A stretch of 42,268 nucleotides of DNA from Ignavibacteria bacterium (GTDB taxonomy: Bacteria; Bacteroidota; Ignavibacteria; Kapaibacteriales; UBA961). The DNA is taken from contig VGWD01000019.1 of assembly GCA_016873735.1 (NCBI GenBank), positions 1 through 42,268 of the forward strand. The letters are read 5' to 3'. Of this stretch, positions 1 to 42,268 are shown in pieces; positions within the stretch are counted from its first letter, which is position 1, and every line of letters begins with the position of its first letter. The translations under genes were made by a program, and so were the position numbers. The notes under the pieces are model-generated. The model had not been told where the DNA came from. It searched no databases and saw nothing but the letters and a program-made list of their open reading frames with translations.

Positions 1-1
1 T

Positions 2-1462
2 TGCGGTGATCAAGCAGAGGTGTTGTTTACATCAAATTCCGGCAAAGATTGGACAAAAATCAATTGTGGATTGGATAATGCAAATATCGACGATGTATGG
101 TTTGTGAATGATAGTTTGGGATGGGCTGCAGGACAAGGTTTGTTTATGTTCTCTTATAGTTATTTGCCGGCTTCATTCATAAAGGCACCACCAAAACCAT
201 ATTGTGTTGGTGATACAGTTAACCTAACTGTTTCCGATGAATTTGAGAATGTCACATGGAATATAGGCGGAAATACCGGTAATTCAACAAGGGTTACTAA
301 AAATACGACAGTCATTGCCAGGGCTTATCATAAACCAACCTGCAGAACCATAACGGATACTGTTGTAATTGAATATAATCCTCTTGTACAAGCACAATTG
401 AATGTCAAAAAAGACACAATACTTTGTGGCAATGATGAGCTTACCATATCGGTTGAAGGTAGATATGATTCATTAATATGGTATGATGGCGTTCAAACAA
501 AGACAAGAATATTTAATAAGTTAGCTAATCCTTCAGGATTCTATGTAGATGTTTATGATAGTCTGAAATGTTCGCGTCGATTAACTATACCTTCAATCAC
601 ATGGTCTAATGCTCCAAGTCCATCGATTCAGATTGCTGGAAAACCAATATTGTGCAATGCTGACTCAACAGAACTTATTGCACCTTCAGGGTATATTTCA
701 TATGCTTGGAATACGGGAGAAACGAAACAATCAATCTATGTAAAAGAAGCGGGAAGATATAATGTGAGATTGATTGATTCACTTGGGTGTGAAGTATATT
801 CTGATACAATCAGGATTGAAAAAGTTGATCTTGATAATTATTTGTCTGCATCTGTGTCAGGAAAAAAGATATTAGAATTTGATTCAACCGTCATAGGTGC
901 CAAAAGTTGCATCGAATTGACATTCACCAACAAAAATGCGATTTCGGATTATTTTCTCGATCTTCCCTACATAAGGAGAAATATTGAATTTTCCATGCCG
1001 ATGAGCCAGTTCCCCATATTGATTAAACCTCTTGATTCACTGAAGCTGAATATCTGTTTCTCACCAAGTTCTATAGGGATCTGGCGTGATACAATCATAT
1101 TCAGAGATACCTGTTCATCATTGATATATCCTTTGATCGGTTTCGGAAAACCATTCATTGCAGATGAACTGACGAAATGCAATATCGATGTTAAGGCAAG
1201 CATCATTTCAAATAGATTTTCTTCACTATTTGAGATTAGACCACACCCCTTTGGTGGTAGCGGAGTATTGATAACAAATCGTGATATCACGATTCAATCG
1301 ATTGAGTTTCTCGATATATATGGTAGAACGTATCCTGTTGACATTCATCGGTCCACTTTGGATTATAATCTGATTTCTAATAGTCCATCCGGCATATATG
1401 TTCCATTGATTCATACTTCATTTGGGATTCTTCAACTTCATCCATTATTGATTATCAGATGA
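2..1462 (+). CDS. Secreted Ig-like repeat protein with degenerate T9SS C-terminal domain (5' truncated)
   Basis: The reading frame is open from base 2, so the gene begins upstream of the window; the GTG at 20 is not a credible start. The first visible residues (NSGKDW) are an Asp-box, as in BNR/Ycf48-like propellers, so the missing part is probably a beta-propeller. Next come Ig/PKD-like modules with the pattern Y-x-W-N-x-G-E-T-x-x-S-I-x-V. A stretch near residues 270-375 resembles an ASPM/SPD-2/Hydin-type 'anchor D' fold (I-K-P-L-D-S, F-S-P-S-S-I-G, D-T-I-I-F). The last 75 residues have the layout of a T9SS sorting domain, but the usual YPNP box reads RPHPF and the end is LLIIR. It is probably exported by the type IX system and surface-bound or released. 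The ligand is unknown. It is followed after 4 bases by the pgsA-like gene. Confidence 0.75.
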   Translation, partial: CGDQAEVLFTSNSGKDWTKINCGLDNANIDDVWFVNDSLGWAAGQGLFMFSYSYLPASFIKAPPKPYCVGDTVNLTVSDEFENVTWNIGGNTGNSTRVTKNTTVIARAYHKPTCRTITDTVVIEYNPLVQAQLNVKKDTILCGNDELTISVEGRYDSLIWYDGVQTKTRIFNKLANPSGFYVDVYDSLKCSRRLTIPSITWSNAPSPSIQIAGKPILCNADSTELIAPSGYISYAWNTGETKQSIYVKEAGRYNVRLIDSLGCEVYSDTIRIEKVDLDNYLSASVSGKKILEFDSTVIGAKSCIELTFTNKNAISDYFLDLPYIRRNIEFSMPMSQFPILIKPLDSLKLNICFSPSSIGIWRDTIIFRDTCSSLIYPLIGFGKPFIADELTKCNIDVKASIISNRFSSLFEIRPHPFGGSGVLITNRDITIQSIEFLDIYGRTYPVDIHRSTLDYNLISNSPSGIYVPLIHTSFGILQLHPLLIIR

Positions 1463-1466
1463 TACC

Positions 1467-2009
1467 ATGAATATCCAACTGAAAGAATTGTGGACTATAT
1501 CAAATATGCTGAGCATTTCAAGAATGTTGCTTGCACCATTCATGTATGTATTCATCATATCTGATTTTCCACGATCATGGGTTTATGGATTGGCGCTTAT
1601 CGCATATGTTTCTGATTTGTTGGATGGTTATATGGCTCGATCCAGAAATGAAATCACTGAATGGGGTAAGATTTTGGATCCAATTGCAGATAAACTTTTT
1701 GTTGGGAGTACATGTTTGGCACTCATGTCCACTGATGACTTATCTATTTGGTATATTGCGCTTGTAATCGGACGAGATGTATTGATTGTATTGGCAGGAT
1801 TGTTTTTTGCTAATAAAGCGCAAGTCGTTTTACCTTCAACATTCATTGGAAAATCAACAGTTTTCTGGATTGGCTTAGTTCTCCTTGGAGCATTTTTCAA
1901 GGTTGAATCAAATATCCAAGTAGTGCTCTATGCCATATCCACAGGACTGATCGTTTTTTCACTCGTCCATTACGGTAAACGTATGTTCATTTCGATGCGG
2001 AATAGCTAA
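1467..2009 (+). CDS. pgsA: CDP-alcohol phosphatidyltransferase (PgsA-like)
   Basis: A 180-residue integral membrane enzyme. It carries the full CDP-alcohol phosphotransferase signature: D50, D53, G54, A57, R58, G67, D71 and D75 (D-x2-D-G-x2-A-R-x8-G-x3-D-x3-D), followed by hydrophobic helices. Family members swap CMP on CDP-diacylglycerol for an alcohol. By length and similarity, the likely product is phosphatidylglycerophosphate made from glycerol-3-phosphate. A second protein with the same motif lies at 24686-25729, fused to PgpA, so this copy could have a different acceptor alcohol. The stop overlaps the ftsY start by one base (TAATG), which implies translational coupling. The symbol is tentative; membership of the family is certain. 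Confidence 0.85.
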   Translation: MNIQLKELWTISNMLSISRMLLAPFMYVFIISDFPRSWVYGLALIAYVSDLLDGYMARSRNEITEWGKILDPIADKLFVGSTCLALMSTDDLSIWYIALVIGRDVLIVLAGLFFANKAQVVLPSTFIGKSTVFWIGLVLLGAFFKVESNIQVVLYAISTGLIVFSLVHYGKRMFISMRNS

Positions 2010-3007
2010 TGGGATTATTTGATTCAATCAAGAAGACACTTAATTCAATTGCCGATTCAACCGGAATAACCAAATTGAAGGAAGGGTTGCAGAAAACGCG
2101 AACAATTTTTGTCGATAGATTACTCTCTGTATTGGGAGCAGGCAGAACCATCGACGAAGCTCTTTTATCCGAAATTGAAGAGATTCTCATTACCTCCGAT
2201 ATCGGTGTTGCCACTACAATGCATATCATGCAACAAGTAAAGGATAAAATCAAAAGTGATGCCGTTGACGATTCTACCTTGATTTATGGCATGATCAAAG
2301 ATGAAATCCGTGAAATATTGCAATCGACTTCCAATACTGAATCAGAAGATTATTATACTTCAAAAGATGCCAAGCCATTCATCATGATGATGGTTGGTGT
2401 GAATGGAGTTGGAAAAACAACGACTATTGGCAAATTGTCCTCTAGTTTCAAAAAGGCAGGTAAAAATGTCTTGATTGGTGCAGCCGACACATTTCGTGCA
2501 GCTGCCAATGAACAATTGGAGGTTTGGGCTCAAAGAGCAGGTGTCAACATCATTCAGCAGCAACATGGAGCAGATCCTGCTGCAGTTGCATTTGATACTA
2601 TCCAAGCAGCACTTTCAAGAGAGTCTGATATTGTCATAATTGACACAGCCGGAAGACTCCACAATAAATTGGGATTGATGCAAGAACTTGAGAAGATATC
2701 AAGAGTCATGAAAAAGAAAATCCCGGATGCTCCTCATGAAGTATTACTCGTCATTGATGCAACTACTGGTCAAAATGGCTTGCAACAAGCAAAAGAGTTT
2801 GCCAAAGTTTCTGAGATTACCGGCATAGTGCTTACCAAACTTGATGGAACAGCAAAAGGCGGGATTATTATTCCAATAGCTTATGAATTACAGCTTCCCG
2901 TACGATTTATTGGTGTTGGAGAGGGAATCGAGGATCTGCAATTCTTCAATGCGAATACCTTTGTGGATACACTCTTCGAAACGGGTAGTTCGGCACCTCA
3001 AGAGTGA
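2009..3007 (+). CDS. ftsY: Signal recognition particle receptor FtsY
   Basis: A 332-residue SRP-family GTPase that docks the SRP-ribosome complex at the membrane. An N-terminal helical N domain (about residues 1-100) is followed by the G domain: G1 GVNGVGKTTT at about 130-139, DTFRAAA (insertion box) at about 160, DTAGRL at about 212, and TKLDGTAKGG near 275-285. The GVGEGIEDLQ-F ending is typical of FtsY rather than Ffh, and there is no methionine-rich M domain. The long acidic A domain of E. coli FtsY is absent, as in many short FtsY proteins. It starts one base inside the preceding pgsA stop. A 97-base gap with a promoter follows before carB. Confidence 0.96.
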   Translation: MGLFDSIKKTLNSIADSTGITKLKEGLQKTRTIFVDRLLSVLGAGRTIDEALLSEIEEILITSDIGVATTMHIMQQVKDKIKSDAVDDSTLIYGMIKDEIREILQSTSNTESEDYYTSKDAKPFIMMMVGVNGVGKTTTIGKLSSSFKKAGKNVLIGAADTFRAAANEQLEVWAQRAGVNIIQQQHGADPAAVAFDTIQAALSRESDIVIIDTAGRLHNKLGLMQELEKISRVMKKKIPDAPHEVLLVIDATTGQNGLQQAKEFAKVSEITGIVLTKLDGTAKGGIIIPIAYELQLPVRFIGVGEGIEDLQFFNANTFVDTLFETGSSAPQE

Positions 3008-3031
3008 TAAAGTCCGATTTATCCACCATTA

Positions 3032-3062
3032 TTGGATATGATTCTGTAAATCTTAATTTTTG
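3032..3062 (+). promoter_or_regulatory. Candidate Bacteroidota-type promoter of carB
   Basis: TTG at 3032-3034, a 19-base spacer, then TAATTTTTG at 3054-3062. The -7 box has one extra base compared with TAnnTTTG. The predicted start of transcription is near 3069, downstream of the TTG codon at 3060 and upstream of the ATG at 3105. This argues that carB starts at 3105. Confidence 0.5.
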
Positions 3063-3104
3063 TATCTGCCAGGTAATCTTCCTATACATCATTATAATCA
3101 TCGA

Positions 3105-6100
3105 ATGCCACGCAGAAGTGATATACAATCCATTTTGGTAATCGGAAGCGGACCAATCGTCATCGGTCAGGCATGTGAATTTGATTATAGTGGAACTCAG
3201 GCCTGTAAGGTCTTGAAACAAGAGGGATTTAGGGTATCTCTCGTCAATTCAAATCCGGCCACCATCATGACGGATCCAGTCTTTGCGGATGCCACGTATA
3301 TTGAACCAATCACTACTGAGTACATCGAGAAAATAATCGAAAAAGAACGTCCTGATGCAATCTTGCCAACTATGGGTGGTCAGACTGCACTCAATGCAGC
3401 AATGCAATTACATGAAAAGGGAATACTTGATACATACAATGTTCGCCTGATTGGTTCAAATGTTGAAGCCATCAAAATGGCTGAAGATAGAGAATTATTC
3501 TTGGAAGCAATGAAGCGATGTGGCCTTGAAATGCCCAAAGGCGGATTTGTAAATACATTCGAAGAAGCTTTGCTGCTCATTGATCATGTTGGATTTCCAG
3601 CCATTGTTCGGCCATCATTCACATTGGGTGGATCTGGTGGTGGAATAGCCAAATCAATGGACGAATTCAAAGATATCGTTACATCCGGTTTGATTGCCAG
3701 TCCGGTTCACAGAGTATTGATAGAAGAATCAATACTTGGTTGGAAGGAGTATGAATTGGAAGTAATGAGAGACACGGCAGATAATTGCGTCATTATTTGT
3801 TCTATAGAAAATGTTCACCCTATGGGTGTTCATACTGGCGACTCCATCACGGTTGCACCCGCCCAAACATTGAGCGATCGCGAGTATCAACGAATGAGGG
3901 ATGCTTCGATCAAAATCATGAGAGAGATTGGTGTTGAAACCGGCGGTTCAAATGTTCAATTTGCTGTCAATCCAAAAGATGGCAGGATGATAGTAATCGA
4001 AATGAATCCCAGAGTTTCTAGAAGTTCCGCACTTGCATCAAAAGCCACTGGATTTCCCATTGCAAAAATAGCTGCGAAACTTGCAATAGGATATACTCTT
4101 GACGAAATTCTAAATGATATTACAAAAAAGACACCGGCTTGTTTCGAACCATCGATAGATTATGTTGTCACAAAAGTTCCAAGATGGGATTTTGAGAAAT
4201 TTGAAAATGTTGAGGATATACTTGGCGTCCAAATGAAGTCCGTCGGGGAAGCGATGGCAATTGGAAGAACATTCAAGGAATCCTTTCAAAAAGCGCTTCG
4301 ATCTATTGAAAAAGGAAGATTTGGTTTCGGATATGATTCAGATGAGTACCTTGATTCCAATCGGAATGAAATGCTGATGTCAGCATTACCATCACGATTA
4401 GAAAAGCATACTTCCACATCAATTTTTGATTTATGTGATGCATTGCGTTTTGGCATGAGCACTGATGAAATTCATGGCATATCAAAATATGATCCTTGGT
4501 TCATAGAGCAATGTAGAGATATAGTCGATGCAGCTGAATATATCAAGACAAAACAATTTGCTGTTGATACCATTCCATCTGAAATTCTCAGGGAAGTCAA
4601 ATCCATGGGTTTCAGTGATGTTCAATTGTCAATACTGATGCATTGTAGCGAAGAAGCTGTACTTCAGAGACGTAGATCCGATGGTATAGTTCCGGTATTC
4701 AAAACAGTTGACACCTGTGCAGCTGAATTTGAATCTGATACCCCATATCATTATTCGACTTATGATGTGGAAAATGAAGCCAAACGATCCAATGAAAAAA
4801 AGATCATCATCCTCGGAAGTGGTCCTAATAGAATCGGACAAGGAATAGAATTTGACTATTGTTGCGTTCAGGGAGTTTTTGCCGCAAGGCAATCTGGTTA
4901 TGAAACCATTATGATCAATTGTAATCCGGAGACTGTTTCGACTGATTATGATACTACCACAAAGTTATATTTCGAACCTTTGACATTTGAAGATGTAATG
5001 AATGTTATAGAGTTTGAGCAACCTGACGGGGTAGTGGTCACATTCGGCGGACAAACCCCATTGAAATTATCAAAGAAATTGGTTGATCACAATGTGCCAA
5101 TCATTGGTACTTCCCATGACGGTATAGACTTGGCTGAAGACAGAAAGCGATTTGGTATTTTACTTGATGAATTGAAGATACCTTGTCCTGACTGGGGAAC
5201 AGCTTTCACTGTTGAAGAAGCATTAATCATTGCAGAAAGAGTAGGTTACCCTGTTCTTGTTCGTCCCAGCTATGTATTGGGTGGACGAGCAATGCATATA
5301 TGTTATAGAGAGGAATCACTCAAACATCATGTTGAAGATGCTTGCAAACAATTCCCTGATACTCCTATCCTGATTGATAGATTTCTGGAACAAGCGTATG
5401 AGTTTGATGTCGATGCTGTCTGCGATGGGGAACATGTGGTAATTGGTGGCATGATGCAACACATTGAGGAAGCGGGTGTCCATTCAGGTGATTCAAGTTG
5501 TGTATTACCACCATATACAATTTCGAATGAACAATTTGACATCATGACTTCCTATACAAAGAAACTCGCAAAAGCGCTGAATGTCATAGGATTGGTGAAT
5601 ATACAATATGCTGTGCAAAATGGTGAAATATATGTACTTGAAGTGAATCCTCGTGCCTCTCGAACTATACCATTTGTTGCAAAGTCCACAAATGTGAATC
5701 TCTCTCAAATAGCCATGAGACTCATGCTTGGAGAAAAATTAGCAGACATAGATGTTCGAGATTTCTCACTCTCTGCAAAAAGGGTTGCGATAAAGGAATC
5801 TGTTTTTCCATTTATTAAATTTCCAAGAGCGAATGTTTTTCTTGGACCTGAAATGCGTTCTACCGGTGAGGTAATGGGAATCGATGTAACATATGGAAAA
5901 GCAATCATCAAATCCAGAATCTCTTCTGGAAATATATTACCAAAAGAAGGTACTGTATTTGTTTCTTTGAGTAATCTTGAAAAAACTATAAGAGCAGCAG
6001 ATATCATGTCAGGCTTCAAAGATCTGGGATTCACAATCATGGCTACTAATGGTACAGCTGATTTCTTGTCTGAGCACGGAATAGATACCGTAAGGGTAAG

Positions 6101-6365
6101 AAAACACTATGAAGGGAGGCCAAGTATCATTGATCATATAGTTGCCGGTGAAGTGCAATTGGTTATCAATACACCGATTGGTGAATATGCTCGATTTGAT
6201 GAACATATCATGGGGCAAACCGCTCTGAAGCATTCAGTACCATTTTTTACAACGTTAGCTGCAGCTTTTGCTTCTCTCTCAGGAGTGCAAGCTTCAATGC
6301 ATGAGCAACCCGAGGTACGTTCATTGCAGGAGTATTTTGGACGTTCTAAACATAGTGGAACATAA
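3105..6365 (+). CDS. carB: Carbamoyl-phosphate synthase large subunit
   Basis: A 1086-residue enzyme that makes carbamoyl phosphate from ammonia, bicarbonate and 2 ATP for pyrimidine and arginine synthesis. Its two homologous halves each begin with the preATP-grasp motif ([17 protein letters not shown] near residue 14; [15 protein letters not shown] near 580). Each half continues into an ATP-grasp domain ([23 protein letters not shown]) and the E-M-N-P-R / E-V-N-P-R metal-binding strand. The last ~140 residues are the MGS-like regulatory domain ([15 protein letters not shown]). The frame is open back to a TTG at 3060, but the ATG at 3105 gives the standard start and lies after the predicted promoter. 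The small subunit carA is not in this window. The stop overlaps prmC by one base. Confidence 0.97.
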
Positions 6366-7240
6366 TGTCTGCACAAGGGAAATCCATATGGACTGTTGTT
6401 GATATCATACGTTGGGGTACCGAGTATTTTGGAGCTAAAGGGGTTGATAGCCCAAGATTGACAATTGAATTACTCATTACTGATGTTTTGAAGTGTACAA
6501 GATTGCAATTGTACCTCATGCATGATAGACCACTCACTGAAAAAGAGCTTTCCATCTTACGAGAAACATGCTCTCGAAGAGCAAAGCGAGAGCCACTGCA
6601 ATATATTCTAGGGAAAGCGCACTTCTATGGACTTGAATTCGACATCTCACCAGCTGTTTTGATTCCTAGACCTGAAACGGAAACATTGATTGATACGGTC
6701 CTGAAATATTGTGCATCTATACCTGATCCTTTGTACATCATTGACATAGGTACAGGTTCCGGCTGCATTGCAATCACTTTGGCTCATCACTTACAACATC
6801 GAGCAAATACGGTTATTCAGGCACTGGATGTCTCGACAGAAGCATTGGATATTGCCAAAAAGAATGCCCAAACCCATAAAGTAGACATAATATTTGAACA
6901 TGCTGATTTGTTTCAAAGAGAGTATCCATTACAAGGCATCGTTGTTTCAAATCCACCATATATTAGCATTGGAGAGTATGCTCAATTAGAACCTGAATTA
7001 ACATATGAACCCAAAGTTGCCTTTACAGATAATGCTGATGGGCTTGCATTTTACAAGAAGATCTCTGACTTGATTGGGTACACCGATAGTTCTGTTCATG
7101 CTTTCTTTCTAGAATTAGGATATGGACAAATGGAAGATGTGGAAAACTTCTTTGCACCATTGTCTCGATCATTGAATAAAGTCCATGATTTATCTGGTAT
7201 AGAAAGGGTATTGTGGGGAGAGGTTAATTCTACAATATAA
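6365..7240 (+). CDS. prmC: Peptide chain release factor N5-glutamine methyltransferase
   Basis: A 291-residue SAM-dependent methyltransferase that modifies the glutamine of the GGQ motif in RF1/RF2. The N-terminal helical domain contains REPLQYILG (75-83) and LIPRPETE (99-106). The Rossmann SAM site DIGTGSGCIAI is at 127-137. The catalytic NPPY is at 196-199, the hallmark of amide-N methyltransferases. It is coupled to carB by a TAATG overlap. The usual partner prfA is not adjacent. The gene is followed by a 172-base gap holding a hairpin and a promoter candidate. Confidence 0.95.
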   Translation: MSAQGKSIWTVVDIIRWGTEYFGAKGVDSPRLTIELLITDVLKCTRLQLYLMHDRPLTEKELSILRETCSRRAKREPLQYILGKAHFYGLEFDISPAVLIPRPETETLIDTVLKYCASIPDPLYIIDIGTGSGCIAITLAHHLQHRANTVIQALDVSTEALDIAKKNAQTHKVDIIFEHADLFQREYPLQGIVVSNPPYISIGEYAQLEPELTYEPKVAFTDNADGLAFYKKISDLIGYTDSSVHAFFLELGYGQMEDVENFFAPLSRSLNKVHDLSGIERVLWGEVNSTI

Positions 7241-7271
7241 ACTCTTAACATGGCTAAATTTCTTGCAATGT

Positions 7272-7295
7272 GGACAGAAAAACAGGTTTCTGTCC
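7272..7295 (+). repeat. Perfect 9-bp inverted repeat (hairpin) after prmC
   Basis: GGACAGAAA at 7272-7280 and TTTCTGTCC at 7287-7295 pair perfectly around a 6-base loop. No T-run follows on either strand (the + strand continues with C then seven A), so it does not look like a classic intrinsic terminator. It may be a 3'-end stabiliser for the carB-prmC transcript or a protein-binding site. Confidence 0.55.
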
Positions 7296-7364
7296 CAAAA
7301 AAATTAGTAGATTTGGCATAATTGTTTTCCTTAGTTCATTCTGCTGAAATCGAATGATGAAACC

Positions 7365-7372
7365 TAACTTTG
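7365..7372 (+). promoter_or_regulatory. Candidate promoter -7 element (TAACTTTG) before exbB
   Basis: An exact TAnnTTTG box lies 40 bases before the exbB ATG. No TTG is found 17-23 bases upstream (CTG triplets only), so the -33 element is weak. It is placed to start the exbB-exbD-exbD-tonB transcript near 7379. Confidence 0.4.
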
Positions 7373-7412
7373 ATTATTAAACAGTATTGTTCATTTCTTT
7401 TTTGGAAGTAGT

Positions 7413-8264
7413 ATGGATCAGTTCTCATACGTCGTGATTGGAGTTGCGGCCGTATTATTTGCGTTTGCCGGAGTAAGCTATGCGCTTTTCCGTTCATTCA
7501 ACTCATTCATTGTTTTTCTTTGGTTGGGAATCTCTGCTGTCATTTGGGGCCTCTTCATGGGAGCACCAGGAAATTTTAAAGATGGGTTCTTGCGCCACGA
7601 TCCTTTGAACACACTCGGTACAATTCACACGGGTGGGCCACTTGTTGCAGCATTGTTGGGCATGTTATTCATTGCCATCACTTATGTTGTAGAGCGTTAC
7701 CTAGTCATTAGCAAAGCACGCGGAATAGGCGATCTACATGCTTTCATGAAAAATGTACAAGCGCAAATCAATGCAAATGACGTAAAATCAGCTATTGACT
7801 CTTGTGCAGCTCAAAAAGGATCATTATCAAATATTGTACGTTCAGGGCTTGAGAGATATTCTCAAGTAGAACATGATCAAAATTTTGATCCTGAAACGAA
7901 AATTGCTGAAGTGCAACGTGCAATCGATGAAGCAATGAACCTTGAGACACCACTTCTGGAAAAGAATTTGGTTATTCTTTCAACAGTAGCTTCTTTGGCA
8001 ACCATGGTTGGTCTTTTGGGTACAACAATCGGTATGATTCGTTCATTTGCTGCTCTCGGAGCAAGCGGTGGAGCAGTATCAGCACAAGCATTGTCAATCG
8101 GTATTTCTGAAGCATTGTACAATACCGCATTTGGTCTTGGAGCAGCGATTATCTCAATTCTGGCTTTCAACTTCTTTACAACAAAGGTCGATAACTTTGT
8201 ATATATGATTGATGAGGCAGTGTTGACCGTCATGGAAACATTGACTATCAAAACCAAGAAGTGA
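7413..8264 (+). CDS. exbB: MotA/TolQ/ExbB proton channel family protein
   Basis: A 283-residue inner-membrane protein that, with ExbD, converts the proton gradient into work on TonB. Hydrophobic helices are seen at about 6-26, 32-50, 75-98, 186-212 and 237-256. The last two contain the conserved MotA_ExbB pore region (TMVGLLGTTIGMIRSF; ALYNTAFGLGAAI). This is two N-terminal helices more than the classical three-helix ExbB, a layout common in Bacteroidota. A cytoplasmic loop lies at 100-185. It is the first gene of the exbB-exbD-exbD-tonB run. TolQ-type function cannot be excluded from sequence, but the downstream tonB favours ExbB. Confidence 0.9.
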   Translation: MDQFSYVVIGVAAVLFAFAGVSYALFRSFNSFIVFLWLGISAVIWGLFMGAPGNFKDGFLRHDPLNTLGTIHTGGPLVAALLGMLFIAITYVVERYLVISKARGIGDLHAFMKNVQAQINANDVKSAIDSCAAQKGSLSNIVRSGLERYSQVEHDQNFDPETKIAEVQRAIDEAMNLETPLLEKNLVILSTVASLATMVGLLGTTIGMIRSFAALGASGGAVSAQALSIGISEALYNTAFGLGAAIISILAFNFFTTKVDNFVYMIDEAVLTVMETLTIKTKK

Positions 8265-8309
8265 TGAGGGTATTTCCCGACATTCAACCTGAAAAAAGGA
8301 GATTGAGAA

Positions 8310-8879
8310 ATGCCTAAAGTGAAAATGAAACGAACCGGTTTTGTCATTGATATGACACCACTCGTGGATATCACATTTCTCTTGTTGACATTCTTCATGT
8401 TTACTGCCAAGTTTAAGTCAGAGGCGGACAATGAACAGAAATTTCAAATCAAGAGACCAAAAACACAGGCAGATACAGCAAAATTGCCTGAGAAAGACGT
8501 TGCGGTCATTCGTATTGCCATTGATTCAACTCGTCCTAGTGATACAGCATATTATTTCTCTGTAGCAAATCCAGAATTATGGATGACAATCAAAGACGAT
8601 CCATCATTGGCAGAATGGTTGACTCCTGAACGGAAAGAAGCTTCCAAAGCAATGATTAAAACTGTGAAAATTGAAGAATTGGAAACCTTGATAAGTGTAT
8701 CTAGAACACAATCCAAAGCTTTTAATATCACCAAGAAAACTGCAACTGAGAAGGCACAGTTACGTTTTGCAATTGACGCTGACAAGCGTATCCGATTCAA
8801 ATGGATAGCGAATGCAATGGAAGCAATGCGTAGAACACGTCAAACACAATTTAACTTCGTTACCGATAAACAGCAATAG
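8310..8879 (+). CDS. exbD: ExbD/TolR biopolymer transport protein (copy 1)
   Basis: A 189-residue protein with a short basic N-terminus and one transmembrane helix that begins with the family signature IDMTPLVDITFLLLTFFMF (about 13-31); this includes the proton-carrying Asp of the helix. A periplasmic domain follows. That domain is larger and less conserved than in copy 2, with an insertion around residues 60-130. It is preceded by a clear AAAGGAG Shine-Dalgarno 12 bases before the ATG. Paired ExbD copies are usual in Bacteroidota TonB clusters and may form a heterodimer inside the ExbB pentamer. Confidence 0.9.
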   Translation: MPKVKMKRTGFVIDMTPLVDITFLLLTFFMFTAKFKSEADNEQKFQIKRPKTQADTAKLPEKDVAVIRIAIDSTRPSDTAYYFSVANPELWMTIKDDPSLAEWLTPERKEASKAMIKTVKIEELETLISVSRTQSKAFNITKKTATEKAQLRFAIDADKRIRFKWIANAMEAMRRTRQTQFNFVTDKQQ

Positions 8880-8887
8880 GAGATACC

Positions 8888-9433
8888 ATGGCCGGTGGAG
8901 GAGAACTCGGCGGTGGAGGCGGAAGGCCGAAACGCGGTAAACATAGTAAGAGAAAACCAAAGAAACGATTGGGCTTTCGCATAGACATGACCCCACTTGT
9001 TGACATTACGTTTTTGCTTTTGACATTCTTCATGTTTGTTACAACATTAACCACACCACAAGTGATGGATATGGCTGTACCTCCTGAAACGGAAGATGTT
9101 GAAGTGGCTGAGTCAAAGTTGTTTACTGTGCGCGTTCGCGAAGATGGCAAGATATTTTACAATCAAGCCAAGGACATTCCACAACCAATAATACTGAAAG
9201 AGTTACGCACGAAAGCGATCAGATCAAATCTCGACATGAAAAATGAATTGATCACCGTGCTTAAAATCGATGAAAATGTTGCTTATGAAACAGTTGTCAA
9301 CATCTTGGATGAATTAAATCTCGCTGAGATTAAAATCACTCAAGCTTTGCAAGCCGAAAAATTGAATAGAGAAAGAAAGTTCACAATCTCCCCGATGACT
9401 GATAAAGATAAAGAGGAGATCAAAGGCTTATGA
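8888..9433 (+). CDS. exbD: ExbD/TolR biopolymer transport protein (copy 2)
   Basis: A 181-residue protein. The N-terminus is unusual: a glycine-rich stretch (residues 2-13) and then a strongly basic patch (14-29) before the signature RIDMTPLVDITFLLLTFFMF. The periplasmic part has the typical ExbD strand pattern (VREDGKIFYN; LKIDENVAYETVVNILDEL). An AGGAG Shine-Dalgarno precedes the start, 8 bases after copy 1. Its last codons overlap tonB by 4 bases (ATGA), indicating coupled translation. Confidence 0.9.
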   Translation: MAGGGELGGGGGRPKRGKHSKRKPKKRLGFRIDMTPLVDITFLLLTFFMFVTTLTTPQVMDMAVPPETEDVEVAESKLFTVRVREDGKIFYNQAKDIPQPIILKELRTKAIRSNLDMKNELITVLKIDENVAYETVVNILDELNLAEIKITQALQAEKLNRERKFTISPMTDKDKEEIKGL

Positions 9434-10203
9434 TACTAGCATCACCAGAATCTTTAGTTATTACTTCTAAACCTTATGGTGCATTTGAAGTTCAGAAACT
9501 GATTAAATTCTTTACACTTCGTGGTTTTTACTATGTACTCGGATTTATCGTGTTCGTAGTTATAGCTGTGTTCGTATTTGCCTCGCGTGAAAAGAAAATC
9601 TATAAATCTCCATATCGCAGCATCGCTCGTTTGGATATGATTGATGCACCAACAAATAATGAAGCACCACCCCCGCCACCACCTCCTGAAGTGGTAATAC
9701 AAGGAACATTGGCGCAAGCCGGTAATCCTGTACCAGTACCGGATGCGCTCGTTGCTCCCGATCAGGTCTTTGCTTCAGTTGATGAAATCTCAACTTCATC
9801 ATCACAAATTGGTGAAGCCGAAGCATTGAATATTGATGATTTGCCTACAGATGCAGGTTTAAATGTTCAGAAAGAGGAAGAGCCAAGTCCGGATGATTTC
9901 ATTGTTACCGATCAAGACTATAATGAAGTTGTATCAAGAGTACTCGGTGATTTGCAAAGAAGAGTAGTCTATCCTGAGATGGCTCGCCGTGCAGGTGTAG
10001 AAGGCAGAGTAAGCGTAAAGGTGTTGATTGGAAAAGATGGTCGCCCCAAACAAGGCAGAACTATCATCGAAGAAAGTGCTTCCGAATTATTTAATCCTGC
10101 AGCAATCAAAGCAATTATGGCGCAAGTGTTTCCCCCCGCAACTCAAAACGGACAACCCGTTGAAGTGTGGGTGGTCATTCCTATTGTCTTTAGACTTCGT
10201 TAA
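9430..10203 (+). CDS. tonB: TonB energy-transducing protein
   Basis: A 257-residue protein in the usual TonB order: short cytoplasmic N-terminus, one membrane helix (about 33-51), proline run P80-P86, acidic periplasmic linker, and a C-terminal TonB domain from about 165 (YPEMARRAGVEGRV, LFNPAAIKAIMA, PPATQNGQPVEVW, IPIVFRLR). It transmits ExbB/ExbD energy to TonB-dependent outer-membrane transporters. None is encoded here, so the substrate is unknown. The ATGA overlap with exbD copy 2 places it in the same operon. An intrinsic terminator follows 19 bases after the stop. Confidence 0.93.
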   Translation: MILASPESLVITSKPYGAFEVQKLIKFFTLRGFYYVLGFIVFVVIAVFVFASREKKIYKSPYRSIARLDMIDAPTNNEAPPPPPPPEVVIQGTLAQAGNPVPVPDALVAPDQVFASVDEISTSSSQIGEAEALNIDDLPTDAGLNVQKEEEPSPDDFIVTDQDYNEVVSRVLGDLQRRVVYPEMARRAGVEGRVSVKVLIGKDGRPKQGRTIIEESASELFNPAAIKAIMAQVFPPATQNGQPVEVWVVIPIVFRLR

Positions 10204-10222
10204 AATATCTAATAATTATACT

Positions 10223-10265
10223 GGCGCTGAGTGTTATTTTACAAATGACATCCAGCGCTTTTTTT
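10223..10265 (+). terminator. Intrinsic terminator after tonB
   Basis: GCGCTG at 10224-10229 pairs with CAGCGC at 10253-10258 and is followed at once by seven T (10259-10265). The loop is 23 bases, and its ends can extend the stem (TGT/ACA) across a 2-base mismatch. The T-run abuts the ATG at 10266 of the next gene. Confidence 0.65.
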
Positions 10266-10490
10266 ATGAATAGAGCAATTTACATACTCAATCTTATAAT
10301 TAGAACATCAATAGTCATTACAGGATTATTGATTGAGTTCAATATTATGAACTTGTCTCAAGCTCAATGGGGATCTGTTCAATGGATTGGTAAAGCTATG
10401 ATTGTTTTCGGCATATTACGATTAGCATGGTTTTTTTATCAAACAAAACATCATCTTTCTACAGAAAACGAGAATCACAATGAAAGTTAA
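10266..10490 (+). CDS. Small two-helix membrane protein
   Basis: A 74-residue protein of unknown function. Two hydrophobic segments (about 6-24 and 40-59, the second with WIGKAMIVFGILRLAWFFY) are joined by a short loop, with a polar His/Glu/Asn-rich tail. The frame could also start at the ATG at 10245, but that codon lies inside the terminator hairpin loop, so I prefer 10266. Its 3' end overlaps the next lipoprotein gene by 11 bases, which suggests joint expression. No homologue is recognised. A gene of this kind often sits between tonB and a PstS-like gene in related genomes, by my recollection only. Confidence 0.6.
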   Translation: MNRAIYILNLIIRTSIVITGLLIEFNIMNLSQAQWGSVQWIGKAMIVFGILRLAWFFYQTKHHLSTENENHNES

Positions 10491-11388
10491 ACCATTAATC
10501 TCTTTGATAATTCTCTTATCGACATGTTTTGTTTCATGCGAACAAGGACAGCAGAACGAGCAAATTGATACCCCTGTTTCAGGAAAAGACACAGTCTATG
10601 TGGAGGATATATTGTTTCCATATATCTCTGCGGCAAAGCCAAGATATGACTCTGTATTTGAACATGCTGATATTACTTTGATTCCGGTGAATGCACGAAG
10701 AGGGATGTCATTGTTATTCGCAGACTCTGCGCATTGTGTTATTCTATCCAGAGATTATTTGCGTGATGAAGATTCAATTAAAACAGAATTGAAATTACCA
10801 TTTAAACAAATTGAAATTGCAAAAGATGGATTGGTCTTCTTTGTGAATAAAACCATACTTTTAGATACTCTGAACATACAACAATTACTGGATTATGTAA
10901 ATGGTTCTTCTATTAATACTGTTCAGAAATCAACTACATTAGATGAACGTTTGATAATACCTTCAATGCAATCTTCAGAATATGCCGCATTCCTGCATTA
11001 TTTTTCCATGAAAGGTAAATCTCTACCAGTGAAAACCACTATTATTGAAGATAGAATTCAACTTAAAAGGCATATTCTTGCAAATAAAGCTGTGGCTATA
11101 GGTATGATGTCCGATATCTTAAAGGATACATCTCTAAAACCAATAAGAATCGGCTATGTGGACTCTTCAAATAAGCGTATTCCACCCCAAATAGTGCATC
11201 CTGGGTTCATTGTACAGAACATGTATCCACTTATAGTACCTATATTTGCATACATGAAAAGTGAAAAACAAAATCTGGCTTGGGGCTTTGCAACCTTCAT
11301 GGAAAAAGATCCCGAAGTCCAAAAGATACTCCTCAAAGAGGGAATCGTGCCGACTCATGCCAGATATAATCTAATTCGTGAGGATTAA
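10480..11388 (+). CDS. PstS-like periplasmic substrate-binding lipoprotein
   Basis: 302 residues. A lipoprotein signal peptide (hydrophobic 6-18, lipobox FVSC with Cys20) is followed by a domain that reads as a type II periplasmic binding fold of the phosphate-binding (PstS) sort: LFADSAHCVILSRDYL, IAKDGLVFFVNKTILLDTL (the A-x-D-A/G-hydrophobic strand of PstS), and a late GFATFMEKDPEVQKILLKEGIVP helix. There are no ABC permease or ATPase genes nearby. A role as an ordinary phosphate transporter component is therefore not supported; anchoring or sensing within the TonB-linked cluster is possible. Ligand residues cannot be assigned by eye. Confidence 0.7.
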   Translation: MKVKPLISLIILLSTCFVSCEQGQQNEQIDTPVSGKDTVYVEDILFPYISAAKPRYDSVFEHADITLIPVNARRGMSLLFADSAHCVILSRDYLRDEDSIKTELKLPFKQIEIAKDGLVFFVNKTILLDTLNIQQLLDYVNGSSINTVQKSTTLDERLIIPSMQSSEYAAFLHYFSMKGKSLPVKTTIIEDRIQLKRHILANKAVAIGMMSDILKDTSLKPIRIGYVDSSNKRIPPQIVHPGFIVQNMYPLIVPIFAYMKSEKQNLAWGFATFMEKDPEVQKILLKEGIVPTHARYNLIRED

Positions 11389-12321
11389 ATGCGCATGAAT
11401 AAAAAAATATGGTTACACTTAAGTATTGCTTTGATTACCTTTCAGTCCGTATTTGCATTTCCGGGTTTAGATCAAGCTAAGAAATTATTGGCATCAAAAG
11501 ATTATCAAAAAGCTTACACAGCCATTCAGCAAGATATGAAAGATAATCCAAAGAATCCGGATGTGCTTTTAGTTGCAGGTGAAATTTATGCAGGTTCCGG
11601 ATTGATTGATTCGGCCATATCCATTTATAAGAATCTGGAAAAGTTACAACCAAATAACTATGGAGTACCAAGAAAAATTGGTCAATGGTATGCAGCCAAG
11701 AAAGATCTTAAGAATGCAATGAACATCTTATCAACACTCATCAAAGAATTTGGTAATGATCCATGGAATCATCTTGCATTTGCCGATGTTGCATTTGCCG
11801 CAGGTAAAATACCTGAAGCTGAAAAGTCTTACAGTGAAGCAAAAAAACTCAATGCTAGAGTTTGGCAAGCTTCTGTAGGATTAGCAAATATAGCATTGAA
11901 AAAAGGTGATCAAGCATCTGCTCTCATGAATTTTGAAGATGCTCTAAAAGTAGATCCGGGTATGTTGGATATAAGAAAGCAACATGTAAAATTGGTAAAA
12001 GACAATAAAGATCCGGACCCAAGCCCAGATGAAACCATATCTGTTAATAAACCACCATTTGTTGATAATTCTCAAATAATGAATAAACTCGAGTATCCTG
12101 AATTAGCAAAAAAAGCAGGTCTTGAAGGCAAAGTAGTATTAAGAGTTCTTGTTAGAAGAAATGGGTCAGTAAAACGATATATAGTTGAAAAAACAGATTC
12201 TGAATTATTCAATAAATCAGCCGGTGATGCAGTTATGAAAACTCAGTTTTTACCTGCATTACAAAGTGGAAAACCTCTTGCCTGCTGGTTGTCAGTTCCA
12301 ATATCATTCAAACTCAGGTAA
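11389..12321 (+). CDS. Periplasmic TPR protein with C-terminal TonB domain
   Basis: 310 residues. A cleavable signal peptide (residues about 4-24, ending VFAF) is followed by about five TPR helices pairs (25-205; e.g. ALMNFEDALKVDPGMLDIR) and then a complete TonB C-terminal domain from about 225 (YPELAKKAGLEGKV, LFNKSAGDAVM, LPALQSGKPLACWL, VPISFKLR). That last part is visibly related to the TonB encoded 1.2 kb upstream, down to the terminal F-R/K-L-R. Unlike TonB it has no proline-rich spacer and no retained membrane anchor, so it should be free in the periplasm. It may compete with or modulate TonB at transporters, or bind peptidoglycan or outer-membrane partners. It starts directly after the previous stop, with GAGGA upstream. 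Confidence 0.82.
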   Translation: MRMNKKIWLHLSIALITFQSVFAFPGLDQAKKLLASKDYQKAYTAIQQDMKDNPKNPDVLLVAGEIYAGSGLIDSAISIYKNLEKLQPNNYGVPRKIGQWYAAKKDLKNAMNILSTLIKEFGNDPWNHLAFADVAFAAGKIPEAEKSYSEAKKLNARVWQASVGLANIALKKGDQASALMNFEDALKVDPGMLDIRKQHVKLVKDNKDPDPSPDETISVNKPPFVDNSQIMNKLEYPELAKKAGLEGKVVLRVLVRRNGSVKRYIVEKTDSELFNKSAGDAVMKTQFLPALQSGKPLACWLSVPISFKLR

Positions 12322-12346
12322 TATTTATTCATTAAGGTCATTCTGT

Positions 12347-14068
12347 ATGCGTTCGTTTTTGTTCATTGTTTTGATGCTTCTCGGGAATACACTTTTTGCT
12401 CAAAGCACTCTTGATCAATTTAAAAAAGCAATTGAAGACAAGGAATATGTTGAAGCTTTACGATATACACCCGATGTAGTCAATCAATTTCGAAAAGATA
12501 ATGTCATTCTCATGATGGCAGCTGATGTGTATATGGAAATGGAATTACCTGATTCAGCTGTATCAGTGTTGGCTTTTGCCATGGTAAATGATGATGATTC
12601 GCCAGTATTGAATCGTGAATATGCACTTGCATTGTCCAAAGCAAATAGCACTGATAAAGCATTGAGTGTGATGAATGCATTATTGAAAAGAAAAAAAATG
12701 GATAAAGATCCTGAGAACTTTGTGACTTTATCTAATATCTATATCGCAGCTGATTCCGTTTTGCAAGCTGAATATAACTTATTGTTGGCAAGGGAATTGG
12801 ATGATAAAAATGCCCAGGTTTACATTGGTCTTGGTGATTTATATTTCGCAAAGAAAGTGTACGAACTGGCTAAAGACAATTATGAATCGGCATTAGCTAC
12901 GGATGAAAAACAGTTAAGCTTCAAGTCTATATTAAATGCAAAAATCAAATTGGCATCTTCATATTATAAGCTTGGAAATATGGAGATAGATCAACAATTG
13001 TCAAATGAATATTTTAGAAGGTCTTTGAATACCTGGAATGAAATAACAAAAGCCGATCCAAAAAATGCGACAGCCTTTTATGAACAAGGAAAAATATTTT
13101 TCCTAGCTTCTAAGTTTCTTGAAGCCGGTGCTTCCTTTAATAGATATGCAAATTTACGTCCTGAAGGCTGGCTTGGAAGATGGTATGCCGGACAAGCATG
13201 GTATAATTCACGAAAGTATGATTCTGCGGCCATTCATTTGGAATTGGTTAGAACAAAAATTGATTCCATCACCGGAAAAGCAAATGCAATGTTGGCACAT
13301 GCTTACTTTGAAACTAAGAAGTTTCAAGAATCAATCAATCTGTATCAATCGTTGCCAACCATGAATCAAACTGATTATGAGCGAATGGGATATGCGGCAT
13401 TTTTCTCAAAAGATACACTTACAGCGATTGATGCATTTAATAAGTCAATTAATGGCGAGGAAAAGAAATGTAATACAGCATTTAGATTTGCGAATCTTTT
13501 GCAATCAATGAAGAAGTATGATGAAGCAATAGTTGTCTTTAGAAAAAGAATTGCCGATTGTGAGGATAGCAATAGTGTAAAGTCTCGATATTTCATTGGT
13601 TCATGTTTTTATTTAGCCCAAAAGTATGATTCAGCTTTAATTAGTTTGAAAGAGTATCTTTCATTGGATGGTACTTCCATTTCAGGTAGAGTATACATAG
13701 GAAATACTTTCAATGCACTAAAGCGATCGGATTCTGCGAAGCGGTATTTATTTTCTGCAGTTGAATTGGCACAACAATCACTGCAAGCAAATCCGGGAAA
13801 TCCATCAATCATTAAAGAAGCCGAATTGGCTTTTGAAGCCATGTGTCGAGTATCTTTGGAGGCAAAGGAAACGCAATCCGTGATAAAATATGGGAAAGCA
13901 TGGTTGGAAATCAATGAAAAATCAGCCATTCCTCATGTATACTTGGGATTTGCATATCAAACTCAAGGGGATATGGATAATGCTTGTAAAGCTTATGCAG
14001 AAGCATTAAAACGTGATCCCAAAAACACAGCTAGTCAAAAGAATAAGTCAGCACTTGGTTGTCCATGA
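12347..14068 (+). CDS. Exported tetratricopeptide-repeat protein
   Basis: 573 residues from the ATG at 12347, which opens a good signal peptide (hydrophobic 4-16, cleavage after LFAQ). The frame is open further upstream but lacks a plausible start. The mature part is almost entirely TPR: at least nine repeats are visible, for example AQVYIGLGDLYFAKKVYELAKDNYESAL, the ATAFYEQGKIFFLA block, and a final PHVYLGFAYQTQGDMDNACKAYAEALKRDP. There is no catalytic domain. It probably acts as a periplasmic scaffold for the preceding TonB-linked proteins. Codon-level overlap with nothing upstream; birA begins 1 base after the stop. Confidence 0.85.
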   Translation: MRSFLFIVLMLLGNTLFAQSTLDQFKKAIEDKEYVEALRYTPDVVNQFRKDNVILMMAADVYMEMELPDSAVSVLAFAMVNDDDSPVLNREYALALSKANSTDKALSVMNALLKRKKMDKDPENFVTLSNIYIAADSVLQAEYNLLLARELDDKNAQVYIGLGDLYFAKKVYELAKDNYESALATDEKQLSFKSILNAKIKLASSYYKLGNMEIDQQLSNEYFRRSLNTWNEITKADPKNATAFYEQGKIFFLASKFLEAGASFNRYANLRPEGWLGRWYAGQAWYNSRKYDSAAIHLELVRTKIDSITGKANAMLAHAYFETKKFQESINLYQSLPTMNQTDYERMGYAAFFSKDTLTAIDAFNKSINGEEKKCNTAFRFANLLQSMKKYDEAIVVFRKRIADCEDSNSVKSRYFIGSCFYLAQKYDSALISLKEYLSLDGTSISGRVYIGNTFNALKRSDSAKRYLFSAVELAQQSLQANPGNPSIIKEAELAFEAMCRVSLEAKETQSVIKYGKAWLEINEKSAIPHVYLGFAYQTQGDMDNACKAYAEALKRDPKNTASQKNKSALGCP

Positions 14069-14069
14069 C

Positions 14070-14798
14070 ATGAAACATTATCATTTTGATGAAGTTCAGT
14101 CAACAAATGATACAGCAAGACAACTTTTGATTTCTCATGAAGAAGTGATTGTCACTGCCGACTCTCAAGTTGCAGGCAGAGGTCGGAATGGACACACTTG
14201 GAATTCAGGAAAAGCCAGTGATATACTATTCACGTATGCAGCAAACACTCACTACTTAAAATCACAAAAACCTTTATTTTATCAAGCTTGCGCTGCCTTG
14301 GCTGTGCAAGCTTTTTTATTCGAACTCTTACCTAAAGAGGCTCGTATAGCTTTGAAATATCCGAATGATGTATATGTTCAATATCGTAAGCTAGAAGGGA
14401 AAATATCGGGTTCTCTTATAGAGGTAGAGTATCTTGGAAAGGATATAAAATCCATTGTAGTCGGAATCGGTATAAATGTAAACTCCGTGGGTGCTGAATT
14501 GAATCTCAATACGCAAACAATAACCATACGTGATATCATGCATAAGCCAATGATATTATCTGAATTGACTTCTTTATTCATCCAAAAATACACAGAACTC
14601 ATACAATCACCGGAAGGACTGATCATTGATGATTGGATAGATACAGTAAATATTATAGGTAAAAAAGTACATCACCTTCAATCGAATGCTAAATATACTG
14701 TTGTTTCAATAAATAAAGACGGCTTTCTTATTTGCAACACAGGTACAGAAGATATGACAATACACTTTGGTGATAGCATTCGATATGATCTATTCTAA
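14070..14798 (+). CDS. birA: Biotin--[acetyl-CoA carboxylase] ligase
   Basis: 242 residues. It activates biotin with ATP and attaches it to biotin carboxyl carrier protein. Seen: STNDTA (substrate recognition), QVAGRGRNGHTW (the GRGRxG biotinyl-AMP loop), KYPNDVY, KLEGKISGSLIE (KxxG), GIGINVN, and a small C-terminal SH3-like domain. The N-terminal winged-helix repressor domain of E. coli BirA is absent, so it is a ligase only. Start at the ATG 14070, one base after the TPR stop; an alternative GTG at 14013 would overlap that gene. The acyl-CoA carboxylase fragment at 41490 belongs to an enzyme type that needs this modification. Confidence 0.93.
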   Translation: MKHYHFDEVQSTNDTARQLLISHEEVIVTADSQVAGRGRNGHTWNSGKASDILFTYAANTHYLKSQKPLFYQACAALAVQAFLFELLPKEARIALKYPNDVYVQYRKLEGKISGSLIEVEYLGKDIKSIVVGIGINVNSVGAELNLNTQTITIRDIMHKPMILSELTSLFIQKYTELIQSPEGLIIDDWIDTVNIIGKKVHHLQSNAKYTVVSINKDGFLICNTGTEDMTIHFGDSIRYDLF

Positions 14799-14850
14799 AT
14801 ACGAAAGGGGTTCATGATGGGAACTTATGGATTCAATATTTCCTTAAATA

Positions 14851-14875
14851 TGACCATAAATGCAATATATGGTTA
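14851..14875. promoter_or_regulatory. Candidate Rrf2 operator over the SUF promoter
   Basis: A 25-base imperfect palindrome with arms ACCATA (14853-14858) and TATGGT (14868-14873), extended by T/A at the outer ends. It resembles the CCxYA...TRxGG layout of IscR type 2 sites, but with 9 rather than 7 bases between the half-sites. It covers the place where the -33 element of the SUF promoter should be. Confidence 0.45.
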
Positions 14876-14884
14876 AAATAGTCT

Positions 14885-14892
14885 TATATTTG
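14885..14892 (+). promoter_or_regulatory. Promoter -7 element (TATATTTG) of the SUF operon
   Basis: An exact TAnnTTTG box that predicts transcription starting near 14899, about 21 bases before the Rrf2 ATG. No TTG is found at -33; the inverted repeat occupies that position instead. Confidence 0.5.
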
Positions 14893-14920
14893 ATTTTCTT
14901 AATAGATATTTGATTGTTCT

Positions 14921-15388
14921 ATGCTGAGATTTACTAAAAAGACTGAATATGCCCTACTTTCCTTGCAGTACATTGCTTCTAAGGAAGGTAGTTTGGTTTC
15001 CGCGAAAGAAATTGCGGAGTCAATTGGAGTTTCATTTGAAATCATTGCAAAAGTCTTGCATTTATTAGGTAAATCAGGAATAACTCAGTCCATTCAAGGT
15101 GCACAAGGCGGATATTTGCTTCAAAGATCACCTTCTATGATCAGTTTGTCTGATGTCATTTCAGCGATAGAGGGGAAGCCATCACAACTTGTTGAATGCG
15201 TTACCTCGGAAGATATTGATGATCAGAGTTGTTCTTGCAATGTTTACTCAAATTGTACGATCAAAGACCCCATGACTGTCATCCATAATATGATGGATGA
15301 AATGCTCACATCTATCACAATTCAAGACTTTATGCATATACCTGTATATCATACGATTTCAGAAACAATCAATACTTTAGAACAATGA
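14921..15388 (+). CDS. Rrf2-family transcriptional regulator of the SUF operon
   Basis: 155 residues. N-terminal winged helix of the Rrf2 type ([43 protein letters not shown], and the wing GAQGGYLL at 60-67). Four cysteines follow: C93, C104, C106 and C112. The C-x5-C pair 106/112 is like that of IscR, and the cluster-binding fourth ligand may be C93 or a nearby residue. By family knowledge it should hold an Fe-S cluster and sense cluster status. Its place as first gene of the operon, with an ATGA overlap into sufB and a palindrome upstream, points to autoregulation (inference). Confidence 0.9.
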
Positions 15389-16842
15389 AAGAACAAGAAA
15401 TAGAACAACAAGATATATTGGACGAAATTGTATCAAGTGAATATAAATACGGTTTTGTTTCAGACATTGATCAAGAGATTGCCCCTAAAGGACTCAATGA
15501 GGATAGTATTCGATTAATATCTTCCAAAAAAAATGAACCTGAATGGATGCTGGAATGGCGTTTGGCTGCTTTTGAAAAATGGAAGACAATGAAGGAGCCT
15601 AAATGGCCTAATGTTGCTTATCCGGAAATTGATTTTAATGATATCAGTTATTATGCAGCCCCCAAGAAAAAAGTCTCTCCAACTTCTTTAGATGAAGTTG
15701 ATCCTGAACTACTTGAAACATTCAAAAAGCTAGGTATTTCGCTTGCTGAACAAGAAAGACTTACAGGGATTGCCGTGGATGCCGTGTTAGATAGTGTTTC
15801 CGTAGCAACCACATTCAAAGATAAACTAGCATCATTAGGCATAATCTTTTGTTCAATGAGTGAAGCAATACAAGAGTATCCTGATCTTGTTCGCTCTTAT
15901 CTAGGCACAGTTGTTCCACCTTCAGATAACTTTTATTCTACTTTGAATTCAGCGGTCTTTACAGATGGCTCATTCTGTTTTATTCCCAAAGGTGTTCGTT
16001 GCCCAATGGAATTGTCTACATACTTCAGAATCAATGCTAAAGATACAGGTCAGTTTGAGCGTACCCTCATAGTAGCTGAGGATCATAGTTATGTAAGCTA
16101 TCTCGAGGGATGTACTGCTCCCATGCGTGATGAAAATCAATTGCATGCAGCAGTTGTAGAGATTGTTGCATTGGAAGGCGCTGAAGTAAAATACTCAACC
16201 GTTCAAAACTGGTATCCGGGTGATAAAGATGGGAAAGGTGGTATCTACAATTTTGTGACGAAGCGTGGTATTTGCAAAGGCAGAAATTCTAAAATCTCAT
16301 GGACTCAAGTAGAAACAGGTTCTGCCATTACTTGGAAATATCCATCTGTTATACTCATGGGTGAAAACTCCATCGGCGAATTTTATTCGGTTGCAGTCAC
16401 AAACAACCATCAGCAAGCCGATACCGGTACCAAAATGATTCACATAGGAAAAAACTCAAAGAGTAGAATAGTATCTAAGGGTATTTCAGCAGGACTTTCT
16501 CATAATAGTTACAGAGGATTAGTAAAAGTTCAAAAGAGGGCTCAAGGAGCAAGGAACTTTTCTCAATGCGATTCATTATTGATTGGATCCACTTGTGGGG
16601 CTCACACTTTTCCTTACATAGAAGTATCCAACAACACAGCAACAGTTGAACATGAAGCAACCACATCAAAAATAGGTGATGATGTATTGTTCTATTGTAA
16701 TCAAAGAGGTATTTCTACCGAAGAAGCAGTAGCATTGATTGTGAATGGCTATTGTAAAGAAGTCATGAATCAACTACCAATGGAATTTGCTGTTGAAGCT
16801 CAAAGACTTTTGGCGGTAAGTTTGGAAGGAAGTGTAGGTTAA
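15385..16842 (+). CDS. sufB: Fe-S cluster assembly scaffold protein SufB
   Basis: 485 residues, the usual length. Together with SufC and SufD it forms the BC2D scaffold on which clusters are built. Conserved blocks: [58 protein letters not shown], and [20 protein letters not shown] with HEATTSKIG, which include the cysteine thought to accept sulfur from the desulfurase and the glutamate near it. Translation is coupled to the Rrf2 regulator (4-base overlap). The 35-base gap to sufC has no terminator. Confidence 0.97.
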
Positions 16843-16877
16843 TTCGAATTAATTATTTCACTAATATCATTTCATAC

Positions 16878-17630
16878 ATGTTGAAAATTACAAATCTTCA
16901 CTCAGAAATTGATGATACTCCAATTCTGAACGGTATTAATTTAACTGTTAATCCGGGTGAAGTACATGCCATCATGGGTCCTAATGGGTCCGGAAAATCA
17001 ACACTTGCTTCCATAATGGCAGGTAGAGAAGATTATACCATCACACAAGGCAGCATTGAATTCAATGGTAAAGACCTATTGGAATTAGCTCCGGAAGAAA
17101 GGGCAGGAGAAGGCTTATTCCTTGCTTTTCAATATCCGGTAGAAATACCAGGAGTATCAACAGCCAATTTTTTGAAGACAGCGCTCAATGAGATTCGTAA
17201 ATATAGAGGTCAAGTTACTCTTGATGCCATGGATTTTCTCTCCTTAATGAAAGAGAAGGCAGCGCTCGTTGAACTGGATTCAACATTCTTGCAACGATCA
17301 TTGAATGAGGGCTTTTCAGGGGGTGAAAAGAAAAGAAATGAGATTTTCCAAATGGCAATGCTTGAACCTCAGTTATCAATTCTTGATGAAACTGATTCTG
17401 GTTTGGATATAGATGCATTGAGAATAGTTGCTAATGGAGTAAATGCGTTGCGTACAAAAGACAATGCAACCATTGTCATTACTCATTATCAAAGACTTCT
17501 CGATTATATCATACCTGATTTCGTTCATGTCTTGTATAAAGGTATAATTGTAAAGACTGGAGGGAAAGAACTCGCGCTTGAATTGGAGGCCAAAGGATAT
17601 GATTGGATAAAAGAAACAATAAACGCTTGA
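16878..17630 (+). CDS. sufC: Fe-S cluster assembly ATPase SufC
   Basis: 250-residue ABC-type ATPase without membrane domain. Walker [10 protein letters not shown] is at about 35-43. The Q-loop is in [11 protein letters not shown]. The signature [11 protein letters not shown], the Walker [15 protein letters not shown], and the switch histidine in VITHYQRLL follow. The E-K-K-R-N-E after the signature and D-E-T-D-S-G-L-D are diagnostic of SufC. It drives conformational opening of SufB-SufD. Two bases separate its stop from the sufD ATG. Confidence 0.97.
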
Positions 17631-17632
17631 TT

Positions 17633-18901
17633 ATGAATATGGTACAGTTAACATCTTTCGATGGATTTGCAAAGCAGTTGATTGAAAACGGCATTGATGA
17701 TTCAGCAATTCAAGATGCTGGATTCAATAATGCACTTTCTGCATTGCAGAAACACGGGCTTCCAAGCCCTAAAAATGAAGAATGGAAATATTTTCCTTTA
17801 CCGACATTGCTTAAGCAGTCATACATGCCTGCATCAGTAGGTAAAACAGAATTTTCACCATCTTCTTTTCAGCCATATATCGAACAAGCGATTCATGTAG
17901 TACTTGTCAATGGTTTTCCTGCAAATCTTGATGAATTGTCTGTCGTACCCGGTCTTGAAATCGTTTCAAGAAAGAAATCCGGAGATCATTTATCTGATGA
18001 TCCTGTAAAAAATCCTTTTCCCCATTTGAATCGTTTGCTCTCTCAAGATGAAATTCTTATTCTTTTCAAAGCAGATTTTTCAAATAATAGACCTGTCCAT
18101 ATCATACATGTACTTCATGGCCAAGAATTCAATCCCATAATTATATCACCCTCAATTACAATGCATATTGAAGAGGGTATACATGCTTTTGTTATAGAGT
18201 CCTTTCATGCTGTGAAACTAACTGATGCCCTTGTTAATACTGCTGTTTCTATACTAGCAGGGAAAGGTTCGGAAATTCATCATGTGATTATAGAAGAGAA
18301 TCTTAGAGACATAGTTCAGATTTATAACTGCAATTCGATAGTGAAAGGAAATGCGAAGGTTCAAGATCATGTGATCATTCATGATTCCAATGCAGTGAGA
18401 AACACTATAACAGGTTCTTTGGTTGATCTGAATGCTACCTATAATATATTTGGAATTGTCTCCGCTAATGGCAAATCCTATGTTGATAACCATACTATTG
18501 TAGATCATGTTGCTCCCCATTGTGAAAGTAATGAAATGTATAAGCATTTACTTTCTGATTCATCCACAGCGATATTTAATGGAAAAATCTTTGTAAGAAA
18601 GGATGCTCAAAAGACGAATGCATATCAATCAAATAGAACATTGCTTTTAAGTCCGACATCTACCATAAATACAAAACCTCAACTTGAGATATTTGCTGAT
18701 GATGTCAAATGTTCTCATGGAGCCACTACAGGTTCAGTTGATGAAGAAGCACTTAATTATCTAAGGTCCAGAGGCATTTCAAGAGATGTTGCGATGAATC
18801 TTCTTACAGAGGCATTCATAGGAGAAGTAGTTCAAAAGATTGAATTGGACTCATTGAGATCTCACTATGAAGGATCAGCACTCTTGTCCAATAAGGCTTA
18901 A
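17633..18901 (+). CDS. sufD: Fe-S cluster assembly protein SufD
   Basis: 422 residues, a paralogue of SufB and partner in the SufBC2D complex. The N-terminal helical part (to about 100) carries N-E-E-W-K-Y-F. The beta-helix core follows, and the C-terminal CSHGATTGSVDEEALNYLRSRGI block contains the histidine implicated in cluster assembly. The frame extends upstream to 17603 inside sufC; I chose the ATG at 17633 because it lies just past the sufC stop (17639 is also possible). Confidence 0.95.
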   Translation: MNMVQLTSFDGFAKQLIENGIDDSAIQDAGFNNALSALQKHGLPSPKNEEWKYFPLPTLLKQSYMPASVGKTEFSPSSFQPYIEQAIHVVLVNGFPANLDELSVVPGLEIVSRKKSGDHLSDDPVKNPFPHLNRLLSQDEILILFKADFSNNRPVHIIHVLHGQEFNPIIISPSITMHIEEGIHAFVIESFHAVKLTDALVNTAVSILAGKGSEIHHVIIEENLRDIVQIYNCNSIVKGNAKVQDHVIIHDSNAVRNTITGSLVDLNATYNIFGIVSANGKSYVDNHTIVDHVAPHCESNEMYKHLLSDSSTAIFNGKIFVRKDAQKTNAYQSNRTLLLSPTSTINTKPQLEIFADDVKCSHGATTGSVDEEALNYLRSRGISRDVAMNLLTEAFIGEVVQKIELDSLRSHYEGSALLSNKA

Positions 18902-18904
18902 GAC

Positions 18905-20128
18905 ATGAATCACTCACTGATAGATGCATGGCGTTCTGATTTCCCGATTCTACAAAGTAGAATTCACGATCGTACGCTTGTATATTTAGATAATGCAGCC
19001 ACTACGCAAAAACCATCAGCTGTCATTCAGGCTATCAATGACTATTATTCAACTACAAATGCAAATGTTCACAGGGGAGTATATTCACTTGGTCAGCAAG
19101 CAACAGACTTGTTCGAGAATACAAGAGAAGCTGTCAGAAAATTTATAGGCGCAACTTCCACCTCCGAAATTATATTCACAAAAAGCGCAACAGAATCAAT
19201 AAATCTTGTAGCCTCTTCTTATGGTGAAGTACACTTCTCAGCCGGAGATGAGATAATCTTGACAATGATGGAACATCATGCAAATATCATTCCGTGGCAA
19301 GAGATATCAAAAAAGAAAGGTTGTACCATTAAAGTAGTTCCAATTCAACAGGATGGTACTCTTGACATTGAAGCATATAAAAATTTGTTTACATCCAAAA
19401 CAAAATTCGTTTCAATGGTATGGGTTTCAAATGCAATTGGTGTGGAAAATCCAATTTCTGATTTCATTAGAATTGCGCATGACCATAATGTACCCATACT
19501 GATAGATGCATCACAAAGAATTCAACATGCAAACATTGATGTTCAAAAAGAGGATTGTGACTTTTTAGTGTTTTCAGGACATAAAGTTTATGGTCCATCC
19601 GGAACCGGTATACTTTATGGAAAAGAACATTTACTAGAATATTTGCCACCATATCAGTCAGGTGGGGATATGATAAAAAAAGTCACTTTTGAAAAAACCA
19701 CTTTTGCAGATTTGCCCTCAAAGTTTGAAGCAGGAACCCCAAATATTGAGGGATTTATTGGTTTGGGTGCAGCTCTACAATATTTACAATCTATTGGGCT
19801 GGATGAAATTGCAAAACATGAATCCATGTTGATGAATTTTGCCATTGAGGCACTTCGGTCATTGGACTTCATTTCCATACTTGGATATAATGGTACTAAT
19901 GTTTCAGCGATTTCTTTTGTGATGGACACAGTACATCCTCATGATATAGCCAGTATCCTTGATAAAAAGGGGATTTGTGTGCGTGCCGGACATCATTGCG
20001 CTCACCCTTTGATGCAATTCTACAAAGTACCCTCAACCACGAGGATTTCTTTTGCTATGTATAGTACAGTAGATGAAATCGAAGTCTGCATAAAGGAATT
20101 AAAAGAGATTTATACATTATTTTCCTGA
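18905..20128 (+). CDS. sufS: Cysteine desulfurase SufS
   Basis: 407-residue class V aminotransferase fold enzyme that takes sulfur from cysteine for cluster assembly. PLP lysine K227 in SGHKVYGPSGTG; catalytic C367 in RAGHHCAHPLM (the short-loop group II form typical of SufS); cofactor residues in ATESINLV, MEHHANIIPW and LIDASQ. The last reads D-A-S-Q where D-G-A-Q is usual. It is the last gene of the SUF operon, 3 bases after sufD. SufE or SufU, needed for efficient sulfur transfer, is not in the window. Confidence 0.96.
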   Translation: MNHSLIDAWRSDFPILQSRIHDRTLVYLDNAATTQKPSAVIQAINDYYSTTNANVHRGVYSLGQQATDLFENTREAVRKFIGATSTSEIIFTKSATESINLVASSYGEVHFSAGDEIILTMMEHHANIIPWQEISKKKGCTIKVVPIQQDGTLDIEAYKNLFTSKTKFVSMVWVSNAIGVENPISDFIRIAHDHNVPILIDASQRIQHANIDVQKEDCDFLVFSGHKVYGPSGTGILYGKEHLLEYLPPYQSGGDMIKKVTFEKTTFADLPSKFEAGTPNIEGFIGLGAALQYLQSIGLDEIAKHESMLMNFAIEALRSLDFISILGYNGTNVSAISFVMDTVHPHDIASILDKKGICVRAGHHCAHPLMQFYKVPSTTRISFAMYSTVDEIEVCIKELKEIYTLFS

Positions 20129-20154
20129 AAAACACGCGTTATTCTAAAAAAGAC

Positions 20155-20184
20155 TTGGAATTTCATATACAATCCCTATTTTTG
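20155..20184 (+). promoter_or_regulatory. Bacteroidota-type promoter of rho
   Basis: TTG at 20155-20157, a 19-base spacer, and TATTTTTG at 20177-20184, matching TTG-N17-23-TAnnTTTG. The predicted start near 20191 gives a leader of about 106 bases before the rho ATG. Confidence 0.7.
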
Positions 20185-20234
20185 TATCAGCAGCTTTGCT
20201 ATAGTCATAAATAAGCCTAGCACGGGTAAAGGCT

Positions 20235-20280
20235 CCAATTTTCCCTCAAACATAACCTCTCCATAATCGATCATTGTTCC
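20235..20280 (+). promoter_or_regulatory. C-rich, G-poor rho leader (possible rut-like site)
   Basis: By direct count, these 46 bases contain 16 C and only 2 G. They lie in the predicted untranslated leader of rho, between promoter and ATG. Rho loads on unstructured C-rich, G-poor RNA, and rho genes of some bacteria repress themselves this way. The function here is inference. Confidence 0.35.
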
Positions 20281-20296
20281 ATTTTTTGGTTTTGTA

Positions 20297-21742
20297 ATGC
20301 GCACTCCGCGAAATACCACCAGATCAGGTGTGGGTACACCTAGACGTACTTCTCAGCAACATTCACATAGTTCTCATGATCATGAAAGGCAATCTTCTTA
20401 TCAAGATAGAACTCCAACTCATGAAAGACAAAGCTCACAAAATATATCAAGTGAAGCACATCAGTCTTCAGGTATAATCAATATTGCTGAACTGAAATCA
20501 AAAAAGATCGTTGAATTGACACGTATTGCCAAATCATTGGGTATAGAAGATTATAGCGATCTAAGGAAACAAGAATTGATCTTCAAAATCATTGAAGTTC
20601 AAACTCAAAAACAATCAAGAGATCAACAATCCGAAGGCACTCTTGGTGAGGGCGTTCTGGAAGTTCTTGGTGATGGATATGGATTTTTGAGAGCAGCAGA
20701 TTATAATTATTTACCATCTCCTGATGACATTTATGTTTCTCCTTCCCAAATCAAAAAATTTGGAATGAGAACAGGCGATACGATTCGTGGACATGTAAGG
20801 CCACCAAAAGAAGGCGAACGATTCTTTGCTTTGTTAAAAGTTGACTCGATCAATTTTGTATCACCGGATGTGATGCGTGATAGAACAATCTTTGATAATC
20901 TCACTCCTTTATATCCTGATAAGAAACTCATTCTAGAGACTACAAGAGCAGAATATCCGATGCGTATCATTGATCTTCTTGCTCCAATTGGAAAAGGCCA
21001 AAGAGGATTGATTGTATCTCCTCCAAAATCAGGTAAAACAGTTTTATTGCAAAAGATAGCAAATAGCATAGCGAGAAATCATCCTGAAGTAAAATTGATA
21101 GTACTGCTTATCGATGAAAGACCTGAAGAGGTAACAGATATGCAACGTTCAGTCCGTGCTGAAGTTATTTCTTCAACATTTGATGAACCACCAGAGCGCC
21201 ATGTTCAAGTTGCAGATATGGTTCTTGAGAAGGCAAAGAGATTGGTTGAAGCAAAACAAGATGTTGTTGTATTGCTCGATTCTATTACACGTTTGGCACG
21301 TGCGCATAATACCGTCATCCCTCATTCCGGAAAAATCCTTTCCGGCGGTGTAGATGCGAATGCATTACATAAGCCCAAACGTTTCTTTGGTGCCGCTAGA
21401 AATATTGAAGAAGGCGGATCTTTGACAATCATAGCAACAGCATTGATTGATACAGGTTCAAGGATGGATGAGGTTATCTTTGAAGAATTCAAAGGTACCG
21501 GAAATATGGAACTTGTATTGGATCGTAAGCTGGCTGAACGTAGGATATTCCCTGCGATCGACGTCAATAGATCAAGTACAAGACACGATGAGTTATTGCT
21601 TTCACAGGAAGAATTAGCGAGAGTTTGGATTCTTCGCAAAGTATTAAGTGAATTCACAAGTATTGAAGCTATGGAATTGCTATTGTCAAAGTTAGAAAGT
21701 ACAAAAGACAATAGGGAATTTCTGCAAGTGATGAACTCATGA
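20297..21742 (+). CDS. rho: Transcription termination factor Rho
   Basis: 481-residue hexameric RNA helicase, about 60 longer than E. coli Rho. Residues 1-58 are a low-complexity, Ser/Gln/His/Arg-rich tail. The Rho N-terminal helical domain ([21 protein letters not shown]) follows at 61-100. The RNA-binding cold-shock-like domain ([16 protein letters not shown]) begins near 117. The motor domain has the P-loop SPPKSGKT (241-248), [26 protein letters not shown] (arginine finger region) and the Q/R-loop [18 protein letters not shown]. All catalytic motifs are intact. The extra N-terminal tail resembles the disordered insertions seen in other Rho proteins. Confidence 0.97.
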
Positions 21743-21782
21743 TCTTCGGAAATTCTGTAAACAATGGCAAGTGATATTGGAT

Positions 21783-22916
21783 ATGTTTACAATTTTCCTC
21801 TGTTTTCTAGCCGGTGTTCTTACACTATTGTGCTTGGTATCCATTTATAATTATTTCACTTTTGCCAAAGTGAAAAGAGTTCTGGATACACACTCTCTGT
21901 TGCCATTTGTTTCGATACTCGTTCCTGCTAGAAATGAAGCTCGTTGCATACGAGAATGCATAGAGAGTCTAGCCAATCAAATTTATCCAAATTATGAAAT
22001 TATCATTTTGGATGATGATTCATCAGATGATACCCCACGCATTTTGGATGAACTTCAATCATTGTATCCACAGCTCATTTCGGTCATACACTCACATGAG
22101 TTACCCGATTCTTGGATAGGGAAATCTCATGCATGTCATGTATTGTCGAGATATGCGAAAGGTGATTATCTGCTGTTTACTGATGCCGACACAGTCCACT
22201 CTCCATATGCTCTTAATTCTTTGGTTCAGGGTGCTCAAGAAATGCAAGTAGATTTGCTTACGGCAATCCCATATCAAACATTGACTTCTATTTGGGAACA
22301 TCTTATGGTGCCTTTCATGCATGTTCTCTATCATGGGTATCTTCCAAATTCATTTATTTACACTAAAAAGAATTCCTCTTTCCTAGCTGCAAATGGACAA
22401 ATTATGTTGTTTCATGCAGATGCATATGATGCTATTGGTGGACATGAATCCGTTAAAAACAGTATGGTTGAAGACATAGATATTGCTAGAAACATTAAAG
22501 AATCAGGTGCAAAAGTAGTTCTCGCGAATGCTACCTCATTAGTTTCTTGTTCTATGTATACAGGATTTGAAGATGTCTTTAAGGGATTTTCAAAAAACTT
22601 CTTTGCCGGTTTTCAAAGAAAACATATTCCATTTGTTATATTCCTCATTCACATAATGAGTATATACGTATTACCGGTCATACTACTTATCATTTCTTTG
22701 ATTACAGAAAATGCTTCTTTGTTGATTTGGAGTATTGTATTGCTCATGCAAGGAATGTTGATACGCCTGCTCTCTACAATGCAGTTTAGATTGCCTTTAT
22801 TACACATAATTCTTCAACCGTTTAGTGCTCTATTCGCAATCATCATTGGTTGCAATTCATTATTGTGGTCTATGCCCGGTAAGAGTACAGTTTGGAAGAA
22901 TAGAGTCTATCATTGA
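21783..22916 (+). CDS. Membrane-associated family 2 glycosyltransferase
   Basis: 377 residues. An N-terminal membrane helix (about 2-24) is followed by a GT2 (GT-A fold) catalytic domain: PFVSILVPARNEARCIRECIESL, DDDSSDDTP, the metal-binding TDADT, then a G-G-H-E-S-V-x-N-S-M-V-E-D-I-D-I-A acceptor/base region. Three or four hydrophobic helices complete the C-terminus. The layout is that of HpnB/CrtQ-type transferases acting on lipid-linked or isoprenoid substrates, but no hopanoid or carotenoid genes are nearby, so the substrate is open. A GTG at 21771 would add four residues; I prefer the ATG. It follows rho after a 40-base gap. Confidence 0.82.
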   Translation: MFTIFLCFLAGVLTLLCLVSIYNYFTFAKVKRVLDTHSLLPFVSILVPARNEARCIRECIESLANQIYPNYEIIILDDDSSDDTPRILDELQSLYPQLISVIHSHELPDSWIGKSHACHVLSRYAKGDYLLFTDADTVHSPYALNSLVQGAQEMQVDLLTAIPYQTLTSIWEHLMVPFMHVLYHGYLPNSFIYTKKNSSFLAANGQIMLFHADAYDAIGGHESVKNSMVEDIDIARNIKESGAKVVLANATSLVSCSMYTGFEDVFKGFSKNFFAGFQRKHIPFVIFLIHIMSIYVLPVILLIISLITENASLLIWSIVLLMQGMLIRLLSTMQFRLPLLHIILQPFSALFAIIIGCNSLLWSMPGKSTVWKNRVYH

Positions 22917-22931
22917 TTTTATGGAGTAGCC

Positions 22932-23324
22932 ATGCTTGATACATTGATGGACATTTTGCTATTTCGTTTGCATAAACAACATGCAGATGGCAAAACCCCT
23001 CGGCTTACAACAGGTACAGTAGTATTGGGTGGTCTGATACGACTTTCAATATTGGTCTTGACAATGTGGTGGATTTCAGATGTTTGGGAATTCCATCAGT
23101 TTTGGCCTCTATTTTCTATTATGGTTGTCATGATTGTGTTTTATCCTGCTTATAGAGAACTGTCCATGTTTTCAGATTCAGTGGAATCTTTAAAAGAAAG
23201 TACAATGTGTGGAAGTTGTATGCATTTTGAATCTTCCGCGCAAATATGTTCCAAGTATGATGAACATATTACCGAGGATCATATTCCATGCGAAGGAATA
23301 GATTGGGAACCATATTCACATTAA
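22932..23324 (+). CDS. Two-helix membrane protein with a four-cysteine tail
   Basis: 130 residues, not recognised by name. Membrane segments lie at about 28-47 and 57-74. The hydrophilic C-terminus then carries C93-x2-C96-x9-C106-x13-C120, with P-C-E-G-x-D-W-x-P after the last Cys. The spacing would fit a zinc or Fe-S site on one membrane face. The start is set by the ATG 22932 preceded by GGAG at 22923-22926. It sits between the glycosyltransferase (15-base gap) and the RluA gene (5-base gap), so it is probably co-transcribed with them. Confidence 0.7.
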   Translation: MLDTLMDILLFRLHKQHADGKTPRLTTGTVVLGGLIRLSILVLTMWWISDVWEFHQFWPLFSIMVVMIVFYPAYRELSMFSDSVESLKESTMCGSCMHFESSAQICSKYDEHITEDHIPCEGIDWEPYSH

Positions 23325-23329
23325 ACAGT

Positions 23330-24088
23330 ATGAAGCCAGAAATTCTCTATGATGATGAATCTATCGTAATCGTATCAAAACCGGCAGGAATGTTGACTAT
23401 TCCTGATCGATTCGATAAAGACTTTCCGAATGTTCGTGCTTACTTATTAAGTGTGTATGATGGGATATTCACAGTACATAGATTGGATAGAGACACAAGC
23501 GGAGTTATCATCTTTGCGAAGAATGCAGAAGCTCATAAACATCTAAGCATGCAATTCGAACATCAAACTGTCGAAAAAACATATACTGCAATAGTGCGAG
23601 GTATAGTTTCGAAAGATGATCAAGAAATTGATATCCCATTGATAGCAGATACTAGAAAGAAAGGGTTGATGAGGCCATCTGCAAGAGGTAAAGAGTCTTT
23701 TACATCCGTGCATGTGGTAAAGAGATTTAGGATTGCTTCCCTATTGGAATGTAAACCAAAAACAGGTCGTCTACATCAAATTAGAGTCCATCTTTCAGCG
23801 ATCGGATATCCATTATTAGTTGATTCGGACTATGGTAGCAGTTCTGAATTTAAGCTTTCGACAATCAAAAGAAAGTACAATGTAGGGAAGTATCAAGAAG
23901 AAAGACCCCTGCTCTCAAGAACACCTTTACATTCTTCTTCTATATCTTTCATTCACCCTATAAGTGAGGTAAAGGTTATATTCAATGCAGAGTTGCCTAA
24001 AGATATGACTGCAACAATCAATGTATTAAACAAATATGCTCCCTATAAATCTTTCGATTCCCTGAGTTCTTATGATGAATGGTTATAA
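23330..24088 (+). CDS. RluA-family 23S/tRNA pseudouridine synthase
   Basis: 252 residues. Isomerises uridine in RNA. The catalytic HRLDRDTSG (50-58) holds the Asp nucleophile D53. Supporting motifs are LYDDESIVIVSKPAGML at the N-terminus, AIVRG, KPKTGRLHQIRVHLSAIGYPLLVDSDYG and LHSSSISFIHP. There is no S4 RNA-binding domain in front, so RluA/RluC substrate choice cannot be deduced. The frame extends upstream to 23288 within the preceding gene; the ATG at 23330 starts the conserved region. It converges on pyrE with only two bases between the stops. Confidence 0.9.
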   Translation: MKPEILYDDESIVIVSKPAGMLTIPDRFDKDFPNVRAYLLSVYDGIFTVHRLDRDTSGVIIFAKNAEAHKHLSMQFEHQTVEKTYTAIVRGIVSKDDQEIDIPLIADTRKKGLMRPSARGKESFTSVHVVKRFRIASLLECKPKTGRLHQIRVHLSAIGYPLLVDSDYGSSSEFKLSTIKRKYNVGKYQEERPLLSRTPLHSSSISFIHPISEVKVIFNAELPKDMTATINVLNKYAPYKSFDSLSSYDEWL

Positions 24089-24090
24089 AT

Positions 24091-24612
24091 TCAAGATTGT
24101 TTTAATTCTTCCATTGTAAACAAAGAAATCAGTGGAATTCCTGCCTCTTGTAATGCTTCACTTCCACCTTGTTGTCTATTGATAACGCAAATACAACAAA
24201 GAATATGGGCTCCGGCTTTTCTCAAATCTTCGGCACTTAGTATTACTTGTCCACCGCTTGTAATAACATCCTCAATGATGACAATCTTTTTTCCTGCTAT
24301 ATCGGCTCCTTCATTTACTTTTCTTGTACCATAATCCTTCGCTTTTTTACGAATGAATGCACATGGAAGACTGGTATGAAGACTAATTGATGTAGCTATC
24401 GGAATACCACCCATTTCCAATCCGGCAAGAACTTCGCAATCTGATGGAATCAATTCACTCATATTGGTAGCAATATGCTTCAAGATATCAGGATTTGCTT
24501 CAAACAAATATTTATCAAAATATTCATTACTTATCTTGCCTGAACGAAGTAAAAATTCTCCGGTTAAATGAGAAGTATCAAATATAATCTTAGCTAAATC
24601 ATTGCGATTCAT
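24091..24612 (-). CDS. pyrE: Orotate phosphoribosyltransferase
   Basis: 173 residues. Joins orotate to PRPP to give OMP, step five of pyrimidine synthesis. The PRPP-binding loop IIEDVITSGGQ (about 112-122), the catalytic flexible-loop RKKAKDYGT, and the early FLLRSGKISNEYFDKY strand are clear. It is shorter than E. coli PyrE (213) and matches the compact form of the enzyme. It is the only - strand gene between 1 and 27 kb, divergent from the PgsA-PgpA gene and convergent with rluA. The other pathway genes seen (carB, pyrB) lie apart. Confidence 0.93.
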   Translation of the reverse strand: MNRNDLAKIIFDTSHLTGEFLLRSGKISNEYFDKYLFEANPDILKHIATNMSELIPSDCEVLAGLEMGGIPIATSISLHTSLPCAFIRKKAKDYGTRKVNEGADIAGKKIVIIEDVITSGGQVILSAEDLRKAGAHILCCICVINRQQGGSEALQEAGIPLISLFTMEELKQS

Positions 24613-24633
24613 GTAGAGTAATTCCTTTTATGA

Positions 24634-24662
24634 TTGAATAATGCCAATTTACTCTATTTTTG
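24634..24662 (+). promoter_or_regulatory. Bacteroidota-type promoter of the PgsA-PgpA gene
   Basis: TTG at 24634-24636, an 18-base spacer and TATTTTTG at 24655-24662. Predicted transcription starts near 24669, so the leader before the ATG at 24686 would be only about 16 bases. Confidence 0.65.
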
Positions 24663-24685
24663 TGAAGCATCAATTCTAATTGAAC

Positions 24686-25729
24686 ATGACTTATTCACTG
24701 CCAAATATATTGAGCTTCCTTCGAGTTCTGATCGCTCCATTTGTCTATCAAATGATTCGCTCCGGAGATCATTCATTGATAATATATGCCTTAGTTATCT
24801 ACTCAATCGGGGCCATAACGGATTATCTAGATGGATTGATTGCCAGAAAATGGGAAAATACTTCTTCTTTTGGTTCATTTTTGGACCCAATCGCCGATAA
24901 AGTTCTAACAAATGCAGCTCTACTAGGACTTATGGCAATAGATATCATTGCACCTTGGATCATCATCATTATTATTGGTCGAGATATATTTATCACACTT
25001 TTGAGAATCTATGCCGACAGACATAGTATGCCCATAATAACTTCATTTACCGCAAAAGTGAAGACAGCAATTCAACTGACTTGTTCTATCATCATCCTTT
25101 TAATTTTGTCTCTGGAATTAGGAACTCAATTGATTTATTCATACGGTTATGTAATCGACATCATAATGTATGGTATTGCGTTTCTAACAGTATATACTTC
25201 TGTTGAATACTGTTTTCAAAATAAACTCCTCCTGAATCATCTATTGATTGAACCACGTATTCCCGGTTTAAAAACGATGATTGCAACTTGTTTCGGAATA
25301 GGGTATAGTCCTTTTGCACCTGGTACTATAGCATCGGTAATGTCGATTTTAGTTACAATTTTGCCAATTAGCCACTTCCAGCTTCAAATTGTAACTGTAA
25401 TAGCAATCATATTGGCCATACCATCAATTCGTTATGTTGAATCACTTCATGGTGATGATTCATCAGTGATTGTGATTGATGAAGTTATCGGAATGTGGAT
25501 AATTCTATCTGTGGATTTTGTTACCTATACTCCCGGAATATTAGTTCTAGCATTATTTCTATTTCGTCTATTTGATATTTTTAAACCCTTTCCAATCAAT
25601 ATCATCAATCGTAAAAAAGGAGCATTTTGGGTTTTGGCTGATGATATTGTTGCTGCCTTTTTGACTATTGCCTTTTTATACGGTTTTATGATTATTCAAA
25701 TCGGCTCAAATCTACTATTGATGCGGTAA
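24686..25729 (+). CDS. Fusion of phosphatidylglycerophosphate synthase (PgsA) and phosphatidylglycerophosphatase A (PgpA)
   Basis: 347 residues. The N-terminal half (1-185) is a CDP-alcohol phosphatidyltransferase with the whole signature: D46, D49, G50, A53, R54, G63, D67 and D71, plus further helices. The C-terminal half (about 194-347) is PgpA: GIGYSPFAPGT (about 204-214), VIVIDEVIGMW (about 262-272), FRLFDIFKPFPI (about 294-305) and LADDIVAAF (about 317-325). PgpA removes the phosphate from the product of PgsA, so the fused enzyme would run two successive steps to phosphatidylglycerol. No stop or frameshift separates the halves. The start is the ATG at 24686; the TTG at 24680 would sit almost on the predicted 5' end. 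The usual PgpA G before the final V-A-G is an A here. Confidence 0.88.
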   Translation: MTYSLPNILSFLRVLIAPFVYQMIRSGDHSLIIYALVIYSIGAITDYLDGLIARKWENTSSFGSFLDPIADKVLTNAALLGLMAIDIIAPWIIIIIIGRDIFITLLRIYADRHSMPIITSFTAKVKTAIQLTCSIIILLILSLELGTQLIYSYGYVIDIIMYGIAFLTVYTSVEYCFQNKLLLNHLLIEPRIPGLKTMIATCFGIGYSPFAPGTIASVMSILVTILPISHFQLQIVTVIAIILAIPSIRYVESLHGDDSSVIVIDEVIGMWIILSVDFVTYTPGILVLALFLFRLFDIFKPFPINIINRKKGAFWVLADDIVAAFLTIAFLYGFMIIQIGSNLLLMR

Positions 25730-25842
25730 GTCAAAGATTAAAAAAATCAATATATTTTAAAAAGTATTTGGCAATTAGGTCATCTATATGCTAAATTGCA
25801 TTTGTAATTCGTTATTGCATAATGTGTTTATGGAGTAGTTCA

Positions 25843-26145
25843 ATGAATAAACAAGAACTCATTGCTGCCGTTGCTGAAGATACCGGCATGTCAAAAGTCG
25901 CTGCTGAAAGAGCAGTAAACAGTGTTTTCGAAACAATCACTGCACAACTTGGAGTTGGTGATTCTGTTGCTCTTCTTGGCTTTGGTACTTTTGGTGCCAG
26001 CCATCGTAAAGCACGTGAAGGTGTGAATCCTCGCACAGGTGAATCTCTCAAGATTCCTGCACGCAATGTTCCAAAGTTCTCACCTGGAAAAGCTCTTAAA
26101 GAGGTCGTAAATTCTCCTAAAGCTAAAAAAGCAATTAAGAAATAA
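25843..26145 (+). CDS. HU-family DNA-binding protein
   Basis: 100-residue histone-like protein that bends DNA. The family pattern is full: MNKQELIAAVAEDTGMSK, helix to VFETI, then GFGTFGASHRKAREGVNPRTGE for the beta-arm with NPRTGE, and P-x-F-x-P-G-K-A-L-K. A lysine/alanine tail (AKKAIKK) extends the C-terminus slightly. The ATG 25843 is chosen over the upstream GTG-type extension because the domain begins there and GGAG stands 9-12 bases before it. A promoter is likely in 25760-25800 (TTG, 21 bases, TAAATTGC), but the match is weak. A strong terminator follows. Confidence 0.95.
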   Translation: MNKQELIAAVAEDTGMSKVAAERAVNSVFETITAQLGVGDSVALLGFGTFGASHRKAREGVNPRTGESLKIPARNVPKFSPGKALKEVVNSPKAKKAIKK

Positions 26146-26165
26146 TGATCACGAAAGACTTACAT

Positions 26166-26199
26166 AAGCCGCTTTCCAAGATGGGAGGCGGCTTTTTTT
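26166..26199 (+). terminator. Intrinsic terminator after HU
   Basis: AGCCGC (26167-26172) pairs with GCGGCT (26188-26193), and the stem continues inward with TTTCC against GGGAG using G-U pairs. Seven T follow. It separates HU from pyrB, whose ATG lies 16 bases after the T-run. Confidence 0.85.
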
Positions 26200-26214
26200 A
26201 TATCGGAGAAACTT

Positions 26215-27093
26215 ATGCATTCATTACTAGACATATCTTCTTTATCTAAAAAGAATATTGCTACCATTTTTGATTATGCTAGTTCATATCAGAAGAAGAA
26301 ACGCGATAGTATTTTGCAAGGGAAGGATATAGTGATTGCTTTTTTCGAATCTTCAACACGGACTCGATGTTCATTTGATTTGGCTGTAAAGCGTTTAGGT
26401 GGAAATTCAATCTTATTCGATGCTCAGGGAAGTAGCATTTCAAAAGGTGAATCATTTATTGATACGATTCATACATTGAATCAATATGATGTACAAGGTT
26501 GGATCATACGTCATGGGCATGCATATGCACCACACATTCTTCAACAAGAAACACAATCAATAGTTATCAATGCAGGAGATGGTTCTCATCAACATCCAAC
26601 GCAGGCTTTGCTCGATGCTTATACCTTATATTCGAAATGGGGTAGTCTTGAAGGAAAGAACATTATGATTGTTGGGGATGTATTGCATAGCAGGGTTGCT
26701 CGTTCGAATATACAATTGCTGTCAATACTTGGTGCAAAGATTTTTGTTTCAGGTCCGGGTACTTTGCTTCCACGATTTCTTCCAAACATTACTATTGTAC
26801 CTACAATACATGATGCTATTCACGAGATGGATGGAGTCATCATGTTAAGAATTCAATTGGAAAGAATGAAGAATGGGTTGATTCCAAGCAAGAGGGAATA
26901 CGCACGCTACTTTGCTATAAATGAGGCAATGATAGTGAAGCATGACAATTTGCTAGTCTTGCATCCCGGACCGGCAAATTATGGATTGGAGCTGTCTATG
27001 GAATGCATGAATCACAAGAATGTACTGATTAGAGAACAAGTCAAATATGGGCTATATATTCGTATGGCTGTACTTAAACACTGTTTTACGTGA
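26215..27093 (+). CDS. pyrB: Aspartate carbamoyltransferase catalytic subunit
   Basis: 292 residues. Condenses carbamoyl phosphate (from CarB) with aspartate. Carbamoyl-phosphate site S-T-R-T-R at 47-51, K-G-E at 78-80, R-H-G near 99-101, and HPTQALLDAYTL at 127-138. The aspartate site region HPGP-A-N-Y-G-L-E has a Tyr where the family usually has Arg (N-R-G). No pyrI regulatory gene is adjacent, so it is probably a class B or C type or an unregulated trimer. GGAG precedes the ATG by 10 bases. Its stop is 1 base from the end of the convergent channel gene. Confidence 0.93.
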   Translation: MHSLLDISSLSKKNIATIFDYASSYQKKKRDSILQGKDIVIAFFESSTRTRCSFDLAVKRLGGNSILFDAQGSSISKGESFIDTIHTLNQYDVQGWIIRHGHAYAPHILQQETQSIVINAGDGSHQHPTQALLDAYTLYSKWGSLEGKNIMIVGDVLHSRVARSNIQLLSILGAKIFVSGPGTLLPRFLPNITIVPTIHDAIHEMDGVIMLRIQLERMKNGLIPSKREYARYFAINEAMIVKHDNLLVLHPGPANYGLELSMECMNHKNVLIREQVKYGLYIRMAVLKHCFT

Positions 27094-27094
27094 A

Positions 27095-29008
27095 CTACCA
27101 ATCATTCTCTGCAAGAACTATGATTTTATCTTCTTCAAAAAATGTGAAATTCTTGGATTTGTCTGGATTAACGATTACACCCTGATCAAGCGCATCTTCA
27201 TCATATTTTGACAATAATCTACAACCAATGGCTATTTCATTTCTTCTTCTCGCGGCTTCAACTACTGTAAAGAAATTCAATGGTTTTCTGAGCTCAACAT
27301 AATCAGAGGCCGGTTTTAAATAAACCTCCGAACCCTCCGATCTAAATAAATCTTCAAAAACCAAAGCAAGTGCTTTTTCTTCAGATACTTGAGATAGCAT
27401 CAAACTATTGAGTTTGTCGCTAACCACGAAGTCATCAGCTCTTGTCACTTTTACAAGCTCTCTGTTTCTAACATCAAGCATTTGGCTCACTATGGAGAAT
27501 GGGTGACCAGTCTTTTCAGCAATATCTCTTAAGTGAAGCAGAGTGAAGATAGTACGAGCATCTGACTCTTGAATGTTATATGTCAATGAATGACTCAGTA
27601 TGATGATATGATCATATTTTTCGCACTCCAAATCATCCAATACTCTTCTATTGCTCGCATCGCCTGAAATCTGATGTATTGTCAGATTGGTAAGTTCCTT
27701 TGAAACAGTTTGAATCTCATTTTCAATATGATCAATATCAGAAACAACAGTTACGATTGAACCTTTTATAACATAATTATCAAGTTCGGTGATGATTGTA
27801 TGTGCTTGGCGATTCCATCCAAGAATCAAGGTTCTTTCAGGATTTCTTTGTCTTCCTTCTGAATGTCTGATGCATGTTGCATCAATATTCAATTCCGGAT
27901 TGTTAACCGGATTAATCTTGGATCCATCTTCGGCGACCACTATGATTTTATCTCCTCGTTCAATCAGTTTATGCGATGGAGGATTAATCTGAATCATGCC
28001 ATTGGCATAACGTATGCCAATTGGTGTACCTCTATTATAAGAAAACAATGACTTGGAAAATTGCTTGCCGATCAATGGCTGTTCTTCTAAAAAGTTGATT
28101 TTATTTCTTTTGAAGTCCAATAATTCATTGAAAACAACTGATAATCCGGATTGTCTGCAAGTTTGAGCTATGATTTTGGAAAGAACATCTTCCATGAGAA
28201 TAAATGATACTTCATTTCTACCAACCAAACGTGCCACTTCGATATTTTTCGGATCTCTGATTTCAGCGACGATGTGATAACTTTCTGGTCTTCTGTGTGG
28301 ATTATTCGTTATTGCCAATATCATTTTGATCATGAGTGAATCAGGATCATCTATTCCTTCCGGTGATAAAATGATAATTGATTTTGCAGTATGTGGGTTG
28401 ATTATCTCAAGATCTGTGAGATCTATTGGATTCCCTGTTCTACAAACTACCTTTGTACCTTTGAAATCACCAATTTTCATGGCTATTTCATCTTCCATTT
28501 CAACTTTGTCATTTTCAGCCAAAATCGAAATGCAGGAATTCTTTTTGCCTTCATTGGCTGTAACCAATTCATTGATTATATAAAATATCTGTGGAGACCA
28601 TCCCAAAACTACTGTATGACCATCTTCAATGACTAAAGACCTGCCTTTGCGTAAATCATCCAACTGTTTTGCAATTCCACTATTAAGGACACCTATGAGA
28701 ATTGAAATTAATATCATCCCGCCCAATGTCGCAATGAGCATCAATGTCACATAAGAAAAACTATTTGTGCGTAATGCTGAAATCACACCACCATCCAAAG
28801 AATGAAGAACAGTTTCCCACATGAGTTTGCCAAAATCAGCAAAAGAACTGTCGCTTGTGACAATACCTATAAAGGCACCGATGATCGAAATCGAAATCAC
28901 AAAGAGAAGAGCAAGAATAAAAAGACCTGCAATAAGTGAAATAACCCCTTTTGACATGAAGCTGTCAAATTTATACTTTATCACATTAGAAAATTTGCGG
29001 TAAGGCAT
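27095..29008 (-). CDS. CASTOR/POLLUX-like RCK-domain ion channel protein
   Basis: 637 residues. Two hydrophobic helices (about 20-48 and 84-110) flank a short loop that could be the pore turn (L-D-G-G-V-I-S-A-L). Two cytoplasmic Rossmann/RCK (TrkA-N-like) units follow, starting GHTVVLGWSPQ near 130 and RTLILGWNRQ near 390. The W after the glycine loop and the block RDPKNIEVARLVGRNEVSFILMEDVLSKIIAQTCRQ are typical of the CASTOR/POLLUX/DMI1 family, known for calcium- or potassium-permeable channels in plants and for uncharacterised bacterial relatives. There is no TVGYG filter, so ion choice is unknown. The TTG at 29011 is skipped in favour of the ATG at 29008. Confidence 0.8.
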   Translation of the reverse strand: MPYRKFSNVIKYKFDSFMSKGVISLIAGLFILALLFVISISIIGAFIGIVTSDSSFADFGKLMWETVLHSLDGGVISALRTNSFSYVTLMLIATLGGMILISILIGVLNSGIAKQLDDLRKGRSLVIEDGHTVVLGWSPQIFYIINELVTANEGKKNSCISILAENDKVEMEDEIAMKIGDFKGTKVVCRTGNPIDLTDLEIINPHTAKSIIILSPEGIDDPDSLMIKMILAITNNPHRRPESYHIVAEIRDPKNIEVARLVGRNEVSFILMEDVLSKIIAQTCRQSGLSVVFNELLDFKRNKINFLEEQPLIGKQFSKSLFSYNRGTPIGIRYANGMIQINPPSHKLIERGDKIIVVAEDGSKINPVNNPELNIDATCIRHSEGRQRNPERTLILGWNRQAHTIITELDNYVIKGSIVTVVSDIDHIENEIQTVSKELTNLTIHQISGDASNRRVLDDLECEKYDHIIILSHSLTYNIQESDARTIFTLLHLRDIAEKTGHPFSIVSQMLDVRNRELVKVTRADDFVVSDKLNSLMLSQVSEEKALALVFEDLFRSEGSEVYLKPASDYVELRKPLNFFTVVEAARRRNEIAIGCRLLSKYDEDALDQGVIVNPDKSKNFTFFEEDKIIVLAENDW

Positions 29009-29050
29009 CAATATCTCTGCTGAATGATTGAAATTTAATCACAAAATAGC

Positions 29051-29058
29051 CAAAAATA
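29051..29058 (-). promoter_or_regulatory. Candidate promoter -7 element of the channel gene
   Basis: TATTTTTG on the - strand, 43 bases before the ATG. The nearest TTG upstream is 24 bases away, just outside the usual spacer range, and lies in the preceding terminator region. Confidence 0.35.
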
Positions 29059-29083
29059 TCATGTCAAAAAAGGGAGTAAATTC

Positions 29084-29110
29084 AAAAAAAAACCGCCAAA
29101 TAGGCGGTTT
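29084..29110 (-). terminator. Intrinsic terminator of the sigma/anti-sigma pair
   Basis: On the - strand AAACCGCC and GGCGGTTT (29103-29110 and 29090-29097 in + coordinates) form a perfect 8-bp stem around a 5-base loop, followed by a run of T (29084-29092 as A on the + strand). It lies 8 bases beyond the anti-sigma stop. Confidence 0.85.
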
Positions 29111-29117
29111 GGAAAGT

Positions 29118-29726
29118 TTATTCTTGGGTTTTGGGTCTATACTTCGAAGACGAGTGTTCCAATTGAATCTTCTTAACAGGTAGCATCGGAATAACTTGAA
29201 CCATCTGCTTTCCTCGTAGTGTCTGAGATTGCTTAAGACTTCTAGTTTTATTTTTGGCAATTTCAGGAGTCTTGTCTTGAATCGTAACAGGTACGTTTAT
29301 TGTGATTGGTTCTGCTTGCTCAACATGTATAAGCTGACTGTTTTTCTGAGCAGCTTTAGGGTTATTAGGCCCATTTGAATTGATGAACCAATATGCGCCT
29401 GCACAAACAGAAATGGAGAGTGCCGAAGATATTGCAAGTGTTATCCAAGACATACCCGCTTTCTTTGCATAATAGGCAGTGATGAGTCCGGAAGATGCAA
29501 TGGAACCTGTGGAAGCCAAACCAGCAACAAATGCACCCGCTACGCCGGATAAATCGTGATGCATGAGTTGCATACGTTCTTTATTGATGCAAGAATTAAT
29601 GATTCTATCTGACTCCAAAAGTGAGCGCAATTCTGCATCATGTTCAACCTTCTGCAAGAATTGAACTGTTTCTTCAGGTGAAAGAAGTCCATTAAGGAAC
29701 TTGTCAACTGTTTCGTGGGAATTCAT
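29118..29726 (-). CDS. Putative membrane anti-sigma factor
   Basis: 202 residues. The N-terminal 50 residues (VDKFLNGLLSPEETVQFL, then HDAELRSLLESDRII) read like the short helical sigma-binding region of anti-sigma factors. A Gly/Ala/Ser-rich hydrophobic stretch at about 60-90 and a clear membrane helix at about 94-115 follow. The last 85 residues are a basic, Lys/Gln-rich domain, presumably periplasmic. No zinc motif H-x3-C-x2-C is present, so it is not a ZAS anti-sigma. The assignment rests mainly on its place 30 bases downstream of the ECF sigma gene and on the topology. Confidence 0.6.
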   Translation of the reverse strand: MNSHETVDKFLNGLLSPEETVQFLQKVEHDAELRSLLESDRIINSCINKERMQLMHHDLSGVAGAFVAGLASTGSIASSGLITAYYAKKAGMSWITLAISSALSISVCAGAYWFINSNGPNNPKAAQKNSQLIHVEQAEPITINVPVTIQDKTPEIAKNKTRSLKQSQTLRGKQMVQVIPMLPVKKIQLEHSSSKYRPKTQE

Positions 29727-29756
29727 AAATACATAACTATATAGTGGTGGTGAATG

Positions 29757-30365
29757 TCAAAGATTGTCCTTCTTAACCATGATTTTCACTTTATCTCTTA
29801 ATTGAGCTCTTGCTCTTGATGCTCTTGTCCAAATGGCATTTGGAGACATACCCATCATTTCAGCAATTTCATCAAAACGATAACCGCAAAACATGTTAAG
29901 CACCAGTAATTCCTTATCCTCGAATTTCAAAGTATCCAATGAGGAATTGACAAGTTCTTCCATATCGGTGCTTCCGGGTTGATATTCGTGCGGAATATCC
30001 AGTTCAGAGATAGAATCAATTGAAATTGTATGTTTTCTCAATTTTATATGATTTAAACATAAATTTCTGGCAATCGTGAACATGAATCCGCCTGGGTTTG
30101 CAATCTCTGGTTGGGATTGATTCCTCAGCTTAATGATTCTTTCCCATACTTCTTGGGTGATATCCTCTGCGATATGAGCATTGTTAACCAATTTTGCACA
30201 ATACAGGAATATCTTGCGATTATAAGCTCTAAAAAAGTACATTGCAGCATTATCATCACCATTCAGAAAATTCATGAATGATGTTGACTCTTTAGATTGC
30301 AAAGCTTGTGATTGGCCTGAGTGACCGATACCTTTTTTGCTTTCTATTTGCTGTTTGTTGATCAA
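29757..30365 (-). CDS. ECF (sigma-70 family group 4) RNA polymerase sigma factor
   Basis: 202 residues from a TTG, or 172 from the ATG at 30275. Region 2 (FFRAYNRKIFLYCAKLVNNAHIAEDITQEVWERI) and region 4 (FCGYRFDEIAEMMGMSPNAIWTRASRARAQLRDKV, the helix-turn-helix) are complete, while regions 1 and 3 are absent, as in all ECF factors. The extra N-terminal 30 residues are Gln/Ser/Lys-rich. An exact TAGCTTTG box (TAnnTTTG) on the - strand overlaps the TTG codon; if it is the promoter, the TTG cannot be used and the shorter form is right. The gene forms an operon with the membrane protein downstream, the usual sigma/anti-sigma pairing. Confidence 0.88.
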   Translation of the reverse strand: MINKQQIESKKGIGHSGQSQALQSKESTSFMNFLNGDDNAAMYFFRAYNRKIFLYCAKLVNNAHIAEDITQEVWERIIKLRNQSQPEIANPGGFMFTIARNLCLNHIKLRKHTISIDSISELDIPHEYQPGSTDMEELVNSSLDTLKFEDKELLVLNMFCGYRFDEIAEMMGMSPNAIWTRASRARAQLRDKVKIMVKKDNL

Positions 30366-30428
30366 AGCTATTTGCCTATTGTTTCTATATTTAAGACAAT
30401 CAATGAGGAATACACCTTACATTGACAT

Positions 30429-31919
30429 TCAATAATTATCTATTTGAGCCCTTTGTAAGCTTCCTGAATAATCCACATATACTGTTTTCCACTCTGTAAA
30501 TATTTCAAAAGCAGTCCAACCTCCTTCTCGGTGACCATTGCCTGTTCCTTTGATTCCTCCAAAAGGCATATGAGCTTCAGCTCCAATTGTTGGGGCATTG
30601 ATATAGGTAATGCCTGCTTCAATATCTCTTATGGCTCTAAATGCAGCATCGACATTTCCGGTAAAGAGTGAAGAAGATAGACCATAATCGCAATTATTTG
30701 CCAACTCAATGGCATGATCAAGGGAGTTGGCTTTTGTAACGGCAAGTACGGGACCAAAGATTTCCTCCTTAAATATGGTCATGTCAGGAGTTACATCAAT
30801 AAAGATTGTGGGTTTATAAAAATTACCCTTAGCACAATCCCCCGAAATTTCCACATCACCGCCAATGACACATGTTGCTCCTTCGGATCTTGCAATCGCA
30901 ACATAATGCTGAATCTTTTCAAGTTGTTTTGCATTGATAACTGGCCCCATCTGAGTTTGAGGATGGGATCCATTACCAAGTTTGATTTGCGTTGTTTTTG
31001 TTATGAGTGCATTAATGAATGAATCATAAATATCCTTGTGTAAAATCAGCCTTGATGTTGCTGTGCAACGCTGACCAGTAGTACCAAAAGCACCCCAAAG
31101 AACGCCGTCAAGTGCAAGATCGATATTTGCATCAGGCATTACGATTTGTGCATTTTTACCACCCATTTCTAGAGAACATTTTTTATTGAGCGAACCACAC
31201 CTTTCAGCAATCTTCTTGCCCGTAAATGTTGATCCGGTGAAACCAATAAGTTTAACTGATGGGTGCTCAACCAAAGCAGATCCTGTTGTACCATCACCAT
31301 AGACAACATTTAATGCACCTGCCGGTAGACCTGCTTCTGCCAAGATCTCTGCAAATATATGTGCTGAATGTGGAGAGGCCTCAGATGGTTTGAACACCAC
31401 AGTGTTTCCACAAGCCAATGCCGGCAAGATCTTCCATGAAGGAACAGCAATTGGAAAATTCCATGCAGTGATAATTCCGCATACTCCAATCGGAGTTCGA
31501 AATGACAAATTCATTTTATTGTCCATTTCGCTTGGCGCAGTATAACCGAATAAACGCCTTGTTTCTGTAGCAGCATAATAAGCAGTATCTATAGCTTCTT
31601 GAATATCGCCAAGAGTCTCAAACAAAGGTTTTCCCATTTCTCTTGTCATAATAGCCGAGAGTTCTTCTTTTCTTCTTGTGAAAATATCACCCGCTTTTCG
31701 CAAAATGTCACCCCTTTTAGGTGCAGGCATTTTACTCCAAGAGATGAATGCTGTTGAAGCTGCCAATACAGCTTCATGAACTTCATCATCATTAGAAATT
31801 GGAAAAAGACCTATGATATCATCTGAGTCAGCTGGATTTACATTCTGGAATGTATGTGCATGCACAGAAGGAGTTAAAACTCCATTGATGTAATTATTGA
31901 ATGTTGTCATGATAAGCAT
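30429..31919 (-). CDS. NAD(P)-dependent aldehyde dehydrogenase
   Basis: 496 residues. Oxidises an aldehyde to the acid. The catalytic set is complete: N154 in WNFP, K177 in FKPSE, FTGS at 227-230, E251 in LEMGGKN, C285 in GQRCT, and EIFGPV near 385. The G-Q-R-C-T-A-T-S-R form is like that of ketoglutarate-semialdehyde-type and related ALDHs, but no pathway neighbours define the substrate. A second ATG three codons in (31910) is equally possible. It is the only gene in its transcription unit and is divergent from the LOG gene. The 140-base region between them has only weak promoter matches. Confidence 0.92.
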   Translation of the reverse strand: MLIMTTFNNYINGVLTPSVHAHTFQNVNPADSDDIIGLFPISNDDEVHEAVLAASTAFISWSKMPAPKRGDILRKAGDIFTRRKEELSAIMTREMGKPLFETLGDIQEAIDTAYYAATETRRLFGYTAPSEMDNKMNLSFRTPIGVCGIITAWNFPIAVPSWKILPALACGNTVVFKPSEASPHSAHIFAEILAEAGLPAGALNVVYGDGTTGSALVEHPSVKLIGFTGSTFTGKKIAERCGSLNKKCSLEMGGKNAQIVMPDANIDLALDGVLWGAFGTTGQRCTATSRLILHKDIYDSFINALITKTTQIKLGNGSHPQTQMGPVINAKQLEKIQHYVAIARSEGATCVIGGDVEISGDCAKGNFYKPTIFIDVTPDMTIFKEEIFGPVLAVTKANSLDHAIELANNCDYGLSSSLFTGNVDAAFRAIRDIEAGITYINAPTIGAEAHMPFGGIKGTGNGHREGGWTAFEIFTEWKTVYVDYSGSLQRAQIDNY

Positions 31920-32059
31920 GAATTTGGTGATAGAAATATGAGGTAAATTACTGCAATGTCATGAGTAATTCAATTGCAGCCAAAATATGGTGCAAATTGG
32001 CTTATTTTCCTTCATTTCTTCGTAAATTGTAGATTAGATTCACTTATTCTTTCTCTGAT

Positions 32060-32824
32060 ATGGAAATAGAAAAAAAGTCTCGAATCATGATTGCCGGAAG
32101 GGAAGATGAATTCTATTACCTTGAAGGCCCAAAATCCCGTTGGAAAGAATTTGTATTTACTTTAAAAGTTATGCGTGAATTCATCTCAGCATTTCGAAGG
32201 CTCCATTTTGTAGGACCATGTATAACTGTCTTTGGCAGCGCTCGTTTCTCCCCAGTTCATATTTTCTATAAACTTTCCGAAGAAATAGGTAAGTCGTTGA
32301 CAAATATAGGTTTTGCAGTAATGACAGGCGGTGGCCCAGGTATTATGGAGGGTGCCAATAGAGGTGCTTTTGAGCAAGAAGGTATTTCTGTCGGCGCAGA
32401 AATTCTGCTCCCTCATGAGCAAAAGCCTAATCCCTTTCTTCATGCTACTGCTAAATTTCAATATTTTTTTGTTAGAAAATTTCTACTGTTCAAGTATTCC
32501 TATGGTTTTATTGTTTTACCGGGAGGCTTCGGTACAATGGATGAGCTTTTCGAGGCTTTGACATTGATTCAAACCAAGAAAATCAAGGACTTTCCTGTGG
32601 TTGTAATGGGTACTGATTATTATCGACCACTTAGTGCGTTACTGGAACACATGGCTAATGAACAAACAATTGACAAATCTGATTTGGATTTGGTTTTGTT
32701 TACTGATTCAATTCCTGAAGCAATGGAACATATTCAGAAACATTCAATAGAGCGTTTTAAATTGAAAAAGAAATCCAAAGCATTGTCCTATTTGGGTGAA
32801 TCTTCATTTTCCACAGAACAATAG
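32060..32824 (+). CDS. LOG-family protein (TIGR00730-type nucleotide phosphoribohydrolase)
   Basis: 254 residues. The family hydrolyses ribose 5-phosphate off nucleoside monophosphates, including cytokinin nucleotides. Seen: VFGSARFSP at 58-65, MTGGGPGIMEGANRGAF at 88-104 and PGGFGTMDE at 154-162, the paired glycine-rich motifs holding the catalytic Arg/Glu. It is longer than the ~190-residue plant-like LOGs because of an extra N-terminal 50 residues and a basic tail. The true bacterial substrate is commonly unknown; the older name 'lysine decarboxylase' is not supported. It is 6 bases upstream of the permease gene and probably co-transcribed with it. Confidence 0.88.
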   Translation: MEIEKKSRIMIAGREDEFYYLEGPKSRWKEFVFTLKVMREFISAFRRLHFVGPCITVFGSARFSPVHIFYKLSEEIGKSLTNIGFAVMTGGGPGIMEGANRGAFEQEGISVGAEILLPHEQKPNPFLHATAKFQYFFVRKFLLFKYSYGFIVLPGGFGTMDELFEALTLIQTKKIKDFPVVVMGTDYYRPLSALLEHMANEQTIDKSDLDLVLFTDSIPEAMEHIQKHSIERFKLKKKSKALSYLGESSFSTEQ

Positions 32825-32830
32825 TTGCCT

Positions 32831-34807
32831 ATGTCAAAGTTATCAGACTCTTTAAAACGATATTTGATCGGCGAAAGGAAAACCATAGATGACAGATCAA
32901 TTTTTCACAAGTTGACACTTATTGCATTTTTTGCATGGGTTGGGCTTGGTGCCGATGGACTATCTTCTTCTTGTTATGGTCCTGAAGAAGCTTTCAATGC
33001 ATTGGGTAAGTATCCATATTTATCGATTTTCATTGCATTGGGCACTGCTCTCACAATCTTTGTTATTTCAGCAAGTTATTCGCAGATCATTGAACTATTT
33101 CCATCGGGTGGGGGAGGATATCTTGTTGCGAGCAAACTCCTTTCTCCAACTGTTGGCATGGTTGCTGGTTCTAGTTTGGTGATAGATTACATTTTAACGA
33201 TTTCCATTTCAATTGTAAGTGGAATAGACGCACTCTTCAGTTTTTTTCCGCAAAGCATACATCATTATAAGATACCGCTATCTATGCTTGCTTTGATAGT
33301 GATGATCATTCTAAATCTCCGTGGAGTAAAGGAATCCGTATCCGTACTCCTTCCTATTTTCATGATATTTGTTATCACTCATGTTGCTGCAATCATCTAT
33401 ATAGTTGGTTCTCATGCTTTTGAGTTTCCCACGGTTGTAAGCACTACAGTTCAACAATGGAATGGTGCTACCAATGAATTGGGATACATGGGAGCAATAA
33501 TGTTGATTTTGCGAGCTTACAGTATGGGTGCCGGTACTTATACGGGTATCGAAGCAGTAAGTAATGCCATGCCGATATTAAGAGAACCAAGAGTTGAGAC
33601 AGCAAAAACAACAATGAAATACATGGCATTTTCATTGGCATTTGTTGCTGTTGGACTCATGCTTTCATATGCGCTGATGCATGTTCAGGATGCTCCGGGC
33701 AAAACACTTAATGCAGTATTGTTTGAAAAATTAACTGTCAATTGGGGATCAGGAATTTCGACTACTGCCTTATTGGTGGTATTGATTAGTGAGGCTGTGT
33801 TATTATTCGTAGCAGCGCAGGCAGGTTTTCTTGGAGGACCTCAGATTCTATCAAATATGGCGCTAGATCGATGGTTTCCAACTCGTTTTGCTATGCTTAG
33901 TGATCGTTTTGTATCGCAAAACGGAGTTCTGCTTGTGGGAATAGCTGCTGGAATTGTCGTGCTTGCAACAGGTGGATCAGTTCACTTGCTTATTGTATTG
34001 TATTCAATCAATGTGTTCATAACATTCACTTTGTCACAACTTGGAATGGTGAAGCATTGGATACAAGTCCGCAATACTTTTGCAAAGTGGAAATCTAAGA
34101 TATTCATCAATGGACTTGGTTTATTGATGTCATCCTTCATTTTGGTTGCAGTTGTCATTATCAAATTTTCAGAAGGCGGATGGGCTACTATTCTTCTTAC
34201 CGGAAGTTTAGTTGCATTAGTATTATCATTCAAACGTCATTACAACCAAACATCATTGCAATTAAAAAAATTGGATGAATTGGTATTGACAGCTATCGAT
34301 GATGCCATGTTATTGCCTGCACCAGAAGGGAAATATCCTGCTTGTGATACAAAAGCGAAAACCGCTGTGTTTCTTGTTTCGGGATTTTCAGGTCTTGGTT
34401 TGCATACTTTGTTTACCGTAATGCGAACTTTTGAAGGAACCTTTAAGAACTTTGTTTTCGTTCATGTAGGTATACTTGATGCAGGTAATTTCAAAGGCTC
34501 GGAAGAAGTGGATAATCTTCAAACTTATATTGATTCCGAAGCTGACAAATATGTGAATTTCATGCGCAATAATGGCTATTATGCTGAATCATATACAGAA
34601 ATTGGAACAGATGTCGTATCCGTCGTTGCTGATTTATCCAAGCAAATAGTTGATAGATATCCCCACACAGTAGTCTTTGGAGGTCAAGTAGTATTCCCTG
34701 AAGAATCTATATTCTCTAAATGGTTGCATAATTATACTGTTTTTGCAGTGCAAAGAAGATTATACCTTGAGAGCATTCCAGTAGTCATTTTACCGGTAAG
34801 AATATAA
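32831..34807 (+). CDS. APC-superfamily permease with C-terminal cytosolic domain
   Basis: 658 residues. About twelve hydrophobic helices occupy 25-480. The first carries G-A-D-G-L-S-S-S-C-Y-G-P-E-E-A-F, the broken TM1 of APC transporters, and the next has ELFPSGGGGYLVASKLL. The last 150 residues are soluble, with alternating strands and helices (KTAVFLVSGFSGLGLHTLF; NFVFVHVG; HTVVFGGQVVFPE) resembling a universal-stress-protein-like fold. Such an architecture is seen in amino acid permeases and in KimA-type potassium importers; the TM1 sequence differs from KimA, so the substrate is left open. The ATG at 32831 is preferred to the TTG at 32825. Confidence 0.82.
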   Translation: MSKLSDSLKRYLIGERKTIDDRSIFHKLTLIAFFAWVGLGADGLSSSCYGPEEAFNALGKYPYLSIFIALGTALTIFVISASYSQIIELFPSGGGGYLVASKLLSPTVGMVAGSSLVIDYILTISISIVSGIDALFSFFPQSIHHYKIPLSMLALIVMIILNLRGVKESVSVLLPIFMIFVITHVAAIIYIVGSHAFEFPTVVSTTVQQWNGATNELGYMGAIMLILRAYSMGAGTYTGIEAVSNAMPILREPRVETAKTTMKYMAFSLAFVAVGLMLSYALMHVQDAPGKTLNAVLFEKLTVNWGSGISTTALLVVLISEAVLLFVAAQAGFLGGPQILSNMALDRWFPTRFAMLSDRFVSQNGVLLVGIAAGIVVLATGGSVHLLIVLYSINVFITFTLSQLGMVKHWIQVRNTFAKWKSKIFINGLGLLMSSFILVAVVIIKFSEGGWATILLTGSLVALVLSFKRHYNQTSLQLKKLDELVLTAIDDAMLLPAPEGKYPACDTKAKTAVFLVSGFSGLGLHTLFTVMRTFEGTFKNFVFVHVGILDAGNFKGSEEVDNLQTYIDSEADKYVNFMRNNGYYAESYTEIGTDVVSVVADLSKQIVDRYPHTVVFGGQVVFPEESIFSKWLHNYTVFAVQRRLYLESIPVVILPVRI

Positions 34808-34841
34808 ATTATCGTAATTGTCAAAACATTTTCAAATCAAT

Positions 34842-37800
34842 ATGAAACATATACTACACACCATACTCTTCTTTATTTACTTTGGCTTGCAATCATTCCG
34901 AATGCAAGCTCAGATTGATCAAGTCATAGGAATAACTGATGATAAATTTTCGGTCATGCGTGATCATTATTATAAACAAAACCCTAAATATTCCGAGAAA
35001 AGTTATGGTTCACAATCGGAATATCTTCGTCTAGAACATACAGACAAGAATTATACGCACTTTAAAAGATGGGAACATTTTTGGTCCAATAGACTTATGC
35101 CTGATGGAACATTTCCACCCAGCATGATGGTCCTAAATGCAATAACTCAAAAACTTGAACAAAGAGCTACTCTAAAAAATGAAACAAAGCTCGGAGCTGA
35201 TCCTCAATGGACTCTCATTGGGCCTGTACAAATCCCCAAAAATGGTGGTAATGGCAGAATCAACTGCATTACTATGCATCCTAATCTCACAAATTTGCTT
35301 TGGGCAGGTAGCGCTGCTGGAGGAGCATGGAAAAGCACAGATTTTGGCCAAACATGGGTAACTACATGTGACGATTTGTTTTCAATGGGCGTATCGGATA
35401 TAGCAATGCCTTGGAATAATCCCAATATCGTCTATTTAGCAACCGGGGATGATGATTTTGGATGTACATATACAATAGGTGTCATGAAATCAACAGATGG
35501 TGGCATTACATGGAATCAAACAGGTCTTTCTTATCAGACATCTTCAAGACAACAGATTAATAGATTACTTACACATCCGACTATTGCCGGAAAATTATAT
35601 GCAGCCACCAGTCAAGGTTTATTTGTTACAACCGATGCTGGTACAACATGGCAAAAAAAATCCACGATTAATTTCCGCGATCTTGAAAGTCGTCCTGGAT
35701 CTGACATTATGATTGGATGTGAAGGAAGAGATATTCATAGAAGCACCGATGGAGGAAATACATGGACAAAAATCACAACGTCCATACCAACTACTGTCGG
35801 TAGAATTTCAATAGCAATCAGTCCTGCAAATCCGGATTATATGTATGCATTATGTTCTGATAATGCCAAAGGATATGGTTTTGGAGGATTATACCGTTCA
35901 TCAGACGGTGGGAAAACATGGGTTTCCAGATCCACAACTCCGAATATACTCTCGCACTCAGTTGATGGATTACAAGCGGGTGGACAGGGTTGGTATGACC
36001 TAACAATAGCTTGCTCGTATAAACAACCAAATCATATCATTATAGGCGGAGTAAATATATGGCGTTCGACCGATGGCGGAGCGAATTGGACAATAAGCGC
36101 ACATTGGTATGGCGATAGGGGCACGCCTTATGTTCATGCCGATATACATGATCTAGAATATTTACCGAATTCTGACAAAGTTATCATCGCTGGTACAGAT
36201 GGAGGTGTTTCAGCCTCATCTGATAATGGATTGAATTGGGTTGACAATAGCGATGGACTTGCAATAACTCAATATTATCATGTAGCAACTTCACAAAGCT
36301 TATCACCAAGTTATGTAGGTGGTGCACAAGATAATGGAACAACCAGATATGCCTCTAATGCTTGGACTCAAGTTTTGAATGGGGATGGCATGAAATGTTT
36401 GATTCATCCAACCAATGCCCAAATTGTTTTTGGTGCCATACAAAATGGATATATCAATCGATCTACAGACGGAGGAAAGAATTTTGAAGCAAGCCTAAAC
36501 CCTGATATTGCAAAGGAAAATGGAAGATGGGTTACACCTTATGTATTTGATCCTGTTACTCCTTCAATAATGTATGCAGGGTTCAGGAATATATGGAAAT
36601 CAACAAATACTGGTCAATCTGGTACATGGAAAAGGATATCGGATTTTCCAAATACTGCTTCATCAGTTAAAATTATTTCTGTTTCTCCGGTCAATCCTAA
36701 TATCATTATTGCAATGAATGATCAAGTTGTTTACGAATCGGTTGATGGTGGTGAAACATGGTCTGCTAAAACAATGCCTTCCCCTTTATCGCCTAATAAT
36801 ATTACATCATGGGCGTTCAGTCACGATAATGAAAGTACTGCATGGGTAACTATCGATGATTTCGGAAATACCAGAGTGTATAAAACAATAAATGGTGGAA
36901 AGAATTGGAGTGACATTTCAGGAAATCTTCCTAAAATACCAACGAATGTCGTCATTCATGAAAAGGGTTCCCCTGAACGGATATATGTCGGAACAGATAT
37001 TGGAATTTACTATAGAGATACTACATCTAATGGTTGGATTGATTATAGTGAGGGACTTCCAAATACAATTGTGAGTGAATTACAAATCAATTATCCTGCA
37101 AAAACTCTCATTGCAGGGACATATGGAAGAGGTTTGTGGAAAGGTAACTTGGTTGGCTGTACAGGATTTACTGCAACTGCTTCTGCTGTCGGTCAGCTAA
37201 CTTTTTGTGCCGGCGATAGTGTTGAATTGAAAGTTAATGAGGTATATGCAGATTATCGTTGGTCAAACGGTTCAACAACAAAATCAATTTTTGTAAAACA
37301 ATCCGGATCATATACAGCTACTGTTACAGACGAGAATGGTTGTACATCCACCACAAGCCCAATAACAGTCACTACAAATCCCAAGCCAACGCCTCGAATC
37401 ACAACCACAAAAGGATCTCTTTGTGAGAATGATACAGTCGTGTTGGATGCAGGCGTATTTTCTGGTTATAAATGGTCAAATGGCGATACATCAAGAAGTA
37501 TAGTAGTATCACAACCAGGTGATTATACTGTTACTGTTGTTGGAAGTAATGGCTGTGTTGCTACTTCTTCGGTATACTCCGTAAAAAAAGGGGAAATCCC
37601 ACAGAAACCTTCGGTGATTCGCTTGACCGATACATTGCAGTCTTCCTTAATTGGTAGTTTTTATGAGTGGTATGAGAATGATGTGAAAATTCCGGGTGCA
37701 ATACAAAGAAGATATCTCCCAAAAGCTTCGAGCATCGGAAATCGATTTAAAGTCAAAATATCAAATGCAAGCCTGTGTAGTAATATTTCTGATGATTTCT

Positions 37801-38081
37801 TGTATTCACCCCTATCGGTTGAAGAAGATCTTTCTTCTGCTCTGAAGATTTATCCAAATCCTGCTCAACAAACACTGTATTTCGAATTTCCATCCACTTC
37901 ATTTGCAGCATCGATTTCAATTATTGATTTGCAAGGTAAGACAGTACTTTCTTCACGTATTGAATGTACCAAAGGATTGGTGTATGATAAAATTCGAATT
38001 GCCGATATAGTATCAGGCAGATATACTCTTAGAATTGAACAAGATAATCGCTCTTATATCATTTCTTTTGTAAAACAATAG
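34842..38081 (+). CDS. Secreted Asp-box beta-propeller protein with Ig-like repeats and T9SS sorting domain (paralogue 1)
   Basis: 1079 residues. The signal peptide (2-22) opens at the ATG 34842; upstream codons add nothing plausible. A short conserved N-terminal region has F-K-R-W-E-x-F-W ... P-D-G-x-F-P. A large propeller follows, with about ten Asp-boxes (S/T-x-D-x-G-x-T-W, e.g. STDGGITWNQ, STDGGNTWTK, SVDGGETWSA), as in sortilin/Vps10 and GH74-like folds. Two Ig-like modules come next (Y-R-W-S-N-G-S-T-T-K-S-I and Y-K-W-S-N-G-D-T-S-R-S-I), and the type A T9SS domain ends it (IYPNPAQQTLYF ... SGRYTLRI). It is exported to the cell surface. No catalytic residues can be assigned, so enzyme activity is not claimed. 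The paralogue follows after 9 bases. Confidence 0.88.
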   Translation: MKHILHTILFFIYFGLQSFRMQAQIDQVIGITDDKFSVMRDHYYKQNPKYSEKSYGSQSEYLRLEHTDKNYTHFKRWEHFWSNRLMPDGTFPPSMMVLNAITQKLEQRATLKNETKLGADPQWTLIGPVQIPKNGGNGRINCITMHPNLTNLLWAGSAAGGAWKSTDFGQTWVTTCDDLFSMGVSDIAMPWNNPNIVYLATGDDDFGCTYTIGVMKSTDGGITWNQTGLSYQTSSRQQINRLLTHPTIAGKLYAATSQGLFVTTDAGTTWQKKSTINFRDLESRPGSDIMIGCEGRDIHRSTDGGNTWTKITTSIPTTVGRISIAISPANPDYMYALCSDNAKGYGFGGLYRSSDGGKTWVSRSTTPNILSHSVDGLQAGGQGWYDLTIACSYKQPNHIIIGGVNIWRSTDGGANWTISAHWYGDRGTPYVHADIHDLEYLPNSDKVIIAGTDGGVSASSDNGLNWVDNSDGLAITQYYHVATSQSLSPSYVGGAQDNGTTRYASNAWTQVLNGDGMKCLIHPTNAQIVFGAIQNGYINRSTDGGKNFEASLNPDIAKENGRWVTPYVFDPVTPSIMYAGFRNIWKSTNTGQSGTWKRISDFPNTASSVKIISVSPVNPNIIIAMNDQVVYESVDGGETWSAKTMPSPLSPNNITSWAFSHDNESTAWVTIDDFGNTRVYKTINGGKNWSDISGNLPKIPTNVVIHEKGSPERIYVGTDIGIYYRDTTSNGWIDYSEGLPNTIVSELQINYPAKTLIAGTYGRGLWKGNLVGCTGFTATASAVGQLTFCAGDSVELKVNEVYADYRWSNGSTTKSIFVKQSGSYTATVTDENGCTSTTSPITVTTNPKPTPRITTTKGSLCENDTVVLDAGVFSGYKWSNGDTSRSIVVSQPGDYTVTVVGSNGCVATSSVYSVKKGEIPQKPSVIRLTDTLQSSLIGSFYEWYENDVKIPGAIQRRYLPKASSIGNRFKVKISNASLCSNISDDFLYSPLSVEEDLSSALKIYPNPAQQTLYFEFPSTSFAASISIIDLQGKTVLSSRIECTKGLVYDKIRIADIVSGRYTLRIEQDNRSYIISFVKQ

Positions 38082-38090
38082 TTACCATAT

Positions 38091-41000
38091 ATGCATATTT
38101 TCTCTTTGTTCATATTTGCAATCTTTATCAGTGTGCCCACGCATGCCGAAAAAGATTCAAAGTTCAGGTTTGATGGAAAAGAAACGCCGAATTTCTTTGA
38201 CATACAGCGATCTTTTTTAGAAGAATATTCAAAGCGTACCTCAAAGCTTGAAGAATCATTGGATAATGAATCCAATGGGGAAGGTATGCTCTTTCATTTT
38301 AAGCGCTGGGAATGGTTTTGGAGACAAAGAGTGTTGCCTGATGGTGAGTTCCCACAACCAATGATTTTACAGGATATTTATCAAAAAGAACTAAGAAGGT
38401 CGAATCTTGTAAAAGGTGAGAACAAACTTTTCTTGAAACCCAATTGGAAAAATCTTGGTCCTACCAATATACCTCGAGGAGGCGGAGCGGGAAGAGTCAA
38501 TGGTATTCATGTACCGGTCGGCCAAACCAACATTATTTGGGCAGCTGCTGCCGGCGGTGGAGCATGGAAATCTACGAATGGTGGAAAAACATGGCAAACA
38601 ACAACAGATAAGTTAGGTACATTGGGTGTTACGGATATTACTACTGATCCCAAGAATCCCAACATAGTGTATTTGGCTACCGGAGATGCCTTTGGAGCCG
38701 ATACATATTATGGTGCCGCTCCATTTAGTATAGGTCTAATTAAAAGCACGGATGGCGGAATCACTTGGACCCAAACCGGTCTCAATTATCAACAAAAAGA
38801 TACTCGTGCACTATCTCGCGTGATTGTTCATCCAACAAATACCTCAATCATCATTGTCGGCGGAGATAATGGGATTCATAGGTCTACGGATGGTGGTGTA
38901 ACGTTCGCAAATCGTTTTGTCGGTGATGTGAAAGACATGGAAATCAAACCCGATGATCCTTCTGTGTTATATGCTACCAGTGGCTCAAAGATTTATGTCT
39001 CAAGAGATGCAGGTGATAAGTGGACTGAGTTAAAATCTAATATCCCTTCTACAATCGGGAGAATTGCAATTGCAGTCACACCGGCTGATCCCGAAGCAAT
39101 TTATGCCGTTACCGCAAGAAGAGGGTCATGGGATTTCGGAGGATTTTACCGCACTTATGATGGGGGAGCGAATTGGGAAACAGGTGCTACCACACCAAAT
39201 ATCATTGGAAGAAATCTTCAAGGAACAGATACTGAAAATCAACAAGGTTGGTATGATCTCTGCATAGCAGTTTCCCCTGATAATCCTGATTTGATATTTG
39301 TTGGTGGAATAAATATTTGGCGTTCAACCAATGGCGGAAGTGCATGGGCAATCAATACATATTGGGTACAGAATCAAGGAAAGCCCTATGTTCATGCCGA
39401 TATTCATGATCTTGATTTCATCAATGGATCAACAGTCATTACAGGAACAGATGGTGGAGTTTCAATATCAACAAACCGTGGAACAGCTTGGACTGATATA
39501 AGCGATGGTTTGGAAATTACGCAATACTATAGAATGAGTATTTCTCAACAAAGACCGGATGTGATTATTGGTGGTGCACAAGATAATGGCACAAGTTTTC
39601 GTTCCGGTTTGGATGACTGGGCTCAGGTTTGGGGTGGCGATGGTATGGACAATGCCATAGATCCGGTGAATGATAAGTATATGTTCGTTTCTTCGCAAAA
39701 TGGAAATTTCGGAAGATCTACCAATGGCGGATCTTCATTTAGTTCAAGTATCAATTCAGCCATTACATCAGAAGAAGGTGAGTGGGTGACTCCAATCGAG
39801 TTTGCACCTAATTCTAAGATTGCCTCTGCATCCATTGCTTATGCGGGATATCGTGATGTTTGGAAAACAGATTCATTGGGTTTTTGGGACAAAACTTCTA
39901 CTTTTCCCAATAGACAATCACGTATTATGCTTTTAGCACATGCACCATCCAGACCTGGAACTCTGATTGCTTCAAATTTCAATGCTTCTTATATAACATA
40001 TGATGAAGGAAAAACATGGAGACCAATTACATTCCCTAATGGCATAGCATCTTCTATCATTACATCATTTGAATTTCATCCTAACAATGATAGTATATTC
40101 TGGATATCAATTTCAGGTTTCGGAAATAGGAAGGTCTTTCAAACTAATAATGCCGGTCTCACGGGAAATTGGTCAGATATTTCCGGAGGGATGCCTCCTA
40201 TTCCTGTAAATTGTCTGCGATATCAACCAAATTCTCCTGATAGACTATATGCAGGAACTGATTTAGGTGTGTATTATCGAGATAATGGTACAAGAGTATG
40301 GATACCATATAATGATGGATTACCCAATACTGTTGTAACTGACATTGATATACTAAAATCTGCAAAGAAACTAAGAATCTCAACGTATGGTAGAGGAACT
40401 TGGGAAGCAGATATGGTGAATTGCCCCGAATTGTCTTGTGCAGTTGATATTAAAGGAGATGTAACCTTCTGTTCCGGAGACAGTGTAATATTCAAAGCAC
40501 AAGATGGCTTTGCCTCTTATGTTTGGAGCAATGGAGCAACCACGCAATCCATCATCGTGAAGGAATCTGGAAATTACAGCATAACAGTTTATGATGCGAA
40601 TGGTTGCCCTTCAGGATTTGGCCCTATTGCTATTACCGTCAATCAAAGAAGAATTCCAAATATATCATCAAACAAAAAGGTATTCACCATTTGTAATAAT
40701 ACACCCATAACACTTGATGCAGGATCCAATTATGATAGATACAAATGGTCTACAGGTGATACTACACGGACTATATTAGTTGATAAGCCCGGTATCATAT
40801 CTGTTCTAACTACCAATAAACTTGGTTGTATTGATGGTGATACTGTAACTATTCTTCAAGGAAGCAATCCTGAAAAGCCCTTCATTACCAAGAGTAATGA
40901 TACGTTATTCTCAAGTCCTGCTCATTCATATCAATGGATGCTGGCAGATAAAGATATAGCAGGAGCAACATCTCGATTCTATGTTTTGCCTCGTTTTGCC

Positions 41001-41351
41001 AATACAAGGGATTATATGGTGAAAGCTATCTCCGAACAAGGATGTTCTACAAATTCGGATGCTATAACAGTGACCACCATTGAAGGAGGAGAATCCTCGT
41101 CATATTTCTCACTGTATCCAAATCCAGCTACACAAAGCGTCTTTATATCAGTGCCTTCATATATATCAGATGCAAATATTAACTATGAGATTATTGATAT
41201 CAAGGGTATAATGATCAAAAAAGGAATATTGCTGATACACGGCAACTCTAGTTTTGAAATTGGTTTGAGCGATATTCCCAAAGGTCAATATTGGGTGCAG
41301 ATTTACCCCCGTAAATTAAAGCCCCTTTCATTACCATTGATCATTCAATAA
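38091..41351 (+). CDS. Secreted Asp-box beta-propeller protein with Ig-like repeats and T9SS sorting domain (paralogue 2)
   Basis: 1086 residues, same architecture as its neighbour: signal peptide (MHIFSLFIFAIFISVPTHA), FKRWEWFWRQRVLPDGEFP, W-K-N-L-G-P-T-N-I-P-R-G-G-G-A-G-R-V-N, about nine Asp-boxes (STNGGKTWQT, STDGGITWTQ, TYDGGANWET), two Ig-like modules (Y-V-W-S-N-G-A-T-T-Q-S-I; Y-K-W-S-T-G-D-T-T-R-T-I), and the C-terminal T9SS signal (LYPNPATQSVFI ... KGQYWVQI). The blocks PYVHADIHDL and GGAQDNGT are shared word for word with paralogue 1, which shows tandem duplication. The overall identity is moderate by eye, so the duplication is old. A strong terminator follows. Function unknown; adhesion, polysaccharide binding or hydrolysis are all possible. 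Confidence 0.88.
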   Translation: MHIFSLFIFAIFISVPTHAEKDSKFRFDGKETPNFFDIQRSFLEEYSKRTSKLEESLDNESNGEGMLFHFKRWEWFWRQRVLPDGEFPQPMILQDIYQKELRRSNLVKGENKLFLKPNWKNLGPTNIPRGGGAGRVNGIHVPVGQTNIIWAAAAGGGAWKSTNGGKTWQTTTDKLGTLGVTDITTDPKNPNIVYLATGDAFGADTYYGAAPFSIGLIKSTDGGITWTQTGLNYQQKDTRALSRVIVHPTNTSIIIVGGDNGIHRSTDGGVTFANRFVGDVKDMEIKPDDPSVLYATSGSKIYVSRDAGDKWTELKSNIPSTIGRIAIAVTPADPEAIYAVTARRGSWDFGGFYRTYDGGANWETGATTPNIIGRNLQGTDTENQQGWYDLCIAVSPDNPDLIFVGGINIWRSTNGGSAWAINTYWVQNQGKPYVHADIHDLDFINGSTVITGTDGGVSISTNRGTAWTDISDGLEITQYYRMSISQQRPDVIIGGAQDNGTSFRSGLDDWAQVWGGDGMDNAIDPVNDKYMFVSSQNGNFGRSTNGGSSFSSSINSAITSEEGEWVTPIEFAPNSKIASASIAYAGYRDVWKTDSLGFWDKTSTFPNRQSRIMLLAHAPSRPGTLIASNFNASYITYDEGKTWRPITFPNGIASSIITSFEFHPNNDSIFWISISGFGNRKVFQTNNAGLTGNWSDISGGMPPIPVNCLRYQPNSPDRLYAGTDLGVYYRDNGTRVWIPYNDGLPNTVVTDIDILKSAKKLRISTYGRGTWEADMVNCPELSCAVDIKGDVTFCSGDSVIFKAQDGFASYVWSNGATTQSIIVKESGNYSITVYDANGCPSGFGPIAITVNQRRIPNISSNKKVFTICNNTPITLDAGSNYDRYKWSTGDTTRTILVDKPGIISVLTTNKLGCIDGDTVTILQGSNPEKPFITKSNDTLFSSPAHSYQWMLADKDIAGATSRFYVLPRFANTRDYMVKAISEQGCSTNSDAITVTTIEGGESSSYFSLYPNPATQSVFISVPSYISDANINYEIIDIKGIMIKKGILLIHGNSSFEIGLSDIPKGQYWVQIYPRKLKPLSLPLIIQ

Positions 41352-41372
41352 GCATATTATAAGCACACCCTT

Positions 41373-41410
41373 AGCTCTGTATTGAAAACCTTTAATACAG
41401 AGCTTTTTTT
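41373..41410 (+). terminator. Strong intrinsic terminator after the propeller genes
   Basis: AGCTCTGTATT (41373-41383) and AATACAGAGCT (41394-41404) form a perfect 11-bp stem around a 10-base loop, and the T-run reaches 41410. On the - strand it is followed by AAGGGTG, so it serves the + strand only. Confidence 0.9.
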
Positions 41411-41411
41411 A

Positions 41412-41441
41412 TTGAAGTTGTACTGACATTTCTGTATTTTG
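41412..41441 (+). promoter_or_regulatory. Candidate promoter of the acyl-CoA carboxylase gene
   Basis: TTG at 41412-41414, a 20-base spacer, then TATTTTG at 41435-41441, one base shorter than TAnnTTTG. The predicted start near 41448 gives a leader of about 42 bases. Confidence 0.35.
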
Positions 41442-41489
41442 TTACTTGAAATACGCTTAATTACGCCATTCCAAATAACTCCATAGATT

Positions 41490-42268
41490 ATGTCTACACA
41501 GATTGGTAGCCCATTGTTGAATACACAGCAATCTCTAGCAAATTTGACATTCCATCATAATTTGCTTGAGCAATTGGCAACAATGACCGCAACCGTTCAT
41601 TTGGGTGGGGGCGAAAAAGCCATTCAAAAGCATAAGTCCAAGAAAAAATTAACGGCTCGTGAACGCATACAACTGTTGATTGATGAGTATTCAACTTTTG
41701 AAGAAATAGGGACTTTCGCTGCTCATGACATGTATGCCGAACAAGGTGGATGTCCTTCTGCCGGTGTTATAACTGGTATCGGTAAGATTCATGGCCGCGA
41801 ATGCATGATTGTTGCAAATGATGCCACAGTGAAAGCAGGTGCATGGTTTCCAATGACTGCTAAAAAAAATATGCGTGCCCAGGAAATATCCATCGAAAAT
41901 CATTTACCCATCATTTACCTAGTTGATAGTGCAGGTGTTTTTTTGCCAATGCAGGATCAGATCTTTCCAGACAAAGAACATTTTGGAAGACAATTTCGCA
42001 ACAATGCAGTAATGAGTGCATTAGGTATACCTCAGATTGCGGCAATCATGGGTCCTTGCGTAGCAGGTGGAGCATATCTACCCATCATGTGTGATGAAGC
42101 AATAATTGTCGAAGGATCAGGTAGTCTGTTTTTAGCCGGCCCTGCTCTTGTAGAAGCAGCTATTGGAGAAAAGATTGACATTGAATCATTAGGTGGTGCT
42201 GCAATGCATACCACGATAAGTGGCAATACAGATTATCGTGTTCAAACTGATGAAGAAGCTATAACATT
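41490..42268 (+). CDS. Acyl-CoA carboxylase carboxyltransferase (beta) subunit, 3' truncated
   Basis: The first 259 codons are in the window and the frame stays open to the end. Motifs of biotin-dependent carboxyltransferases are seen: K-K-L-T-A-R-E-R-I-Q-L-L-I-D near residue 55, then G-C-P-S-A-G-V-I-T-G-I-G, N-D-A-T-V-K-A-G-A, V-D-S-A-G-V-F-L-P-M-Q-D, F-P-D-K-E-H-F-G-R, and MGPCVAGGAYLPIMCDEA. The F-P-D-x-x-H-F-G-R motif is typical of the methylcrotonyl-/broad acyl-CoA carboxylase group rather than of AccD. It transfers CO2 from biotin to an acyl-CoA; the substrate chain length cannot be told from this part. BirA at 14070 would biotinylate its partner subunit. Confidence 0.92.
   Translation, partial: MSTQIGSPLLNTQQSLANLTFHHNLLEQLATMTATVHLGGGEKAIQKHKSKKKLTARERIQLLIDEYSTFEEIGTFAAHDMYAEQGGCPSAGVITGIGKIHGRECMIVANDATVKAGAWFPMTAKKNMRAQEISIENHLPIIYLVDSAGVFLPMQDQIFPDKEHFGRQFRNNAVMSALGIPQIAAIMGPCVAGGAYLPIMCDEAIIVEGSGSLFLAGPALVEAAIGEKIDIESLGGAAMHTTISGNTDYRVQTDEEAIT

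Follow-up and report, generated by a model that had tools for sequence, protein, structure and literature searches.

A PgsA–PgpA fusion in an Ignavibacteria bacterium: a probable bifunctional phosphatidylglycerophosphate synthase and phosphatase

Introduction

PgsA and PgpA have been described as two proteins. Known PgsA, as in Escherichia coli and Staphylococcus aureus (7DRJ/7DRK), is a stand-alone enzyme of about 180 residues, and known PgpA is a separate protein. CDP-alcohol transferases possess six membrane helices (PMC9385802). E. coli is not viable without any phosphatidylglycerophosphate (PGP) phosphatase (PMC8027125).

The same two superfamilies occur together in BT_1523/BT_1525 of Bacteroides, which act sequentially on a phosphorylated lipid and lead to phosphatidylinositol via PIP (PMC9246714). 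CDP-alcohol transferases fused to a partner of the same pathway are also on record, namely IPCT-DIPPS of Archaeoglobus (4mnd) and a CDP-alcohol transferase-HAD hydrolase fusion of Prevotella veroralis (PMC9246714). The locus described here resembles these systems, but differs from BT_1523/BT_1525, which are separate genes with an inositol head group and MIPS alongside (PMC9246714), and from both fusions, in which the partner domains and the head groups are different. In the protein described here, a complete PgsA is followed by a PgpA domain, which forms the C-terminal half.

Results

The window, the whole stretch of 42,268 nucleotides analyzed, contains a fused pgsA-pgpA gene at 24686-25729 on the plus strand. 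It is a single open frame from ATG to TAA with no interruption, encoding 347 aa plus stop. An alternative in-frame TTG start at 24680 would give 349 aa, and the frame 24680-25729 is likewise open throughout. The earlier note had claimed that both enzymes lie in one frame, and both families indeed matched the same uninterrupted protein: PF01066 covered residues 6-158 with 113.8 bits against a curated cut-off of 22, and PF04608 covered residues 200-334 with 104.3 bits against one of 28. The E-values were approximately 1e-30 for each half, which excludes a chance match. A short linker at 25226-25276 (+), about residues 183-199, lies in the gap between the two Pfam matches, and the alignment revealed that its length is nearly constant among fused relatives. 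The Pfam and NCBIfam searches returned no single family model that spans the two halves.

The PgsA half, a CDP-alcohol phosphatidyltransferase domain (24695-25153, +), passed the NCBIfam pgsA equivalog TIGR00560 with 114.9 bits against a cut-off of 109.1, and did not reach the narrower PRK10832 model (70 vs 304). The full catalytic motif, DxxDGxxAR(8x)GxxxDxxxD (24821-24898, +), is present, and the D, G, A, and R residues in it are shared with E. coli PgsA and do not vary among 14 fused relatives. The signature noted earlier is present as D46 to D71 when numbered from the ATG, or residues 48-73 from the TTG, at the same positions as in E. coli PgsA taken from the annotated K-12 genome. In the confidently predicted model of the fusion (pLDDT 83, pTM 0.74), residues 7-180 form six long helices, which a short connection joins to a mostly helical, hydrophobic PgpA half. 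The best structural match of the model, over residues 5-182, was S. aureus PgsA (7drj; Z 17.4, rmsd 3.2, 172 residues), whose six-helix fold is reproduced in the predicted PgsA half. PIP synthases ranked lower (Z 14.9), and 4mnd aligned with a Z of 10.8; the structural matches were all taken up by the PgsA half.

The PgpA half (25277-25681, +) is a phosphatidylglycerophosphatase A domain. Its best NCBIfam model was also phosphatidylglycerophosphatase A, with a score under the cut-off of that narrow model (71.6 vs 226). All the PgpA motifs listed in the earlier note were found: GYSPFAPGT (208-216), VIVIDE (263-268), FRLFDIFKPFPI (295-306), and DD (321-322). They are the same as in E. coli PgpA of the annotated K-12 genome, and none of the catalytic residues whose loss would have spoken against two activities is missing among the positions conserved with E. 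coli. A sequence search of this half against solved structures gave no match, and its assignment therefore rests on the family match and the motifs.

Three PF01066 proteins are encoded in the genome: the fusion, a phosphatidylserine-synthase type protein scoring above the pssA cut-off, and a 180-residue protein. Only the fusion scored above the pgsA equivalog cut-off, and no other PF04608 protein was found in the genome. By these family scores, the genome has no second clear PgsA and no second PgpA besides the fusion. Four PAP2-family proteins were also detected.

The 180-residue protein, a second CDP-alcohol phosphatidyltransferase of the window, is encoded at 1467-2009 (+) directly upstream of an apparent ftsY. 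The models for CDP-alcohol-type cardiolipin synthase and pgsA scored about equally on it, both under the cut-off. A genome-wide search for a PLDc_2 protein found none, which makes the product of 1467-2009 a candidate CDP-diacylglycerol-dependent cardiolipin synthase. Elsewhere in the window, at 34818-41351 (+), two consecutive large paralogues of 1087 and 1086 aa carry repeated 'STDGG'-like motifs in their translations, suggestive of propellers of the sialidase/glycosidase type. From the translation, their C-terminal end resembles a secretion-sorting domain.

A PgpA domain was found in 40 of 61 related genomes, and in 17 of these 40, distributed over five families, it was fused to PgsA in frames of 302-388 residues. 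The window's own family showed the fusion in every genome where PgpA was found (11/11); the three genomes in which it was not found rank lowest in completeness within that family. Another species of the same genus (G002) has an orthologue of exactly the same length with 91% protein identity. Between these two genes dN/dS was 0.063 for the PgsA half, 0.084 for the PgpA half, and 0.078 overall, and the values for the halves indicate that both are under purifying selection. In other members of the order, pgsA and pgpA are codirectional genes that lie next to each other or overlap. The same adjacency or overlap, again in one direction, was found in 33 of 80 loci of other, mostly distant bacteria, labelled as Neomarinimicrobiota, Zixibacteria, Ignavibacteriae, Balneolaceae, Gemmatimonadetes, Omnitrophota, Latescibacteria, and others. 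A MAG labelled Spirochaetes led to a second phylum, where the match ran through the two halves without a stop in 2 of 198 genomes; in a further 12, the halves lay in line and were separated by one to three stops.

In some relatives of the same order (G016, G018, G025, G027, G032, G038, G043, and others, which make up families f4 and f6 and a part of f3), PgsA is present, whereas a genome-wide search found no PgpA. PgpA is therefore not indispensable across the order, and another PGP phosphatase probably acts in these relatives. Proteins of the PAP2 family, which might also dephosphorylate PGP, are possible candidates.

A tree was built of 49 concatenated PgsA and PgpA sequences. Topology tests rejected a single origin of all fused sequences (AU p 8e-59), as well as a single origin of the fused sequences of the window's own order (AU p 4e-6). 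Fused sequences appeared in six places of the tree, and equal-cost parsimony gave six changes of the fused state, with the root uncertain. One fused genome, G023, was nested in a well-supported clade of split genes. Repeated fusion and fission may fit alike in some lineages where support is modest. On this sequence evidence, neighboring pgsA and pgpA have been joined several times in evolution.

In one relative (G015, L016 2077-2082), the pgsA stop codon TAA is followed immediately by the in-frame ATG of pgpA. Because the junction is bare and in frame, a single substitution within the stop codon would join the genes, and judged by its sequence this junction is a naturally occurring precursor, one step away from the fusion. 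The fused form probably arose by loss of a stop codon, or by a frame shift, between adjacent and probably translationally coupled genes. The fusion, its intact motifs, the selection on it, and its recurrent origin can all be read from the genomes.

Discussion

The protein at 24686-25729 is very probably a bifunctional PGP synthase and PGP phosphatase in a single integral membrane protein. The earlier note had proposed consecutive enzymes of phosphatidylglycerol synthesis in one frame, and this proposal agrees with the family matches, the residue conservation, the purifying selection, and the fused or adjacent genes of relatives. In the N-terminal six-helix PgsA half, glycerol-3-phosphate would displace CMP from CDP-diacylglycerol to give PGP, from which the C-terminal PgpA half would remove the terminal phosphate to give phosphatidylglycerol. 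The fusion would fix a 1:1 ratio of the two enzymes. The active site of CDP-alcohol transferases is located at the membrane-cytosol face. Given this position and the six helices of the PgsA half, the PgpA half most likely starts on the cytoplasmic face, beside the site from which PGP is released. We infer that both activities are present and share one side of the membrane; the two active sites are probably cytoplasmic and within reach of the same lipid.

How PGP passes between the sites may be viewed in two ways. We lean slightly toward a bifunctional enzyme without channelling, in which only co-expression and co-location in the membrane are fixed and PGP diffuses freely. This is a sub-case of the bifunctional reading, and the confidence placed in the two overlaps. 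The persistence of split neighbors in close relatives is consistent with free diffusion, and since small changes at the junction can fuse adjacent genes, no kinetic gain need be assumed. However, the tree requires about six changes of the fused state, which is also seen in a second phylum and in all 11 PgpA-positive genomes of the window's family; these observations hint at an advantage. An obligate two-site enzyme that hands PGP straight from synthase to phosphatase, so that PGP does not build up in the membrane, is plausible but less likely than not.

It is improbable that the pair makes phosphatidylinositol, with a PIP synthase half and a PIP phosphatase half as in BT_1523/BT_1525 of Bacteroides. 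The experimental work on Bacteroides thetaiotaomicron indicated that a PgpA-family protein beside a CDP-alcohol transferase is likely a PIP phosphatase (PMC9246714). A PgpA match alone is thus no proof that PGP is the substrate, because the PgpA-like protein of the Bacteroides pair is most probably a PIP phosphatase. However, the first half scored above the pgsA equivalog cut-off, reached only 27 bits with the PIPSynth model (cut-off 170), and was not matched by the PIPSynBT1523 model. In the predicted model the best structural match was PgsA and not PIPS. In addition, a genome-wide search for inositol-1-phosphate synthase (PF01658) found none in this 99.9% complete genome, whereas Bacteroides in the control set has this enzyme.

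Although the draft genome is in 61 contigs and relatives exist with split genes separated by a single in-frame stop, a joining of two genes by assembly or sequencing error, which the earlier note had named as a reason to abandon the fusion, is extremely unlikely and does not apply here, as independent genomes carry the fusion (an equal-length frame of 91% identity in another species, and 17 fused genomes including G023, which was assembled as one contig) and dN/dS is 0.078 over the whole frame.

None of the open-access papers searched describes a PgsA-PgpA fusion; subscription journals and domain-architecture databases lay outside the search. Automatic annotations of such fused proteins may well exist. 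The novelty is modest: the architecture is new, and both enzymes are classical, with no new chemistry.

The repeated joining of the genes ties the two enzymes together more tightly than previously known. PGP build-up is thought to be harmful. Direct hand-over of PGP, if true, would be a natural, repeatedly evolved case in which two integral membrane enzymes of phospholipid synthesis channel an intermediate. The fusion could serve as a single-protein tool for making phosphatidylglycerol and for the structure of PgpA together with PgsA. The recurrent joining of synthase and phosphatase suggests that PgsA and PgpA encoded separately by neighboring genes may also work as a physical pair.
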